From Rickettsiales bacterium (GTDB lineage: Bacteria; Pseudomonadota; Alphaproteobacteria; Rickettsiales; JABCZZ01), in NCBI GenBank assembly GCA_035765535.1, contig DASTXE010000004.1, positions 124,001 through 188,000 on the forward strand: 64,000 nt of DNA. Direction: 5' to 3'. Each line of letters starts with the position of its first letter. Positions within the stretch are counted from its first letter, which is position 1. A program made the position numbers and the translations under genes. Below the pieces are notes generated by a model. That model was given only the letters and a program-made list of their open reading frames with translations, had not been told where the DNA came from and searched no databases. Shown piece after piece: positions 1-64,000 of the stretch.

Positions 1-200
1 GAACCGCCGCCGGACAGTTCAACACCCCCAGCGGTATCTGGGGAGATGCACAGGGCAATATCTGGGTCGCAGACGGACACAACCGCAGGCTGCAGGTGTT
101 TTGGAAAAAAACGCAGCAATGGGATATTTTCGCGGATATGACCCTCGTGACAACACAATCGTTATTCTTCTCCTATCCGATTGTAACCATGGGCAGATAG
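1..200 (+). CDS. NHL-repeat protein, C-terminal end (partial)
   Basis: The window opens inside a reading frame whose first complete codon is at base 3 and which stops with TAG at 198-200, giving 65 residues. Residues 5-33 form an NHL beta-propeller blade (GQFNTPSGIW, then GNIWVADGHNRRLQVF). The blade closely resembles those in the next gene, so this is probably the end of a second pseudopilin/propeller protein, though its N-terminus lies outside the window. After the blade come about 30 residues without a recognisable motif. The family call rests on one blade. Substrate or partner unknown. Confidence 0.6.
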   Translation, partial: TAAGQFNTPSGIWGDAQGNIWVADGHNRRLQVFWKKTQQWDIFADMTLVTTQSLFFSYPIVTMGR

Positions 201-253
201 CCCTATAATAATCATTGCATGGCCGTTGGGGCTTTGTTACTTGATAATGTAAT

Positions 254-2011
254 ATGATGAAACGCGGCTTTACCCTCATTGAGTTATCCGTCGTTCTGGC
301 CGTGCTTGCCGTTGTCATGGCAGGCGGCCTCTCTGTGTTGACCGTGAGCCTTCAGCAAACACAATATAACGATACGCTCGCCCGGATTTCCGCTATTGAA
401 AAAGCCCTGGCGGATTACGCTGCGGCATTCGGCCGCCTGCCCTGTCCGGGAGATCTTACTTTGCCCCCCACCAATGCCAATTACGGCGCGGAAGCAGGCT
501 CTTCTGTTGGCGGCAAAGGCACAGGCGAGTGCTATACGAGCATGACACCAGCCGCGAACTATAAATCCTCCTCCGGCGCAGAAGAAGGGGCTGTTCCTAC
601 ACGCACGCTGCAACTGCCCGACAGTTATATGTACGATGCCTGGGGCAGAAAATTCCGCTACGCGGTCAATCCAGACTATACAGGCTATACATTCAATTCA
701 AAGGCCCCCTTCCCTAATGGCATCTGTTACAGCAGTAGCAAAGGCATTACGGTACAGGATGCAACCGGAGCAACACGCACGAGCAGTGCTGTTTACGTCC
801 TATTCAGCCACGGTGCAAACGGGCATGGCGCCTATACAAAAACCGGTGGCAGGGTCAACGCATGGGATAATAACAGCGAAGAACAGTTCAATTGCCATTG
901 CGACAGCTCCGGTGTAGACAGCGGCAGTTACCTTGCCAGTTATATTCAGCACGCTCCCACCTATCAAAGTTCACACGCAAACGATGCCACCTACCGCTTT
1001 GACGATCTCGTCGCTTTCCGTATCCCCTGGCAGCTTCAAAGTCAGAACAGCCAGATCTCCGGCAATTGCACATCCAATACCGTCATATGGATCGCAGACT
1101 ACAGCAACAGCCGCATTGTGGAATTCAGCACGCTAACGGGATCATATGTAACCTCCATCAGCAGCACGACGAGCCCGGCCTTTCCGTTCGGCAACACCAA
1201 CAGCGTCGCGCTGGATAGTGCAGGTAATATATGGGTTGCCGATACCGGAAACCGCGTAGTGGAACTCGACAGCGCAGGCAACTGGAAAAAAACGTTAGGA
1301 GGCGCGTATACGGATTCATGCGCCGGGACAGCCAACGGCGCCAGCTGCAGCAACATCAGTTCGTATGATGGCTCACATTCCAGCACTTGCTGCGTGCCCA
1401 GCAGTGGAAGCTGCTTATGCAACTCAGGCGCCGCTAACGGTCAATTCGATACCGGAGGCGCACCGACGCAGATGGCTTTCGATAGCAGCGGTCATCTCTG
1501 GGTAACAGATTACAACAATAAAAGACTGCAGGAATTCAATGCTTCGACCGGCGCCTGGATGAAAAGCGTATCCCTGTCGGGCAATCCTGCAGGCATGGTT
1601 ATCGATTCCAGCAATATCTTCTGGATTATGGAAGAAACCGTGCATGCACTATACAAATATGACGGCACAACGGAAACAGCAGCCGGCTATTCATCCTTCA
1701 GCAACGCTGGCTATTCATCCGATTACATGGCGATCGACACAAGCAACAATATCTGGGTAACGGATGAAGGAAACAATAAAGTTAAGAAATTCTCCAGCAG
1801 CGGTGTTTTCTCAAGCTCCCTCGCCCCCACAGGTGTGAGCGGAAATACAGGCATCTTCTTCGACTCCCAAGGCTATGCCTGGCTGGCTTCAGAAAACAGC
1901 AACTCAATTTATAAGGTGAACCCTTCCACCGGAACCATTCTGCTGACCATTAACACTGCAAACGGAACAGGCTTCGGCTCTCCCCAGCTCAGCTTCTCCA
2001 ATGCCCGTTAA
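254..2011 (+). CDS. Pseudopilin-like protein with C-terminal NHL beta-propeller
   Basis: 585 residues. The N-terminus is a class III (type IV prepilin) signal: a short basic leader MMKRG, predicted cleavage before FTLIELSVV, then a hydrophobic helix to about residue 30. Residues about 45-265 are a pseudopilin-type globular region that includes a GRLPCPGDL segment. From about residue 270 to the end there are roughly five NHL-like blades (for example NIWVADTGNRVVEL, HLWVTDYNNKRLQEF, NIWVTDEGNNKVKKF). A cysteine-rich insertion with six Cys lies near residues 355-390. The product should be exported and anchored by a prepilin peptidase / type II secretion-like system and display a propeller outside the inner membrane. 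No assembly genes are nearby. ATG at 257 is an equally possible start. Confidence 0.75.
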   Translation: MMKRGFTLIELSVVLAVLAVVMAGGLSVLTVSLQQTQYNDTLARISAIEKALADYAAAFGRLPCPGDLTLPPTNANYGAEAGSSVGGKGTGECYTSMTPAANYKSSSGAEEGAVPTRTLQLPDSYMYDAWGRKFRYAVNPDYTGYTFNSKAPFPNGICYSSSKGITVQDATGATRTSSAVYVLFSHGANGHGAYTKTGGRVNAWDNNSEEQFNCHCDSSGVDSGSYLASYIQHAPTYQSSHANDATYRFDDLVAFRIPWQLQSQNSQISGNCTSNTVIWIADYSNSRIVEFSTLTGSYVTSISSTTSPAFPFGNTNSVALDSAGNIWVADTGNRVVELDSAGNWKKTLGGAYTDSCAGTANGASCSNISSYDGSHSSTCCVPSSGSCLCNSGAANGQFDTGGAPTQMAFDSSGHLWVTDYNNKRLQEFNASTGAWMKSVSLSGNPAGMVIDSSNIFWIMEETVHALYKYDGTTETAAGYSSFSNAGYSSDYMAIDTSNNIWVTDEGNNKVKKFSSSGVFSSSLAPTGVSGNTGIFFDSQGYAWLASENSNSIYKVNPSTGTILLTINTANGTGFGSPQLSFSNAR

Positions 2012-2055
2012 CATATAACATTGCATTACGAAGCAAGCCGTATATATAGGACTGC

Positions 2056-3012
2056 ATGGCCGTATATACCGAACTGACCCAATCCGAAATAGCGGATTTC
2101 CTGACAGCTTACGACCTGCCCGCGCTAAAGGCAGCGGAGGGTATTCGTTCGGGCGTGGAAAACACGAATTACCTGCTGGTGCTGGAAGATGGAAGCAAGC
2201 ACATCCTGACCTTGTTTGAAAAACGCACGGAAGCAAAAGACCTGCCGTTCTTTGCAGGCCTTATGGAACATCTTGCCACCAAATCCATCCCCGCGCCGAT
2301 GCCGGTGCGCGGCCGTGACGGACAGGCGATTCGCACATTAAAAAACAAACCGGCGCTGATCGTCACTTTTCTAAACGGCAAGGACGCTGCCGAACTCACT
2401 CCTTCCCATCTGGCGCAGCTGGGTGAATATACTGCGAAATTGCATATCGCCGCCTCTGATTATCCACAGCAACGGGCAAATGGACTCGCTTTTGCAGGCT
2501 GGCATGCATTGCTTGCAAAAATCGAAGCGCGCGCGGATGAAATTACGCCGGGTCTCGCGGATGAAATGCGTAAAGAACTGGCCTTTCTCGAATCCACATG
2601 GCCGAAGAACCTGCCGCAGGGCGTGATCCATGCCGATCTTTTTCCGGATAACGTATTCTTCGATGCGCAAGGCAAGCTCAGTGGCATCATCGACTTTTAC
2701 TTTGCCTGCAATGATCTCTTTGCCTATGAAATCGCCATCTGCCTGAATGCTTGGTGCTTCGACGCGCAATGGGAATTCTGCCCGGAAAAGGCAAAAGCAT
2801 TTATGGCTGCTTATGAAAAAGTTCGCCCGCTATCAGAGAGTGAGCGGACCGCCCTGCAGGTGCTGGCACGCGGTGCAGCATTGCGCTTTCTGCTGACCCG
2901 CACGCATGACCGGCTATTCCCGGTGGAAGGCGCGCTGGTCACTTCTAAAGATCCGATGGAATATCTGACGAAATTGCGCTTTCACCGCAACGTGGAATAT
3001 TACAATATATAA
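2056..3012 (+). CDS. thrB: Homoserine kinase (APH-fold type)
   Basis: 318 residues, matching the aminoglycoside-phosphotransferase-fold homoserine kinase of alphaproteobacteria, which phosphorylates L-homoserine on the way to threonine. Visible motifs are the N-terminal GVENTNYLL nucleotide-binding segment, the catalytic loop HADLFPDNV near residue 191 (catalytic Asp, metal-binding Asn) and GIIDFYF just after it (metal-binding Asp). An AGGA ribosome-binding site precedes the ATG. It is 45 bp downstream of the pseudopilin gene and convergent with the next gene. The pathway partner hom lies about 43 kb away. Length is normal. Confidence 0.9.
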   Translation: MAVYTELTQSEIADFLTAYDLPALKAAEGIRSGVENTNYLLVLEDGSKHILTLFEKRTEAKDLPFFAGLMEHLATKSIPAPMPVRGRDGQAIRTLKNKPALIVTFLNGKDAAELTPSHLAQLGEYTAKLHIAASDYPQQRANGLAFAGWHALLAKIEARADEITPGLADEMRKELAFLESTWPKNLPQGVIHADLFPDNVFFDAQGKLSGIIDFYFACNDLFAYEIAICLNAWCFDAQWEFCPEKAKAFMAAYEKVRPLSESERTALQVLARGAALRFLLTRTHDRLFPVEGALVTSKDPMEYLTKLRFHRNVEYYNI

Positions 3013-3016
3013 AGCA

Positions 3017-3589
3017 CTATCCTCGCTGATTGGTGCCTCTGCCGACTCCCGCCATGGGAGGCGAGACATCCGGTGCGAGTGGAGGAGCCATATCAGGTCC
3101 AAAACCTTGGCCACGTCTCTGATTCTCTCGCCCTACGACATTTTCAACTTGCTGGGAAGAAGCATTCGGTGTTTCCGGCTTTTTATCGAGATGAAAAATT
3201 TTCCCGACGATTCCCGTAACCGCCCCCTGTATGGCACCGCCAATCGCAATCGCAGCCGCTCCGATTGCAAGCATTCCAATCCCGGGCAAAGCCATTCCCG
3301 CAACCGCCGCAATACCGACACCCACCGCCAGCGCGGCAACTCCCAGAAGCGCACCGGCCTTTGCCATCCTGCCGATGAAGCCACCTTTGCCGCCTGTCAC
3401 ACTGTCGGTAAGGCCGAGAAACCATCCTTGCACGGCACCTAAGACAAAACCTCCCGCTGCCACCAGGGGGAGCGCCAGAAGGGAAAGCCCGCCCGTGGCT
3501 GGCGCCATGGCCAAAGCCCCTATGGCTCCCGCACCGATATTCAACGCGGCAGAACTTTTGATAGCACCTTTGCGGAAGTCTTTATCCAT
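3017..3589 (-). CDS. Orphan glycine-zipper membrane protein
   Basis: 190 residues, not recognised. A short basic N-terminus (MDKDFRKGAIK) is followed by about 110 residues of Gly/Ala-rich hydrophobic segments with GxxxG-type spacing (roughly residues 15-60 and 75-130), consistent with two or more hairpin membrane insertions. The last 60 residues are polar, rich in Gln, Pro and Arg, and end NQRG. It is convergent with thrB (4-bp gap). The promoter carries the 7-4-7 repeat plus -10 architecture shared with the genes starting at 24502 and 52243. Glycine-zipper proteins include outer-membrane lipoproteins and secreted membrane-active effectors. No signal peptidase or lipobox site is evident, so no function is assigned. 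Confidence 0.6.
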   Translation of the reverse strand: MDKDFRKGAIKSSAALNIGAGAIGALAMAPATGGLSLLALPLVAAGGFVLGAVQGWFLGLTDSVTGGKGGFIGRMAKAGALLGVAALAVGVGIAAVAGMALPGIGMLAIGAAAIAIGGAIQGAVTGIVGKIFHLDKKPETPNASSQQVENVVGRENQRRGQGFGPDMAPPLAPDVSPPMAGVGRGTNQRG

Positions 3590-3619
3590 AGCTATACCAG
3601 TATCTTAACGACAGGACAC

Positions 3620-3666
3620 AGTATAGTGGATAGTCACGGAGGATTCAAATGACCCTATGATGACAA
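3620..3666 (-). promoter_or_regulatory. Promoter with 7-4-7 Pho-box-like direct repeat (copy 1)
   Basis: On the minus strand TTGTCAT-CATA-GGGTCAT (3649-3666) is followed by exactly 23 nt and then a -10 hexamer TATACT (3620-3625). The hexamer 17 nt upstream of that -10 is TTGAAT, a fair -35. The layout is the same as at 24534-24580 and 52385-52431. The 7-4-7 spacing resembles a PhoB box (direct repeats CTGTCAT separated by 4 bp). The regulator is inferred, not seen. It drives the orphan gene starting at 3589. Confidence 0.6.
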
Positions 3667-3690
3667 TTCCATACCATTGAATTCAATGTA

Positions 3691-4446
3691 TTATCTCACG
3701 GCAATGCCAGCATTACGCATTGCTTCCTTAGCCTGAGCGATCGTATAAGTGCCGTAATGGAAGATGGAAGCGGCAAGTACCGCACTTGCATGGCCTTCAC
3801 ACACGCCTTCCACGAGATGTTCGAGCGTTCCCACACCACCGGAGGCAATGACAGGAATCTCCACCGCATCAGATACGGCGCGCGTAAGCGGAAGATTGAA
3901 ACCTTGCTTGGTGCCGTCACGGTCCATGGAAGTAAGCAATATCTCCCCTGCTCCAAGTGACGCCATATGTTTCGCCCATTTCACGGCATCGATACCGGTA
4001 GCGTTACGTCCGCCATGCGTGAAGATTTCAAACTTATTCGGGGCGGTGGATTTTGCATCGATCGCCACGACAATACACTGTGCTCCGAATTTATCCGACG
4101 CTTCACGCACGAATTCCGGATTACGCACGGCTTCTGTGTTAATGGATACCTTATCCGCACCGGCCAGCAGCAGCTTGCGTATATCTTCCACCGTCCGCAC
4201 GCCGCCGCCAACGGTCAGCGGCATGAAACATTGCTCCGCAACGCTTGCCACGGCATCATACAGAATCGAACGGTTATCGCTGGAAGCGGAAATGTCGAGA
4301 AAGCAGAGTTCATCCGCACCTTGCTTATCGTAGAGTCGCGCCTGCTCCACCGGATCGCCCGCATCCTGCAGGCCGACAAAGTTCACGCCTTTAACAACAC
4401 GCCCGTCTTTTACGTCAAGGCAGGGAATGATTCGAGTTTTCAGCAT
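3691..4446 (-). CDS. hisF: Imidazole glycerol phosphate synthase subunit HisF
   Basis: 251 residues, normal length. It is the cyclase subunit of histidine synthesis: a TIM barrel that uses ammonia from HisH to convert PRFAR to IGP and AICAR. Catalytic Asp11 is visible in [13 protein letters not shown] and the second acid near 130 in VVAIDAKS. Phosphate-binding loops are VGGGVRT and VIASGGVG. I chose ATG 4446 because the family begins [12 protein letters not shown]; an upstream ATG at 4461 would add five residues overlapping csaA. It is the last gene of a minus-strand fba-csaA-hisF cluster. No hisH, hisA or other his gene lies in the window, so its usual partners are elsewhere or absent. Confidence 0.93.
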
Positions 4447-4450
4447 AGAT

Positions 4451-4792
4451 TTAAAATACACTCACGCCGAGACCTACGTCCACTTGCGGTGCAAGGTAAA
4501 TAGTCTCGCCTACTTCATTGGGAACGCCAAGAACCAGTACTTGGGAAACTTCCGGCCCCATTTTCTTTTCTCCCAGATTCATGACCGCAATAATTTGTTT
4601 GCCAATCAGAGCCTCCTGAGCGTAACTCATGTAGGCGCCGCAAGAGATGCGTGTACCAAGCTCAGGACCAAAATCAATCGTTAGGCGATAGGTAGGTTTT
4701 TGGGTTGCAGCAGTCTCAGCCTTGATAATTTTGCCTACACGAATATCCAATGCATCGAAATTGGCAAAATTTGCAATAGACTTTAGTGCCAC
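4451..4792 (-). CDS. csaA: CsaA-like tRNA-binding domain protein
   Basis: 113 residues of the CsaA / export-related chaperone family, a stand-alone OB-fold tRNA-binding domain. The diagnostic stretch is [15 protein letters not shown], then [15 protein letters not shown], and a C-terminal VLVLGVPNE segment. The start is GTG at 4792, two bases after the aldolase stop codon, using the GGGAGAAGAG at the end of the aldolase gene as ribosome-binding site. This indicates translational coupling. A longer open frame runs upstream inside the aldolase gene but has no family similarity and is rejected. hisF starts 4 bp after the stop. Confidence 0.85.
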
Positions 4793-4793
4793 C

Positions 4794-5723
4794 CTACTCT
4801 TCTCCCTTATAAATCGCGATGATCTTCGCCAGCATGTCGAGCGCTTCGGCTTTCGGGCGCTGGAACGTATTGCGGCCGATGATCGAACCGTTACCACCGC
4901 CATCGCGGATCGCGCGGCATTCATCATACACATCGTTCAGCCCCTTGGAAGCACCGCCGGAGAAAATCACGATACGCTTGCCGCCAAACGTGGTCTGCTT
5001 TACATGCGCAATGCGCTTGGTCAGCGTGGCAACGTCGATCTTTTCCTTCTCGTAAACCTTCTTGGCTTCCGGCAGTTCAAGGAAATCCGTCGGCGGTTTA
5101 ACCTTGATGATATGCGCGCCGATCAGCGCAGCAATATGTGCAGCGTAAGCGCAGATATCCACTGCGGTTTCGCCGTCCTTGCTGATGAAGCCGCCGCGCG
5201 GATACGACCAGACAACCGAAGCCAGACCGTAAGATTTCGCTTCCAGCGTCATCTCGCGTATTTCTTCAATCATGTCGTTCAAATCGTGCGAGCCGGGATA
5301 AATCGTGAAACCGATCGCTTTGCAACCCAGACGCAGTGCATCCTTCACCGTTGAAGTGATCGCCTGGTTCGGCGCCTGGTCTTTGGGAACCAGCGAATTG
5401 GAGGAATTCACTTTCAGGATCAGCGGAATCGCACCGGCAAACGTATCGGCACCGGCTTCCAGCATGCCAAGCGGCGCTGCGTAGGCGTTCAGGCCTGCAT
5501 CAACTGCCAGCGAGAAGTGATAATGAGGATCGTAAGCTTCCGGATTGGGAGCAAAGCTGCGCGCAGGTCCGTGCTCGAATCCCTGATCCACCGGCAGGAT
5601 GACGAGCTTGCCCGTACCGCCGAGCTTGCCATGCATGAGCATGCTGGCGAGGCTTGCCTTGGTGCCGGGATTATCGCTTTCGTACCAGCTGAGAATCTCT
5701 TTGACCTTGCGCGTAATTTTCAT
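4794..5723 (-). CDS. Class I fructose-bisphosphate aldolase (DhnA/FbaB type)
   Basis: 309 residues of the archaeal-type class I aldolase (DeoC/LacD superfamily), which interconverts fructose 1,6-bisphosphate with DHAP and G3P. Supporting features are LVILPVDQGFEHGP near residue 40, the Schiff-base lysine strand AHIIKVKPP, and the phosphate-binding end IVIFSGGASKG and GSIIGRNTFQRP. It is first in the fba-csaA-hisF cluster. Together with glpX at 44.5 kb it gives the aldolase and fructose bisphosphatase steps of gluconeogenesis. No TIM or PGK genes are nearby. Confidence 0.88.
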   Translation of the reverse strand: MKITRKVKEILSWYESDNPGTKASLASMLMHGKLGGTGKLVILPVDQGFEHGPARSFAPNPEAYDPHYHFSLAVDAGLNAYAAPLGMLEAGADTFAGAIPLILKVNSSNSLVPKDQAPNQAITSTVKDALRLGCKAIGFTIYPGSHDLNDMIEEIREMTLEAKSYGLASVVWSYPRGGFISKDGETAVDICAYAAHIAALIGAHIIKVKPPTDFLELPEAKKVYEKEKIDVATLTKRIAHVKQTTFGGKRIVIFSGGASKGLNDVYDECRAIRDGGGNGSIIGRNTFQRPKAEALDMLAKIIAIYKGEE

Positions 5724-5846
5724 AATACATACCTTTATAGAAACGTTGCTTTTTAGCCCTCAGAGCCCCCAATACACCAAAAGCCCCTTATTGTCACTGG
5801 TATTTAGCCACAGCAACCCGCCACCGGAAGGCGAATAAATAAAACG

Positions 5847-7688
5847 CTAGGTTGTGGCCACTTCCTTCTTGCCGCCCCCACCTCCGCCGCCGCCAGACTG
5901 GGGTTTTTCCGGCTCTTTGGGAGCAGCTTTCTTATGCTTGCGCGGATCATAGGGTTCCTGTGTCGGCACGAAGCAGGTCGGCGGACCACTCTTCTTGGGG
6001 TTTTTCGGATCAAATACTTTCGAGGTAAAGAACGAATCCTGGTAATAGAAAATCTTCTTCGTCTTGATGGGCGCCGTCGATTCGATCAGGATGATCTGCT
6101 CGTCACGCGGCAGCGTAATCACTTCCTGCGGCAGCAGCAGCGCACGCTGCACTTCCGATTCGTTCATCGTACGGGATTTGGGATCGAAATCGAGGAACTT
6201 CGGAATATTCTTGGAATATTGCTTAACCGTCTTATTGCCCACCAGTTCGGAAATCAGCTTCGCGGTTTCAATGTTGTTCGCCGAGAAGGTGATACGGTAG
6301 TATGAGTTGGACAGGAACGAGTTCATGCCCGCATCTTCATAGATACCTTTCAATTGCTGTGTATCTTGCACGATCAGAAAGAGCTTCACGCGGTAACCGC
6401 GGAAGTAAGCGATACCAGTCTGGAACTGCTTCATTTCGCCCAGCGTTGGAAACTCGTCCATCAGGAAAAGTACGCCGTGCGGCTCATCCTTGCCCGGCAT
6501 CTTACGCGTGAGGAAGTCCGTCGCCTGCTGGTAGAACACTTTCAGCAGCGGCTCCAAACGTTGCAAGTTGTCCGGCGTGACAGCGCAATAAACGGAAATC
6601 AGCTGTTTTTTGAGTTGCTGCAGGTCGAAATCGCTCGACGCGGTAGCGGTGTCAATCAGCGGGTTCGCCCAGAGTTCGAGGCCGGAGTTGAGTGTGGAAA
6701 CAACACCGGAACGTTCCTTATCAGCCTTCTGCAGGAACGCCGCAATGTTCATGTAGGAGACCGGATGGATACGCTTACCGATCGTATCAAGCACGACCGC
6801 AAGACTATACACTACGTCATCGCTGCGCATCGTACGCACCACTTCGCCGAATGAACAGGGTTTTTCCGGCACCGCGTACAGATACAGGATCACGCCCAGC
6901 AGCAGCGAACGTGCTTCGTTCTGCCAGAATTCCTGCTCGGGAAGGATCAGGTTGCAGATCTTCTGCACGTCATCCACCATCTGGCCGGGCTTGCTGGAAA
7001 TCCAGTCCAGCGGATTATAGCAATGCGTACGGCCTTCGGGATCGGCAGGGTTCCACATGAACACTTTCTGCCCCATTTTCTTTTCGCGATAGCCGCTCGT
7101 GAGTTCGTGGTTTTCACCCTTGATATCGTGACAGATCATTGACCCTTGCCAGAACACCAGGTTCGGCAACACGAAGCCCACACCTTTACCGGAACCCGTA
7201 GGAGCAAACAGCAGCACGTGCTGGAAATCGTCCGCGATCAGGTAGCGGTTGAGCCCGGTGCGTCCGAGCAGAAGTCCCTTCTTCGCGCGCAGCTTTGCGG
7301 CCTTGATTTCCGACTCCGTCGCCCAGTGCGCATCGCCATGCAGCGATTCTTTTTTCTTGAACGGACGGAAGTCGATCAGCGGCGCGCGCATCATGTACAA
7401 AAGCGTCAGGCTGAAAAACAGCGAGATGACCGGAGGCCCGAACAGATGTACGGTAAACTCGCCCGGAAACTTGGGATTCGTGTGATACGTATACCAGTAA
7501 TTAAACAGATACTGCAGCATCGTTTCCAGGTAGCGCGCGCTATTGGCGCAGGCCTGCATGTATTTATAGCCGTAATTCCAGTAGATGATGCCGAGCCCGG
7601 AAAGGTAAAGCGGCCCTATCAGCACGAGCAGTATGATGAACAGAACGACGATTTTCGTACCGATGGCGTTTTGTAAATTGCCTGCCAT
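5847..7688 (-). CDS. virD4: Type IV secretion coupling ATPase VirD4/TraG (rvhD4-like)
   Basis: 613 residues. It is the hexameric inner-membrane ATPase that delivers substrates to a VirB/D4 type IV secretion channel. Two membrane segments occur near residues 9-33 and 80-100. Walker A APTGSGKG is near residue 163 and Walker B GVLFLMDEFPTLG near 409, followed by QDTQQLKGIYE. The C-terminus is rich in Lys/Pro and carries a run of eight Gly. Length and motifs match Rickettsiales RvhD4. I chose ATG 7688 (MAGNLQ), which puts the first membrane helix at the N-terminus; a GTG at 7757 in frame would add 23 residues. No virB genes are in the window. The open reading frame is intact. Confidence 0.88.
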   Translation of the reverse strand: MAGNLQNAIGTKIVVLFIILLVLIGPLYLSGLGIIYWNYGYKYMQACANSARYLETMLQYLFNYWYTYHTNPKFPGEFTVHLFGPPVISLFFSLTLLYMMRAPLIDFRPFKKKESLHGDAHWATESEIKAAKLRAKKGLLLGRTGLNRYLIADDFQHVLLFAPTGSGKGVGFVLPNLVFWQGSMICHDIKGENHELTSGYREKKMGQKVFMWNPADPEGRTHCYNPLDWISSKPGQMVDDVQKICNLILPEQEFWQNEARSLLLGVILYLYAVPEKPCSFGEVVRTMRSDDVVYSLAVVLDTIGKRIHPVSYMNIAAFLQKADKERSGVVSTLNSGLELWANPLIDTATASSDFDLQQLKKQLISVYCAVTPDNLQRLEPLLKVFYQQATDFLTRKMPGKDEPHGVLFLMDEFPTLGEMKQFQTGIAYFRGYRVKLFLIVQDTQQLKGIYEDAGMNSFLSNSYYRITFSANNIETAKLISELVGNKTVKQYSKNIPKFLDFDPKSRTMNESEVQRALLLPQEVITLPRDEQIILIESTAPIKTKKIFYYQDSFFTSKVFDPKNPKKSGPPTCFVPTQEPYDPRKHKKAAPKEPEKPQSGGGGGGGGKKEVATT

Positions 7689-7879
7689 AGAACTAGGGCT
7701 ATCCTCGAATGGTCGGTGTGCGTATGGATCCGCAGCCGCCGCTTGGACGCACTGCACCTGTTATAGATTGTTTTAGGCGAAAACCGTCTAAATACAAGTG
7801 AAACTTATCAATGGATGCCAGAGCCGCCCTGTGGTAAACTACCGCCTTTCAGCAAGCACAAATCAATGGGGAGAATGAG

Positions 7880-8137
7880 ATGCAGGAAATCACCATATAC
7901 ACCACACCGGTCTGCCCTTATTGCGTACGCGCCAAAGATCTGCTGATGCGCAAGGGGCGGTCAGATTATCGCGAGATCGATATCACGCAGCACCAGGACT
8001 ACATGAAAGAAATGCTGGAGAAAAGCGGTGGCAGGCGCACCGTGCCGCAGATCTTCATTGGCAATACCCATGTCGGCGGGTGCGATGACCTTTACGCGCT
8101 GGATTCCGCCGGCAAACTGGATGCGCTGCTTAAATAG
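7880..8137 (+). CDS. grxC: Glutaredoxin 3 (GrxC)
   Basis: 85 residues, a monothiol/dithiol disulfide reductase using glutathione. The CPYC active site is at residues 12-15, the cis-Pro loop is TVPQIFI, and the GSH-binding GGCDDL lies near the C-terminus. A GGGGAGAATGAG ribosome-binding site precedes the ATG. It is divergent from virD4. In many alphaproteobacteria grxC sits in other operons; here it is alone and followed by the tmRNA promoter. Confidence 0.93.
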   Translation: MQEITIYTTPVCPYCVRAKDLLMRKGRSDYREIDITQHQDYMKEMLEKSGGRRTVPQIFIGNTHVGGCDDLYALDSAGKLDALLK

Positions 8138-8207
8138 CACCTAAGAACGCTTTTCTAAGCCCTAAACCACCCCTTTACCCCTGGGTCTACCCCTCGCGCC
8201 TTGCCCC

Positions 8208-8236
8208 TTGCCAGTTGCAGTACCTTTCTATATAAT
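8208..8236 (+). promoter_or_regulatory. Strong sigma-70 promoter of the tmRNA gene
   Basis: TTGCCA (8208-8213), a 17-nt spacer, then a perfect TATAAT (8231-8236). The predicted start is near 8243, just upstream of the tmRNA acceptor piece. This is the closest match to consensus seen in the window, as expected for an abundant stable RNA. Confidence 0.75.
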
Positions 8237-8242
8237 AAGGGT

Positions 8243-8620
8243 GCTGGAAACAGCTATGGCAATAAATGGTTGCTCAGAATAGGCGATTCGGACCCGGGGG
8301 CGGAACCCGGCGTCTCCACCATCCGCCTTCCCCTGCCCTTCAGGCTGTGGGGCAAGGAAAGGCGGATAGCCTACGATATGGGGACGAATTAGGCTCGACG
8401 GGCGCAATAAAGGTGTAATTTTTGCTCGGCATGATACCGCCGTAAAGGATCAAAAACTATAAATGCCAACGACAACGTTGCATTTGTTGCTGCTAACGAC
8501 AACAACGTCGTAGAAGTTCGCGCTGCAGCCTAATGGGCTAAGCGCATACTCTAGTATGTAACGCGGCTGGGGGGGTGCCGGGCAACAGAAACCCCCTAAC
8601 GAAATAGCGAACGAAAGATA
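8243..8620 (+). ncRNA. ssrA: Permuted two-piece tmRNA
   Basis: The gene is circularly permuted, as in alphaproteobacteria. The acceptor piece comes first and ends GTCTCCACCA at 8321, with a T-stem CCGGG/CCCGG just before. An intervening segment (8322-8366) folds as a long hairpin (TCCGCCTT...AAGGCGGA). The coding piece starts at 8380 with GGGGACGAATTAGGCTCGACGG, whose first seven bases pair with CGTCTCC of the acceptor piece. The tag frame ends at TAA 8531-8533. The most likely resume codon is GCC at 8465, giving a 22-residue tag that starts ANDN, repeats ANDN at residues 10-13 and ends RAAA. A shorter 13-residue tag from GCT 8492 is the alternative. G-rich/C-rich pseudoknot segments follow. 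Outer ends are approximate. The sspB adaptor gene follows directly. Confidence 0.92.
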
Positions 8621-8626
8621 CAGTAG

Positions 8627-9118
8627 ATGACTTCTGAAACGATTGATTACGCTGCATTCATCGATAACGCCATGCGCGGTGCAGTGAGGGACATACTGCG
8701 TCAGGTGGAGCGCACCGGACTGCACGGCCAGCATCATTTCTTCATTTCCTACCGCACGGATTATCCCGGCGTCGAAATGTCCGACACGCTGCGCAACAAA
8801 TACCCGCAGGAAATCACCATCGTTCTGCAATACCAGTTCTGGGACCTGCATATCTCTGAAGATAAATTCACCGTCACGCTGAGCTTCAGCAATATTCCGG
8901 AAAAACTCGTCATCCCGTTCGCCGCACTGACCGGTTTCGCCGATCCGAGCACGAAATTCGGCCTTAAGTTCCACAATACTCCGATGGACGAAGAAGAATC
9001 GCTGTCGCAGGAACAGGAAAAAGACGCAGCCGGAGCCGAGAGCGCAGAGGGCACGGATGGTGCACCGAAGGAAAGCGGGAAAGTCATCACGCTGGATGCG
9101 TTCCGCAAGAAATCCTAA
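8627..9118 (+). CDS. sspB: SspB-type ClpXP protease adaptor
   Basis: 163 residues of the alphaproteobacterial SspB family, which tethers ssrA-tagged proteins to ClpXP. The N-terminal half holds the beta-sheet substrate-binding domain (HHFFISYRTDYPGVEMSD, EITIVLQYQFWDL, LVIPFAALTGFADPS). An acidic flexible linker (about residues 120-150) leads to a C-terminal ClpX-docking peptide ITLDAFRKKS. It lies 7 bp or so after the tmRNA, so the tag gene and its adaptor are linked. Confidence 0.9.
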   Translation: MTSETIDYAAFIDNAMRGAVRDILRQVERTGLHGQHHFFISYRTDYPGVEMSDTLRNKYPQEITIVLQYQFWDLHISEDKFTVTLSFSNIPEKLVIPFAALTGFADPSTKFGLKFHNTPMDEEESLSQEQEKDAAGAESAEGTDGAPKESGKVITLDAFRKKS

Positions 9119-9213
9119 GTTCCATTACGTACCCGATAACGCATTGATCCGCAGTTGTGATCGCATGCTTACGTAACGAGCGTTTGAATCCTTATTCCCA
9201 GATAGCGATCTTA

Positions 9214-9636
9214 ATGGAACATGAATTTTTTCTTGCTGCTTTTGAGGGCTGCAAAATATCCAAGGCTGAATGGACACATGAAGCCCATGTCAGGATGGCA
9301 TGGTTATATCTGAAAGCTTATGGGGATTGGACAAGCGCTTTACCGATAGTCCGAAACGGCATTAAGCGCCTCAATCAATCCCATGGCAATATGAATGGCT
9401 ACCACGAAACCATTACAATCGTTTACCTGCAGCTTGTGGCAGAACGGCTAGAAGACTCCGAAACAGTATTAAGCTGGCCGGAGTTTATGAGAAAATATCC
9501 GGAACTATTGGATTATAACTCCCCTGCTTTTTTACGTTATTATTCGCGTGAACTCATTTTTTCACAGCAGGCAAGGCAACAGTTTGTAGCTCCTGATTTG
9601 ACGCCTCTTCCTTTTCATGCTCAATCACCTGCATAA
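9214..9636 (+). CDS. Conserved hypothetical protein
   Basis: 140 residues, mostly helical, not assigned. A recognisable core is AEWTHEAHVRMAWLYL near residues 17-32, then a second helix pair and GYHETITIVYLQL; the paired HxxH and YHET motifs suggest a conserved, possibly metal- or ligand-binding helical bundle. The frame is open upstream to 9157, but ATG 9214 removes a non-conserved-looking leader. The ribosome-binding site is weak. It has no obvious link to sspB upstream or to flp downstream (opposite strand). Confidence 0.6.
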   Translation: MEHEFFLAAFEGCKISKAEWTHEAHVRMAWLYLKAYGDWTSALPIVRNGIKRLNQSHGNMNGYHETITIVYLQLVAERLEDSETVLSWPEFMRKYPELLDYNSPAFLRYYSRELIFSQQARQQFVAPDLTPLPFHAQSPA

Positions 9637-9682
9637 TTCATCTATTCTTTAGCAGGCACTTCCAGAGTATTTTGGAGAAAGC

Positions 9683-9847
9683 CTAACGGCTCATATTGCT
9701 GGCGACATTATTGAACGTATTATTGATCGTATGACCAATCTGCTGGATCGCAACGAATGCAGCAATCGAAATGAACATGGCGATCAGCGCGTATTCAATT
9801 ACGGTGGCCCCAGAATCGTCCCCTAACAGCATCTTCAAAATACGCAT
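9683..9847 (-). CDS. flp: Flp/Fap-type pilin
   Basis: A 54-residue protein. The leader MRILKMLLGDDSG ends at the Flp processing site, and the mature part begins ATVIEYALIAMFISIAAFVAIQQIG, the hallmark of Flp pilins (Glu at +5-like position followed by Tyr). The remaining 17 residues are polar. It is the major subunit type of Tad pili, processed by a TadV-like peptidase. A TadE-like minor pilin gene lies at 17.9 kb; the Tad assembly ATPase and secretin are not in this window. It follows ftsK on the same strand by 95 bp. Confidence 0.88.
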   Translation of the reverse strand: MRILKMLLGDDSGATVIEYALIAMFISIAAFVAIQQIGHTINNTFNNVASNMSR

Positions 9848-9942
9848 AAGCCATTCCCGGAATTGAAAATTTCTTAATCTTTATATCGTAACATCCTTGC
9901 ACACAAACTGCAATATATTACAACTATTCGGAAATAAGCCTA

Positions 9943-12321
9943 TTATCCAATAACTTCTCGTTTGCCCACATGGTTAGCCGGTCCCACAATACCTTCGGCT
10001 TCCATACGGTCGACCAGTCGGGCGGCACGGTTATAGCCTAATTTAAGGGTACGCTGCAGATAGCTGGTAGAGGCTTTACGGTCGCGCAGTACAATGGCCA
10101 CCGCCTGACGGTAGATCGCCCCGTCGTCACTGTCGTCTCCCTCACCACCTTCCGTGAGCCCCAACTCCTCTTCCTCATCACGCGTGACATCTTCAACATA
10201 AGTCGGCGCGCCCTGCTCACGTAAATGCGAGACGATATCCACGACTTCATTGTCGCTGATGAAAGGACCATGCACGCGCGTAATGCGTCCGCCGCCTGCC
10301 ATATAAAGCATGTCGCCGTGACCGAGCAACTGCTCCGCCCCCTGCTCACCCAGGATTGTACGGCTGTCGATGCGTGATGTTACCTGAAAGCTGATACGCG
10401 TCGGGAAGTTTGCTTTGATCACACCCGTGATAACGTCCACGGATGGGCGCTGCGTCGCCATGATGATATGGATACCCGCCGCACGCGCCATCTGCGCAAG
10501 GCGCTGGATGGAGGATTCGATCTCCTTACCGGCAACCAGCATGAGGTCAGCCATTTCGTCCACCACCACCACAATAAACGGCAGCGGATTCATATCGAGC
10601 GGCACTTCTTCAATGATAGGTGACCCACTGTCAGGATCAAACCCAGTCTGCACGGAGCGCACGAGATTCTCGCCTTTCGCGCTCGCATCGTTAATGCGTT
10701 TGTTGTACCCATCGATATTGCGCACCCCAAGGCTGGACATCAACCGGTAGCGGTTTTCCATCTCCTTGACCGTCCATTTAAGCGCCACCACGGCTTTGCC
10801 GGGCTCCGTCACCACAGGTGCCAGCAAATGCGGAATATTGTCATAGACCGAAAGTTCAAGCATCTTCGGGTCGATCATGATGAATTTGCACTGATCCGGC
10901 GTCAGCTTGTAAATCAGCGAAGCGATCATGGTGTTGATGGCCACGGATTTACCGGAACCCGTCGTACCGGCCACGAGCAAATGCGGCATGCGCGCAAGGT
11001 CCACGATCACGGAAGTCCCGCCGATATCCTTGCCCAGCGCAATCGGCAGGCTGGCCTGCGTACCCACGAATCCTTCATCTTCCAGCAGTTCGCGCAAATA
11101 TACGGTCTCGCGGGACTGGTTCGGAAGCTCAATACCGATGACATTGCGTCCCGGAATCGTGGAAATACGGGCCGAAAGCGCGCTCATCGAACGGGCAATA
11201 TCATCCGCCAGGCCGATCACGCGCGAAGATTTTGTTCCCGGCGAAGGCTCAAGCTCATAAAGCGTCACGACCGGGCCCGGACGCACTTTCACAATCTCGC
11301 CGTTAATACCGAAATCGTTCAGCACCGTCTCCAGCAGGCGCGCATTCTGGGAAAGCGATGCTTCGCTGACCTGTTGCTTCTTGGATTTCTTGCCGGGTTC
11401 CGCAAGCAGCGTAAGCGACGGCATTTCATATTCACCCATGCGCTGCGGCAGGTCGAATGAAGTCTGGGCCGAGCGGGAACGGTTTTTGAGCTTCGCCGTA
11501 TCCACCAGATCCTTGCGCATTTTCTTTCTAACGGGACGAGGCGCCTCTTCTTCTTCCTCTTCCTCTACTTCTTCCTCATATTCCTCATCGGCCGTTTCTT
11601 CACTATGCTCCTTGCGCGCCCAGAGCCAGCGCAGCCACGCGGGGCGCTTATGGCCTTCTTCCTCGTATTCCTCATCTTCTTCCTCTTCCTCACGCGCACT
11701 CGAACGCCCAAAGATCACGAGTCCTACCATATTGAAAGCCCCACGTATGGCTTTCCACGTACCCCGGCTGAGCGCACGCCATTCGCGCCAGGTAAGCCCC
11801 AGCGCCACCGGCAGCGCTAGCAGCAGCAACGGTACGGCAACTAGCGCATAGAGCGCCGCATTGAAGTGATGAAGCACCCAGCTCTTCGTGAGGAAGCCGA
11901 TAGCACCTCCCAACCCGCTATCCCACGACACGGGAACTTCAAGCAAAGACAGAATGGAGGAAAGCAGCACAAGGCTTAACAAGAACATTGCAAAACGTAT
12001 CCCTACAAGCGAAGGCACGCGCTTGCTCGCCAGCAACCGCCAGCCCCAGGCGGCAATCATCAATACAACAAGGATCGAAGCCAACCCCAACGGCTGCATG
12101 ACGGAATCCGCAATCGCAGCTCCTAATGGCCCGGCCATATTGCGCACGGGATTGTTATTGATGCGGTTCGGGGACGGATCGGTATTATGGAATCCCAGCA
12201 GCGCAATGGCCATGAAGAACGCAAAACCGATAAAAAACAGGCCGATCAATTCCCTGATCAGCCGGCTGGACCACGGCATGGAATTCTCAACAGTGATAGC
12301 CTTACTCATAAATGCTTGCAT
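9943..12321 (-). CDS. ftsK: DNA translocase FtsK
   Basis: 792 residues, a septal DNA pump that aligns chromosome termini for XerCD. Four membrane helices fall within residues 20-175. A highly acidic linker follows (runs of Glu at about 215-290, GAA-rich DNA at 11530-11700). The RecA-like motor has Walker A TTGSGKS and Walker [13 protein letters not shown]. The C-terminal gamma winged helix ([20 protein letters not shown]) reads KOPS sites. The linker is shorter than in E. coli, as usual for alphaproteobacteria. ATG 12309 (MSKAITVEN) is an alternative start. Confidence 0.93.
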
Positions 12322-12375
12322 TTCCGGTCGGTTGTTACCGCGACATCATACTTTCCCGGGGGTTTTTATGCAAGA

Positions 12376-13407
12376 TCAGGTTTTAAGCGCTAGGGCACGC
12401 TTTTCCACTAAGTGCCAGGAGAGCACGGCGCACAGGAATGTCGCGCAGAAACTGGCAAGCTGGAACATCCTGAAATCCGCGTCATTGCCGAGCAGGTGCA
12501 GGAAGAATTGCTGCATGACGAACGCGTAAAGGTAAAACCCATAAGAAAAATCGCCCCAGCCGCCAAATCCGTGCAGCAGCGGCAGCCGCATGAATCCGAA
12601 ACAGATGATGCAGTAAGCAATCGTCATATCGAACAAGACATATCCCACCGCCGGATAAGGGAGGTAGATACTGACACCTGCAACAACCGCCGCAATCGCA
12701 AAACCTCCAAGCGACGGGGGAACTCTTTCACGCGCAAGATAAAGGAACGCACCGGCAGCGAATTCGCTGGCCAGCCGCACAATAACTTCCCATTCACTCC
12801 ATGCATGACCGAAAAACACCTGCTTGGAATGCAGGTGCATGACCGCCCCGTATATCCGCACGGCAAAAAGCCCCAGCAGTATGACGCCAAGCAAACGCGG
12901 CTGTAATATTCCGAGCACGCCCAGCAGTGCAATCACGCCGTAAAACCGCACCCCGTGCGGCAGCACCCACAAACTGCCATTAACGACGTCGCTCGCATTA
13001 TCTTTGAAAACATCCGGCAGATGTTCACGTACAGGAAAGATCAGCAGATTGTGCAAATAATCAAACGTCAAGGGACTGACAAAATAAGCATGAGGGGAGA
13101 GCTTCGTGCTGACAGGGCCGATCACAAAAACGGTCAATAATATGACCACAACCAGAGCGGGCAAAATTCGCAATGCACGGTTGCGAATAAAAGGCAGCAG
13201 CCGCTCATTTATCTCATAACTGCGGGTAACGAAATAGCCGCTGATAACGCAGAATACCGCCACTCCAAGATCGGCAAACGTTCCAAATGGCACGAAACGG
13301 GTCATGGGATCGGGCAGCGCGCCCAGCGTGTAACAATGGCCATACCACACCAGAACGGCGGCAACAAAGCGCAAAAAATCGAAATTATTGCGGTGGGAGG
13401 CTTCCAT
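12376..13407 (-). CDS. Acyltransferase family 3 (OafA-like) membrane protein
   Basis: 343 residues with about ten hydrophobic helices. The N-terminus NNFDFLRFVAAVLVWYGH carries the conserved Arg and catalytic His of AT3 acyltransferases, which O-acetylate surface polysaccharides such as LPS O-antigen, peptidoglycan or capsule. FGTFADLGVAVFCVISGYFVTRS near residue 45 is also typical. No SGNH domain is fused. The acceptor cannot be deduced because there are no adjacent glycan genes. It is downstream of a palindromic repeat and divergent from prfA. Confidence 0.85.
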   Translation of the reverse strand: MEASHRNNFDFLRFVAAVLVWYGHCYTLGALPDPMTRFVPFGTFADLGVAVFCVISGYFVTRSYEINERLLPFIRNRALRILPALVVVILLTVFVIGPVSTKLSPHAYFVSPLTFDYLHNLLIFPVREHLPDVFKDNASDVVNGSLWVLPHGVRFYGVIALLGVLGILQPRLLGVILLGLFAVRIYGAVMHLHSKQVFFGHAWSEWEVIVRLASEFAAGAFLYLARERVPPSLGGFAIAAVVAGVSIYLPYPAVGYVLFDMTIAYCIICFGFMRLPLLHGFGGWGDFSYGFYLYAFVMQQFFLHLLGNDADFRMFQLASFCATFLCAVLSWHLVEKRALALKT

Positions 13408-13473
13408 GTGCTAGATTATATGCGCGGATCAGATCGTTTATGCAAGAGACTTCTTTACGGAGGGGATTGTTTC

Positions 13474-13597
13474 AAAAGTCGCTAGACCGTCAGCGAAAAT
13501 AGCAGTTTTACTGGAATCGCAGCGCAGCGTACGTAAAAGTACGTGAGCAGCGGAAGACGGTAAAACTGCTATTTGCAGCAAGGTATAGTAGACTTTA
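13474..13597. repeat. Long palindromic repeat, family 1 copy A
   Basis: About 124 bp that fold into one long imperfect hairpin. The left arm AGCGAAAATAGCAGTTTTAC pairs with the right arm GTAAAACTGCTATTTGCAG; the centre is GTACGTAAAAGTACGT and the outer ends are AAAGTC/GACTTT. It shares sequence and structure with the copy at 25671-25813 and with a right-end fragment at 20831-20859. It lies in the gap between divergent genes (acyltransferase and prfA), so here it is not simply a terminator. Confidence 0.8.
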
Positions 13598-13645
13598 GAA
13601 ATAATTCCCGCTTGACCTTAGCAGGATAAACATTAAGAAACTCCC

Positions 13646-14722
13646 ATGAATTTTGAAGATAAACTAGACATGCTCACCCGCCGGCACGACGAACTGCGCG
13701 ATGCTATGGCGCGCCCGGATGCCGGAAATGAATTCGCAAAACTCTCCAAGGAGTTTTCAGACCTGAGCCCTGTCGTGGACTCGATCAGGGAATTGAAGAA
13801 AGCCCGCGACGAACGCAAAGCCATGCAGGAAATGCTGGCCGATCCGGCTTGCGATGCCGAGATGAAACGCATGGCGGAAGAAGAACTGCGCACGCTGGAA
13901 AAACAGATTCCCGATCTTACGCGCCAGGTGCAGCTTGCTCTGCTGCCTAAGGACGCAGCCGACGAGAAGAACGCCATTATCGAAGTCCGCGCTGGCACGG
14001 GCGGCGAAGAAGCCTCGCTGTTTGCCGCGCAATTATTCCGCATGTATCAGCGCTACGCCGAAAATCTGGGCTGGAAGTTTGAAATACTGTCCTTCTCCGA
14101 CACCGGCTTGGGCGGCTGCAAGGAAGCGAGCGCCGAAATACGCGGCCGCGGGGTATTCGCGAAACTCAAGTTTGAATCCGGCGTGCACCGCGTACAGCGC
14201 GTGCCCGTGACGGAAGCAGGCGGACGTATTCATACTTCAGCGGCCACCGTCGCCGTGCTGCCGGAAGCGGAAGAAGTCGACATCGTTATCAATGAAAAAG
14301 ACCTTCGTATCGATGTGTTCCGCGCAAGCGGCCCGGGTGGCCAGTCCGTCAACACGACCGACAGCGCCGTGCGCATTGTCCACATCCCGACCGGATGCAC
14401 CGTGCAGCAGCAGGACGAAAAATCGCAGCATAAGAACAAGGAAAAGGCGATGAAGATCCTGCGCTCACGCCTGTATGAAATGGAACGCGCCCGCGCCGAT
14501 GCCGAACGCGCCGCCTCACGCAAGGACCAGGTAGGCAGCGGCGACCGTTCCGAACGTATCCGCACCTATAACTTTCCGCAAGGCCGTGTGACCGACCACC
14601 GCATCAACCTCACGCTTTATAAAATCGACGCCGTCATGGACGGCAGCGCAGTGGGCGAGCTGATCGACGAACTCGTCTCGCACGATCAGGCGGAAAAGCT
14701 CGCGGAATACGGCAACAACTGA
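13646..14722 (+). CDS. prfA: Peptide chain release factor 1
   Basis: 358 residues, which reads UAA and UAG. The codon-recognition tripeptide is PVT in [15 protein letters not shown] (PxT is the RF1 signature). The peptidyl hydrolysis motif is GGQ in [15 protein letters not shown]. It has normal length. prmC/hemK, often next to prfA and needed for GGQ methylation, is not adjacent; rppH converges from the other strand. Confidence 0.96.
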
Positions 14723-14734
14723 CGCTTCCCAATA

Positions 14735-15205
14735 TCAAAAGAACTTCTGGAACTCCGCCACCAGCTCCGTATAAAGCTGGCGCTTGAACGGAACGATAAG
14801 ATCCGGCAGCATCTTCGGTTCCACCCATCGCCATTCGGAAAACTCCGGCTCATGCGTGGCAATATTAATGTCCGAGTCCTTGCCGGTAAAACGCAGCAGG
14901 AACCATTTCTGGCGCTGGCCGCGGAAACATCCGCCCCAAATGCGCGGAATCAGCACTTCCGGTAGGTCGTAATAATACCAGTCCTTGCTTTCGGTAATGA
15001 TCTCAGCCTTGCCGGTACCGATTTCCTCTTCCAGTTCACGCAGCACGGTTTCACGGGGTGATTCGCCTTCATCCATCCCGCCCTGCGGCATCTGCCACGC
15101 TTCTGAAGTCATGTCGATACGCTTGGCAACAAACACTTTGCCTTCCGCGTTAAGCAGCATAGCGCCCACACCAGGGCGATAAGGTAATGACGCAATAGAA
15201 CTCAT
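14735..15205 (-). CDS. rppH: RNA pyrophosphohydrolase (Nudix)
   Basis: 156 residues. It removes pyrophosphate from mRNA 5' triphosphate ends to trigger decay. The full Nudix box is present in GGMDEGESPRETVLRELEEEIG-type spacing (residues about 43-64), and the N-terminal YRPGVGAMLLN is characteristic of RppH. Its ATG overlaps the stop of the upstream yibQ-like gene (ATGA), so the two are translationally coupled. Order ctpA-yibQ-rppH is conserved in alphaproteobacteria. Confidence 0.94.
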   Translation of the reverse strand: MSSIASLPYRPGVGAMLLNAEGKVFVAKRIDMTSEAWQMPQGGMDEGESPRETVLRELEEEIGTGKAEIITESKDWYYYDLPEVLIPRIWGGCFRGQRQKWFLLRFTGKDSDINIATHEPEFSEWRWVEPKMLPDLIVPFKRQLYTELVAEFQKFF

Positions 15206-16320
15206 GGCAATACTTTCTTAGCGATGGTCGAAACCGGCACAAGGACGACTCCCTGCCCCTGTAGCGAATCCACCCAGGCAGACAGCGCTGCCGTTGTCGG
15301 CGGATAAGAATGGACAAGCCCAACGGCATAGCCCTGCTTCTTGGCCGTATCCACAAGGGTTTGCAGATGGTTTTCTATATACCCTTTGCTCGGAGTCGCA
15401 TCAATCAATTCGTCGATACCCAGCGTATAAAACCCGTTGATCTTTGCAAAATCCTCCAGATCGGAATTCTTCTGGGTCTTCACATACAGGAATAAAAGCC
15501 CGCGTTTTTTCAGCTCGACAAGATACGGTTTAATCTCTTCCTTATTGGACGTCATCGTTTCACCCACACTCGCCAGCATGCCGATATAGCCGGGGAACTG
15601 GTAAAGCACCTGGTGAAGGCGGCGGATATTTTCATCCGGACTTAAATCCTCCATCAGGCCGAACATGCCGGGGTCGGAGAACGGGTAATCGAACGTCTGG
15701 ATCGGCAGATCCACCACCGATTCAAATCCGTCCCTGCGGGCGCGGAAAGCAATCTTGCCGCTGTCATTGGCATAGGGCGAGAAGCCAAGCGTGAATTCCG
15801 GTGGTAGCTTCAGCACATCCTGCGTCTGCGATTCATTAAGACCGAGATTAGTGAAAACGATCGCTACCATCGGCAACTGGGCTTTCACGCCGGCAGGACG
15901 CGAATAATATTTCCAGGGCTGCGTGCCGTCCGGTCCGACAATCGGCAGCGCTCCCTTGTCCGTCATTTCCACGAGGCTTTCCAGCGGCACGGGCATCATA
16001 CCCTGCTTGTCCGGCGTCTGCGGTGCCGAAGGCAACGTTTTCACAGGCTGCGTATGCGTTTCAGGATTCACAACATTGCTGGCTGGAAGACCGCCGCCTT
16101 CAACAGTGCCGCTTGCGATAGTGATGACGGCACGCTGGCCGTTATGCACTGCCTGCTGGGTGAGTTCGCGGCCTGAGAAAGCCACCTTGATCAGCAGCGT
16201 CATCAGGAAAATACCCAGCGCATATGCCAACGCCGCCCACAGGTAGAAAGCGAATGAAAACTTCCTCGGCCGTTGCGTGCCATTCGTCCGTAACTTACCG
16301 AGTATCCCACTCACATTCAT
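15202..16320 (-). CDS. Divergent polysaccharide deacetylase (YibQ family)
   Basis: 372 residues. One membrane helix lies near residues 25-48 after a basic N-terminus, with a periplasmic NodB-like barrel from about residue 145 (PMVAIVFTNLGLNESQTQDVLKLPPEFTLGFSPYA, a divergent DxGxxxxxxxxxxxLP motif, and VGLVHSYPPTTAALSAW at the end). In most of the family the first motif has Asp where Asn or Thr appears here (FTNLGL), so classical metal-dependent deacetylation may be weakened. It sits between ctpA and rppH with an ATGA overlap to rppH and probably acts in cell-envelope maintenance. Confidence 0.85.
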   Translation of the reverse strand: MNVSGILGKLRTNGTQRPRKFSFAFYLWAALAYALGIFLMTLLIKVAFSGRELTQQAVHNGQRAVITIASGTVEGGGLPASNVVNPETHTQPVKTLPSAPQTPDKQGMMPVPLESLVEMTDKGALPIVGPDGTQPWKYYSRPAGVKAQLPMVAIVFTNLGLNESQTQDVLKLPPEFTLGFSPYANDSGKIAFRARRDGFESVVDLPIQTFDYPFSDPGMFGLMEDLSPDENIRRLHQVLYQFPGYIGMLASVGETMTSNKEEIKPYLVELKKRGLLFLYVKTQKNSDLEDFAKINGFYTLGIDELIDATPSKGYIENHLQTLVDTAKKQGYAVGLVHSYPPTTAALSAWVDSLQGQGVVLVPVSTIAKKVLP

Positions 16321-16374
16321 GACCCCATCAGCCTTCAGATGACGCAGGCACCAGGCGACGCCTCAACGGCGTGC

Positions 16375-17688
16375 CTAGTTAATCGTCTTATAGATTGCAA
16401 GCGAACGCAGCAGATCGATAGCGCGTGAAAGCTGGAAGTCTTCCTTGGCCGGGAGATCCCCGTCCGCAGTTTCAGAAGATTCCTCTTTCTTGCCTTTGCC
16501 TGAACCAGCCGTTTTTTCGCTGTCATCCGCCGACGACGACTCATCTTCCCTGCGCAGACGATGCGGCAGGTTTGCTTCAAACAGCGGCTTCATGGCACGC
16601 TTGATCGGCTCAATCTTAGCCTGTTCGACGATGATGTCCGGCGTAATACCCTTGGCCTGGATGGAGTGGCCCGAAGGTGTATAATAACGCGCCGTGGTCA
16701 ATTTCATCGCACCATGGCCCGGCAACGGCATGATGGTCTGCACCGACCCCTTGCCGAAGGATTTCACACCCAGGATAACTGCACGCTTGTGATCCTGCAG
16801 CGCACCGGCCACGATTTCCGATGCGGAAGCCGAACCGTTATTCACAAGCACGACCATCGGAACGCCCTTGGCCATATCGTCGCCATGCGCCATGAAGCGT
16901 TTGTTATTTTCCGGGTCGCGTCCACGGGTAGAGACGATCTCGCCGCCATCGAGGAACGCATCGGAGACAGCCACTGCCTGATCCAGCAGACCGCCCGGAT
17001 TGTTGCGCAGGTCGAGCACGATGCCTTTAATGCCGCCCATGGCTTTCTTCTGCTTGTTCCACTCGTCTTTCAGCTTGTCGATCGTCTGCTCGTTGAACTG
17101 GGTGATACGCAGATAGATAATGCCGTCGCCTTCCGCACGCGAACGCACGGACTTGATACGGATGATCGCGCGCGTCAGCGTGAAGCTGAGCGGCTCGTTT
17201 TCGCCTTCGCGCAGCACCGTGAGTTTGATCTTGGTGTCCGGCTGGCCGCGCATTTTATCTACTGCATCGGACAGCGTCATGCCCATGACCGGCGTCTCAT
17301 TAATCATGCTGATATAGTCGCCTGCATGAATGCCAGCTTTATAGGCCGGAGTGTCATCGATCGGAGAAACTACTTTTACAAGTCCGTTCTCCATCGTAAC
17401 TTCAATACCAAGCCCGCCAAATTCGCCACGGGTCTGGATTTCCATTTCCTTGAAATTCTTTTCGTTCAGATAGCTCGAATGCGGATCGAGCGAAGAAAGC
17501 ATGCCGTTGATCGCCGCTTCAATCAGATCCGTGTCCTTCACCGGTTCCACGTAATCCGTGCGCACACGCTGGAACACCTCGCTGAATAGATTCAGCATAT
17601 CATACGTGTCATTTTTGTCTGCGAGGCTGATACCGGAAAAAATAACGAGGGCGACTGCTGCGACGGAAAGAGGAAGGAGGCGACGCAT
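16375..17688 (-). CDS. ctpA: Carboxy-terminal processing protease (S41, CtpA)
   Basis: 437 residues. An N-terminal signal/anchor (MRRLLPLSVAAVALVIFSG) leads to a PDZ domain (about 80-165; EFGGLGIEV, GDYISMINETPVMGM) and the S41 protease core. The catalytic Ser is in VLVNNGSASASEI and Lys in GVKSFGKGSVQ. The C-terminal tail is polar and acidic. It works in the periplasm on envelope proteins or peptidoglycan-enzyme regulators. Start ATG 17688 has GGAG six bases upstream; the frame also has a TTG at 17700. The gene heads the ctpA-yibQ-rppH run. Confidence 0.93.
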   Translation of the reverse strand: MRRLLPLSVAAVALVIFSGISLADKNDTYDMLNLFSEVFQRVRTDYVEPVKDTDLIEAAINGMLSSLDPHSSYLNEKNFKEMEIQTRGEFGGLGIEVTMENGLVKVVSPIDDTPAYKAGIHAGDYISMINETPVMGMTLSDAVDKMRGQPDTKIKLTVLREGENEPLSFTLTRAIIRIKSVRSRAEGDGIIYLRITQFNEQTIDKLKDEWNKQKKAMGGIKGIVLDLRNNPGGLLDQAVAVSDAFLDGGEIVSTRGRDPENNKRFMAHGDDMAKGVPMVVLVNNGSASASEIVAGALQDHKRAVILGVKSFGKGSVQTIMPLPGHGAMKLTTARYYTPSGHSIQAKGITPDIIVEQAKIEPIKRAMKPLFEANLPHRLRREDESSSADDSEKTAGSGKGKKEESSETADGDLPAKEDFQLSRAIDLLRSLAIYKTIN

Positions 17689-17821
17689 GAAAAACTCCAA
17701 GAGTTAGCGATGGCACTGACGAATCTGAAATGAATCAGCAATACCGTTCTTAAATTAAACAAATGAAAAGAACAAGGAAGAAAGCAATAAAAATAGTTGC
17801 ATGGCAGGAAAACCATGACAG

Positions 17822-17852
17822 CAAAAAGCCCGCAGTCAGAGACAGCGGGCTT
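17822..17852 (-). terminator. Rho-independent terminator of the TadE-like gene
   Basis: Stem AAGCCCGC/GCGGGCTT with an 11-base loop, followed on the minus strand by TTTTTGC. It lies 17 bp past the stop of the TadE-like gene. Confidence 0.75.
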
Positions 17853-17868
17853 CAGGAATTTTCATGCT

Positions 17869-18987
17869 TTAATTAGGGATAAAAATAATCGTCCAGGAAG
17901 CATGCTCCGAATACACCAGCCTTTCGGTGTAAGGCCCATAGTTACCGCCGCTGGCCATGCACATATCGGCGCTGCCACTATAGGCGGAACTCGTCGGAGG
18001 CGGCGGACCAGTATCCAGATGGACGAACGAGACTGCCCAGTCATGCCAGTTACCGTCATTACCCGCACCGGGATAGATCAGGTTACCCTGCGCTACAATC
18101 TGTCCGGCAGGAAGATCGGCCGGAACCGTAAAAGTGATATGCGTACAGATTGTGGCATAGGGTAGCGTAGTGGGATAACCGCTTGAAATCCACGGAGCTG
18201 CAGCCCAATCCGGAGCGATGCCGCCTGTGCCGTCCCAGTGAGAAGAACTGGCCTTGGTATTCGGCCATGCAATGCCGCCGGCAAACACGTAAGGAATATT
18301 CTGGCAGGAGAACAATCCTGTTTTAGAATTATAGGTCAGCTTCTGCCATGGCTCGCTGCAATCTGTAGCCGTACTTCCGCTGCCCGTCTGAGTGAAAGGT
18401 ACGCACTGCCAGGGCGGATTCTTCGTATGGTCGTATTGAAGAAAATAACCATTTTTAGTGCAATCCTTGGGCACAATTGAACCGATCTGCACGACCCCGG
18501 AAGACTGCGTGATCTGTATGTTCTTCGCCCCTTTAACAAAATTCCCCAGTGGCGTAACGCTGCTTTTTGCCAGCGCAGCGCTGATAACTATATAATACGC
18601 ACCTGTTCCTGTCGGATCACTGACGTTAAAGTTTGTATCGGCACAAGGAGTCGCCGCTTGTGCAACCGCAGCGGAAGCATAGGCCCGTCCGCAAATATAA
18701 TTACCGCCCGTTTGGAACTTGACCAACCCGGAACCATAGCTTTTTGCCAGAGTCTGCAACTGCGCATTCGTAAGGCTTGGGTCGCGCTGGATGGCCTGCG
18801 CAAGGCTGCTGACGGCGCTGGAAGTGATCTCCGATTTGACGAAATACATGCCGAATTCGATGACCGCCAGAGATAGGACAATAAATGCCGGAAGCAGGAT
18901 GGCGTATTCCACAGCGACGGAGCCCTGGTTGCCGATCTTGCGGAATAAACGGGAAAAGAAGAAGGTGGAAAGGGTGCAGTACTGCAT
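17869..18987 (-). CDS. TadE-like pilus protein with long C-terminal extension
   Basis: 372 residues. The N-terminal region GNQGSVAVEYAILLPAFIVLSLAVIEFGMYF (from about residue 19) is the TadE/TadG motif: a G-x-VAxEYA type processing site and a hydrophobic helix. TadE proteins are normally 150-200 residues and are minor pilins. Here an additional 200 residues of secreted, Cys-containing sequence follow (Cys-rich segment about residues 180-235, then a beta-rich end). This could be an adhesive tip domain. A CtrA-type site lies upstream and a terminator downstream, so it is a one-gene unit. Confidence 0.75.
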   Translation of the reverse strand: MQYCTLSTFFFSRLFRKIGNQGSVAVEYAILLPAFIVLSLAVIEFGMYFVKSEITSSAVSSLAQAIQRDPSLTNAQLQTLAKSYGSGLVKFQTGGNYICGRAYASAAVAQAATPCADTNFNVSDPTGTGAYYIVISAALAKSSVTPLGNFVKGAKNIQITQSSGVVQIGSIVPKDCTKNGYFLQYDHTKNPPWQCVPFTQTGSGSTATDCSEPWQKLTYNSKTGLFSCQNIPYVFAGGIAWPNTKASSSHWDGTGGIAPDWAAAPWISSGYPTTLPYATICTHITFTVPADLPAGQIVAQGNLIYPGAGNDGNWHDWAVSFVHLDTGPPPPTSSAYSGSADMCMASGGNYGPYTERLVYSEHASWTIIFIPN

Positions 18988-19058
18988 ATGGTTAATGAAA
19001 ATAAAATGTTAAGAATTAACCTATTGTTCCATAATGGGTGTAATATAGCATAATTTTA

Positions 19059-19074
19059 GTTAATAAATCGTTAA
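19059..19074 (-). promoter_or_regulatory. CtrA-type binding site
   Basis: On the minus strand TTAACGATTTATTAAC fits the full CtrA consensus TTAA-N7-TTAAC. It is about 72 bp upstream of the TadE-like gene and 121 bp upstream of the divergent NDUFA9-like gene. More TTAAG half-sites occur at 19081-19095. In Caulobacter, CtrA controls pilus genes, so the TadE-like gene is the likelier target. Confidence 0.6.
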
Positions 19075-19194
19075 AAACCGTTAAGTCTTTTAAGCTTCGC
19101 GGTTAAGTTGTGGTATTATATCGGAATTTTTAAATCCGCCCCGGCCAAAAAAGCGATTGAGTTTACCGGCGCTTTTGCTTAGAAATATTCCCCT

Positions 19195-20127
19195 ATGGAA
19201 AGAAAGATTATCACAGTCATTGGCGGTACGGGCTTTCTCGGCCGCTATGTTATTGAACTGCTGGCCGCCCAGGGCTGGCAGGTGCGCGTTATCGCGCGCG
19301 ACGTGGATTCGGCGCTTAAATTAAAGACCTACGGCGATGTAGGGCAGATCGCGCTGATGTCGGGCGATATTACAAAGCCCGCCTCCCTGCAGGGCAAGCT
19401 GGATAATTCTTTTGCCGTCGTCAATCTCGCCGGGATTCTTTATGAACGCGGCAGGCAGCGCTTCAATGCCGTGCATGTCGAAGGCGTGGAAAAACTCGTT
19501 GCAATGGCCGCGCAGGCTGGCGTGCCGCATTTCGTGCATGTCTCGTCGCTCAGCGCGGACGGTGCCGGTCAGTCGCAATATGCGCGTACCAAGGCCGCCG
19601 GGGAACGCGCCGTGCGCGCAGTCTATCCGGGCGCTTCCATCCTGCGCCCCAGCGCCATCTTCGGCGCGGAAGATAATCTGTTCAACCGCTTCGCCAAAGC
19701 CGCTAAGATCGCTCCCTGCCTGCCGTTGATCGGCGGCGGCAAGACACGCTTCCAGCCGGTTTACGTCGGCGACGTGGCACAGGCCGTTTCAGTATGCCTG
19801 GCCGGAATTCCCGGAACATTCGAATTGGGCGGACCGGATATTTACACCATGCGCGGCATCATGGAATTCGCAAGCCGCACCATAGGACGCAAGCCCTGTT
19901 TCATTAACATTCCCTTTTCCCTGGCCGGTTTACTGGGCAGCGTGGCTCAGTTCCTGCCATGCCCGCCTTTGACGCGCGATCAGGTTATCCTGCTCCAGCA
20001 TGACAGCATCGTCACTCAGGGGGTAAAAACCTTTGCAGACCTTGGGATTGCACCGCAATCCGTAAGCAATATCGTCCCGGGTTATCTTGCCCGCCTTGCC
20101 AAGGCAAACTTTCATATTCAGGCATAG
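19195..20127 (+). CDS. NDUFA9-like NAD(P)-binding protein (atypical SDR)
   Basis: 310 residues. The Rossmann motif is VIGGTGFLGRYV at residues 9-20. VNLAGILYERG, HVSSLSADG and SQYARTKAAGE (Tyr and Lys of the SDR pair) follow. It matches the complex I NDUFA9 family, accessory proteins of NADH:ubiquinone oxidoreductase in mitochondria and alphaproteobacteria. It lies far from any nuo genes here. No clear Shine-Dalgarno precedes the ATG. Its role in complex I assembly is inferred from family membership. Confidence 0.88.
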   Translation: MERKIITVIGGTGFLGRYVIELLAAQGWQVRVIARDVDSALKLKTYGDVGQIALMSGDITKPASLQGKLDNSFAVVNLAGILYERGRQRFNAVHVEGVEKLVAMAAQAGVPHFVHVSSLSADGAGQSQYARTKAAGERAVRAVYPGASILRPSAIFGAEDNLFNRFAKAAKIAPCLPLIGGGKTRFQPVYVGDVAQAVSVCLAGIPGTFELGGPDIYTMRGIMEFASRTIGRKPCFINIPFSLAGLLGSVAQFLPCPPLTRDQVILLQHDSIVTQGVKTFADLGIAPQSVSNIVPGYLARLAKANFHIQA

Positions 20128-20259
20128 TATTTGGCCAAAAATGCGAAGAAAGCTTGCATAACCGCCAAATCCATGTTAGGGCAGGTCGCTTTCCTTTTCC
20201 ATCCGCACGCTTGCGTAAGGGAAACGGAACCGAATAAAATTTGTAAGGTACTTTAGTTT

Positions 20260-20811
20260 ATGTCTTCCTACTCCAATGTCATCGCTGCCCGCTATGTAAG
20301 CGCCCTTTTCGATATGGCAGCCGAAGCAAAACTGCACGATAACGTAAAGAAAGACCTGCTGACCGTGAAAGATATGCTTTCCGGCAGCGAGGAACTCCAG
20401 AAATTCCTGAACAACCCCGTGGTCACGCGCCTGCAGGCTGAAAAAGCTATTAGCGCGCTGCTCACCGCAGCTAAGGCATCCGATCTCACCCAGCGCTTTT
20501 TTACCCTGCTCGCACGCAGCCGCAGGCTTTCGCTGACCAGCCAGATCATCGACAAATACCTCGCCCGCTTGGCGGAAAGCCGCGACGAACTCCCGGTGAA
20601 AGTCACCACCGCTTCCGCGCTGGACAAGAAACAAGCCGATACTCTGGCTCAGGCCATAGCGAAAGCAACCGGTAAGAAAGTGGAACTGCAGCTAAGTGAA
20701 AACCCGGATCTGATCGGCGGCATGCAAGTCAGAATCGGCAGCAAGCTGCTGGATAACTCCATCAGCGGCAAACTCGCTCGCCTGCGCCTCGCACTGAAGA
20801 AGGCTGCCTGA
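20260..20811 (+). CDS. atpH: ATP synthase F1 delta subunit
   Basis: 183 residues, normal length. It is the OSCP-like stalk subunit linking F1 to the peripheral stator. N-terminal signature is VIAARYVSALFDMAAE and the C-terminal region PDLIGGMQVRIGSKLLDNSISGKL contains the family motif. atpA normally follows within a few bases in alphaproteobacteria. Here the gene is followed by a repeat fragment and an oppositely oriented pseudopilin, so it stands apart from the rest of the atp genes. Confidence 0.95.
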   Translation: MSSYSNVIAARYVSALFDMAAEAKLHDNVKKDLLTVKDMLSGSEELQKFLNNPVVTRLQAEKAISALLTAAKASDLTQRFFTLLARSRRLSLTSQIIDKYLARLAESRDELPVKVTTASALDKKQADTLAQAIAKATGKKVELQLSENPDLIGGMQVRIGSKLLDNSISGKLARLRLALKKAA

Positions 20812-20830
20812 TTTTAGAGGGTGCTAACCT

Positions 20831-20859
20831 CTATTTGCAATAAGGCATAACAGACTTTA
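20831..20859. repeat. Fragment of palindromic repeat, family 1
   Basis: CTATTTGCAATAAGGCATAA and the adjoining CAGACTTTA match the right end of the copy at 13474-13597 (CTATTTGCAGCAAGGTATAG, then TAGACTTTA) at most positions. The left arm is missing. The last three bases supply the stop codon of the minus-strand pseudopilin gene. Confidence 0.65.
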
Positions 20860-21834
20860 CTGAAGCCCGAAAGATAATGCGCAGTTCGTAGAACTTGCAT
20901 TCTGAGCAACAGAGTAAGCCTGCGCCTTACCGGCAACTCCGCCATTATCGTAGCAATTGGCCGGATCATACGTCACTGCGGTCGTAAACGCATTGCAGCG
21001 GCTGCCATTAGCCCATCCCGCATTTGCTCCTGTCTGGCCAAGCGATAGCCCGGCAGGGGGAATACCATAACCATGATATCCGGAATTCCAGTTGACGTAA
21101 CAGGCTGTGACATTACCTGCCAGCGGCACCCCGTCATCAGTCTTTTTATCAATATTATAGGCCTGTGTCACCGTAACGCCAGGATTCACGGTCGTTTCGT
21201 AATCGTGATTATTGAAGAAATCCGTGATCGTTGAAACCGCAAAATAATTCTTATAAGTATTGGCAACGCTAGCGCTTGAAGCATTGCTCCAGACATACAC
21301 GAAATTGCCGTTTCCCAGTTTTGCGGTGGGCAGCCATTGATAAAGGCCGGGAGAACTGCTCAGGGTGATAGCCTGGCTGTTGATATGATATGCGGAAGGA
21401 TAACCGGCGCCTTTGGCGTCGTAACTCTGTATATTGACGTCAACCAGCCCGGCTGTGCTCAGATCCGCCCAGAAAATGGCCGTTTCTCCGACAGCTTCGG
21501 CAGCAGCTCCGGTGACACCATCCGCCGCAACATATCCCTGCAGAATGCCGTTGCCGTCTCCCTCACCTCCCGGTACACCGGTTCCCCTTGCTGAGAAACC
21601 GAAATTGGAAGCATAAGGATCCGGGATGTCGCCTGGCAAATACCCGTATTTAAGCTGGAACGTACGTATCGCCGTGCCGTATTTCTCGATCTGCGCAATC
21701 TGTGCGCGTTGCGCTGCGGTTTCTATCAGGTCGCGGCCTGTCAATATGCCGCCAACGATCAGGCCGATAATCACGAGCACGATGCTCAGTTCGATGAGCG
21801 TAAATCCCAGTATTTTACTGTTACCCGATGCCAT
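20857..21834 (-). CDS. Pseudopilin-like secreted protein
   Basis: 325 residues. The prepilin signal is a short leader ending ILG with cleavage before FTLIELSIVLVIIGLIVGG (Glu5 present). It is followed by GRDLIETAAQRAQIAQIEKY and YGYLPGDIPDP, a module shared with the protein at 35908. The mature C-terminal domain is Gly/Ser/Asn-rich and ends CALSFGLQ; Cys pairs are near the end. Without nearby pil/gsp genes its system is unknown. It converges on atpH and its stop codon lies in a repeat fragment, suggesting insertion into the former atp locus. Confidence 0.75.
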   Translation of the reverse strand: MASGNSKILGFTLIELSIVLVIIGLIVGGILTGRDLIETAAQRAQIAQIEKYGTAIRTFQLKYGYLPGDIPDPYASNFGFSARGTGVPGGEGDGNGILQGYVAADGVTGAAAEAVGETAIFWADLSTAGLVDVNIQSYDAKGAGYPSAYHINSQAITLSSSPGLYQWLPTAKLGNGNFVYVWSNASSASVANTYKNYFAVSTITDFFNNHDYETTVNPGVTVTQAYNIDKKTDDGVPLAGNVTACYVNWNSGYHGYGIPPAGLSLGQTGANAGWANGSRCNAFTTAVTYDPANCYDNGGVAGKAQAYSVAQNASSTNCALSFGLQ

Positions 21835-21841
21835 CGTTTTC

Positions 21842-22393
21842 CTACATCATGCCTGTGCCCGCATCCGCATCACTGAGCAATGCATAACTGCGGGAATTGA
21901 AAAGCTGGTAATGCCACCATTCATTACGATAAAAATCCCAGCCGGCAGCGGTCATAATACCCATCAGCAACAAACGGTTCTTTTGCGCCTCAACAGGAAT
22001 ATCCGTTCGCCCATGGTGTGAAAGCGGCGTGAATGCGTCAAACGGCGTGCCCATATCCAGCAGCCTGCCTGCGCCATCCAGGAATCCCAGATCCACCGCA
22101 ACGCCGCGTGAATGCGGTGAGCCCTTGGCTGGGTCAGCCAAGAATTCCGGATCCGGCGTATGTTCCCATAATTTCCATTGCGCTTCCGAAGGACGATAAG
22201 CATCGAATATCATGAACCGCAAACCCAGTGGCTTTGCCAGGGCAATCGCTTTCTGCAATGCTGCCGCCGCTTCCACATGCAGGAAGCATTTAGGCGCCTT
22301 ATAGACAGGCACCCCCGTAAAATTATCGGAAGTGGCGTATTTGATGTCGATATCAACATCGAATGCAGGCTGGCAAATCTCTACAAGGCTCAT
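21842..22393 (-). CDS. D-Ala-D-Ala dipeptidase (VanX/DdpX family)
   Basis: 183 residues, M15 zinc dipeptidase. Zinc ligands and catalytic residues are visible: SPHSRGVAVD (His and Asp) and EWWHY (Glu base and His). No signal peptide is apparent, so it is probably cytoplasmic, recovering D-alanine from peptidoglycan dipeptide. The ATG at 22393 overlaps the thiolase stop (ATGA), so translation is coupled to the thiolase. This is an odd pairing. Seven bases separate its stop from the pseudopilin start. Confidence 0.87.
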   Translation of the reverse strand: MSLVEICQPAFDVDIDIKYATSDNFTGVPVYKAPKCFLHVEAAAALQKAIALAKPLGLRFMIFDAYRPSEAQWKLWEHTPDPEFLADPAKGSPHSRGVAVDLGFLDGAGRLLDMGTPFDAFTPLSHHGRTDIPVEAQKNRLLLMGIMTAAGWDFYRNEWWHYQLFNSRSYALLSDADAGTGMM

Positions 22394-23514
22394 ACTTTCT
22401 CCAGGACAGTAGCAATGCCCTGGCCGCCGCCGATACACATTGTCGCAAGCGCGTATTTCGCTTTATTCCGGTGCAGCAGCAATGCCGCCTTGCCGGTGAT
22501 CCTTGCGCCCGATGCGCCGAGCGGATGGCCGATGGCAATCGCCCCACCTTCAAGGTTCAGCCTGCTTTCGTCAAGCCCCAAATCGCGGATGACCGCAAGC
22601 GACTGTGCAGCGAATGCTTCATTAAGTTCGATGATATCCATGTCCTTAAGCGTTAATCCCGCGCGCGTAAGGGCTTTCTGCGCTGCCGTCACTGGGCCGA
22701 TCCCCATAATTTCCGGCGGCACACCGTCCAGCGCAATGGATTTAATGGCTGCAAGCTTGGGCAGACCATGCTTATCGGCATAGGCTTCCGAGCACACCAG
22801 CACAGCCGCCGCACCATCGCTGACAGGCGAAGAGGTAGCTGCGGTTACCGTGCCGTTCGCATCGAATGCCGGAGCAAGCGTCGCCATTTTTTCCAGCGAT
22901 GCATCCGCACGGATACAGCCGTCTTTGGCAACAACGCCCCCTTTGGTGGTAATGGGAACAATCTCATCCGCAAAAGAAGCGGCAGAAGCTTTCTGGTGGC
23001 TTTTAAGCGCAAAAGCCTCCTGCTCTGCACGTGAAATACCGTATTTCTTCGCAACCGTTTCCGCTGTCTTGCCCATGGCATCATAAGCCTGCGGGAAGGA
23101 GGCATAGAGCCCGGGATTCGGCAGCGGATTGAAGCCGCCCATGGGAACACGTGTCATAGACTCCACGCCGGCACAGATAAATGCTTCTCCCGCCCCCAGC
23201 GCGATTTTCCCTGCAGCGATATGAATGGCATCCATGGAAGATCCGCAGAAGCGGTTCAGCGTCGATCCGGCGACACTGACAGGCAGTCCGGATAGAAACA
23301 CCGCCATGCGCCCGATATTCATGCCCTGCTCGCCTTCGGGAAATGCGCAGCCCATGATGAGATCTTCGATTCCTTCCGGCTTTGCACCTGTCTTTGCAAG
23401 AAGCTGCTTGATCACCTGCGCAGCCAGATCGTCAGGGCGGACACGCGCAAGCTCACCTTTTTTGGCAAAGGTGAATGGGGAACGGACATAACCGGCAATA
23501 ATGGAACGCGACAT
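22390..23514 (-). CDS. Acetyl-CoA C-acyltransferase (thiolase)
   Basis: 374 residues. It catalyses thiolytic cleavage or condensation of acyl-CoA. The nucleophilic Cys is in NRFCGSSMDAIH near residue 88. ELNEAFAAQ, GGAIAIGHPLGASGAR and CIGGGQG (second catalytic Cys) complete the active site. Closest in style to FadA-type 3-ketoacyl-CoA thiolase; slightly shorter than the usual 390. It may serve fatty-acid oxidation or feed PHB metabolism (phaZ at 31 kb). Confidence 0.9.
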   Translation of the reverse strand: MSRSIIAGYVRSPFTFAKKGELARVRPDDLAAQVIKQLLAKTGAKPEGIEDLIMGCAFPEGEQGMNIGRMAVFLSGLPVSVAGSTLNRFCGSSMDAIHIAAGKIALGAGEAFICAGVESMTRVPMGGFNPLPNPGLYASFPQAYDAMGKTAETVAKKYGISRAEQEAFALKSHQKASAASFADEIVPITTKGGVVAKDGCIRADASLEKMATLAPAFDANGTVTAATSSPVSDGAAAVLVCSEAYADKHGLPKLAAIKSIALDGVPPEIMGIGPVTAAQKALTRAGLTLKDMDIIELNEAFAAQSLAVIRDLGLDESRLNLEGGAIAIGHPLGASGARITGKAALLLHRNKAKYALATMCIGGGQGIATVLEKV

Positions 23515-23541
23515 GGGAATACTCCACTGGTTGATATATTC

Positions 23542-23570
23542 ATTATACCAATGATACCATAGGAAGGTAA
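23542..23570 (-). promoter_or_regulatory. Putative promoter of the thiolase gene
   Basis: On the minus strand TTACCT, 17-nt spacer, TATAAT; the start would be about 25 nt before the ATG, and GGAG lies eight bases before it. The -10 is perfect, the -35 poor. Confidence 0.45.
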
Positions 23571-23617
23571 AGAAGTGGTTTATTTTTCAGGCTATAACGC
23601 CATGCCCCACAATGGGA

Positions 23618-24502
23618 TCAGCGCACCGGTGCCGAGCCTACCCTGTCCGCCTGCTGCTGACGCTCGATGGCTCTTTCCTCATGGCTTGTCTCTGCCCGCT
23701 GGCCACCGGTTCTGTCCATATAGGAAGTCGATCCCTGAGGAGCAAATTTACTGGCCATGCTCCCCTTACCTGCCATATCGCCCGGCACATGATGGTGGGG
23801 CTCCGCAGAATTATGTGCATTCGGTGTGTCTGGTGTTGCATCTTTGGCGTGAGCTATATCGTTGATTGCCTTATCCTCGATCACAGCGGGATGCTGGTTC
23901 ATCGCCGTATCCGCTGAAGGCGCAGTTTCTTTGGACATACCAGCGGCATTATCTTGCGCAGAAGGGGCTCCGGTCGCAGCAGTCTGTTCAGGCCGCGACT
24001 GTTGCGGCATTTCTGGCATGGCCGATTGCTGCGCAGCCATCTGCTCAGCCATATGGCCGACATGTTCTTCCACCCTCTGGGCATATTTATCGGACAATGC
24101 ATTCATCTGTCCGGCCAGCTGCTCCATTTTTCCGGCTTTAGGAGCAAGTTTCCCTGAGACAATAGCAGATATAGCACCACCCAGAGCGGCCGCTGCTGCT
24201 TTCATCCACGGTTTAAGATTTGCTTTGGCCGCCGCAAAATAGGATGCCGCCGCACCAAGCACGCCACCGGCAGCGGGCCAGGCAACGAATGACATGGTGG
24301 TGGCTTTGGAAAGATTGGCAACTTCATAACGCAGATGTCTGCGCTGCTCTTCCATTCCGAGCTGCCCCATCAAGGCATCTACGGTAGCAAGCTTGGCCTG
24401 GGCTTCTTCCATAGCTGTCGGACTGCGGGGTTTGCCGCCGATACCTGCCGCTATCTGGCTCTCATTTTCCGCCACGGATCCTTGCATATCCTGTATTGCC
24501 AT
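23618..24502 (-). CDS. Orphan membrane protein with long polar C-terminus
   Basis: 294 residues, not recognised. Residues 1-65 are helical and charged (EEAQAKLATVDALMGQLGMEEQRRH). Residues about 70-115 are two Ala/Gly-rich hydrophobic segments. 120-150 is a probable coiled coil (KMEQLAGQMNALSDKYAQRVEEH). The last 140 residues are low-complexity polar sequence (Gln, Pro, Ala, His) with a basic end. No signal peptide. The layout, hydrophobic hairpin plus disordered tail, recalls secreted effectors, but no motif proves it. The promoter is one of three sharing the 7-4-7 box. Alternative: a structural or phasin-like protein. Confidence 0.6.
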   Translation of the reverse strand: MAIQDMQGSVAENESQIAAGIGGKPRSPTAMEEAQAKLATVDALMGQLGMEEQRRHLRYEVANLSKATTMSFVAWPAAGGVLGAAASYFAAAKANLKPWMKAAAAALGGAISAIVSGKLAPKAGKMEQLAGQMNALSDKYAQRVEEHVGHMAEQMAAQQSAMPEMPQQSRPEQTAATGAPSAQDNAAGMSKETAPSADTAMNQHPAVIEDKAINDIAHAKDATPDTPNAHNSAEPHHHVPGDMAGKGSMASKFAPQGSTSYMDRTGGQRAETSHEERAIERQQQADRVGSAPVR

Positions 24503-24533
24503 AACTCCATCCAGTTCTTTTTTATCGTATAAA

Positions 24534-24580
24534 ACTATATACGCGTGAGCGCGGATATCCTAATGAAGGTTTTATGACAA
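24534..24580 (-). promoter_or_regulatory. Promoter with 7-4-7 Pho-box-like direct repeat (copy 2)
   Basis: TTGTCAT-AAAA-CCTTCAT (24563-24580, minus strand), 23 nt, then TATAGT (24534-24539). The 20-base string TTGTCATAAAACCTTCATTA is identical at 52412-52431. An extra ATGAC lies just upstream in both. Predicted leader is about 25 nt to the ATG at 24502, with TGGAG as ribosome-binding site. Confidence 0.65.
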
Positions 24581-24602
24581 TTGGTCATAATATCCTCTTC
24601 TG

Positions 24603-25145
24603 TTACTCACAACCTCTTGCAAGTTCTAGCATTTTAGACACCGTATTCCAATTGCGGGCTGTTGCACCTACGCCCAGAAGACGTTCGGCTTTAGCCGCAA
24701 GCTTTGAACGCCCTATCCCATCAGGTGCATGGAGGTAAAAAAGCCTGTCCTGTAAGAAAAACGCCTCGTTTGCCGCTTTCACACTCTCTAATTCCCGCAT
24801 ATCCGGAGAGGGCGGTGTTTCCGTCAGGAAAAACACATGGAGACTTTTAGGGTCTTGCTCCGCATGGGAAAAGGGATTGGAAGCAGCGGCACGTTCCAAC
24901 TCCTCCAGCCGCAACAGTACCATATGAGGAGCAAAACCATGCTGTGCTTCTATGGCGCGGCGGATAATGCCGGACAATTTGGCCGCATTACCTTCCTTAT
25001 GACGGAAAACCGCGTTGCCGCTCTGAATATAAGTCACCACTTCCGTGCATCCCTGCTTTTCCAGAAGCGCCGCGAGCGCCTTCATAGGCAGCAGATTATT
25101 GCCCCCGACATTAATACCACGAAAAAATGCGATCCAGATGGCCAT
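24603..25145 (-). CDS. DUF1697 family protein
   Basis: 180 residues. The N-terminus WIAFFRGINVGGNNLLPMKAL and the TYIQSGNAVF segment define DUF1697, a widespread cytoplasmic family of unknown activity. The C-terminus GVGATARNWNTVSKMLELA is also typical. It has normal length. It is followed by the regulated promoter of the orphan gene at 23618-24502, so those two are separate units. Confidence 0.88.
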   Translation of the reverse strand: MAIWIAFFRGINVGGNNLLPMKALAALLEKQGCTEVVTYIQSGNAVFRHKEGNAAKLSGIIRRAIEAQHGFAPHMVLLRLEELERAAASNPFSHAEQDPKSLHVFFLTETPPSPDMRELESVKAANEAFFLQDRLFYLHAPDGIGRSKLAAKAERLLGVGATARNWNTVSKMLELARGCE

Positions 25146-25320
25146 GTAAATAATATACGCATTTCCTGGAAGAACTCAATCACATCCAGGACAACCTATT
25201 GAATCAGCTATATTCCGTTTACACTTCCTTTATGCCGCAATCTTGTATGGACGGTAGAAATCTTATGCCTGCCTGCCTACATTCCACAACGTCTCAAGGT
25301 TTAGAAATATGGAGGAACCC

Positions 25321-25647
25321 ATGACACAGAATAATAATCTGAAATGCATCGTTGCTCTCAGCATGATGACGTTGCTGGCTGCAGGCTGCGCGGTCTTCTC
25401 AGGCAAGGAAAGCGGCGGACAATATCTCGACGACGCCACGATCACTTCCAAAGTGAAAGCGCAGTTAGTCAATGATACCACCACGCGCCGTGACTCACCG
25501 CAGATCCACGTGGAAACGATGCGCGGCACCGTACAGCTTAGCGGGTTCGTGGATTCGCTGGCAATCAGAGACCGTGCAGAAGTGCTCACCTATCACGTAG
25601 ACGGTGTGAAGTCCGTGCAGGATAACCTGATCGTCCACAGCGATTAG
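25321..25647 (+). CDS. BON-domain lipoprotein
   Basis: 108 residues. The lipoprotein signal ends LLAAGC with the acylated Cys at 23. One BON domain covers about residues 40-108 (DDATITSKVKAQLVND, IHVETMRGTVQLSGFVDS, VKSVQDNLIV), as in OsmY/DolP-type periplasmic proteins that bind phospholipid. GGAGG five bases before ATG 25321 fixes the start. It is a single gene convergent with rlmN, separated by a long palindrome. Confidence 0.88.
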   Translation: MTQNNNLKCIVALSMMTLLAAGCAVFSGKESGGQYLDDATITSKVKAQLVNDTTTRRDSPQIHVETMRGTVQLSGFVDSLAIRDRAEVLTYHVDGVKSVQDNLIVHSD

Positions 25648-25670
25648 TAATCGCAATAAATCGTATCGCT

Positions 25671-25813
25671 AAATCGGTTCAATATCTCGCTGCGGCATAG
25701 CGAAAATAGTATTTTTTGAGCATCGTAGCGCAAGCGTACATTAAGTACGTGCGCAACGAAGCGCAGGAAAATGCTATTTGCAGCACGCCGCAGTAGAGAT
25801 AGTGAACCGATTT
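25671..25813. repeat. Long palindromic repeat, family 1 copy B
   Basis: 143 bp forming one long hairpin. Outer arms AAATCGGTTCA/TGAACCGATTT are perfect, followed by TATCTC-GCTGCGGC pairing with CGCCGCAG-TAGAGATA, and inner AGCGAAAATAG pairing with CTATTTGCAG. The apex contains GTACATTAAGTACGT. It fills the gap between convergent BON and rlmN genes and ends at the base before the rlmN stop. It would act as a two-way terminator in RNA. Confidence 0.85.
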
Positions 25814-26914
25814 TTAGTGGAGTTTGACTTTCTCGCCCTTTTTCCTCTCCGAATCGGATTTCAGCTGCCCGCAAGCTGCAAAGATATCGCGTCCGCGCGG
25901 CGTGCGCACGGGAGAGGAATAGCCCGCATCATTGAGGATTTCGGCAAAGGCGTGGATGCGGTTGTTGGAAGAGCACTCGTAAGGTGCGCCCGGCCACGGA
26001 TTGAACGGAATCAGGTTAACCTTGGCATGGATGTCACTCAGCAGGCGGACAAGCTCACGCGCATCCGCATCCGTATCATTTACCCCCTTGAGCATCACAT
26101 ATTCAAACGTAATGCGGCGTGAATTGCTTGCTGCCGGGTAATTGCGGCATGCTTCCAGCAATTGCGCGATCGGATATTTTTTATTGAGCGGCACAATCTC
26201 ATTACGCAGATCGTCGCGCACCGCATGCAGCGAAACCGCCAGATTCACGCCAAGCTCTTCGCCGCAACGCTCGATCATCGGCACAACGCCTGAAGTGGAA
26301 AGCGTAATACGGCGCTTTGAAATTGCGATACCTTCCGGGTCCATAATGATATTGAGCGCCTTGGCCACCTGGTCATAATTATAGAGCGGCTCTCCCATCC
26401 CCATCATGACAATATTAGACAGCAGGCGGTTTTCCTGCGGCGCAGGCCATTCGCCGAGACTATCGCGCGCAATCAGCACCTGACCGACGATTTCCGCTGC
26501 CGTCAGATTGCGCACCAGCTTCATCGTGCCCGTATGGCAGAAAGTGCAGCTCAGCGTGCAGCCCACCTGCGATGAAACGCACAGCGCGCCGCGATCCTCT
26601 TCCGGAATATGCACACTTTCCGCTTTATTGCCGTCGGAAAATTTCAACAGCCATTTGCGCGTGCCGTCCTCGGAACGCAATTCGCGGTCCACTCCGGGAC
26701 GCTCGATAATAAAACGTTCTTCAAACGCAGCCTGGCGCGATTTCGAGATGCTGGTCATGCGTGAAAAATCCTGCACGCCGTGCGCATACAGCCATTGCCA
26801 GACCTGCTTGGCACGGAACTTTTCCGCCCCCGCATCGGCCAGCGTCTGCGCCAACTCTTCGCGTGAGAGCCCGATGAGGTTTATTCTATTATCCGTTGTT
26901 GCCATTTCAGTCAT
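25814..26914 (-). CDS. rlmN: 23S rRNA/tRNA m2A methyltransferase RlmN
   Basis: 366 residues, radical-SAM enzyme methylating A2503 of 23S rRNA and A37 of some tRNAs. The 4Fe-4S motif CTLSCTFC is near residue 115, the [10 protein letters not shown] segment near 170, and the second methyl-carrying Cys is in FAACGQL near the C-terminus. Length is normal. It is divergent from the PEBP gene. Confidence 0.96.
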
Positions 26915-26950
26915 AGTCGCTAGAATACCCGAAAAAAGGAGGAGAATCCA

Positions 26951-27667
26951 ATGAAACGCGTCCTTTACACCGCATTTCTCGGCTTTGCAACCTTATATAT
27001 GCCGGTTTCCCCTGCCATCGCGGAAGCCCCTGCATTGACCGTTACCGTTGAGGGAATCGGCCCGGGCGGCTATATTGAGCCGACTTACGCATTCTGCGTA
27101 CCCGCAGCAGGCAGCTTGCATGTGAAGGACGGACCGGACAAAAGCGTAGGCATCGCCTGGTCCAAAGGACCGGAAGGCACCAAATCCTATGCTATAGTTA
27201 TGGTGGATACGGACGTGCCGACGAACTTCGAAGATGCGGGCCGGGAAGGCAAAACCATTGCCGCGACAATGCCGCGCAAGAACTTCTATCACTGGATTTT
27301 GTTCGATATCCCTGCCACCAAAACCATGATTCCCGCCTATACGGATAGTGACGCGCTGGTGAAAAACGGTAAATCCGTCATCGACACTTCTTACGGCACC
27401 CGCGGCGTGAACGATTATGCCCCTTATTTTGCCACCGACCCGGAACGCAAAGGCGTATATGCCGGTTATGACGGCCCCTGCCCGCCCTGGAACGACACGC
27501 TCGTGCACCATTATCATTTCAAGGTCTTTGCACTGGACGTTGCCACACTCGGAATCCCGGGTCTGAAAGCCACCGGTCCCGCTGTGATACAGGCCATCAA
27601 GAAGCATACGCTTGCGGAAGGGGAAGTGGTGGGCAAATACACACTCAATCCCTCTCTGAAACCGTAA
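26951..27667 (+). CDS. YbhB/YbcL family PEBP-like secreted protein
   Basis: 238 residues. A signal peptide ([24 protein letters not shown]) precedes a phosphatidylethanolamine-binding-protein fold: [33 protein letters not shown], and [22 protein letters not shown] (the PEBP pocket HxxxFxVYALD-like). The ligand is unknown. AAAGGAGGAG gives a strong ribosome-binding site. The gene stands alone between divergent rlmN and downstream pal. Confidence 0.88.
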
Positions 27668-27742
27668 GCATTTGTTAACGCCTGATTTGTTGCACACACA
27701 ACAACGAAGCGCATAATTCGTGCTTTTTCCCGTAAAAAACGG

Positions 27743-27771
27743 TTGATTTTTATAGCAGTCCCCCATATTAG
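27743..27771 (+). promoter_or_regulatory. Putative promoter of pal
   Basis: TTGATT (27743-27748), 17-nt spacer, TATTAG (27766-27771). The leader is then about 70 nt to the pal ATG. tolB, which normally precedes pal, is absent, so pal needs its own promoter. Confidence 0.45.
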
Positions 27772-27849
27772 GTGGAGGCAATGACTTTCACTTTGCCTGG
27801 GTCAAAGCGGTCAGAATGCGTAACAAATTAATCCTTTGGGGGAAAAATC

Positions 27850-28344
27850 ATGAAACTTTCTATTAAATTACTTGCGGCTCTTTCCGCTGTGGCCCTGCTC
27901 GCTGCGTGCGAATCCGGTCCGAAAGCTGGCGGCGACGCTTCCGGCAATGGCAGCGAAATGGGCGCTGGCAGCTCCAGCAGCATGGGCTACCTGGATGGCG
28001 ACAAGCACCAGGTTAGCGATCGCGTATTCTTCGCTTTCGACAGCTCCGTAGTTGATTCCGACGGCCAGACCACCCTGCAGAAGCAGGCTGATTACCTGAA
28101 AGCTCACTCCGGCATGAACGTGACCATCGAAGGTCATTGCGACGAACGTGGCACCCGCGAATACAACCTCGCTCTGGGTGAACGCCGTGCAAACGCTGCG
28201 AAGAACTACCTCGTTAGCCTCGGCGTAAGCGCTAGCCGTATCCAGACGATCTCCTACGGCAAAGAACGTCCCGCTGTTATCGGCGATGACGAATCCGCTT
28301 GGAGCCAGAACCGCCGCGCTGTAACGGTTAAGACCGCTCAGTAA
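27850..28344 (+). CDS. pal: Peptidoglycan-associated lipoprotein Pal
   Basis: 164 residues. Lipobox LLAAC with Cys20, a Ser/Gly linker, then an OmpA-like peptidoglycan-binding domain with [17 protein letters not shown] and [12 protein letters not shown]. It is the outer-membrane part of the Tol-Pal constriction system. cpoB follows, but a terminator separates them; tolQRAB is not present upstream. Confidence 0.95.
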
Positions 28345-28361
28345 GCCGTTTGGTAAAAAAC

Positions 28362-28420
28362 AATCCCGCCTCTTGTTAATCGACCCAACTTAGGGTAGTT
28401 AATGGAGGCGGGATTTTTTT
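28362..28420 (+). terminator. Terminator between pal and cpoB
   Basis: Stem AATCCCGCCTC/GGAGGCGGGATT (28362-28372 with 28403-28414), a 30-base loop containing a weak inner hairpin, then seven T. It would end pal transcripts or attenuate readthrough into cpoB. Confidence 0.8.
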
Positions 28421-28445
28421 ATGCAATTTTTTACTTAAGGGTTGG

Positions 28446-29243
28446 ATGCTTATGAACATTTCACGCCTTGCCGTTACCTCGATTCTCTCCGCCTCTTTTC
28501 TGCTTTGGGCACCGGCGGCAATCCACGCTGAGGACGATTCCGAATCCAGTGCCGACGTCAACGTCGCAAGACTCCAGGTCAAAATATCCCAGCTGGAAGA
28601 GGAAATCCGCGGCCTGCAAGGCAGGGTCGAACAGGTATCGTTCGAGAATAAGCAGCTCAAGACCCAGATGGAAAAGCAGAACAAGGACAACCAGTTCCGT
28701 TTCGATGCGCTGGAAAAGAACCAGCAGCAGGCTCAACAGCAGCCTCAGAATACGCCAAACCCTTCGGACGGCCCGGTGCAGGATTCGGGCCAGCTTAAGC
28801 CCGTGGAAACTTCCGGCGGCGAAGCTTCCTCTGTCAATGTGCCGGAATTCGGCACGTCACGCGAACTTTACAACTATTCCTACCAGTTGCTGAACCAGAG
28901 CAAATACGCTGAATCCGGCGCAGGATTCAATGCGTTCACCAAACGCTACCCGAAAGACCCGCTGATCGGTAACGCTTACTATTGGGAAGGTGAAACCTAT
29001 TACGTGCAGAAGGATTATGTGCACGCCGCCGACGATTTCCGCCGCGGCTACGAAGCCATGCCGACCGGCCCGAAAGCCCCGGATAACCTGCTGCGCCTGG
29101 CCATGTCGCTCAACGTCATGAAGAAAGACCGCGAAGCCTGCGTGATCCTGAAGCAGATCGTCGTGAAATTCGGCCATAGCTCCACGAACATGAAGCACCG
29201 CGCCGAACAGGAAATGACTTCTATCGGCTGTAACAAACAGTAA
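28446..29243 (+). CDS. cpoB: Cell division coordinator CpoB (YbgF)
   Basis: 265 residues. Signal peptide (to about AIHA, residue 28), a coiled coil at 38-100 (QVKISQLEEEIRGLQGRVEQ), a Gln/Pro linker and C-terminal TPR units from about 140. It is a periplasmic protein linking Tol-Pal with PBP1B-type synthesis. A second ATG six bases downstream (MNISRL) is possible. Confidence 0.93.
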   Translation: MLMNISRLAVTSILSASFLLWAPAAIHAEDDSESSADVNVARLQVKISQLEEEIRGLQGRVEQVSFENKQLKTQMEKQNKDNQFRFDALEKNQQQAQQQPQNTPNPSDGPVQDSGQLKPVETSGGEASSVNVPEFGTSRELYNYSYQLLNQSKYAESGAGFNAFTKRYPKDPLIGNAYYWEGETYYVQKDYVHAADDFRRGYEAMPTGPKAPDNLLRLAMSLNVMKKDREACVILKQIVVKFGHSSTNMKHRAEQEMTSIGCNKQ

Positions 29244-29263
29244 AAAGCCAGCTCACCGCTTCA

Positions 29264-29299
29264 AAAGCCGCCAGGTTTTACAACCGGCGGCTTTTTTTG
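29264..29299 (+). terminator. Terminator of cpoB
   Basis: Perfect 9-bp stem AAAGCCGCC/GGCGGCTTT, 13-base loop, then TTTTTTT. It lies between the converging cpoB and murJ genes. Confidence 0.85.
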
Positions 29300-30841
29300 T
29301 TAGCGTCTTTTAAAGTACTCACGCAGCTGGGCAGGATTCAGCACCTTTAACACCAGCAGCATACCGCCATACACGCCGCCGCCCACTGCAATCAGTCCGG
29401 TTAGAGCGCATACTTTAACGACGAGTTTGCCGGTGAAATACGCCATCAGCAGATGCTGGGCAGGTAACAGCGCTCCTCCCATTAATATAGCAGCGAGAAT
29501 AAGGCGGCTCATGCGGAACTTAAACATCGTATCGGCCACGAACAGCGAACGCTTATGCAATTGGTACCCCAACGCGAACGCATTCACCCACCCCGCAATG
29601 GAGGTGGACAACGCTAGGCCGACATATTGCATCGGCCCCATAAGCGTGAGATTGAAGAACAGGTTAATGAACACGCAGATAATGGCGATTTTTACCGGCG
29701 TTTTCGTATCCTGATTGGCATAGAAGGTGGACGCAAAAACCTTGACCATCAGGAATGCCGGCAGGCCGCACGCATAAGCAATGAGCGTGTGGAATGTCGC
29801 GATTGTATCCTGTGCACTGAACGCGCCGCGCTGGTAAATAACGGCAATAATTGGCTCTGGAATGACCATTAACGCGACCGCAGCCGGGATACCGAACAGG
29901 AAAGCCAGCTCCAGCGCCCGGTTCTGCGTGTGCAGTGCATGGGCGATGTCACCGGTGCGGATCTGGCGCGAAAGCATCGGCAGCAACGCCGTGGAAACGG
30001 CAATACCGATCACGCCCAGCGGCAATTCACTGATACGGTCCGCGTAATAGAGAAAAGATGGCGCTTTCGGAATCAGCGTGCCGATCTGCGTGTCGATAAG
30101 CAGATTGATCTGCGCCACGCTGGAACCCAGCGCCGCCGGGCCGATGAGAGAGAACAGCTTCTTCACATTGCCCGTCATGCGCGGCATGATCATGCGCGGC
30201 GCAACGCCAGCCTTGCGGCAGTAATATTGCAGCCACCAATATTGCGTCACACCGGAGAAAATCACGCCGATTGCCAGCGCATGCGCCGCCGTGGGCGTAA
30301 AGGGAGTGAATATCAGCATCGCAATAATAAAGCAGACATTCATGATGATGGGCGTCGCCGCCACAGCCGCAAATTTATCGATGCTATTGAGCAGCCCTCC
30401 CTGCAACGAAACCAGCGAAATGAACAGAATATAGGGGAATGTAATGCGCGTGAGCGTCACCGCCAGTTCATATTTCTGCGGATCTTTATCGAATCCTGGC
30501 GCGAGCACATACATCACCTGCGGCATGAAGATCACCGCCAGCACGCACAGAACGAACAATATCGAAACCAGCACCGCATGGATTTCCTCCACAAGCGTAC
30601 GCGCCGTTTCCGGCCCTTCCGTCGCCACCGTTCCCGCATAAAGCGGCAGGAATGCAGAATTAAAAGCCCCTTCGGCAAACAGCCTGCGCATGAAATTGGG
30701 AAGCTTGAATGCGACAATGAATGCGTCCGACATAATACCCGCCCCCAGCATCGACGCGATCATCATGTCGCGAACAAAGCCAAATATACGGGAAACGAGG
30801 GTCAGGGAGCCGATTGTAGCGGAAGCGCGAACCAGAGACAT
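29300..30841 (-). CDS. murJ: Lipid II flippase MurJ
   Basis: 513 residues with about 14 membrane helices, MOP exporter fold. The N-terminus SATIGSLTLVSRIFGFVRDMMIA and LPNFMRRLFAEGAFNSAFLPLY carry the essential arginines of MurJ. It flips lipid II for peptidoglycan synthesis. Length normal. Monocistronic. The long open frame on its opposite strand (29930-30937) has no protein-like features. Confidence 0.95.
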   Translation of the reverse strand: MSLVRASATIGSLTLVSRIFGFVRDMMIASMLGAGIMSDAFIVAFKLPNFMRRLFAEGAFNSAFLPLYAGTVATEGPETARTLVEEIHAVLVSILFVLCVLAVIFMPQVMYVLAPGFDKDPQKYELAVTLTRITFPYILFISLVSLQGGLLNSIDKFAAVAATPIIMNVCFIIAMLIFTPFTPTAAHALAIGVIFSGVTQYWWLQYYCRKAGVAPRMIMPRMTGNVKKLFSLIGPAALGSSVAQINLLIDTQIGTLIPKAPSFLYYADRISELPLGVIGIAVSTALLPMLSRQIRTGDIAHALHTQNRALELAFLFGIPAAVALMVIPEPIIAVIYQRGAFSAQDTIATFHTLIAYACGLPAFLMVKVFASTFYANQDTKTPVKIAIICVFINLFFNLTLMGPMQYVGLALSTSIAGWVNAFALGYQLHKRSLFVADTMFKFRMSRLILAAILMGGALLPAQHLLMAYFTGKLVVKVCALTGLIAVGGGVYGGMLLVLKVLNPAQLREYFKRR

Positions 30842-31000
30842 AGGGACAAATCTTGCAAAAACAGGTTAATTCACCTGCCATTCATACAGGCGAAAGCCCC
30901 TCTCCGGCAATGGATTTTACACCTTGTGGATGTTTGAAAGAGATACAAAGAATAACAGTCCGGTCAGCAGACCGACGCAGGAACGATCCCCAATAATCGC

Positions 31001-31264
31001 TTACTCAGAGCAGCCGCCTTTTTCGAAGCGCTTTTCCAGCCGGTGAATTCTTTCTTCCAGCCGCTCCTGCTCTGCACGCGCTTTTTCTGCCATCAGACGC
31101 ACGACTTCAAATTCTTCGCGTTTGACCAGTTGCATGCGGTGCAGCAATTTTTCCATCTTGTCCATAACTGCCGCTTCAATTTCCTGTTTTATATCGGAAA
31201 ATGTGCCCACAGCGCCGGAAGCAAGCTTGGCAAAATCGTCAAAAATTCTGGAATCTTTTTGCAT
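31001..31264 (-). CDS. ubiK: BMFP/UbiK family accessory factor
   Basis: 87 residues. N-terminal helix FDDFAKLASGAVGTFSDIKQEI and a C-terminal coiled coil RAEQERLEERIHRLEKRFEK typify the BMFP (YqiC/UbiK) family. UbiK assists ubiquinone synthesis enzymes; alphaproteobacterial members are less studied. Start 31264 (MQKDSR) is chosen by similarity; ATGs five and six codons upstream are open. No strong ribosome-binding site. Confidence 0.82.
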   Translation of the reverse strand: MQKDSRIFDDFAKLASGAVGTFSDIKQEIEAAVMDKMEKLLHRMQLVKREEFEVVRLMAEKARAEQERLEERIHRLEKRFEKGGCSE

Positions 31265-31379
31265 AAGCAAAACCATCATCGTTTTGAATTAGGAATGAAG
31301 ATTCAATATAGCGCATTTGGGCCGGATTGTCACCCTTTTCATCGAAAAACCGGGAAAACATGAACCATTACAATGGTTC

Positions 31380-31417
31380 AAATACAAAGCACCGGCCCCC
31401 TTACGAGAACCGGTGCT
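31380..31417 (-). terminator. Terminator of phaZ
   Basis: Stem AGCACCGG/CCGGTGCT, loop of 14, then TTGTATTTG on the minus strand. It lies 16 bp past the phaZ stop. Confidence 0.65.
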
Positions 31418-31432
31418 GAGTAGTCGCTTAAA

Positions 31433-32677
31433 TTACTTACCCTGCTCTTTCATGAAATCCACGATGATGGGCAGCACGTTATTGCGGAATTTGCGGCCGT
31501 TGAAGATGCCGTAATGGCCGACGCCTTCTTCCAGGTGGTATTTCTTCTTGGAAGCGGCGAGCCCCTTCGTGAGATCCATCGCCACACGGGTCTGGCCCGG
31601 ACCGGAAATATCGTCAAGCGAACCTTCCAGACACAGCATCGCTGTTTTGTTGATGGCTGCCGGATTGATGATATCGCCTTTATACGTCATCTCGCCCTTG
31701 GGCAGCAGATGGCGCTGGAACACGATATCCACCGACTGCAGATAGAATTCAGCCGGCAGGTCGATCACAGAGAGATATTCGTCATAGAATTTGCGGTGCA
31801 CTTCCGCGCTTTCGCCGTCCCCCTGCACAAGGTGATTGAAGAACTGCATGTGCGAATCGATATGGCGCTCCAGATTCAGCGACAGAAAGCTCATCAGCTG
31901 CATGAAGCCCGGATAAACGCGACGCATAAAGCCCGTATGGTTAATGGGCACACGCGTAATCAGATTGGATTCAAACCAGCTCAAATTATGTTTCTTGGCC
32001 AGTTTACAGACTTCCGTGGGGTTCTCACGCGTGTCGATCGGTCCGCCGATCAACGTGATCGAACGCGGGGAAAGCGGGTCCTTCTGCGCATTCATGATAG
32101 CGGCCGCGGCAAATACCGAAACGGAAGGCTGGCACACCGCCATTACATGCAGATCGGGCGCAAGCTGGCGCATGAATTCGATCGTATAAGAGAGATGGTC
32201 TTCCATGTCGAAGCGGCCTTCATAGAGCGGCACATTGCGCGCATCCAGCCAGTCCGTAATATAGACATCCGCGTGCGGCAGCATGGCTTCCACCGTACCG
32301 CGTAAGAGCGTCGCATGGTGTCCCGACATCGGCGCAACGATCAGCAGTTTCGGGCTTTGCACTTTCGTGTCACGCACGAAATGGATCAGGTTGCAGAAAG
32401 TTTTCTGCGCTACATATTCCTCATGAACGGCCACTTTCTTGCCGTTAATCTCGGTATGGGTAATGCCGAATTCCGGCTTGCCGTATTGGCGCGTCACGCG
32501 CTCGATCAGCTCGGAAGCAGCGGCAGCATGGCGCCCCGCATGCGTATAGCTCATGGGAAATAACGGGCTGCGATACAGCGCCTTGCCGAAATGCGCAAAG
32601 AAATTCAGTGGACTGACCCCGGCTACATGCCATTCGCGTAACTGGTATAACGGAGTATTTTCAAACGTCATCATCAT
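31433..32677 (-). CDS. phaZ: Intracellular polyhydroxyalkanoate depolymerase
   Basis: 414 residues of the cytoplasmic PHB depolymerase family. The nucleophile is Cys in VMAVCQPSVSV (lipase-like box with Cys in place of Ser). YITDWLDARNVP, and a C-terminal GVGHYGIFNGRKFRNNVLPI with the catalytic His, agree with PhaZ. It mobilises stored PHB to hydroxybutyrate; no phaC is in the window. Three adjacent Met codons at the start leave the exact start open. Confidence 0.92.
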   Translation of the reverse strand: MMMTFENTPLYQLREWHVAGVSPLNFFAHFGKALYRSPLFPMSYTHAGRHAAAASELIERVTRQYGKPEFGITHTEINGKKVAVHEEYVAQKTFCNLIHFVRDTKVQSPKLLIVAPMSGHHATLLRGTVEAMLPHADVYITDWLDARNVPLYEGRFDMEDHLSYTIEFMRQLAPDLHVMAVCQPSVSVFAAAAIMNAQKDPLSPRSITLIGGPIDTRENPTEVCKLAKKHNLSWFESNLITRVPINHTGFMRRVYPGFMQLMSFLSLNLERHIDSHMQFFNHLVQGDGESAEVHRKFYDEYLSVIDLPAEFYLQSVDIVFQRHLLPKGEMTYKGDIINPAAINKTAMLCLEGSLDDISGPGQTRVAMDLTKGLAASKKKYHLEEGVGHYGIFNGRKFRNNVLPIIVDFMKEQGK

Positions 32678-32845
32678 CGTAGTAGCACCTTCTCAAAAGT
32701 GGACTGCCGGGTCTAACACCTGCCATTATAGTGCAATATAGCACGCAATAGTAAATAAAAGATGAATTTCTGAAAACAATAATGCTTTCTTTTCAGTTTG
32801 TTAAATACTAATATACGGATTTATCGCTAAATTAATGGGATTTGG

Positions 32846-33604
32846 ATGCAACAGCGTAAATCGAAACCGGAACATCACGATGCAAAAACGCGCGCTTACT
32901 GGCTTTATGGGCTGCACGCCGTTCGCGCGGCACTGGCTAATGGGCGCCGCGAAATTAAACGCCTGGCTGCCACCAAACCCGCTGCCGAAAAACTAGTGCA
33001 GGAATGCCGTAAACGCGGAATTACCCCCCAGATCGTAACACCGCAGGAACTGAGCAAACTCCTGCCCGCTGACGCCGTGCATCAGGGCGTGGCGATGGAA
33101 GTCAAGCCGCTGCCGGAGCTCTCGCTGGAGATGTATCTTGCCGGGCTGAAGGAGCACAAGCCCCTGCTGCTGCTTGACCAGGTGACCGATCCGCATAACG
33201 TAGGTGCGATACTGCGCACCGCCGCCGCATTCGGTGCCGGAGCCGTGATCGTCACGCGTGACCACGCCCCGCAGGAATCCGCTGTCATGGCCAAAGCCTC
33301 CTCCGGCGGTATGGAGATCGTGCCGCTTATTGCCGTCACCAACCTCGCGCAGGCGATCGAGCTGATTAAAAAACATGGCTTCTGGTGCGCAGGGCTGGAA
33401 GGCGAAGCAAAGCAGACGCTGGACGAAGCAAAACTCGACCATAAAACAGCGCTCGTGCTCGGCGCGGAAGGCAGCGGCATGCGCCGCCTGACCGCCGAAC
33501 GCTGCGACGTGCGCGTACGCCTGCCGATTGCTTCCGCCATGGAAAGCCTGAACGTGTCCAATGCCGCCGCTGTGGCGCTTTACGCCATCACGCGCAAGGC
33601 ATAA
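32846..33604 (+). CDS. rlmB: 23S rRNA Gm2251-type 2'-O-methyltransferase (TrmH/RlmB family)
   Basis: 252 residues, SPOUT fold. Substrate-binding domain at the N-terminus (YWLYGLHAVRAALANGRREI) and motifs DQVTDPHNVGAILRTAAAFGAG-type (about residues 112-132), LGAEGSGMRRL and MESLNVSNAAAVALY form the knotted SAM site. It heads a plus-strand run rlmB, PH-like protein, dusB, yqgE. Confidence 0.93.
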   Translation: MQQRKSKPEHHDAKTRAYWLYGLHAVRAALANGRREIKRLAATKPAAEKLVQECRKRGITPQIVTPQELSKLLPADAVHQGVAMEVKPLPELSLEMYLAGLKEHKPLLLLDQVTDPHNVGAILRTAAAFGAGAVIVTRDHAPQESAVMAKASSGGMEIVPLIAVTNLAQAIELIKKHGFWCAGLEGEAKQTLDEAKLDHKTALVLGAEGSGMRRLTAERCDVRVRLPIASAMESLNVSNAAAVALYAITRKA

Positions 33605-33610
33605 CGTTCT

Positions 33611-34174
33611 ATGCAAAACACCATTCCCATACCGCTGAAACCCCGGGAACGGATGGAGCTGGATATCGACTCCGTCTTTTTCCAGTATTCGCAAGCCAAA
33701 CTCTGGCTTACCAATCAACGGCTTATATTTCAGGAACGCACGCGTTCCGGCAAGGGAAGAATCACCGACATCACATTTGTGGAAATTACGCAGATGCGGA
33801 TCGGCGCAAACCGCATCACGATTCGCTATGATGGCGATAAGAAAGCGACTTTCTCCGTGCAGGAGGAACGCTCCGGCGCATTTTCCACCCATCCGGAAGC
33901 AACGCTGGAACTGTTCGAGTGGCTGGAAACGATGCTGCCGAACGCAGAAACCGGCGAAGACCGGCTGACCCGCAAAGGCCACTGGTTCACCGCTGCCATG
34001 ATAGGTCTGGTCATCGCTTTCATCATCCTCAAGCTGATGGGAACATTTGAGCATGCGCTTCATCCGCAAATAACGCAGCCAGAGCAATCAGTTAACAAAA
34101 ACACTCCCACTTCAGCGCCCGGCACTCCCTGCCCTCCCGACAGCGAAAAACCCGCCGGTTGCGAAAAACGCTGA
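33611..34174 (+). CDS. PH-like domain membrane protein of unknown function
   Basis: 187 residues. Residues 10-110 look like a PH/GRAM-type beta domain (KLWLTNQRLIFQERTRSGKG, ITIRYDGDKKATFSV). A membrane helix lies near 130-150 (WFTAAMIGLVIAFIILKLM) and a Pro/Thr-rich tail carries two Cys. The start is 7 bp after rlmB, and dusB follows 47 bp later, so it is probably cotranscribed. Function unknown. Confidence 0.7.
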   Translation: MQNTIPIPLKPRERMELDIDSVFFQYSQAKLWLTNQRLIFQERTRSGKGRITDITFVEITQMRIGANRITIRYDGDKKATFSVQEERSGAFSTHPEATLELFEWLETMLPNAETGEDRLTRKGHWFTAAMIGLVIAFIILKLMGTFEHALHPQITQPEQSVNKNTPTSAPGTPCPPDSEKPAGCEKR

Positions 34175-34220
34175 AATATGCTAATCACTGCGCCACGAAA
34201 TTAAACAGCCATTAAGCTTT

Positions 34221-35210
34221 ATGATCAAAATCGACTCGATAGCACTGGAGCATCCGGTATTGCTCGCCCCAATGACAGGCGTTTCCGACCTGCCGTTTCG
34301 CCGCTTAGTGAAGCGGTTCGATGTCGGCATGGTCGTCTCGGAAATGATCGCAAGCCGCGCCATGATCCTGGAAACCCGCAACAGCCTGCGCATGGCGAGC
34401 CATACGCCAGACGAATTCCCCATGGCCGTGCAGCTTGCAGGCTGTGAGCCGGAAGTCATGGCTGAAGCCGCCAAACTCAACGAAGATCGCGGCGCACAGA
34501 TTATCGACATTAATTTCGGCTGCCCGGTGAAGAAAGTCGTGAACGGCGAGGCAGGCTCCGCCCTGATGCGCAACGAGCCGCTGGCCGCAAAGATATTGGA
34601 AGCCACGGTGAAGGCCGTAAAAATTCCGGTCACGCTGAAAATGCGCATGGGGTGGGACCATAACAGCCTGAATGCCCCGAAAATGGCGAAAATCGCGGAA
34701 GAATGCGGGATCAAGATGATCACCGTGCATGGCCGCACGCGCTGCCAGATGTATAAAGGCTCCGCCGACTGGGCATTCGTGCGTAGTGTCAAGGAAGCGG
34801 TGAACCTGCCCGTCGTCGTTAACGGTGACATCACAACGTATGAAGACGTGGATAACGCCGTGAAGGAATCCGGCGCGGACGGCGTCATGATCGGCCGCGG
34901 CAGCTACGGAAGGCCGTGGTTCCCGGGTCAGGTCTGTCATTACCTGAAAACCGGTGAGAAACGCCCTGCTCCCTCGCTTGAAGAACAGCGCGATATCGTG
35001 CTCGAACATTATAACGACATGCTCGCGCTCTACGGCACGGTCAATGGCGTGCGGGTGGCGCGCAAGCATATCGGCTGGTATTCGTCCGGCCTGCATAACT
35101 CCTCGGAATTCCGCTTCAAGGCCAATCAAAGCGAGAATCCTGAGGAAGTTAAGGACATGTTAAGAAGTTTTTACGATCAGGCATTGGAGAAAAATTCATA
35201 TACCAACTAG
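34221..35210 (+). CDS. dusB: tRNA-dihydrouridine synthase (DusB type)
   Basis: 329 residues, FMN-dependent. The N-terminal [16 protein letters not shown] binds FMN. Catalytic Cys is in [12 protein letters not shown] near residue 98; [17 protein letters not shown] and NGDIT with [10 protein letters not shown] complete the barrel. The C-terminal helical domain binds tRNA. In gammaproteobacteria dusB pairs with fis and in alphaproteobacteria with ntrBC; neither is seen here. Confidence 0.93.
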
Positions 35211-35225
35211 CACCTTTTGTGCTAG
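35207..35225. other. Perfect short hairpin at dusB-yqgE junction
   Basis: CTAGCAC-CTTTT-GTGCTAG, a 7-bp stem that includes the dusB stop codon. It has no T-run, so it is a processing or stability element rather than a terminator. It also covers the GTG codon 35219 that could start yqgE, which favours the later ATG. Confidence 0.5.
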
Positions 35226-35236
35226 AATGCCCGTAT

Positions 35237-35848
35237 ATGGATACAAGCTCCAATAGCAGTAATGCGGCCAAGTCGGAGGTTATTCCCCCGGGAGGTTACC
35301 TTACCAGCAGGTTACTGATAGCCACGCCTCTCGTATCTGCTCCGGCTTTTTCGCGCGCCGTCATCCTCATGTTCTCGCATGACGAGGAAGGGGCGATGGG
35401 CTTCATCATCAATCACATCATTGAAAATATCAGCTACAAGGATCTGTTCGAGCAGCTTTCCATTGATAGCAGCGCGAGTGTGGAGCACCTGCCCGTGCAT
35501 TATGGCGGTCCGGTGGAAATCAATCGCGGCTTCGTTATTTACCACTTCGACGATATCCCCTACAGCGACACTCTGCTGACCACAGGCAACATCGCCGTAT
35601 CCTCGTCCATCCATGTGCTGCGCGATATTGCTCAGGGTAACGGCCCTAAAGACCGCATCCTCGCGCTCGGTTACGCCGCCTGGGGCGCAGGCCAGCTGGA
35701 AGCGGAGATGGAAGCCAATAGCTGGATTACGGTTCCGGCAACGCGCGAACTGATCTTCGAGCCGGACAATGCCATCAAATGGAAACAGGCCGCCAGTTCC
35801 TACGGGATCGACATCAGCAGATTGACCAGCTATGTCGGGCATGCCTGA
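35237..35848 (+). CDS. YqgE/AlgH family protein
   Basis: 203 residues. Family markers are GYLTSRLLIATP, RAVILMFSHDEEGAMGFIIN and HYGGPVEINRGFVIY, with a C-terminal GYAAWGAGQLEAEMEANSW. Cytoplasmic, biochemical role unknown. ATG 35237 was chosen over a GTG at 35219 that sits in a hairpin. Last gene of the rlmB run. Confidence 0.9.
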   Translation: MDTSSNSSNAAKSEVIPPGGYLTSRLLIATPLVSAPAFSRAVILMFSHDEEGAMGFIINHIIENISYKDLFEQLSIDSSASVEHLPVHYGGPVEINRGFVIYHFDDIPYSDTLLTTGNIAVSSSIHVLRDIAQGNGPKDRILALGYAAWGAGQLEAEMEANSWITVPATRELIFEPDNAIKWKQAASSYGIDISRLTSYVGHA

Positions 35849-35907
35849 GAAATCTTGTGCAAGCCACTGAGATAGGCTAGGAATACGTTAATAAAGATAT
35901 TCCTCGT

Positions 35908-36816
35908 ATGAGCCCGAAACGCACATCATCTGCTATCCGCAATTCTGCATGTCGCATGCAGGGCTTTACGCTGCTGGAACTGGCTATAGTGCTTGTAGTC
36001 ATCGGCCTCATCACAGGCAGTATTTTCGTCGGTCGCGATCTTATCCGCACCGCCCGCGTCAACAGCACCGTAGCGCAACTGAATCAGTTCAATTCCGCTG
36101 CTAATGCATTCGAGACGAAATACGGCTACCTGCCGGGTGACATTCCGGGCGAGAAAGCAAGCCGCTTTAATCTGTACTATATAACCGGAACCCTGCAGGA
36201 TGCCATCGGCTGCGGCGATGGAAACGGCATCATCGAAGGATGGAATACCAGCCCTTGGGTAGGAGGCGCCAATTTTGCCGGTGAAGTGGTCATGTTCTTC
36301 CTGCATCTGTCACAGGCTGGCATGGTAGACGGTATGTACGGCGCAGGCGGTGCGCATGTCACCATCAGCGGCGCCACGACGACCGGCGGCTCCTATAGCG
36401 GCTCCCAGCCTCCGACAGTCACTTCTACCAGCTCTTATGTGAATGAAATCCTACCCGAAGCCAAATTCGGTCATGGTAATTTCTTCACGGTCGGCTCCAG
36501 CGCAACGGTCAATTATTTCATTCTGACCGGCGTCAATAAGGTCAAAAACTCCGCCGACCTTGGCAGTACGAATAATATTACTCCCGTGGAAGCAGCCATG
36601 TTCGACAAGAAAATCGACGATGGAATGCCCGGAACCGGCACTGTATTTGCACTCGATACAGTCACTACCCCTATTTCTCCACCGGGCGGCGGAGGCACGG
36701 AAGTGACCACCATGTCCGCAAATAACTGTATCGACGCCACCGGCAAATATTACAACACCGCCAGCAGTACCTACGCCAATACCGAGAACTGTTCGCTAAG
36801 AATACAGTTTCAGTAA
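35908..36816 (+). CDS. Pseudopilin-like secreted protein
   Basis: 302 residues. A 17-residue or longer basic leader ends MQG before FTLLELAIVLVVIGLITGS (prepilin signal with Glu5). It is followed by GRDLIRTARVNSTVAQLNQF and YGYLPGDIPGEK, the same module as in the protein at 20857. The rest is a Gly/Thr-rich soluble domain ending NCSLRIQFQ, matching the NCALSFGLQ end of that paralog. It has a longer leader than usual. Single gene; no secretion machinery nearby. Confidence 0.75.
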   Translation: MSPKRTSSAIRNSACRMQGFTLLELAIVLVVIGLITGSIFVGRDLIRTARVNSTVAQLNQFNSAANAFETKYGYLPGDIPGEKASRFNLYYITGTLQDAIGCGDGNGIIEGWNTSPWVGGANFAGEVVMFFLHLSQAGMVDGMYGAGGAHVTISGATTTGGSYSGSQPPTVTSTSSYVNEILPEAKFGHGNFFTVGSSATVNYFILTGVNKVKNSADLGSTNNITPVEAAMFDKKIDDGMPGTGTVFALDTVTTPISPPGGGGTEVTTMSANNCIDATGKYYNTASSTYANTENCSLRIQFQ

Positions 36817-36986
36817 AATCACCCGCCCTGGTTGATATATCGAATATTTCTCCAATCAAAATGTTGCGACAATGCAACGCAGGTGATCAATCAGCAGATA
36901 CGGTATTATTTCAAGTACAAATAACACTGAATGGTTGTATATTTCACCATTATTCCCAACTACATAAAATCATAGAGGATGGAAAT

Positions 36987-38654
36987 ATGCCCATTCATGC
37001 TCGTGTAATAAAAAAGATAATCGCTTTATCTGCATTACCGGCAGTATTGTTTGCACAGAGCGGATGGGCGCATACCGTATCCGTGGGCTATGAAAGCGCA
37101 GGCGCAGGAACCGTGGACTTCTGGTATGGCACCTATCATTCCCCTGCCCAGGCAACCTATACTGAAGGCAGCATGTCCCTGGTAGGCATAGGGAACTCAT
37201 TTTCGTCAACCACACCCTTCACCTTACTGACCTCAACCAAGCCCGGTGGACTGGTAGATGGCACCACTAACTTTTTTACCGACGGCACCTCACTGGTCGC
37301 AGTGAATACGAACGGCACGGTACAGACATGGCAGGGTGTCCAGATCACGGGCCTTACACCGGGAACCTACAGGTTTACCTATATACCGATTGCAAGCCCA
37401 ACCTCCGTATGGGCACCGTGGGATAGTGTTATCCTTTCAAGCATTGTAACGCTTAGCGCATCCATCACCGGATCAAGTTTTTCACCTAACGCATCGCCTT
37501 CCAGCAACGAGGCCGCTGCAATGCTCGACAGCATTACCAGCACTGCCACAGGAGATATGGCAAACGTGATTACAACGTTACAGGGCATGAGCACAGACGA
37601 ACAGCATAATGCCTTGCAGCATATTGCCCCCCAGACCAACACCGCAATAGCCCAGGCGTCCACCCAAACTGTCAGTGGCTCACTCGATAGCGTTGAGACC
37701 AGGCTTGAAGGGTTACGTTCGCAAGGTTATACAACCACGGCTGCGGATGATTTGTTTAATGGCAAGTCCATACAGGTTGCCGACAATGGCGATCTGGCAG
37801 AGACCTTGTCCGGCGATGTTTCCAAAAAACATAGCGTATGGGCAAAAGTCATTGGCTCATACGATAACCAGGGAATGAAAGACGGCTTTGCCGGATACAC
37901 CTCCAAAACAGGCGGAATGGTGGTTGGAGGGGATACGCTCCTGGGTTATAAATGGGTCGGCGGGGTAGCACTGGCATACGCAGAAACCGACGTATCCATG
38001 CATGATTACCGCTCAGGTGACAGCACAAAAATAGGCAGCTATCAAATTACCGGCTATACCAGCCGCGATTTCGGCAAATGGTATATGGAGGGCATGACCG
38101 CTTATGCACGCCAGCGGTTCGATACTTCACGTGACACCATTGTTTCCGGAGTGGCGCAGGGAAGCTTCAATGGCGATCAGGTTGCGGCACGCCTGACCGC
38201 CGGCGTTCCAATCGCGATCAAAGATCAATGGACACTCACACCAACAGCAGGCATGGAAATAAATTATATGCACCAGGACGATTATACGGAAACGGGTGCG
38301 GGAGCTTTGTCGCTCAGCGTAGATTCGGCATCCGCCACACGTGTGCGCAGTGTTATAGGGGCAAAACTTGCCACTGAGGCTGAATATGGGGAATACACCC
38401 TACGCCCTTCAGTCCATACGGCATGGAGACATGAATTTCATAATAACGGCATCGATTCGACAGCCGCCTTTGTCGGCGGAGGCACAAACTTTACCACCAC
38501 CGGCGAAAGCCTGGAACGCAATAACTATAACTTCGGTGGCGCAGTCAATATAAGCAAGACCAAAGATTTTTCCCTGACCGCTCAGGTGGATACGGACAGA
38601 GCTTCAAGCTATGCCGGATATACGGGACAGGTTCTGGCACAATGGAAGTTTTAA
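36987..38654 (+). CDS. Autotransporter with short passenger domain
   Basis: 555 residues. Signal peptide MPIHARVIKKIIALSALPAVLFAQSGWA. The passenger runs to about residue 265 and is small and Thr/Ser/Gly-rich. The C-terminal autotransporter barrel (about 285-555) has alternating beta strands (SVWAKVIGSYDNQGM, GGVALAYAETDVSM, TLTPTAGMEINYMHQDDY) and ends in Phe (QVLAQWKF) for BAM recognition. GAGGATGGAA precedes ATG 36987. An upstream open frame without a signal peptide is rejected. It is a type V secreted surface protein, possibly an adhesin, comparable in build to rickettsial Sca proteins. Confidence 0.87.
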   Translation: MPIHARVIKKIIALSALPAVLFAQSGWAHTVSVGYESAGAGTVDFWYGTYHSPAQATYTEGSMSLVGIGNSFSSTTPFTLLTSTKPGGLVDGTTNFFTDGTSLVAVNTNGTVQTWQGVQITGLTPGTYRFTYIPIASPTSVWAPWDSVILSSIVTLSASITGSSFSPNASPSSNEAAAMLDSITSTATGDMANVITTLQGMSTDEQHNALQHIAPQTNTAIAQASTQTVSGSLDSVETRLEGLRSQGYTTTAADDLFNGKSIQVADNGDLAETLSGDVSKKHSVWAKVIGSYDNQGMKDGFAGYTSKTGGMVVGGDTLLGYKWVGGVALAYAETDVSMHDYRSGDSTKIGSYQITGYTSRDFGKWYMEGMTAYARQRFDTSRDTIVSGVAQGSFNGDQVAARLTAGVPIAIKDQWTLTPTAGMEINYMHQDDYTETGAGALSLSVDSASATRVRSVIGAKLATEAEYGEYTLRPSVHTAWRHEFHNNGIDSTAAFVGGGTNFTTTGESLERNNYNFGGAVNISKTKDFSLTAQVDTDRASSYAGYTGQVLAQWKF

Positions 38655-38666
38655 AGCGCACTGCTA

Positions 38667-38699
38667 AGGCCAGTAGGCCGCAGCTGGAGCAATTAAACT
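38667..38699. repeat. Fragment of dispersed repeat, family 2
   Basis: AGGCCAGTAGGCCGCAGCTG and GAGCAATTAAACT resemble 48829-48866 (AGGCCAGAAGGCCGAAGCGG then GAGCACTCAAATAAACT). In both places the end supplies the TAG stop of a minus-strand gene (prfB here, mscL there). Confidence 0.5.
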
Positions 38700-39823
38700 A
38701 GTTCCCTTCCAGCATCTCGCTTTTGCCCTTCACGCGGTCGGCAAGTGCAGCGGACATGAACGCTTCCAGATCTCCGTCCAGCACGGCCTGCGTATTGCTG
38801 GTTTCCACATCGGTGCGCAGGTCTTTGATCATCTGGTACGGATGCAGCACGTAGGAGCGTATCTGGTGCCCCCAGGCATTATCCGTCTTGGTGGCATTAA
38901 GCGCATTGGCCTTCTCTTCGCGCTTCTGCAGCTCCAGCTCATACAATCGCGCGCGCAGCATGGAATAAGCCTCGGCGCGGTTCTTATGCTGGGAACGCGA
39001 TGTCTGGCACTGTACGACGATATTCGTCGGCATATGCGTGATGCGAATAGCGCTGTCAGTCTTGTTCACGTGCTGGCCGCCTGCCCCCGAAGCACGAAAT
39101 GTGTCCACGCGCAGGTCCTTTTCATTGATTTCGACTTCAATCGTATCATCCACCATCGGATAAACCCAGACGCTCGCAAAACTCGTATGGCGGCGCGCAT
39201 TGCTGTCGAACGGCGAGATACGCACAAGCCGGTGCACACCGGACTCCGTCTTCGCCCAGCCATATGCATTATGGCCGGAAACCTTAATCGTGGCGGATTT
39301 AATGCCCGCTTCTTCGCCCGCCTGCTCGTCGATCAATTCCATCTTGAATCCGGCTTTTTCCGCCCAGCGCATATACATGCGCAGCAATATCGAGGCCCAG
39401 TCCTGGCTTTCCGTACCGCCCGCACCGGGGTGGATTTCAATGAAACAGTCATTCGCATCCGCTTCACCGGACAGCAGGCTTTCCAGCTCCAGGCGCCGCA
39501 GTTTGTCGGCCACCTTGCCAAGCTCCGCTTCCGCATCGCTCACAATGGAGTTATCCCCTTCCGCTTCGCCCATCTCGGCAAGCTCAAGGCTATCCTTGGC
39601 GGTTTTATCCAGTTCCTGGTAATTGCCGATGAGTTCCGACAGGTGATTGCGCTCACGCAGCAGGGTTTGCGCGTGCTTGGCATCATTCCACAGGCCGGGA
39701 TCGGAAGTGAGGCTGTTTAATTCGTCCAGACGGCGAAGGGCATTATCCCAGTCAAAGATACCTCCGCAGTTGGGCCTGCGACTGCTCAATTCGCTTAGCC
39801 AGGTTTATAATCTCTGCTTTCAT
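38698..39823 (-). CDS. prfB: Peptide chain release factor 2 (programmed +1 frameshift)
   Basis: The product is about 374 residues and reads UAA and UGA. The zero frame starts at ATG 39823 ([20 protein letters not shown]), reaches codon 23 (CTT) and meets in-frame TGA at 39754-39752. A +1 shift continues as [12 protein letters not shown] to TAG at 38698. RF2 markers are SPF in [19 protein letters not shown] and GGQ in [15 protein letters not shown]. The shift site (separate entry) has the usual internal Shine-Dalgarno, so this is autoregulation by RF2 level, not a mutation. It follows the membrane-protein and mrcA genes. Confidence 0.95.
39751..39766 (-). promoter_or_regulatory. prfB programmed +1 frameshift signal
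   Basis: Minus-strand CGGAGGTATCTTTGAC: Shine-Dalgarno-like GGAGG, two codons, then slippery CTT followed by TGA C. It matches the E. coli RF2 site AGGGGGTATCTTTGAC in everything but the SD core. Slow decoding of UGA C when RF2 is scarce lets ribosomes slip to GAC. Confidence 0.95.
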
Positions 39824-39838
39824 GACAATCCCCAGAAT

Positions 39839-39859
39839 CTATACGGTTTCCCCGTATAG
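39839..39859 (-). other. Leader hairpin upstream of prfB
   Basis: Perfect 8-bp stem CTATACGG/CCGTATAG with a GGAAA loop ends 15 nt before the prfB ATG; the ribosome-binding GGGGA lies between. No T-run follows, so it may be a processing or translational-control element in the 73-nt gap after the membrane-protein gene. Confidence 0.5.
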
Positions 39860-39896
39860 CGCGATCCGCAAAGCCCTGTAAAGATAAATATTCCGC

Positions 39897-40835
39897 CTAT
39901 TCCAGGCGCAAATAACGCACGACCTTTTCCTGCATGCCCGGCGAAAGCTGGTGCGGACGGTTCACAGCCGTATAAAATACAGCGAAATACGTGGCTTTGA
40001 GCGAACTCACGAGAATCTTGATAATGCTGTGCATCAGTGAAATCAGCACCCCGGCCACGTAAAGCGGCAGCAGGTAAAGGAAGAAAGGCGTTCCCTGATT
40101 TGCATTGAAAGTCGTCACCCACTCTATGGGAATATAAGGCGGCAGCAGGTAGGAGGCAATCCCCGCTATCAGCAGTATACCGAAATAAAGCGCCATCAGC
40201 ATGGCAGACACCACTCCGCCGAACACGTCCATCCCGAATGCACCTGCCAGCGCTTCCGGCACGTTCTGTTTCAATTGGCGCAGTTTTCCCGCCGCATCCT
40301 TAATGGGGAGCCGCTCAATGATGATGGCAGGCAGCAGATAGGACTCGGCAACATCATAAAGCCCTTCCAGCGCCGCCAGAGCCGCAGCGATCAGAAATCC
40401 AAGCACGCCGTTATTATTCGATTCCGAACTATTGGCTTTCGCCAGCGCAATTTCCACCACGGCAAACATGCGCAGCGGCCATTTGCGCTCTTTGGCAACC
40501 TTTTGGGCTTCTATAATGGGCGTGTCGCTTCCCGTGAGTTTGCCGTACGCCACCCAGGTCTGGCAGGCGCGCTTATTCAGGTGAAACAGAAAACTATACG
40601 GATAGATAAAGAGCAGCAGCACGAAGAGGCCGAGAATTCCTAACCCCGCATGATAATCGTAAGTAAGGGAGAACAGAACGAACAACACCAGAAGATGGCA
40701 GACAACCGTAAAAATAAGTCGAGCTGTAATCAGCTTAACGGTTTCTTCATTGCCCAATAGCTGGAAGCTGGAGACGAAAAGATTGCCGATCTTCCTGCCG
40801 CGCTCACCGAAAAACGCCTCAAACATGCCAGCCAC
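39897..40835 (-). CDS. Polytopic membrane protein of unknown function
   Basis: 312 residues. About six membrane helices (near 45-65, 70-92, 145-160, 210-235, 255-275) with cytoplasmic loops; it begins MFEAFFGERGRKIGNLFVSSFQLLG. It lies between mrcA and prfB on the same strand, so it may be cotranscribed with them. I do not recognise a named family; it loosely resembles uncharacterised DUF6159-like membrane proteins. Confidence 0.6.
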   Translation of the reverse strand: MAGMFEAFFGERGRKIGNLFVSSFQLLGNEETVKLITARLIFTVVCHLLVLFVLFSLTYDYHAGLGILGLFVLLLFIYPYSFLFHLNKRACQTWVAYGKLTGSDTPIIEAQKVAKERKWPLRMFAVVEIALAKANSSESNNNGVLGFLIAAALAALEGLYDVAESYLLPAIIIERLPIKDAAGKLRQLKQNVPEALAGAFGMDVFGGVVSAMLMALYFGILLIAGIASYLLPPYIPIEWVTTFNANQGTPFFLYLLPLYVAGVLISLMHSIIKILVSSLKATYFAVFYTAVNRPHQLSPGMQEKVVRYLRLE

Positions 40836-40902
40836 CGTTCTGTTATAGGACAGACAATACTTTAACGCGAATCCGCCTTACAAAACAAGAGATTTAAAGT
40901 CG

Positions 40903-43434
40903 CTAGTATAAACCGCCCGTGCCTTCGCTGCCGCGTCGTTCATAACGCGAAGGCGGAAGATATGCACCGCCGTAAGTACTGCTATCAGGCTTGGGCATGT
41001 ATTCGGCAGGCGGCGGAGCGGATTGCTGCTCGGACGGGAAAGTATAATCCGGCGCTCCTGGCTGCGGCTGCAGCTTCTGGCTGTCCGGAACCTTCGGAAC
41101 CTCCTCGCCGCCCTGACCCGGCACTTCGTTTTCCTTGAAGGCTTCCATCACGATACGGTCCGTCGTGCCCGGTATCGGCGGCAGCCCCGTCAGGATATCG
41201 ATCGGCGCGAACGTAATACCCGGCGGAACGTTGAAGGGCTTGGAGGGCTCCTCTTTAAGCGCCTGTTCCATGAATTTGATAAAGCCGGGCAGCGCCACGC
41301 TCGCACCGGTTTCGCGCCGTCCCAGCGTCTTGGGCTGGTCGTAACCGACATAGATCCCCGCCACGAGATCCGGCGAGAACCCGATGAACCAGGTATCTTT
41401 ACTGTCATTCGTCGTACCGGTCTTGCCCGCCAGCACCTTGCCAAGTTTATGCGCTGCGTAGCCCGTTCCATGCTCGACGACGCCCTGCATCATCGAAACG
41501 ATCTGATAAACGGCCCGGTTATCTGCGATCTGCACGCGGTTATCCGGCAACACAGGCGGCTTGGAAGCCTCACTGACCTGCGCCATGCCATCCAGCAGAC
41601 AACCCGTGCAGGGCCGTGTATCGTGCCGGAAAATGGTCTTGCCGGTCTTATCGTCAATACGGTCGATCATCCAGGGCGAAACGCGTTTGCCGCCATTATC
41701 GAGCATCGAATAAGCATTCGCCAGACGGATCAGCGTGGTTTCCTGCGCGCCGAGTACCAGGGAGAATTCATTGGGCAGCTTGTCGTAAATGCCGAAACGT
41801 TTGCCCAGCTCGATGATCTTATCCAGGCCAAGCATCTGCGCAAGCCGCACCGTCATGGCGTTACGCGACTTTTCCAGTGCCGTGCGCAATGTGGCCGGCC
41901 CCAGATATCCGCCATGATAATTTTCCGGCTTCCATACCGGCATGCCGGAACCCTGGCTGATCTCCACCGGCGCATCCACCACGATCGAAGCCGGAGTGAA
42001 CCCGTTCTCCATCGCGGTCAGGTACACAAACGGCTTGAAGGATGAACCGGGCTGGCGGCGTGCCTGCGTCGCGCGGTTGAATTCCGTGCCGCCATAGCTG
42101 TAACCGCCCGACATGGCCAGCACCCTGCCATTATATGGGTCCATGACGATCAGCGCACCGTTCACCGCCGGTATCTGGTGCACTTCATACACTTCTTTCT
42201 TAGCAGTCGGCGCGACGATGATCACATCACCGATCGCCAGCCCTTTTTCATGCGTCCATTTGAGCGAGTCCTTATCCAGCGTGCCCTTGGTGTTATTGGA
42301 GAAGTACACCGTCACCTTGTTATGCGCCACATCCGCCACCAGCGATAGGCGTTCGCCGTCAAACAAAGGAATTCGCTTATTGACTTCAATCGTATCCAGA
42401 TCCTTCTGCCAGTGCTGGAAATGCTGCATATGCGCGATCGGTCCGCGATAACCGTGACGGTGATCGTAGCTTTGCAGCGCATAACGTAACCCCGCATCTG
42501 CATATTCCTGCAGCGTGGGGTTCAGCGTCGTCTTGATATACAGCCCGCCCTTATACAGCGTGTCATTGCCGTATTTGGCGGCGATTTCACGGCGCACTTC
42601 TTCCGAGAAGAAATCCGCATTGGCAATTTCCGCCTTATCGCGTACCTTGAGCGTGATCGGCTGCGCAATCGCCGCACGCGCTTCAGCAGCGGTGATGTAA
42701 CCGTCATCCAGCATGCGGTTGATCACATAATCGCGGCGTTCTTTCGCACGTTCATAATGCTGAGCCGGGTCGCTACGCCCCGGCGCCTGCGGCATGGCTG
42801 CCAGAAACGCCGTTTCTTCGATGTTCAGATCGTCCAGCGGTTTATTGAAATAGTTAAGCGCCGCCGCCGCGACACCGTAAGAACCCTTGCCGAGGTAGAT
42901 TTCGTTCAGGTACAGCTCCATGATACGGTCCTTGCTGTAAACCTGCGTGATGCGGTAAGCAAGAATCGCTTCCTTGACCTTACGCGCAAGCGACTTTTCC
43001 GGCGTCAGCAGAAAGTTCTTCACCACCTGCTGCGTGATGGTCGAACCGCCGGAAACCAGATGACCATGGCCGAGCAATCCTTCGATATTCTGCAGCGAGG
43101 CGCGCGCGATGCCATAAACATCAATGCCGTTATTGGAGTAGAAATTTTTATCCTCGGCTGAGATGAACGCTTCAACCAGGCGCTTGGGCATATATTTGAA
43201 CGGAATAAAGACGCGCTTCTGCATGGCATATTCCGCCATCAGCTTGCCATCAGCCGCATAAAGACGCGTTGTTGTTTCCGGATCGTATTTGGCAAGTTCC
43301 CGGTAATCGGGCAGATCGCTGCTGTAATGAAAGAACAGGCCGATCACCAGCAGCATGCCGATCACCAGAACGGTAAACGCCGTGCTGACCGTACCGACCA
43401 GAAGCCTTATAAAGAAATTGTTCAACTTCGCCAT
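40903..43434 (-). CDS. mrcA: Penicillin-binding protein 1A
   Basis: 843 residues, bifunctional class A PBP. One N-terminal membrane anchor (residues 8-30). GT51 domain with ISAEDKNFYSNNGIDV (catalytic Glu), STITQQVVKNF and ILAYRITQVYSKDRIMELYLN. An OB-like insert is in the middle. The transpeptidase has SSFKPF (SxxK), SRN (SxN) and KTGTTND (KTG). The Pro/Gln-rich C-terminus is short. It polymerises and crosslinks peptidoglycan. In many alphaproteobacteria the order is amiC-mrcA-prfB; here one membrane gene intervenes. Confidence 0.95.
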   Translation of the reverse strand: MAKLNNFFIRLLVGTVSTAFTVLVIGMLLVIGLFFHYSSDLPDYRELAKYDPETTTRLYAADGKLMAEYAMQKRVFIPFKYMPKRLVEAFISAEDKNFYSNNGIDVYGIARASLQNIEGLLGHGHLVSGGSTITQQVVKNFLLTPEKSLARKVKEAILAYRITQVYSKDRIMELYLNEIYLGKGSYGVAAAALNYFNKPLDDLNIEETAFLAAMPQAPGRSDPAQHYERAKERRDYVINRMLDDGYITAAEARAAIAQPITLKVRDKAEIANADFFSEEVRREIAAKYGNDTLYKGGLYIKTTLNPTLQEYADAGLRYALQSYDHRHGYRGPIAHMQHFQHWQKDLDTIEVNKRIPLFDGERLSLVADVAHNKVTVYFSNNTKGTLDKDSLKWTHEKGLAIGDVIIVAPTAKKEVYEVHQIPAVNGALIVMDPYNGRVLAMSGGYSYGGTEFNRATQARRQPGSSFKPFVYLTAMENGFTPASIVVDAPVEISQGSGMPVWKPENYHGGYLGPATLRTALEKSRNAMTVRLAQMLGLDKIIELGKRFGIYDKLPNEFSLVLGAQETTLIRLANAYSMLDNGGKRVSPWMIDRIDDKTGKTIFRHDTRPCTGCLLDGMAQVSEASKPPVLPDNRVQIADNRAVYQIVSMMQGVVEHGTGYAAHKLGKVLAGKTGTTNDSKDTWFIGFSPDLVAGIYVGYDQPKTLGRRETGASVALPGFIKFMEQALKEEPSKPFNVPPGITFAPIDILTGLPPIPGTTDRIVMEAFKENEVPGQGGEEVPKVPDSQKLQPQPGAPDYTFPSEQQSAPPPAEYMPKPDSSTYGGAYLPPSRYERRGSEGTGGLY

Positions 43435-43563
43435 TTAATCACTGCGCATTTGCTCCGATGCCCGGGCTGACACTGGCTGCCGCCGCAGGCAAGTATCCTC
43501 TATAGCCGAATTACAGAAGGCTGGCATCTATTAAATAAAAAAATCCGTGGGAACACCGCGCAT

Positions 43564-43596
43564 AAAAAAACCCTCCCGGCAATACGCACGGGAGGG
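43564..43596 (-). terminator. Terminator of carD
   Basis: Perfect 8-bp stem CCCTCCCG/CGGGAGGG with a 10-base loop, followed by TTTTTTT on the minus strand, about 25 bp after the carD stop. The remaining gap to mrcA (43435-43563) shows no further feature. Confidence 0.88.
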
Positions 43597-43621
43597 CTTA
43601 AGAACTGAAAGGTAAATTTCG

Positions 43622-44134
43622 TTACGCTGCAGCCTGCTGTTTCAGCACGCCAAGCAGTTTTTCGGTCGCTTCTTTCGCATCGAGCTTCTCAGCCGCTGCC
43701 AGCTCGCAGGTCAGGCGGGAGAAAGCCGATTCATAAATCATACGTTCGCTGTAGGAACGTTCGGACTGATCGACGTTGCGATGCAGGTCGCGGACCACTT
43801 CAGCAACGGAAATCAGGTTGCCGGAATTGATCTTTGCTTCATATTCCTGAGCTCGACGGCTCCACATGCCACGCGAAGTGCGTGCGCGGCCCTTAAGCGT
43901 GGTGAACGCTTTCAGGATTTCATCGTTGGAGCTGATATTGCGCAGGCCCGCAGCGGTTGCTCTATGCACCGGCACGCGCAAGGTCATTTTATCTTTCTCG
44001 AAGGAGATCACAAAAACCTTCAGGGAAACTTCCCCGATTTTTTGTGTTTCTTCTGCAAGGATTTTGCCTACTCCGTGTGTAGGGTAAACTACATAATTGC
44101 CGACTTTGAATTCGTTAGCAGGCTTTTTCGTCAT
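43622..44134 (-). CDS. carD: CarD/CdnL-type RNA polymerase-binding regulator
   Basis: 170 residues. The N-terminal RNAP-interacting Tudor-like domain has FKVGNYVVYPTHGVGKILAEE; the C-terminal helical DNA-binding part includes GRARTSRGMWSRRAQEYEAKI. It stabilises open complexes at rRNA and other promoters. ATG 44134 (MTKKPANE) is the likely start; ATG 44143 and a longer open frame to 44182 are alternatives. It has its own promoter and terminator. Confidence 0.92.
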   Translation of the reverse strand: MTKKPANEFKVGNYVVYPTHGVGKILAEETQKIGEVSLKVFVISFEKDKMTLRVPVHRATAAGLRNISSNDEILKAFTTLKGRARTSRGMWSRRAQEYEAKINSGNLISVAEVVRDLHRNVDQSERSYSERMIYESAFSRLTCELAAAEKLDAKEATEKLLGVLKQQAAA

Positions 44135-44180
44135 ATTCTTCATCCCTTGTGTAGTTAGACCAACTTGCCAAGACAATGTC

Positions 44181-44209
44181 ACTATAGCACATTTTTAACA
44201 GAAATCATC
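44181..44209 (-). promoter_or_regulatory. Putative carD promoter in a 350-bp gap
   Basis: Minus-strand TATAGT (44181-44186) lies about 45 nt before the carD ATG; the -35 position (GATGAT, 17-nt spacer) is poor. The rest of the AT-rich gap (44210-44426) has no open frame, RNA gene or repeat that I can support. Confidence 0.4.
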
Positions 44210-44426
44210 TTATAAATAAAAATTAGTTAAAATTTTATGCAAATGTTAAGAAATTGGACAGGTGCACAGGCGATCTTTTCCGGCGCTATCTCTGGCTTAG
44301 AAGCTTAATATACCACAGTTTAGGTACAAATAAAAGATGAAGCGTAAACCTATAGGCTACAGGGTATAACATTAACCTTTTGGCCGTCTGAAACTATTAC
44401 CCGGATAGAAAATTAATCCCGCCATC

Positions 44427-44467
44427 AGCAAAAAGGGCGGTTTCCATTCCTGAAAACCGCCCTTTCA
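44427..44467 (-). terminator. Terminator of hom-glpX
   Basis: 12-bp stem AAAGGGCGGTTT/AAACCGCCCTTT with a 10-base loop and TTTTTGC on the minus strand, 20 bp after the glpX stop. Confidence 0.85.
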
Positions 44468-44486
44468 TAATAATGATGAGTGACCG

Positions 44487-45503
44487 TTATTGAGGATCGA
44501 CCCAGGTCTTGCGCACGAAATTATGCTCCGCTTCGATCACACGGACCGTGCCTGTGCGCGAACGCATGATGATCGAATGGGTATGGGCTCCACCCGGGAA
44601 ACGGCGCACACCGCGCAGCATGGAACCGTCCGTTACGCCGGTCGCCGCGAACATGACGTCTTCGCCGCCCGCCAGATCCATCAGCGTATATTTGCGGCCT
44701 AAATCTTCAATGCCCATACGTTTTGCACGTGCTTTTTCTTCTTCGCTGGCAAAAATCAGGCGTCCCTGGAACTGGCCGCCGATGCAGCGCAATGCTGCCG
44801 CAGCAAGCACGCCCTCCGGCGCGCCGCCGATGCCCATATACATGTCGATACCCGTATCCTTGCGCGAGGTCGCAATCACACCTGCTACGTCACCGTCCGT
44901 GATCAGCTGGATACGCGCACCTGCTTCACGTACTTTCGCAATAATCTCTTCATGGCGCTCACGCTTCAGGATGCAGACCACGAGATCGGATACTTCGCAG
45001 TTTTTGGCCTTAGCAAGATTCTTCAGGTTGACCGCTGGCGTATTGTCCAGATCGATCACGCCTTCCGGCAGACCGCCGCCCACAGCGATTTTGTTCATAT
45101 AAACGTCTGGCGCATGCAGGAAGCCGTTCTTTTCCGCCATAGCCACCACGGCCAGCGAGTTCGGCCCACCCGTTGCGCACAACGTTGTTCCTTCCAGCGG
45201 ATCGAGCGCGATATCCACCGCAGGCCCGTAGCCAGTGCCGACTTTTTCACCGATATAGAGCATCGGCGCTTTGTCGCGTTCACCTTCACCGATTACAACC
45301 GTGCCTTCGATTGTGAGACCATTGAGCGCCTGGCGCATCGCGTTGACCGCCACCTGGTCGGCGGCTTTTTCATCGCCGCGCCCCATCAGCACCGAAGCTG
45401 CCAGCGCCGCCGCTTCCGTCACACGCACAGCTTCAAGCGCGAAATTGCGGTCCATGGTAAATTTCTGTAAATGGCCTGTCGTGGCTTCTGCTGTCTGTGT
45501 CAT
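44487..45503 (-). CDS. glpX: Class II fructose-1,6-bisphosphatase GlpX
   Basis: 338 residues. Metal and substrate motifs are VIGEGERDKAPM, ALDPLEGTTLCA and TDGDVAGVI, with GIGGAPEGVLAAAAL. It dephosphorylates FBP in gluconeogenesis and would oppose the class I aldolase pathway at 4.8 kb. Its ATG overlaps the hom stop (ATGA), the conserved alphaproteobacterial hom-glpX order. Confidence 0.95.
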   Translation of the reverse strand: MTQTAEATTGHLQKFTMDRNFALEAVRVTEAAALAASVLMGRGDEKAADQVAVNAMRQALNGLTIEGTVVIGEGERDKAPMLYIGEKVGTGYGPAVDIALDPLEGTTLCATGGPNSLAVVAMAEKNGFLHAPDVYMNKIAVGGGLPEGVIDLDNTPAVNLKNLAKAKNCEVSDLVVCILKRERHEEIIAKVREAGARIQLITDGDVAGVIATSRKDTGIDMYMGIGGAPEGVLAAAALRCIGGQFQGRLIFASEEEKARAKRMGIEDLGRKYTLMDLAGGEDVMFAATGVTDGSMLRGVRRFPGGAHTHSIIMRSRTGTVRVIEAEHNFVRKTWVDPQ

Positions 45504-46792
45504 AGATTCTCAATCCTTATCATATGGGGGGGTTCAATCACCGAGTCCAGCGCTCCAATGGCATTGAGCGCGGCACGCATGCCTTTTTCGAGCGTTTCAT
45601 GCGTGGTCATCACTACCTGCACAGACTCGCCCGGCGCGTGGGAATGCTGCAGGAAGGAGCGCATGGAAATACCCTGATCACGGAAAATGCCCGTGATCGC
45701 AGCGAGCACGCCCGGTTTATCCGTGACTACAAGACGTACATAATAGGGCGAAACAAGCGTTTCAATGTCGGCCAGCGGCAGCGGTTTCAGATGGTCGGCC
45801 GCCACGGTGAACGGTTTATAAATGCCGCCGCGCGCGATATCGGCAATATCGCCCACAACGGAAGACGCTGTCGGCCCTTCACCGGCACCACGGCCTTCCA
45901 TGGTGATGCGCCCGATCGGGTCGCCATCCACCACAACGCCATTGAACACGCCGCTGACACGCCCGAGCGCAGATGCTTTTCCGACCAGGCATGGATGCAC
46001 GCGCTGCAATATGCCCTTTTCAGTACGTTGCGCGATACCCAGCAGTTTGATCGTGTAGCCGAGCTTATCGGCGAAATCCATATCCAGCACCGAAATGCCG
46101 CGAATGCCTTCCACATAGACAGCGCCGATATTCACCGGGCAGCCATAGGCCAAGCTTGTCATAATGGCAAGCTTATGCGCCGTGTCAACGCCGTCAATAT
46201 CGAATGACGGATCGGCTTCCGCATAACCCACACGCTGCGCTTCCGCGAGTGCAACGTCAAACTCCTTATGCTCGTCACGCATCGAGGTCAGGATGAAGTT
46301 ACAAGTGCCGTTCATAATACCGGCAATGCTCTTAAAATCGTTCGCCACCAACCCTTCACGTAGCGACTTGATGATCGGGATACCGCCCGCCACCGCCGCT
46401 TCATACGCCAGCATCGCGCCGGAAGCTTCCGCAATCCTGGCCAGCTCCGTGCCGTGATGCGCGATCAGTGCCTTGTTGGCCGTCACCACGTGCTTCCCGG
46501 CTTTAAGCGCGGATTCCACGAGTGTTTTTGCAATACCTTCCGAACCGCCGATCAGTTCCACTATGAGGTCGAGCCCCTTCATTCCCACCAGCTCTTCCAC
46601 CGAAGAAGCCCAATGAATGCCCTCGAGGTTCAGGATTTTTTGCTTTCCCTTGTCGCGCTCCAGTACAGCAACGACTTTGAGCGTTACACCGCAGCGTTCT
46701 TTCAGCAAAGAAGCATTGCTTTGCAGCAGCTTCAGCGTGCCGCCGCCAATGGTGCCGAGTCCGGCAATTGCAATATTAAAAATTTTTTCCAT
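45500..46792 (-). CDS. hom: Homoserine dehydrogenase
   Basis: 430 residues. NAD(P)-binding GLGTIGGGT at the N-terminus, catalytic domain with AGIMNGTCNFILT and FDIDGVDTAHKLAI, and a C-terminal ACT domain (VTDKPGVLAAITGIFRDQGI) for threonine feedback. It converts aspartate semialdehyde to homoserine, the substrate of ThrB at 2.1 kb. Translationally coupled to glpX. Confidence 0.95.
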   Translation of the reverse strand: MEKIFNIAIAGLGTIGGGTLKLLQSNASLLKERCGVTLKVVAVLERDKGKQKILNLEGIHWASSVEELVGMKGLDLIVELIGGSEGIAKTLVESALKAGKHVVTANKALIAHHGTELARIAEASGAMLAYEAAVAGGIPIIKSLREGLVANDFKSIAGIMNGTCNFILTSMRDEHKEFDVALAEAQRVGYAEADPSFDIDGVDTAHKLAIMTSLAYGCPVNIGAVYVEGIRGISVLDMDFADKLGYTIKLLGIAQRTEKGILQRVHPCLVGKASALGRVSGVFNGVVVDGDPIGRITMEGRGAGEGPTASSVVGDIADIARGGIYKPFTVAADHLKPLPLADIETLVSPYYVRLVVTDKPGVLAAITGIFRDQGISMRSFLQHSHAPGESVQVVMTTHETLEKGMRAALNAIGALDSVIEPPHMIRIENL

Positions 46793-46915
46793 CCGGTTTT
46801 GTTATCCCAATCCTTTCCGCTTTGCAAGCATAACACGGCCAATATCCAAGAATTTCCTTGTCTTGCCCGCGAAAGCTGGTATCCGTAGGCATAAAATGAA
46901 CCGCGGAATTCAGCC

Positions 46916-47470
46916 ATGTTCAAAAATGCGAGCCCCGTCACCATGTTCCTGCTCTCAGCCTTTGTGCTGCTGATGGGAGTCTATCTGCACGTGCAGACAC
47001 GCAAATACGGCGCAGGGCTCGGGCAGGAAATGATAAGCGGAACCGTACCGGATTTTACCTGGCAGGATTTCAACGGCAAATCGCACGACATCAAGGAACT
47101 GAAAGGCCGCACTCTGGTTATTCATTTCTGGGCGAGCTGGTGCGGTCCGTGCCGCAAGGAATTCCCCTCCCTGCTTGCGACCGCAAAAGCGGATAAGGAC
47201 GTCACATTTCTAACCATCTCCGGTGACGATACGCTCGCAAGCGCAGAGAAATTTGTGGAGCAGTCGCAGAAGGATGCAAACGCGAAAGACCTGCCGAACG
47301 TGCTTTACGCATTCGACCCGGAAAAAAAAGTTGCTTTCGACATTTTCCAGACTGCCGTTTACCCCGAAAGCATTCTCGTGGATAAAACCCAGCAGATGCA
47401 CCACAAATTCCCAGGCGCTGTGGACTGGCAGAGTGCCGAAGTGCAGGACGCGCTGAAATCCGTAAAATAA
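46916..47470 (+). CDS. TlpA-like membrane-anchored thioredoxin
   Basis: 184 residues. N-terminal anchor (about 9-25), then a thioredoxin fold with HFWASWCGPCRKEFP (CGPC near residues 79-82) and cis-Pro in TAVYPES. It faces the periplasm and would reduce apocytochromes or Cu-site cysteines. No ccm genes adjoin. It is divergent from hom. Confidence 0.88.
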   Translation: MFKNASPVTMFLLSAFVLLMGVYLHVQTRKYGAGLGQEMISGTVPDFTWQDFNGKSHDIKELKGRTLVIHFWASWCGPCRKEFPSLLATAKADKDVTFLTISGDDTLASAEKFVEQSQKDANAKDLPNVLYAFDPEKKVAFDIFQTAVYPESILVDKTQQMHHKFPGAVDWQSAEVQDALKSVK

Positions 47471-47475
47471 CGTTT

Positions 47476-48045
47476 CTAGTGAAACTTCTTACCCTCATGC
47501 AGCATGGCAAGAATGCTTTCCATGCGTTTCTGCCGTGTTTCCGGTTTCTTCGCCGTCTGCAGCCGCCAGGTAATGGCATAGAGATTGGCTTTATTAAGCG
47601 TGGCAAAAAACGCGGAGGCTTTCTTATCCTTAGCAAGTGCCTGTAAAAAATCCTCCGGCATCGTGGCACTGGACGCCGCATCATAGGCTTTCTCCCAGCG
47701 CCCATCCTGTTTCGCCGCTTCGATTTCTTTTAACCCTGCCGCCTGCATGCGGCCTTCCTTGATCAGGCGCTCCACATGCTCGCGGTTCTTTTTAGACCAG
47801 AGACTGCCTTTGCGGCGCGGTGTGAATTTCTGCAGCCACGCGGATTCGTCATGCGTTTTCTTCTGCCCGTCGATCCAGCCGTAGCATAGCGCTACGTCCA
47901 GCGCCTCTGCATAGGTCAGCGCTTTCTCATCGACCGATTTTTTAATTAATTTGAGCCATACACCATTGCTGTCAGCCTGATGCTGCTTAATCCATTTCTC
48001 CCACGCCTCCTTATGAGGAAAAGATAAAATATTCTGCTCTGCCAT
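47476..48045 (-). CDS. YdeI/OmpD-associated family protein
   Basis: 189 residues. W-rich start (KEAWEKWIKQHQADSNGVWLKL), ALDVALCYGWIDGQ, FTPRRKGSLWSKKNREHVERL and the C-terminal RWEKAYD are family signatures. Members are linked to bacteriocin or antimicrobial-peptide resistance in some bacteria, but the activity is unknown. Convergent with the thioredoxin gene by 5 bp. Confidence 0.88.
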   Translation of the reverse strand: MAEQNILSFPHKEAWEKWIKQHQADSNGVWLKLIKKSVDEKALTYAEALDVALCYGWIDGQKKTHDESAWLQKFTPRRKGSLWSKKNREHVERLIKEGRMQAAGLKEIEAAKQDGRWEKAYDAASSATMPEDFLQALAKDKKASAFFATLNKANLYAITWRLQTAKKPETRQKRMESILAMLHEGKKFH

Positions 48046-48206
48046 ATTAATACTCTACCAAAATAGAATTATATTATAATATCTTATGCCCATAAAACAG
48101 CACCATACTGCTGACACCGTACATCATTTCATAAAATCTGTACATTACGGTAAAGCTTGTGCTAAACTCTTGTTCATCAATCTTAAATCCCCGCAAGAGC
48201 TACGTC

Positions 48207-48665
48207 ATGGACCACATACCCAACGCCGAGAACGAAAGACGTTTGCCCGTACGGCTGCTCAATTACTGGAATAAGATTCGAGGTTCGCGCCGCTTTCCTT
48301 CTGAAAGACTGATCGAACCGGAAGAAATCGCTGCGCTTTGGGATCATTGCTATCTGATACAGGTCAACGATCTGGAAAACCGCCTCAAGGCGGATTTCAC
48401 TTACCTGGGCCCGGAAATCGTTAAAACCTACAAACAGTACCTCGCCGGGGAAGATACGCAGGATATCATCGTGCCTAACTCCAGCAAACTCGTTCCGAAC
48501 TTCCGCCAGGTGATCGAACGCAAGGAACCTATCATGCAGGCAGATGTCTTCATCACCAGCCGCGGCAATACCATCCGCTTCCGCCAGTGCATGCTGCCGC
48601 TGGGCGAGCATGACGACCGCGTGGAAGCCATCTTCGGCTGCATGCAGCTGAAGCTTTATCCTTAA
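48207..48665 (+). CDS. PAS-domain (PAS_5 family) protein
   Basis: 152 residues. LLNYWNKIRGSRRFPSERLIEPEEIAALW-type N-terminus and a PAS-like core (DFTYLGPEIVKTYKQYLAG, FITSRGNTIRFRQCMLPLGE) match the single-domain PAS_5 proteins that alphaproteobacteria carry in several copies. No output domain. Start chosen at ATG 48207; the frame is open to 48159. Repeat family 2 begins right after the stop. Confidence 0.82.
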   Translation: MDHIPNAENERRLPVRLLNYWNKIRGSRRFPSERLIEPEEIAALWDHCYLIQVNDLENRLKADFTYLGPEIVKTYKQYLAGEDTQDIIVPNSSKLVPNFRQVIERKEPIMQADVFITSRGNTIRFRQCMLPLGEHDDRVEAIFGCMQLKLYP

Positions 48666-48671
48666 GTCATT

Positions 48672-48866
48672 TAAGGGGGCTAGTTCGCCTCCCTTCGCGT
48701 GACGCTACCCCCTCGCTTCGCGGAGTCGTCGCTTTGCTCCTCCGCGTATCCACGCAATTATCGTGGAACAAGAAGCGAAGCCAGTAGGCTGAGCCCTTTA
48801 GTCGCCGAAGGCGTTAGGCTCATCGCGGAGGCCAGAAGGCCGAAGCGGGAGCACTCAAATAAACTA
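48672..48866. repeat. Dispersed repeat, family 2 copy A
   Basis: The left 85 bp (48672-48756) correspond, in reverse orientation, to 55297-55382. Both have a terminal hairpin (AAGGGGG...CCTCCCTT here), then ACCCCCTCGCTTCGCGG, GTCGTCG and CTCCTCCGCGTATCCACG. The right part (48757-48866) has short internal inverted repeats (GCCGAAGGC, AGGCCAGAAGGCCG) and resembles 38667-38699. The element fills the whole gap between the converging PAS gene and mscL, and its end includes the mscL stop codon. Confidence 0.75.
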
Positions 48867-49250
48867 TTTCTTCAACAAATCCCTGATTTCGGTCAGCAGT
48901 TGCTGATCGGTTGTGAGCTTGGGTTTAGCTTCTTCTGCGCGCTTGATCTTATTGATCAGTTTGACGAACATGAAAATCACAAAGGCAATGATTGTAAAAT
49001 CAAACACGCTTTGCAGGAACTTGCCGTAGCTCAGCACGACAGCAGGTTTGCCGTCGGAAGCTGCTTTCAGCGTCAGCGCGAAATTGGAAAAATCAATCCC
49101 ACCGATCAGCAGCCCGAGCGGCGGCATGATGACATCCCCCACCAGCGAGGATACGATCTTACCGAATGCCGCGCCGATAATAACACCGACTGCCAGATCA
49201 AGCGCGTTGCCTTTGACCGCGAACTCGCGAAACTCTTTCATAATGCTCAT
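48864..49250 (-). CDS. mscL: Large-conductance mechanosensitive channel MscL
   Basis: 128 residues. [44 protein letters not shown] first helix, a second helix near 75-100 and a C-terminal charged bundle ([11 protein letters not shown]). It is an osmotic emergency valve. Normal length. Confidence 0.95.
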
Positions 49251-49327
49251 ACATCTCTCCTCTCATGGGGTTATCGCAGGGGAGTATAAAGTATCTCAAG
49301 GCGAATGCAATGCGGTGAGTATTGGCA

Positions 49328-49885
49328 TTAATCTGTGATAAGACGAATAACTTTTGCCGGGTTGCCTGCAACCATGGTATTCGCGGGAACGTCTTTGGTT
49401 ACCACTGACCCGGCTGCAACGACTGCGTTCTCACCGATTGTGACCCCACCGATGATAATCGCACCGGTAGCTATCCAGACATTTCTCTCGATCACGATGG
49501 GCTTTGCAATTACATGAGAACGCCGCTTGGAAGGCTCAAGCGCATGACCGGCTGTGACGATACTGACGTTAGGCCCGATCATCACATCATCACCGATATC
49601 GAGCCCGCCAAAGTCACATACATTACAATTCTGGTTAATGAAAACATTACGCCCGATGCGAGTCTCTGCTCCACCTGCCATATAGAATGGGGGAGCCAGC
49701 AGGAAACTGTCATCCACCTGCTTGCCGATAAGCTCACTGAACAGGGCGCGGACTTCATCCGCATCATTGAACGTTAAACGATTGAGCTTAGCAGTGATCG
49801 CCATGGCATGTTTAACATTCGCCACCATCGCCGCGGATTCAGGCGTTTTGTGCACAATGACAATGGTCTGGTTGTCATTCGGCAT
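49328..49885 (-). CDS. Maltose/galactoside O-acetyltransferase-like protein
   Basis: 185 residues, left-handed beta-helix of hexapeptide repeats (IGRNVFINQNCNVCDFGGLDIGDDV, IGENAVVAAGSVVTKDVPANTMVAGNPAKVI) with catalytic His in SIVTAGHAL. It acetylates a sugar with acetyl-CoA; the acceptor is unknown. It starts 6 bp after motB and is probably cotranscribed with motAB, which is unusual and could point to modification of a flagellum-linked glycan. Confidence 0.87.
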   Translation of the reverse strand: MPNDNQTIVIVHKTPESAAMVANVKHAMAITAKLNRLTFNDADEVRALFSELIGKQVDDSFLLAPPFYMAGGAETRIGRNVFINQNCNVCDFGGLDIGDDVMIGPNVSIVTAGHALEPSKRRSHVIAKPIVIERNVWIATGAIIIGGVTIGENAVVAAGSVVTKDVPANTMVAGNPAKVIRLITD

Positions 49886-49891
49886 GAGAAC

Positions 49892-50851
49892 TTAACGAGC
49901 CTTGGCTGGCGCAGCAGGCTTTGGCGGAGGCGCTATGACACCATCCGTCGCTTTGGGAACGGTCAGCATATCCGGCGGTGCCGGTGTCTGTTCATCCAGC
50001 GTTTTAAGATAAGCCGCACGCAGCAGCACAATGGTGGTGCGGCGGTTGCGCGGCGAGGTGGGATGCTTGGGGTCCAGCAGCTCCTGGTCGGCACGCCCTA
50101 CAACCTTGGCCACCCTGCCCGGTTCCATATTGGTCGTCATCAGGAAACGCCGCGCGGCATTGGCGCGGTCCGCCGTCAGCTCCCAGTTCGTATAGGCGCC
50201 GTAATTTTCCATGTAGTTCGTCGCTTCCGTATGCCCGGTGATGGAAATCTGGTTCGGCATCTGCATGATGATCTTGGACATCTCGCGCAGGATCTTTTCA
50301 CCCGCCTGCGTCAGCTGGGCACCGCCCGGTTCGAACATGGGAAGCTTATCGTCGTCGATCAGCTCAATCTTCAAACCTTCCGGCGACTGCTCCACGATAA
50401 CATTATCCTTAAAGTCCCTGAAGTTCGGGTCTTCTTCCATGGCCTGCTTGATATTCTTTTCCGCCTTATCGAAAAGATAAGCATCCTTAGTGGATTCCAC
50501 AGGCGCCTGCTTATCCATTTTCTGCGAGGTCGGCCCCTGCGGCATTTTGCCTACGATGATACCCGGAGGGCTGCGTTCCGCCACCTTGCGCCCTTCATCA
50601 TAACTCGTCTTGCCGCCTTTGAATCCGATGCCCGCCGCATCGCGTATGCCGATGGTCGGCGTAAAATATTCGGCAATACCTTCCTTCTGCGACTGTGCGG
50701 TTGCCTGTAGTAACCACAGCAGAAGGAAAAACGCCATCATCGCTGTTACGAAATCCGCATAGGCCACTTTCCATGCGCCGCCATGATGACCGCCATGACC
50801 GCCCTTCTTGACCTTTTTGATGATAATGGATGCTTCTTTATTATCCGCCAT
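49892..50851 (-). CDS. motB: Flagellar motor stator MotB
   Basis: 319 residues. Membrane helix with the proton-carrying Asp33 in KVAYADFVTAMMAFFLLLW. A plug region follows and an OmpA-like peptidoglycan-binding domain from about 185 (ISITGHTEA, LTADRANAARRFL). The C-terminus is Pro/Ala-rich. Partner motA is 66 bp upstream. No other flagellar gene is present in the window. Confidence 0.92.
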   Translation of the reverse strand: MADNKEASIIIKKVKKGGHGGHHGGAWKVAYADFVTAMMAFFLLLWLLQATAQSQKEGIAEYFTPTIGIRDAAGIGFKGGKTSYDEGRKVAERSPPGIIVGKMPQGPTSQKMDKQAPVESTKDAYLFDKAEKNIKQAMEEDPNFRDFKDNVIVEQSPEGLKIELIDDDKLPMFEPGGAQLTQAGEKILREMSKIIMQMPNQISITGHTEATNYMENYGAYTNWELTADRANAARRFLMTTNMEPGRVAKVVGRADQELLDPKHPTSPRNRRTTIVLLRAAYLKTLDEQTPAPPDMLTVPKATDGVIAPPPKPAAPAKAR

Positions 50852-50917
50852 TGCCTGCCTGCCTCACTCACTCAGGCCAGTCTATCATTGTTTCGTGTAA
50901 AACGCCACGCTGCCAGT

Positions 50918-51793
50918 CTATCCTGCAGCGGGTGCTGCACTACCGATATTATTGACCGCTTCATCGATTTCCTGGAATGTCGGTCTTTCATGACTGTCAA
51001 TGCTTGCGCGCGCAAACTCGATCGAAACGACCGGCGCATTGCCGTGCAGATGTGCAAGCAGCGCTACTTTGATACATTGCAGGTATTTGACATCATCCTC
51101 GTAGTAAGCCCCAATGAATTTCCCCATGGGGCTCAGAAAACCGTAGGAGATCAGAATACCGGAAAACGTACCGACCAGCGCCGCGCCGATAAGGCTGCCA
51201 AGAACCGCCGGCGGCTCGGTGATACTGCCCATCGTCGTAATCACGCCGAGCACTGCCGCTACAATACCGAGCGCCGGCATGGCGTCGCCCGTATTGACGA
51301 TAGCCGTGGAAATACGTTCATGCTCATGGTGATGCGACTCCAGGTCGCGCTCCATCAGCTCCTCAATCTGGTAATGGTCTTCCACGCCCATCGTCATCAC
51401 GCGGATATTGTCGCACAGGAAGGCAACCGCATGATGGTTATGCAGAAACTTGGGGTAAGAGGAAAATAACGAGCTTTCATGCGGGTTCTCGATATGGCTT
51501 TCCATCTCGAGCATGCCCTTGGTCTTCATGGTTTTGAAGGTAACGTAAAGCAGCAGCAAAAGCTCCGTATAATCCGCTTTCTTATACGGCGACCCCTTCA
51601 TGAGGAACTTCATGCTCTTCCCGGCATCCTTCACCACCTTGATAGGATTGGCGATCAGAAACTGGCCAAGGGCCGCGCCGCAGATAATGATAAATTCGTT
51701 CGGCTGCCACAGCACCGCGAGATTGCCGTGATGCATGACATACCCGCCGACAACCGAGCCGAGAACTACAACGAATCCAACAATAAACAGCAT
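50918..51793 (-). CDS. motA: Flagellar motor stator MotA
   Basis: 291 residues with four membrane helices. The N-terminal GFVVVLGSVVGGYVMHHGNLAVLWQ, the GDAMPALGIVAAVLGVITTMGSI helix and the cytoplasmic charged loop between helices 2 and 3 are typical. It pairs with MotB to make the proton channel that turns the flagellum. Confidence 0.93.
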   Translation of the reverse strand: MLFIVGFVVVLGSVVGGYVMHHGNLAVLWQPNEFIIICGAALGQFLIANPIKVVKDAGKSMKFLMKGSPYKKADYTELLLLLYVTFKTMKTKGMLEMESHIENPHESSLFSSYPKFLHNHHAVAFLCDNIRVMTMGVEDHYQIEELMERDLESHHHEHERISTAIVNTGDAMPALGIVAAVLGVITTMGSITEPPAVLGSLIGAALVGTFSGILISYGFLSPMGKFIGAYYEDDVKYLQCIKVALLAHLHGNAPVVSIEFARASIDSHERPTFQEIDEAVNNIGSAAPAAG

Positions 51794-51946
51794 AGACCTT
51801 ACGCGTTAAGTTGACACAGGAAACCATCCCCGCCGGTATGAACAGTGTATAGTTTAACGTTTATGAAGAAAGAAAAAAAGGAAAGAATCGTTTTTTTATC
51901 CGTAATTGCGGCTTTTCGGACATACCGCACTAACCTGATTTGACAC

Positions 51947-52013
51947 GGGGGGCCCGCGGAGCGCGATCGCCTTCGGCGATACGCAACTCCACGGGCTCCC
52001 ACTGGGTCAGTGC
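51947..52013. other. Large GC-rich hairpin 3' of the 78-residue gene
   Basis: A nested inverted repeat: GGGGGGCCCGCGGAG ... CTCCACGGGCTCCC with a perfect inner ATCGCC-TTC-GGCGAT. A second small hairpin CACTG-GGT-CAGTG (52000-52012) includes the stop codon of the minus-strand gene. No T-run. The adjoining 51794-51946 is AT-rich, upstream of motA, and shows no other feature. Confidence 0.55.
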
Positions 52014-52243
52014 AGCGTGTTGTTGGCCAGGATGCAGACCACCCTGTTCAGCGGCCTCTCATCCTGCGACGAGCAGGTCTGGCTCGGCGTCGGAACGGCC
52101 ACCGTCTGTGCCGCAGTCGGAACCGGACGCGACGTGGGGGTGTACTGCGCCGACGGAGTCGTTCCGCTGTTGGTCACCACCAGCAGAAAGGTGAAAACGG
52201 TCGCCGACACTGCAGCACCAGCCGCAATCAGCCAGTTACGCAT
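52007..52243 (-). CDS. Orphan 78-residue secreted or membrane-anchored protein
   Basis: 78 residues. N-terminal MRNWLIAAGAAVSATVFTFLLVV is a signal anchor. Thr/Pro/Ser-rich middle (about 25-55), then CSSQDERPLNRVVCILANN with two Cys able to form a disulfide. GGGAGAAG precedes the ATG by six bases. The DNA is visibly richer in GC than its neighbours, including strings of GCC, CCG and ACG codons, suggesting acquisition. The leader has a UUCG-capped hairpin (AGGAC-TTCG-GTCCT, 52262-52276). Its promoter carries the 7-4-7 box. No relative recognised. Confidence 0.6.
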   Translation of the reverse strand: MRNWLIAAGAAVSATVFTFLLVVTNSGTTPSAQYTPTSRPVPTAAQTVAVPTPSQTCSSQDERPLNRVVCILANNTLH

Positions 52244-52384
52244 ATCTTCTCCCTACGGAGCTCAAGGACCGAAGTCCTGTATCTTTCAATCGGTTCGGGC
52301 ATGGTCTCTGGCATTCTCCACACCGCAATCGGCAGGGAGAATGACCACAAAATCACGATCAGACCACGCCGATGAATCGCGGGG

Positions 52385-52431
52385 ATCATAACACAAGCAC
52401 GTGCTCACCGATAATGAAGGTTTTATGACAA
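52385..52431 (-). promoter_or_regulatory. Promoter with 7-4-7 Pho-box-like direct repeat (copy 3)
   Basis: TTGTCAT-AAAA-CCTTCAT (52414-52431, minus strand), 23 nt, then TATGAT (52385-52390). Box and spacing match copy 2 (24534-24580) and copy 1 (3620-3666). The predicted leader to the ATG at 52243 is about 135 nt. Confidence 0.65.
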
Positions 52432-52450
52432 CGTCATCCGGTTGGATAAT

Positions 52451-53431
52451 TTAGGCTTTTCCCCTCATCAGGCTGCGCATGGTCAACGCGACGGCAGCAT
52501 ACGCCGTAAACAACATGACAAGCCCCATACGCATAGTTTCTATGCTTGCAAGTACTGCAAGGCTGATAAGCAGCAGATTCAGCAGCGAAATCTGCTCCAC
52601 CACCTGACGATGGCTTAAACCAGCCCGCACAGCCTGCTGGTATGCATGCTGCGAGTGCGCCTCCCAGACTTTTTCACCGCGTAAGCCCCGCTTCACCAAC
52701 GTGAATGTCGCATCGCCCAGATAATAGGCAGGCAGGATAAGCGCAGAAATCCATGCCCCCTGCAACGCGAGGCTGATGAGCAGATAGCCCATCAGGAACC
52801 CAAGCGGTATACTGCCCACATCGCCCATAAACAGCTTGGCGGGTGAACGATTGAACCAGTAAAACCCGAGCACCGCAGCCGCGATAATGCCGCAGGAACC
52901 GGCAAGCCACAACGGAAGCAAAGGCTTGATCGCCACGCAAACGCTGATACCTACCGCCATCATGACGACCTGCATGGAGGTAATGCCATCAATCCCATCC
53001 ATGAAGTTTGTGAGATTAATGAACCACAGCCAGCACAGCGCAAGCCCAATCCATTCGAGCGCCTGAGGCACGGCATCCGGCAGCAGACGCCCATGCAGCA
53101 CCGGAATGGCAATCATCACTGCGATCGCCTGCGCTAGGAACCGCACACGCGCAGGCAGCCCGCGCATATCATCCACGAAGGAAATCCCTGCAAGCAACAG
53201 CGCCGCCGCCACGATCCGCCAATCCATACCGTAAAGCGCAAGCAGCGGCAGGCTCACCGCCATCATCGCAATCCCGCCGCCGCGCGGTGTCACGGCTTTG
53301 TGGTTGCTGCGCGCATTGGGCGTATCCATTACGCGGTATTTGCGCAAAAGCCTGAGCGCAAGCCCCGTTCCCACCAGCGAAAGCACCAAAGCAGCAAGCA
53401 TGTAGGGAAGAAATTCCATTGCCATATTCAC
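52451..53431 (-). CDS. Glycosyltransferase family 4 (WecA/WbpL-like phosphosugar transferase)
   Basis: 326 residues with about ten membrane helices. [19 protein letters not shown] (Asp pair), [14 protein letters not shown] and [14 protein letters not shown] are the polyprenyl-phosphate HexNAc-1-P transferase motifs. It starts O-antigen or other envelope glycan synthesis on undecaprenyl phosphate. Its start overlaps the mutL stop by four bases, an odd but clear coupling. Confidence 0.9.
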
Positions 53432-55209
53432 CGCCTGCCGAATAGTTTTTCAATATCGCTGAGCTTGAGCTCCACATAGGTCGGGCGGCCGTGATTACAC
53501 TGGCCGGAATGCGGCGTCGCCTCCATCTGGCGCAGCAGCGCGTTCATCTCATCGATGCGCAACGCCCTCCCCGCGCGCACGCTGCCATGGCACGCCATTG
53601 TCCCACAGATATGCTCAAGCTTATCCCGCAACGCCAGCGCCTCTCCGAACTCCCGCAAATCGTCCGCAAGACTGATCACCAGCGCCCGTACATCCGTATC
53701 CCCAAGCAGCGTCGGCACTTCGCGCACCACGACGGAGCCTTCCCCGAACCCTTCCAGCACTAGCCCCAGCGCCGCGAATTCATCCGCGCGTTTGGCGAGG
53801 TTGGAAGCGTCCGGCTCGCCCAGCTCTACCACTTCCGGAATCAAAAGCTTCTGCCGCGCAATGCCCGTCTCCGCGATGGATTCCTTCATGCGCTCATACA
53901 CCAGTCGCTCATGCGCCGCATGCTGGTCAACGATCACCAGCCCATCCGCCGTCTGGCTCACAATATACGTGTTATGCACCTGTCCGCGCGCAGCACCGAG
54001 ACGATAATTCTCATAGCCCTGCACCGCAGGCGCTTCCGGGGCGCGTGCCAGCGGCGCCTGCTGTATGGCGCTTGCAAAGAATTGCAGCGGAGCAGCTTCC
54101 GCCACCTGTCCACGCGGCGTAAAGGCCATATTCGGAGTGTAATAATAGGGTTGCTGCGCATTGGCCGCGATGAGCGATTGCGCCATATCCGCCACTGTCG
54201 TGGAAGCACGTTGCGCCCCTCCGGCAATCGCCTGCTTGAGCGCACTGATGATCGTGCCGCGCACAAGCCCCGTCTCGCGAAAACGCACTTCCGCTTTGGC
54301 CGGATGGACGTTCACATCCACATTATCCGGCGGCAGGTCGATAAACAGCGCCACAACCGGATGGCGGTTACGTTCCAGAAAATCCTGATAGGCAGCTTTT
54401 ACCACCCCCAGCAGCAATTTATCACGCACGGGGCGGCCATTGACGAACAGATACTGTTCGGTCGAAGTACCACGGTTATAAGTCGGCAAGCTCGCAAAAC
54501 CGGAAATACGGATGCCTTCGCGCTGTGCGTCAATCGGCAGCGCATTGGCGCGGAACTCACGCCCCAGAATCTCGGAAAGCCGCTCAATACGCGCATCCAG
54601 CAATTCCCCCTGCGCTCCGTCATAACGCGCGAGGCTGCGCTCATCGCTGGTCAGGGAAAAGCTGACGGAAGGATTCGCCATCGCCAGCCGCATGAGAATG
54701 TCTTTCGCCTGCTCTACCTCGGTGCGATCCGCCCGCAAGAACTTCAAACGTGCGGGTGTCGCATAAAATAAATCGCGCACTTCCACGGTCGTGCCATGCT
54801 TATGCGCCGCCGGAACGGGCTCGAACGCCTCCCCACCTTCCACCACCACCTGCCACGCATCTTCCGCGCCTTGCTTGCGGCTTGTGATGCTCAGGCGGCT
54901 GACCGAGCCGATGGACGGTAGCGCCTCTCCACGAAACCCCAGATGCCGCACATGCAGCAGGTCATCGTCAGGCAGTTTTGAGGTCGCATGACGTTCAATG
55001 CATAAGGAAAGCTCGTCACGCGTCATGCCGGAGCCGTTATCGCTTACACGGATAAGCGCCTTCCCGGCCAGTTGCAGCGTCACGTCAATCCGCGTCGCCC
55101 CAGCGTCAATGGCGTTTTCCACAAGCTCCTTCACAGCAGACGCCGGACGCTCGATTACCTCGCCTGCGGCGATGCGGTTAACGGTAGTAGGGGGAAGTAT
55201 ACGAATCAT
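53428..55209 (-). CDS. mutL: DNA mismatch repair protein MutL
   Basis: 593 residues. GHKL ATPase motifs [20 protein letters not shown] and [14 protein letters not shown] at the N-terminus. The C-terminal half has [12 protein letters not shown], the DQHA-x2-E-x4-E endonuclease motif, so this MutL should nick DNA (as in mutH-less bacteria). Start ATG 55209 (MIRILPP) follows the family; the frame is open to 55245. Confidence 0.95.
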
Positions 55210-55296
55210 AGGGGTTGGGGTCCAAGCTTGCTCGCCCCAATACATACCTCAAAACGCCGTCCAAGGTAAAGCTTTTGCATTGCCCAGCCAATCTCT

Positions 55297-55382
55297 CGTG
55301 GATACGCGGAGGAGTTCTATACGACGACCCCGCGAAGCGAGGGGGTAAGCGTAAGCGAAGGGGGAATCCTTATTCCCCCTTA
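55297..55382. repeat. Dispersed repeat, family 2 copy B
   Basis: Reverse-oriented match to 48672-48756: CGTGGATACGCGGAGGAG, ACGACGACCCCGCGAAGCGA, GGGGGTAAGCG and AAGCGAAGGGGG. It lies directly downstream of the minus-strand FTR1 gene as copy A lies downstream of the PAS gene, so both are 3' elements in the same relation to the upstream gene. Confidence 0.75.
55358..55381 (-). terminator. Hairpin terminator of the FTR1 cassette
   Basis: Perfect 10-bp stem AAGGGGGAAT/ATTCCCCCTT with a 4-base loop, 14 bp past the FTR1 stop. There is no long T-run, so termination efficiency is uncertain. The hairpin is the distal end of repeat family 2. Confidence 0.5.
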
Positions 55383-55395
55383 CAACAATTACTCC

Positions 55396-56238
55396 CTAAG
55401 CCGCATGCGGAGCATGCTGCTTAGGGTGGTGAGATCCACTATGCCCAAACAATCTCATCAGCGTGAAAGTCACGATCAGCGTCACGGCATAAACCATCAC
55501 CTGCAGCACCGTGGGGCGCTCATTATAACCGACCAGCGTATGCAGCGCCTTGCCCATGAGGCTCGTGTCCGAAAGCAGCCAGGACGTGTTCCACGCCGTC
55601 TGCCCGAACGCATTGACGGCCTGCGCCTGCTCGAGGAACGCCACCGCCTGCGCCGCCATGCCTGCAGCCAGCAACGCGAGCAGCCAGCCCGTCACGCGGA
55701 AGAGATGGCGGTTCGGGATATGCAGCAGGCCAAGATACGTCACCGCCGCCACACTTACGCCCATCACAAGGCCGAGCAGCCCGCCCATGACCATCGAGAA
55801 AGCGGAATCCGTGCCGGAAATCGCAATACTATAGAGGAACAGAACGATCTCGGAACCTTCGCGCAGCACTGCAATGCCCACCACAATCGCGAGCGCCATC
55901 AGCGTGCGTTGCCCATGCGCCACGGCTTCACCGATCGCCTTCATCTCCATCGCCATCTCGCGCCCGTGCCGCGCCATCCAGACATTGTGCCAGGTTAACA
56001 TCCCCACCGCGACGGTCAGAATGCCTACGTTGAAATATTCCTGCCCGAAGCCGGAAAGCGCTTCGCTGATCGTGCGCGCAAACAGCGCCACGATGCATGC
56101 GCCGAGCACGCCCGCGCCGATGCCGTAAGCCACCCACAGGCCGCGCCGCGGAACCGAGCGGGTTGCCGCAAGCACAATGCCCACCACAATCCCTGCCTCA
56201 ATGATCTCACGAAATACGATAATCAGCGCAGCCAGCAT
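55396..56238 (-). CDS. FTR1 family high-affinity iron permease
   Basis: 280 residues, seven helices. The two REXXE-type iron motifs are REIIEAG at residues 10-16 and REGSE near 125. The C-terminus is His-rich (HSGSHHPKQHAPH). It imports ferric or ferrous iron with a periplasmic oxidising or carrier partner. It is the last gene of a three-gene Fur-like-box operon: cupredoxin, outer-membrane protein, permease. Confidence 0.93.
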   Translation of the reverse strand: MLAALIIVFREIIEAGIVVGIVLAATRSVPRRGLWVAYGIGAGVLGACIVALFARTISEALSGFGQEYFNVGILTVAVGMLTWHNVWMARHGREMAMEMKAIGEAVAHGQRTLMALAIVVGIAVLREGSEIVLFLYSIAISGTDSAFSMVMGGLLGLVMGVSVAAVTYLGLLHIPNRHLFRVTGWLLALLAAGMAAQAVAFLEQAQAVNAFGQTAWNTSWLLSDTSLMGKALHTLVGYNERPTVLQVMVYAVTLIVTFTLMRLFGHSGSHHPKQHAPHAA

Positions 56239-56250
56239 GGCTTTACTCCC

Positions 56251-56991
56251 TTAGAAGAACATTTCATATTCCAGCTTCAGACGCATCGCGCTGCTGGCCG
56301 AAGCCGTGGAAATCCCCGCGAAATAACCGGCTTCATATTTCAGGCCGGGAATGATCTGGCCGTATGCAATCGGCCCCAGATATTGTTCCTGCTGGTTATA
56401 CGATGCACGGTCGCCCAGCTTGCCGTAACCGCTCTGCAATTCAAGCCCCGGCTGGAAATAATCCTTCCAGCGGTAGCGCGCGTTGATCGCACTGCTGATA
56501 TCGTTACCCGCTTCCGCATGCGAGCCGACTTCACGCTCCGCGCCGATATTGGCAATCGCCGTGATCGGGCCGATGTCTTTCTGCAGCAGCAGCTTCAGCT
56601 CTACGCTGTCGGCCGCATCCGCCTTCGCCGCGAAGTGATAGCTCGCGAGGATACCCGCATCCAGCCAGTATTTGCCCTGCGGCGTCAGCTGGAAAATATT
56701 CTCGAATTCATTCGCCGTATAGTCGATTGGCTGGCCGGGGCCGCGCTCGAACGTCGCAAAATACACTTCCGTCGCCCAGAAATCGGTCGGCGCATAACCC
56801 ACAGAGAACTGATGTTCCTGAATGGCGTTCTTGGACTTGTCGGAATCGAACGTATCGGTCCCGGCATATTCAATCTCTGCCTCCCCTTTCACAACGTCCG
56901 GTGAGTATACTTTGCCGTCAATAGCGTGGGCGGCGGCGGGAAGCATGAAGAATCCGGCAATCAGGCCTGCGATTCGTTTGTGAGAGAGCAT
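56251..56991 (-). CDS. Predicted outer-membrane protein of the iron cassette
   Basis: 246 residues. Signal peptide (cleavage after HAIDG, about residue 24), beta-rich alternating strands (EAEIEYAGTDTFDS, HQFSVGYAPTDFWATEVYFATF, LKLLLQKDIGPITAIANIGAE) and a terminal Phe (MRLKLEYEMFF), as in outer-membrane barrels. It sits between cupredoxin and FTR1 genes in an apparent operon, so it may be a porin or anchoring protein for iron uptake. Family not known. Confidence 0.7.
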   Translation of the reverse strand: MLSHKRIAGLIAGFFMLPAAAHAIDGKVYSPDVVKGEAEIEYAGTDTFDSDKSKNAIQEHQFSVGYAPTDFWATEVYFATFERGPGQPIDYTANEFENIFQLTPQGKYWLDAGILASYHFAAKADAADSVELKLLLQKDIGPITAIANIGAEREVGSHAEAGNDISSAINARYRWKDYFQPGLELQSGYGKLGDRASYNQQEQYLGPIAYGQIIPGLKYEAGYFAGISTASASSAMRLKLEYEMFF

Positions 56992-57027
56992 CGGTAGTCT
57001 ATCCTGTTACTAAAGTTACTAATCAAA

Positions 57028-57366
57028 TTACTGCGCGACGAGCGTGCCGGTCGTGCTGCGGTGGAAATCGTCGAAGAACGTATATTTCCCCGGCTCCAGC
57101 GGACCGACATACACAGTCGCCTTACTGCCGGGAGTGATGATCTTCTCGCGGTTCAGATCGCTGCTTTCAAATTCCGCCACGCCCGTGTTTTCGTTCTTCA
57201 CGGTGAGCTTCACCTTCTCATGCGCCGGAATCGAAAGTTCTTTCGGGGAAAACGCCTGGTCTTTAAGCGTGAGGGTAAAAACCTTTTCGCCATCAGCATG
57301 CGCGGCAACACCCCATGTGAGAGCGGCGATCAGCGCGGCGCAGGCAAGCCTGTTTGTGCGGTTCAT
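57028..57366 (-). CDS. Periplasmic cupredoxin-like protein
   Basis: 112 residues. Signal peptide ending AAHA. The mature part is a cupredoxin fold (FTLTLKDQAFSPKELSIPAHEKVKLTV, FESSDLNREKIITPG, YTFFDDFH), as in the EfeO-type N-terminal domain and FtrB-like partners of FTR1 permeases. Residues in place of the usual copper ligands (Glu, Asp, Phe) suggest iron or no copper binding. ATG 57366 has AAGGAA upstream. Confidence 0.82.
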   Translation of the reverse strand: MNRTNRLACAALIAALTWGVAAHADGEKVFTLTLKDQAFSPKELSIPAHEKVKLTVKNENTGVAEFESSDLNREKIITPGSKATVYVGPLEPGKYTFFDDFHRSTTGTLVAQ

Positions 57367-57396
57367 TGCGGTCAATTCCTTGAATTACTAATAAGC

Positions 57397-57447
57397 GAAT
57401 AATAATTATTCTTACTATACACTATTCGCAATTAATAATCATTCTTA
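57397..57447. promoter_or_regulatory. Two Fur-like boxes over the iron-cassette promoter
   Basis: GAATAATAATTATTC (57397-57411) is a near-perfect AT palindrome with the NATAAT/ATTATN pattern of Fur sites. A second, weaker one is AATTAATAATCATTCTTA (57430-57447). A minus-strand -10-like TATAGT (57415-57420) lies between them, so a bound repressor would block the promoter. Iron control is inferred. Confidence 0.55.
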
Positions 57448-57560
57448 AGGAAAAGGCAAGGAGTTTTTTGCTCCTTACTTTAGAAACAATGAATAGCTCT
57501 GAATTTACTTCTTACATTATTAGATAAAAAGAATGCCGCATAAGCAATTAAAATATAACA

Positions 57561-58637
57561 TTATTTTATGAGGCGCAAAAGCGATTTATTATCCTGCAAC
57601 CCGTAAAGAACCTGCAGATCATTGCGCTCACTATTTAATAAGCGCTGGAATTCATCCATACCATATTCAAGATCTTTAATGTGCAAATCTATTATTTTTG
57701 GAAATAACTGAGGCTCTTCATAAGCAAAATCTGTCTCTTCAGGCTCTCGTGTTCTCCAACCAAGGCTTGAAATTTGCTTCCAAAGATACTGGCTTTGATT
57801 TTTACTCAAATATCCCTTCTCTCCTGCTTGATAGAGTAAAGATTGCATTGATACTTTCCATCGAGCTTTTAATCGTGCAAGCCGCTCGAGTGTGATTCGT
57901 CCGCCAATAAGATCATTTCTCAATTCCTTCTCAGGAACTAAAAGCTCCGCTGCAAAAATATTAGCTTCATCCTCAATATTATCAGTAGGCACACGATGCA
58001 TAATTATGTGTCCTAGTTCATGAGCCAATGAGAATCTCATTCTATCAGCAGTAATAGCTCTATTTAGAAATATACAAGGTGGTAAATCACGCAAACGCAT
58101 TGTTACACCATCGATAGCCGCATCAAAATTACACCACACGACGTAAATCCCTGCCTGCTCAACACATTCTGTAAGATTACTAATAGGTCCGGGAGGAAGT
58201 AACCACGCATTTCGAATCTTCCTTGCAATTTCCTTGGGACCACCGCCTTCATCAACATCAATCCAAGGCAATGGCAGTACAGCCTTTGTTTCTACTGCTG
58301 CCAACATTTTACGAATATGAATAAGTCGCAGATTAAGCTCAGCATGAATTCGTTTTAGAGCACCTTCTCTAACACTCTCTTTTTTGCGATGCATTGGATG
58401 AACACTGAGAGGCAAACCAGCCATGTTGTCGGACTGGTAAAAAAATGGTACGGGGAACGCCAGCACCTCAGCAATACGGCTGACATTCTCATAAGAAGGC
58501 CCGTCGGGAAGTAAGCCATTTTCTATTCTTGAATAATGCCCCTGATTCAAGCCCGCAGACTCTGCAACTTCTGCCTGACTCTTATCCCGATACTGCCTCG
58601 CTAAAAGTAATAATGTGTGATTGAATTTTTCTTGCAT
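57561..58637 (-). CDS. XRE-family regulator fused to ImmA/IrrE peptidase
   Basis: 358 residues. A helix-turn-helix covers about 8-60 (RDKSQAEVAESAGLNQGHYSRIENG). A helical linker leads to an M78-type zinc peptidase with SLAHELGHIIMH near residues 200-212 (HExxH) and DIEDEANIFAAELLVP (third ligand Glu-like). Such proteins cut or sense partners to derepress mobile elements, or act as antitoxins/regulators in toxin-antitoxin and phage-defence pairs. Its ATG shares one base with the stop of the 206-residue gene upstream. The DNA is clearly more AT-rich than the surroundings. Confidence 0.88.
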   Translation of the reverse strand: MQEKFNHTLLLLARQYRDKSQAEVAESAGLNQGHYSRIENGLLPDGPSYENVSRIAEVLAFPVPFFYQSDNMAGLPLSVHPMHRKKESVREGALKRIHAELNLRLIHIRKMLAAVETKAVLPLPWIDVDEGGGPKEIARKIRNAWLLPPGPISNLTECVEQAGIYVVWCNFDAAIDGVTMRLRDLPPCIFLNRAITADRMRFSLAHELGHIIMHRVPTDNIEDEANIFAAELLVPEKELRNDLIGGRITLERLARLKARWKVSMQSLLYQAGEKGYLSKNQSQYLWKQISSLGWRTREPEETDFAYEEPQLFPKIIDLHIKDLEYGMDEFQRLLNSERNDLQVLYGLQDNKSLLRLIK

Positions 58638-59257
58638 TATTCCCCTTCCTTCGCGTTGGGCGTATCATCTTTTTTCTTGATGGTCTTGTCTTTTTTAACA
58701 GTAGCAAGATCGGCGACAGAAACTTTGGGTTTGCCCTTGAACTCCAGAATTTCCCCCTGCGCAACTTCGGTTACCTCATCGAACGAAAAGTGCCACAGAT
58801 GAGTCTTTTTTTCCCTTGCAACAATGCCAGCCCAGGAAATTTCTGTTTCCAACGGATTAAGAACGTAACATGCCTCTACACGTTGATGCCCTTCGAATCC
58901 AAACAGATCAGATTCGTGTTCGTGAAACATATCTGCAAGGGCCGTCCGAATATTCCTAGAGCGGAGGCTAATGTCTGCTTTTTTAAACCGCATGAAGACC
59001 GTGTCATCGAATACAAACGACACCGTGTCAAAATGATGAAAAACCTTAGCGCCTTTATCATCCGCAAAAAGTTCTATTGCTTTCTGAACGGTCGCCTCCC
59101 ATATCACATGAGCGCGTGTTGACTTACGACGCCAAATACCACTATCAGGATGAAGATCACGGGCATTCCATCCATAGTTGATAGCTTCCAGTATTTTTTT
59201 GCTGCGATTATTCTTAGCGAGAATCAGTTTAATATGGCTTTTAATCGGCTTCGGCAT
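58637..59257 (-). CDS. Uncharacterised partner of the XRE-ImmA protein
   Basis: 206 residues, not recognised. N-terminal basic helix (IKSHIKLILAKNNRSKKILE), a compact alpha/beta core (about 40-165; HHFDTVSFVFDDTVFMRFKKADIS, WAGIVAREKKTHLWHFSF) and a Lys/Asp-rich tail. It starts just after a palindromic operator and overlaps the XRE-ImmA gene (TAATG), the gene order of many toxin-antitoxin loci. RosmerTA and similar XRE/zinc-peptidase pairs are possible analogues. Whether it is toxin, antitoxin or substrate is unknown. Confidence 0.65.
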   Translation of the reverse strand: MPKPIKSHIKLILAKNNRSKKILEAINYGWNARDLHPDSGIWRRKSTRAHVIWEATVQKAIELFADDKGAKVFHHFDTVSFVFDDTVFMRFKKADISLRSRNIRTALADMFHEHESDLFGFEGHQRVEACYVLNPLETEISWAGIVAREKKTHLWHFSFDEVTEVAQGEILEFKGKPKVSVADLATVKKDKTIKKKDDTPNAKEGE

Positions 59258-59265
59258 TTTTCGTT

Positions 59266-59293
59266 CCTTATTAAGATTAAGACTTAAATAAGG
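59266..59293 (-). promoter_or_regulatory. Inverted-repeat operator of the XRE-ImmA pair
   Basis: CCTTATTAAG-N7-CTTAAATAAGG, a 10/11-bp inverted repeat overlapping the ribosome-binding AAGGAA 7 bases before the ATG at 59257. Size and place suit an XRE autorepressor site. Confidence 0.6.
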
Positions 59294-59375
59294 ATATCAG
59301 GATTTTTTCCAAATTCAATACCAAATTATGCGTCATTATATGCGTCGCCATTTTATACAGATAGCATTGCCCCCA

Positions 59376-59687
59376 TTACCGTCCCGCACCCATCGGGTTA
59401 GGATTAGACGGCGCCGTCCCCGCCTCATTCCCACGCGGCTGGTTCATGTTATTGGGCATAGGGTAAGGAACCGCCGGAGCATAGTAATAATACACATCAT
59501 GCTTTTTATCCCCGCAGCCTTCCTTGCGGTGCGCGTAAGGCACATGCCGCAAATCGCCGTTACCGGCATCGCGCAGCTTTGCAATGGAATTGTCTTTCGG
59601 CTGGCAGTCATCACTGTCCAGATCGTTCGCCAGCGCCCCGCCCGCCAACGCCAGGCACGCCATCACAACTGGAATAAACGCCTTCAT
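59376..59687 (-). CDS. Small secreted hypothetical protein
   Basis: 103 residues. Signal peptide MKAFIPVVMACLALAGGALA; a short acidic start with Cys, a CGDKK segment (two Cys could pair), a YYYY run and a Pro/Asn/Gly-rich end. GGGAGGGCG precedes the ATG. No family recognised. Confidence 0.6.
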   Translation of the reverse strand: MKAFIPVVMACLALAGGALANDLDSDDCQPKDNSIAKLRDAGNGDLRHVPYAHRKEGCGDKKHDVYYYYAPAVPYPMPNNMNQPRGNEAGTAPSNPNPMGAGR

Positions 59688-59818
59688 AACGCCCTCCCTC
59701 AAGACAGATCATCATACTGGAATCCCTGACATTATAGACCTTACAGCGTGAATGCCTAGCCAAAACATGCCGGAAACGCTATGATAGGCTGACCCAAAGG
59801 AGCCGGAAAAGACCGTAC

Positions 59819-61324
59819 ATGGATGAACCCACAGAGCTGACCCCGTTGCGCGAACAGATCGAAGGCTTTCGCGATGCTTTCAAAACCCTGACAAATACCA
59901 AGCAGGAAGAGGAATCCGGCATCCATCCGGTCATCATCAACGGCCAGTGCCGCGGTGTACGGCTCGGCAAATACACACCCTGCACGGAAGACTCCATCTG
60001 CCTCATGGCAGGCACACATCATTATGAAATCGCAGGCTGGCAGGGCATCAAAAACGTGCTGGACGCATGGCGGGCCGAAGGGCCCTATGAAGGCCGCAAC
60101 CCTCTCTCGGCACGCCGTTTCATGCCTGACGCCAAAGGTGATATCTACCTGATGTTCGGCGGCGAGGAAGAACAGATGGACGCGTATTTCAAGCGCCTGC
60201 TGGATGAAAGCAAACCCTCCATCACCCCGGATGAAGCCGCGAGCTACCGCAACACGATCGAAGGTGTGAACCGCAACCGCGTCCCGGCAACGGTGAAAGG
60301 CACCCTGAAAACACGCTCGCATGAAATACTTGCTCACGATTACAAAGAGCTGGAGCGCGAGGTGTACAGCAAATGCAAAACCGTGATCGACTTCCACGGC
60401 ATGTCGCAGCACTCCAGCCCGGTCGCCCTGCCCTATGCGGGCAAGCTCGATGAAAGCAATGAAGCCGTGGAAGCAGAGATGAAAGAGATCGGCCCGCTGC
60501 TGCTTTCCATGGGGGCTTCCACCGTCATTCCCGGCTCACATGCGGGCGACGATATGCGCGATACACGCTTTCTGGTCGAGCGCCCAACGGCAGGGGACGA
60601 AGACAAAGTCCGCATGACGTATGAATGCGGCGGCCCCAATCTCGACCCGAAAGTCTGGGAACATGCAGGCAAGGCCGGGCTCGCGGCGCTCGAATATTGC
60701 CTGGGCATTCCCGCCAAAGGCCCGCAAAGCCTGTTCTTTGAAGGCAACGAGCGCCCCGTTTCGGGTATGCTGCAGGTCTTTTCCGATATTATTCACTTCT
60801 ACACGCCCGGTTCGCCGAAGGCAGCAAACAATCCACCCGGATATGTGCCGGAAAACCTGCCGCCGGGGGAATGGGGAGAAAAAGTCCGCCTGCTCAACGG
60901 CCATGTGATGGATGCGACCACGCAGGCCAGAGTCGCCGCAAAACTGGAAGAAGAAGGCGGCCTGCAACTAGCAGATATTCTGCCGGGACAGCTCGCCAAT
61001 GGTGCGTTTGTCCGGCAGGGAACGCCGATCGCCTATACGGAAAAAGGCGGGGAAATCGTGATCCTGCGCGCGCCCTGCGACGGCAATACGTTTATGGCCC
61101 CGCTCGATGGGCAATATCCCCAGAACGACCCGACCTATCTGCTCTTCATGACACAGCAGCAGCATCTTGTAAAACCCGTTCCCGGACGCAAAGATGAAGT
61201 GCACGTGGTCGACCCTGAGGAAAAAACATTTATTATAGAGCCTAAAGCAACAACGCCGGATCTTGCGGAGTTGGCAAAGCTCACGCGACGAGCGGCGGCT
61301 GACCAAAATCCCTATTCCCGTTAG
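59819..61324 (+). CDS. Succinylglutamate desuccinylase/aspartoacylase family hydrolase
   Basis: 501 residues, larger than AstE/ASPA (about 320). Zinc motif GTHHYE near 67-71 (HxxE), NRNRVPAT near 142 (substrate arginine), VIDFHG near 189 (third zinc ligand) and YECGG near 268 (catalytic Glu) match M14-type deacylases. The C-terminal 200 residues contain a barrel-sandwich segment typical of the family (DGNTFMAPLDGQYPQ). The substrate is unknown. It ends in a 3-base tail-to-tail overlap with the FAD gene. Confidence 0.8.
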   Translation: MDEPTELTPLREQIEGFRDAFKTLTNTKQEEESGIHPVIINGQCRGVRLGKYTPCTEDSICLMAGTHHYEIAGWQGIKNVLDAWRAEGPYEGRNPLSARRFMPDAKGDIYLMFGGEEEQMDAYFKRLLDESKPSITPDEAASYRNTIEGVNRNRVPATVKGTLKTRSHEILAHDYKELEREVYSKCKTVIDFHGMSQHSSPVALPYAGKLDESNEAVEAEMKEIGPLLLSMGASTVIPGSHAGDDMRDTRFLVERPTAGDEDKVRMTYECGGPNLDPKVWEHAGKAGLAALEYCLGIPAKGPQSLFFEGNERPVSGMLQVFSDIIHFYTPGSPKAANNPPGYVPENLPPGEWGEKVRLLNGHVMDATTQARVAAKLEEEGGLQLADILPGQLANGAFVRQGTPIAYTEKGGEIVILRAPCDGNTFMAPLDGQYPQNDPTYLLFMTQQQHLVKPVPGRKDEVHVVDPEEKTFIIEPKATTPDLAELAKLTRRAAADQNPYSR

Positions 61325-62943
61325 GCGGATGCCAGAATATCCTGTGCAATCGCTTCGGCGATCCTGATGCCGTCCACGCCAGCGGAAAGAATGCCGCCCG
61401 CATAGCCCGCCCCTTCCCCGGCAGGAAAGAGCCCCTTCGTGTTCAGGCTCTGGAAGCTGTCGTCGCGCTTGATGCGGATGGGCGACGAGGTACGCGTCTC
61501 CACGCCCGTCATCACGGCATCTGCCATGTCATAGCCTTTGATCTGCTTGCCGAACGCAGGCAGCGCCTCGCGGATCGCCTCGATGGCAAAATCCGGCAGG
61601 CACTGGGAAAGGTCCGTCGGCGTGACGCCCGGCTTATAGGAAGGAATCACTTCGCCGAGTTTGGTGGAAGGGCGCTTCGCCAGAAAATCCCCCACCAACT
61701 GCGCCGGAGCTTTATAATTGCTGCCCCCGGCCACAAACGCGGCCGACTCCCATTTGCGCTGGAAATCGATGCCTGCAAGCGGCCCGCCGGGATAGTCCAC
61801 TTCCGGCGTGATGCTCACCACAATCCCTGAATTGGCATTGCGCTCCGCGCGCGAATACTGGCTCATCCCGTTCGTCACGACACGGTTTTCTTCCGAGGTC
61901 GCCGCCACCACCGTGCCGCCCGGGCACATGCAGAAACTATAGACCGCACGGCCATTGCCCGCATGATGCACGAGCTTATAATCCGCCGCGCCCAGAATCG
62001 GGTTGCCCGCGCAGGCGCCGAACCGCGCCACATCAATAATCGACTGCGGATGCTCGATGCGCACACCGATGGAAAACGGCTTCGCCTCCACATAGACACC
62101 GCGATCCAGCAGCATCTGGAATGTATCGCGCGAACTATGGCCCACCGCCAGCGCCACATGATCGGCTTCAATATACTCACCGTTCGCAAGCGTCACCCCG
62201 CACACGCGCCGCTCGCCGTTCTTATCCGTCTGGATATCGATATCCGTCACGCGCGACTGGAAGCGGTATTCCCCGCCGAGCGATTCAATCGTCGCGCGGA
62301 TATTCTCCACCATCTTCACCAGGCGGAACGTACCGATATGCGGATGCGCTTCGGTCAGAATCTCCTCCGGCGCTTCCGCCTTCACGAATTCCGTCAATAC
62401 CTTGCGGCCCAGATGGCGCGGGTCCTTGATCTGGCTGTAGAGCTTGCCGTCGGAAAACGTACCCGCTCCGCCCTCGCCGAACTGCACGTTGGACTCCGTC
62501 GTGAGAATCGACTGTCGCCACAGCCGCCATGTATCTTTTGTACGCTCACGCACGACCTTGCCGCGCTCAAGGATAATAGGCCTGAACCCCATCTGCGCGA
62601 GGATCAGCGCCACAAACAGCCCGCACGGCCCCGCGCCGATCACAAGCGGGCGCTTCGCCAGATTCGCCGGAGCCCTGCCCACAAACTTATATTCCAGATC
62701 CGGCGTAGGGTTGACATCCTTATCTTTGGCAAAACGCTTGAGAATGGAAGCTTCGTCCTTCACTTCCACATCGAGCGAATAGACGAGCAGAATCGAGGAT
62801 TTCCGGCGCGCATCATGCGCCCGACGGAACACCGTGCAGGAAAGCAACTCCTGCGGTTTCAGGCCGAGCTTGGCACTCGCAGCTAAAGCAATCGCTTCCG
62901 GCGGATGGTCGAGCGGCAATCGTATTTCAGTCAGACGGATCAT
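61321..62943 (-). CDS. Uncharacterised FAD-dependent dehydrogenase (COG2509 type)
   Basis: 540 residues. FAD-binding VIGAGPCGLFVALILAQMG near 98 and the strand ending PIILERG, then NVQFGEGGAGTFSDGKLYSQI, and a C-terminal GLFPAGEGAGYAGGILSAGVDG that closes the flavin site. The N-terminal 90 residues are the usual extra domain. It is in the HI0933-like/COG2509 group of unknown substrate. Cytoplasmic. Confidence 0.9.
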   Translation of the reverse strand: MIRLTEIRLPLDHPPEAIALAASAKLGLKPQELLSCTVFRRAHDARRKSSILLVYSLDVEVKDEASILKRFAKDKDVNPTPDLEYKFVGRAPANLAKRPLVIGAGPCGLFVALILAQMGFRPIILERGKVVRERTKDTWRLWRQSILTTESNVQFGEGGAGTFSDGKLYSQIKDPRHLGRKVLTEFVKAEAPEEILTEAHPHIGTFRLVKMVENIRATIESLGGEYRFQSRVTDIDIQTDKNGERRVCGVTLANGEYIEADHVALAVGHSSRDTFQMLLDRGVYVEAKPFSIGVRIEHPQSIIDVARFGACAGNPILGAADYKLVHHAGNGRAVYSFCMCPGGTVVAATSEENRVVTNGMSQYSRAERNANSGIVVSITPEVDYPGGPLAGIDFQRKWESAAFVAGGSNYKAPAQLVGDFLAKRPSTKLGEVIPSYKPGVTPTDLSQCLPDFAIEAIREALPAFGKQIKGYDMADAVMTGVETRTSSPIRIKRDDSFQSLNTKGLFPAGEGAGYAGGILSAGVDGIRIAEAIAQDILASA

Positions 62944-63012
62944 GCGACAGGCTTATATCGTAGAAACGGGGGGACAGGCAAGGAGGATAAAACCCTGTAA
63001 TAATTTATGGTA

Positions 63013-63028
63013 TTAACAATATATTAAC
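63013..63028 (+). promoter_or_regulatory. CtrA-type binding site
   Basis: TTAACAATATATTAAC fits TTAA-N7-TTAAC. It is 47 bp upstream of the ATG at 63075, a usual position for CtrA-activated promoters. Only a weak -10-like TAGAAT follows. Confidence 0.55.
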
Positions 63029-63074
63029 CATAACGGCATAGAATGTACTCAACCTAAAATAGAAAGATAGTAAG

Positions 63075-63752
63075 ATGACGGAATTAGTACAAATCACTGG
63101 CTTGGAAGGCGCTTCCGATTTTCCGAACATAACGGAACAGCAGAAAGCCAGAATCCTGAACAGGGCACTCTACTGGATGTCCGGAAAAGGCCCGACAGAT
63201 GATTGTTCATTCCTACAAGCCAGATGGAGTGAATATGCAGATAAAAATAAGCTTACAGCAGAACAGAAAGCGGAAGACTTGCCGATCATGTTACAGCAAC
63301 TGATAAACAGCGCCTACCAGCAACGAGGCAGACCAATAATTTCCGTATATCGCAATATACGAAGCTCAGCACCCAATGAAACAATTGACGATCCTGACGA
63401 AGCAAGGAGATTACGCGAGACTTTAGCCCCACAGCTTCTGCCTTTACTGGAAAGAATGGAACGCGGTGAAGTAGATCCGCGTGACGTGCTGGCAACCGCA
63501 ATGGCCATAGGCACGCTTTCAAATGATACGAATTTCCGCATGGGTTCCGGTGACATTCTGACTCCGGCAGGTCAAGGTTATGCCGGAGCGGCAATAGCAG
63601 ACGCATATAGTGTCATCGACAGAGGCGCCGCCATACCGGAAAGATTCAATCGCGATAAAACTGTTGCAGATATTTTAAGAGAAAAGGCGCAACGGGGGAC
63701 ACACACCGCGCGCGCAGCACTACCCCCATCCGACGAAGGACATCGCCGCTAA
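63075..63752 (+). CDS. Orphan cytoplasmic protein under a CtrA-type site
   Basis: 225 residues, hydrophilic and largely helical, not recognised. Repeated helical stretches (EQQKARILNRALYWMSG, LTAEQKAEDLPIMLQQLINSAYQQ, EARRLRETLAPQLLPLLERMERGE) and a Gly-rich segment (MGSGDILTPAGQGYAGAAIADAY) are visible, with a basic C-terminus ending HRR. The basic hydrophilic tail is compatible with a type IV secretion signal, but that is speculation. Convergent with the AAA ATPase. Confidence 0.6.
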   Translation: MTELVQITGLEGASDFPNITEQQKARILNRALYWMSGKGPTDDCSFLQARWSEYADKNKLTAEQKAEDLPIMLQQLINSAYQQRGRPIISVYRNIRSSAPNETIDDPDEARRLRETLAPQLLPLLERMERGEVDPRDVLATAMAIGTLSNDTNFRMGSGDILTPAGQGYAGAAIADAYSVIDRGAAIPERFNRDKTVADILREKAQRGTHTARAALPPSDEGHRR

Positions 63753-63758
63753 GTCAGA

Positions 63759-64000
63759 TCAATCCCGCCCAAAATACCCCATCCACGCCATATCGAACAT
63801 CTGCGGAGTAATCCGGGGCTCCTGCACCGTATGGGCGCAAATGTCGCGAATACGCTCGATCAGGTCGCGCGGCTCGCAGGCACGCATTTCCCTGCCCGTG
63901 GAGCGGTAACGCGTCAGCACATGCTCGAGCACTTCCGGCGGCGTCTCCAGACTATACTGGGCGGCATAACGCGTAAAAATATCCTTGTACTGAGCTTCGC
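63759..64000 (-). CDS. AAA ATPase family protein, C-terminal end (partial)
   Basis: 79 residues remain (start outside the window; stop TGA 63761-63759). The sequence TPPEVLEHVLTRYRSTGREMRACEPRDLIERI resembles the C-terminal lid of alphaproteobacterial AAA ATPases (ACxPRDL motif). No P-loop is within the window. Confidence 0.55.
   Translation of the reverse strand, partial: EAQYKDIFTRYAAQYSLETPPEVLEHVLTRYRSTGREMRACEPRDLIERIRDICAHTVQEPRITPQMFDMAWMGYFGRD

Follow-up and report, generated by a model that had tools for sequence, protein, structure and literature searches.

Three sequence boxes in a 64-kb stretch of DNA, the whole of which is called the window here, are members of a genome-wide promoter family. 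In the best explanation, which as a whole has a probability of roughly 0.6, the likely binder of this family is a PhoB-type response regulator, and the genes behind it encode mostly unassignable, predicted effector-like proteins. The boxes, their -10 elements, and the genes behind them are as follows.

3649..3666, minus strand: box 1, TTGTCAT-CATA-GGGTCAT (TTGTCATCATAGGGTCAT), a weak member of the family
3620..3625, minus strand: -10 element TATACT, 23 nt from box 1
3017..3589, minus strand: gene for a 190-aa glycine-rich hydrophobic protein with a polar tail, without a Pfam family
24563..24580, minus strand: box 2, TTGTCAT-AAAA-CCTTCAT (TTGTCATAAAACCTTCAT), a consensus member
24534..24539, minus strand: -10 element TATAGT, 23 nt from box 2
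23618..24502, minus strand: gene for a 294-aa protein with an internal hydrophobic stretch and a long polar tail
52414..52431, minus strand: box 3, the same as box 2 over 20 bases
52385..52390, minus strand: -10 element TATGAT, 23 nt from box 3
52007..52243, minus strand: gene for a 78-aa protein with an N-terminal hydrophobic segment, without a Pfam family

The three boxes and the 23-nt gap to each -10 element were all present in the window as originally predicted, and so was the 20-base string common to two of the boxes, for which 0.01 such matches were expected from shuffled sequences and 0 of 100 shuffles reached two. When the window only was searched for the loose pattern TTGTCATN7TCAT with at most one mismatch, three matches were obtained against 0.93 expected, and 8 of 100 shuffles reached three; judged on the window, this pattern is no more than mildly unusual. 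Box 1 was the weakest member, with four mismatches to the refined consensus given below (counted by eye) and, despite its place in the training set, a profile-search score of 13.6 bits (E = 0.2). Typical values were found for its spacing (23 nt) and for the stretch between its -10 element and the start codon (30 nt). The products of the three genes had been called unassignable, and indeed Pfam gave nothing at E <= 0.01 for any of them. Searches of 5.8 billion proteins and of 54 related genomes yielded no relative of the 294-aa protein.

A 42-codon frame (window 52231-52356, minus strand), whose GTG start lies 28 nt past the third -10 element, overlaps the start of the 78-aa gene and could encode a leader peptide or be the actual first gene; judged by eye, the 78-aa gene seemingly has the better ribosome-binding site. 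Three further proteins of the window (254-2011, 20857-21834, and 35908-36816) were found by reading to have similar type IV pilin-like N-termini (GFTLIEL/GFTLLEL...), which suggests an expanded pilin-like family.

The refined consensus of the box is YTGTMAY-AWAA-NCTTMAY, which consists of two 7-base direct repeats with a 4-base spacer and has 11-bp units. In its own genome, TTGTCATAAAACCTTCAT with at most three mismatches gave 22 matches against 6 for the reversed pattern, and the refined pattern with at most two mismatches and YTGTMAYAWAANCTTMAY with at most one gave 52 against 4 and 39 against 1, respectively, the last two counts being partly circular because these patterns were refined on sites of the same genome. 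The independent counts are therefore those in other genomes. A site list (n = 55) was compiled from the 52 sites of the refined pattern, window site 1, and the sites L009 and L017, and 53 of the 55 were examined. Four were located inside called genes, though 89% of the window is coding, and 49 were non-coding. A same-strand gene start was found within 280 nt of 38 of the 49 non-coding sites, and a gene start within 120 nt of 29 (59%), compared with 38% of random non-coding window positions. The genome scan suggested as a check of the box thus returned matches far above the reversed pattern, with gene starts nearby more often than at random positions, and these genome-wide counts confirm the observation. 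The regulon of three proposed in the original prediction is a real regulon, but it has far more than three members and covers dozens of genes.

Behind the 49 non-coding sites, TATAAT-like -10 elements with at most one mismatch were searched for at distances of 5-43 nt. They were found at 21-24 nt for 23 sites (expected 1.6), at 32-35 nt for 12 sites (expected 1.4), and 8 times at the remaining distances (expected 11.4). One or other of the two favored intervals was occupied in 35 of the 49 sites, none of which was chosen by its -10 element, although the pattern had been refined from sites already judged promoter-like. The fixed spacing that had been claimed is therefore fixed, but in two classes 11 bp apart rather than one. 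This difference equals one repeat unit, as would be expected for an activator facing RNA polymerase from one side. In the near class (21-24 nt, n = 23), no conserved -35 hexamer was seen between the box and the -10 element; the claim that the box lies just upstream of a -35 element is thereby refined, the direct repeats being placed just upstream of the promoter. A G was present two bases ahead of the -10 element in 13 of the 23 near-class sites, and in 11 of the 21 such sites with a called gene the start codon lay 28-36 nt past it.

Two genomes of the same genus showed both spacing classes. Among the 43 of 55 sites listed for these genomes that entered the count, a -10 element was found at 21-24 nt in 12 and at 32-35 nt in 12, with approximately 2 expected in each interval. 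Eight of the 29 box-downstream proteins of these genomes were blastp homologues of 8 of the 38 found here (26-47% identity, E <= 2e-8), compared with about 0.5 homologous pairs expected from random box placement, assuming about 2312 genes. The boxes of the eight pairs were kept in the same-genus genomes; the box is conserved before homologous genes.

Genomes with at least 9 matches and at least three times the reversed-pattern count were regarded as box-rich, and 28 of the 105 genomes of the order belonged to this group. The order is probably Rickettsiales, to which two VirB4 genes and the label of one of its members point, and a Micavibrio-like identity was dropped. Outside the order, the count did not go above 9 among 142 sampled alphaproteobacteria with at least 90% completeness, where the reversed pattern had 2. 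The box is enriched in some families of one order. At 18 sites in five box-poor genomes, the near and far -10 intervals held 2 and 2 elements (expected about 0.4 each), and in a further set of genomes, mostly box-poor, 19 non-coding matches included 5 members of the 32-35 nt class (expected about 0.95) and 0 of the 21-24 nt class (expected about 0.94). Because the far class exceeded chance there, the box may extend beyond the rich families. Of the six box-poor genomes with a close PhoB, five contributed 22 sites, most of which were followed by unassigned proteins and none by a recognizable pst gene, as judged by reading, without Pfam. A literature search at the level of listings yielded no description of this box, and the portions of PMC11077975 and PMC10847448 that were consulted make no mention of such a regulon.

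The original prediction had attributed the boxes to an OmpR-family activator, and this was borne out to the extent that the 11-bp direct repeats are of the OmpR/PhoB type. Among the 11 OmpR-type regulators encoded in the genome, a PhoB-like protein (L024, G000:C3:165519-166274) fits the box best and is the likely regulator, judging from its sequence and distribution. E. coli PhoB (1gxp) ranked first among the matches to its DNA-binding domain, and its recognition helix, YVELRTVDVHIRRLRKGL, differs from that of E. coli PhoB, YVEDRTVDVHIRRLRKAL, at 2 of 18 positions. PhoB-like proteins with at least 68% identity were found in 23 of the 28 box-rich genomes and in 6 of the 77 other genomes of the order (Fisher 4e-13, not corrected for phylogeny, while the two distributions share one phylogeny), and those with at least 54% identity in 25 of 28 and 19 of 77, respectively. 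Among the box-rich genomes with at least 90% completeness, 19 of 21 had PhoB at 68% or above and the remaining two had it at 57-58%; the box-rich genomes without a close PhoB (G001, G003, and G042) were all incomplete assemblies (66, 61, and 86%). Since six genomes with PhoB at 68% or above are box-poor, no box was found before phoB itself, and the co-occurrence test covered two of the 11 regulators (the PhoB-like protein and the OmpR-like L032), we infer rather than observe the identity of the regulator. PhoU was not found in five of these six genomes. The PhoU gene of the genome studied here (G000:C3:92985-93548) has no recognizable pst neighbors.

In the mechanism that we propose, the phosphorylated PhoB-like protein would bind the two repeats head to tail, where it would adjoin the empty -35 position or lie one helical turn farther up, and would recruit sigma-70 RNA polymerase to a -10 element that has no -35 partner. 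The proteins produced, which mostly have no N-terminal signal-like segment and of which many have internal hydrophobic stretches and polar tails, may then, less certainly, serve as cargo of an rvh-like type IV secretion system (T4SS) or another exporter and be used against other cells.

The genome encodes an rvh-like T4SS with VirB2, 3, 8, 9, 10, a VirB11-type ATPase, two VirB4 proteins, and five VirB6-type proteins, and effector-like cargo is for this reason the leading reading of the products, although export is the less certain and weakest step of the best explanation. No box was found at the two T4SS loci. The Pfam cut-off was passed by 3 of the 38 box-downstream products, compared with 7 of 10 control genes hand-picked along the window. 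The three were L083, an amine oxidase; L084, a type II/IV secretion ATPase carrying a cNMP domain; and L017, a patatin whose site is weak. Apart from this patatin, the 38 products showed no likeness to described effectors by Pfam. The last 60 residues of the 33 products with at least 100 residues contained more Q and fewer hydrophobic residues than those of 56 controls (p = 1e-4 and 4e-4, respectively). Substrates of the VirD4 type carry a positively charged signal at the C-terminus. Over the last 10 to 50 residues, the charge of the products did not differ from that of the controls (p = 0.25-0.80), and such a signal was dropped as a feature of the products. A tail motif, [WF]xx[RKT][IV], was found by eye in these proteins and occurred in 7 of 34 of them and in 8 of 141 controls (p = 0.01, exploratory); relatives showed no clear enrichment (2 of 23 and 2 of 14). 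The C-terminal tails of L073 and L083 were 52% identical over 31 residues in otherwise unrelated proteins, and a common export tag is possible.

Several products were characterized individually. In public sequence, a 791-aa box-downstream protein (L078:1577-3949, plus strand) has 14 relatives, of which none carries a Pfam domain in the precomputed annotation, and no Pfam domain was found in L078 itself. Its predicted fold, based on 15 sequences, had a helical core between two disordered ends (mean pLDDT 62.9) and no PDB match at E <= 0.001. A 422-aa product (L069) had two relatives besides itself. In L084 (G000:C4:106670; L158:7047-8609), which is under a box, the secretion ATPase is fused to a cyclic-nucleotide-binding domain, and no other secretion or pilus gene was recognized among its neighbors by reading of first residues. 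The box-driven amine oxidase gene (G000:C4:81159-82745) is located about 1.3 kb beyond where the VirB cluster ends, on the same strand and separated from it by a single gene.

It is possible, but rather unlikely, that the regulon is real and PhoB-driven and yet forms an envelope or phosphate-stress program that supplies the bacterium's own membrane and surface proteins, not cargo. Hydrophobic stretches were found in 22 of the 38 products, similar to the 29 of 58 controls and not clearly commoner, which agrees with this alternative, as do the lack of a charge signal in the tails, the presence of PhoU in 19 of 28 box-rich against 26 of 77 other genomes, and a box before the gene for a small basic protein of 64/65 aa in two genomes. 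However, N-terminal hydrophobic segments occurred in only 5 of the 38 products compared with 16 of 58 controls, and fast-evolving, lineage-restricted products would be unusual for core envelope genes. In addition, the PhoU locus has no box and no phosphate family was detected by Pfam among the 38 products, so that the suggested link to pst/pho genes has so far gained no support from this locus or from the products.

That a different OmpR-family regulator binds the box, such as the OmpR-like L032 or one of the KdpE-like orphans L029-L031, is likewise rather unlikely. The genome has 11 candidates of this type, and the half-site TGTAAC is presumably reminiscent of OmpR sites. By a hand count at E <= 1e-50, L032, too, was commoner among box-rich genomes (26 of 28), but it was present in 40 of the 77 box-poor genomes as well, its identity in box-rich genomes was 49-62% (full-length matches) compared with 68-77% for PhoB in 22 of those genomes outside the genus, and the PhoB recognition helix is present in none of the genome's other regulators, according to a reading of the alignment. 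That the three sites of the window resemble one another by chance would be compatible with the 8 of 100 window shuffles that reached the loose count; given the genome-wide enrichment, the bimodal spacing, and the boxes kept before homologous genes, it is refuted for the set, has a very slight probability overall, and is still possible for site 1 alone.

Under the preferred reading, a PhoB-type promoter family before effector-like genes, a shared box marks dozens of orphan genes per genome, which would provide a sequence-independent candidate list across many genomes together with a testable regulator, and it gives a regulatory context to proteins such as the relative-less 294-aa one. If the effector part fails, a large PhoB-type regulon outside the known phosphate genes would still be unusual. 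In basal Rickettsiales, no verified T4SS effector has been identified apart from a few RARP-1/RARP-2 homologues, according to the part of PMC9352585 that was consulted. We put forward, as a speculation that we hold with considerable doubt, that the box might be the promoter signature of the missing rvh T4SS effector repertoire of early-branching, possibly free-living Rickettsiales, in which a PhoB-type regulator would have been diverted from phosphate genes to dozens of injected proteins that evolve fast. If true, effectors could be listed by promoter rather than by sequence.

Among known systems, the rvh T4SS of Rickettsiales has its counterpart in the rvh-like gene set of this genome. The CenR regulon of alphaproteobacteria, which comprises envelope genes, resembles the family in having an OmpR-family direct-repeat site upstream of promoters. 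According to PMC9275681 (consulted in part), CenR has the site TGA-N8-TGA and CenKR was not found in Rickettsiales; CenR was rejected as the regulator, its site being compared with YTGTMAY-AWAA-NCTTMAY here. In Legionella, the winged-helix response regulators PmrA and CpxR control about 40 and about 30 T4SS effector genes, respectively, according to the section of PMC6989116 that was consulted. Here, too, one OmpR-type site precedes many scattered orphan genes and a T4SS is encoded in the same genome, whereas the box is another, the T4SS is P-type (rvh-like) rather than Icm/Dot, and the products are only putative substrates.

The Pho box, as defined in the consulted part of PMC4415409, likewise consists of two direct repeats of 7 bases, with spacers of 4 bases (11-nt units). 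The first half of the box found here, YTGTMAY, is close to CTGTCAT, and a regulator with a PhoB-type DNA-binding domain is encoded, but the second half, NCTTMAY, is not CTGTCAT-like. The -10 element lies 21-24 or 32-35 nt from the box here, in contrast to about 10-12 nt for the E. coli Pho box, and dozens of orphan genes are under the box with no phosphate gene seen. Because the second half-site and the -10 spacing differ, no phosphate genes were seen, the tails have no charge signal, and translocation is only putative, the family was not filed under either system, although in its working it resembles both a Pho-box promoter and an effector regulon.
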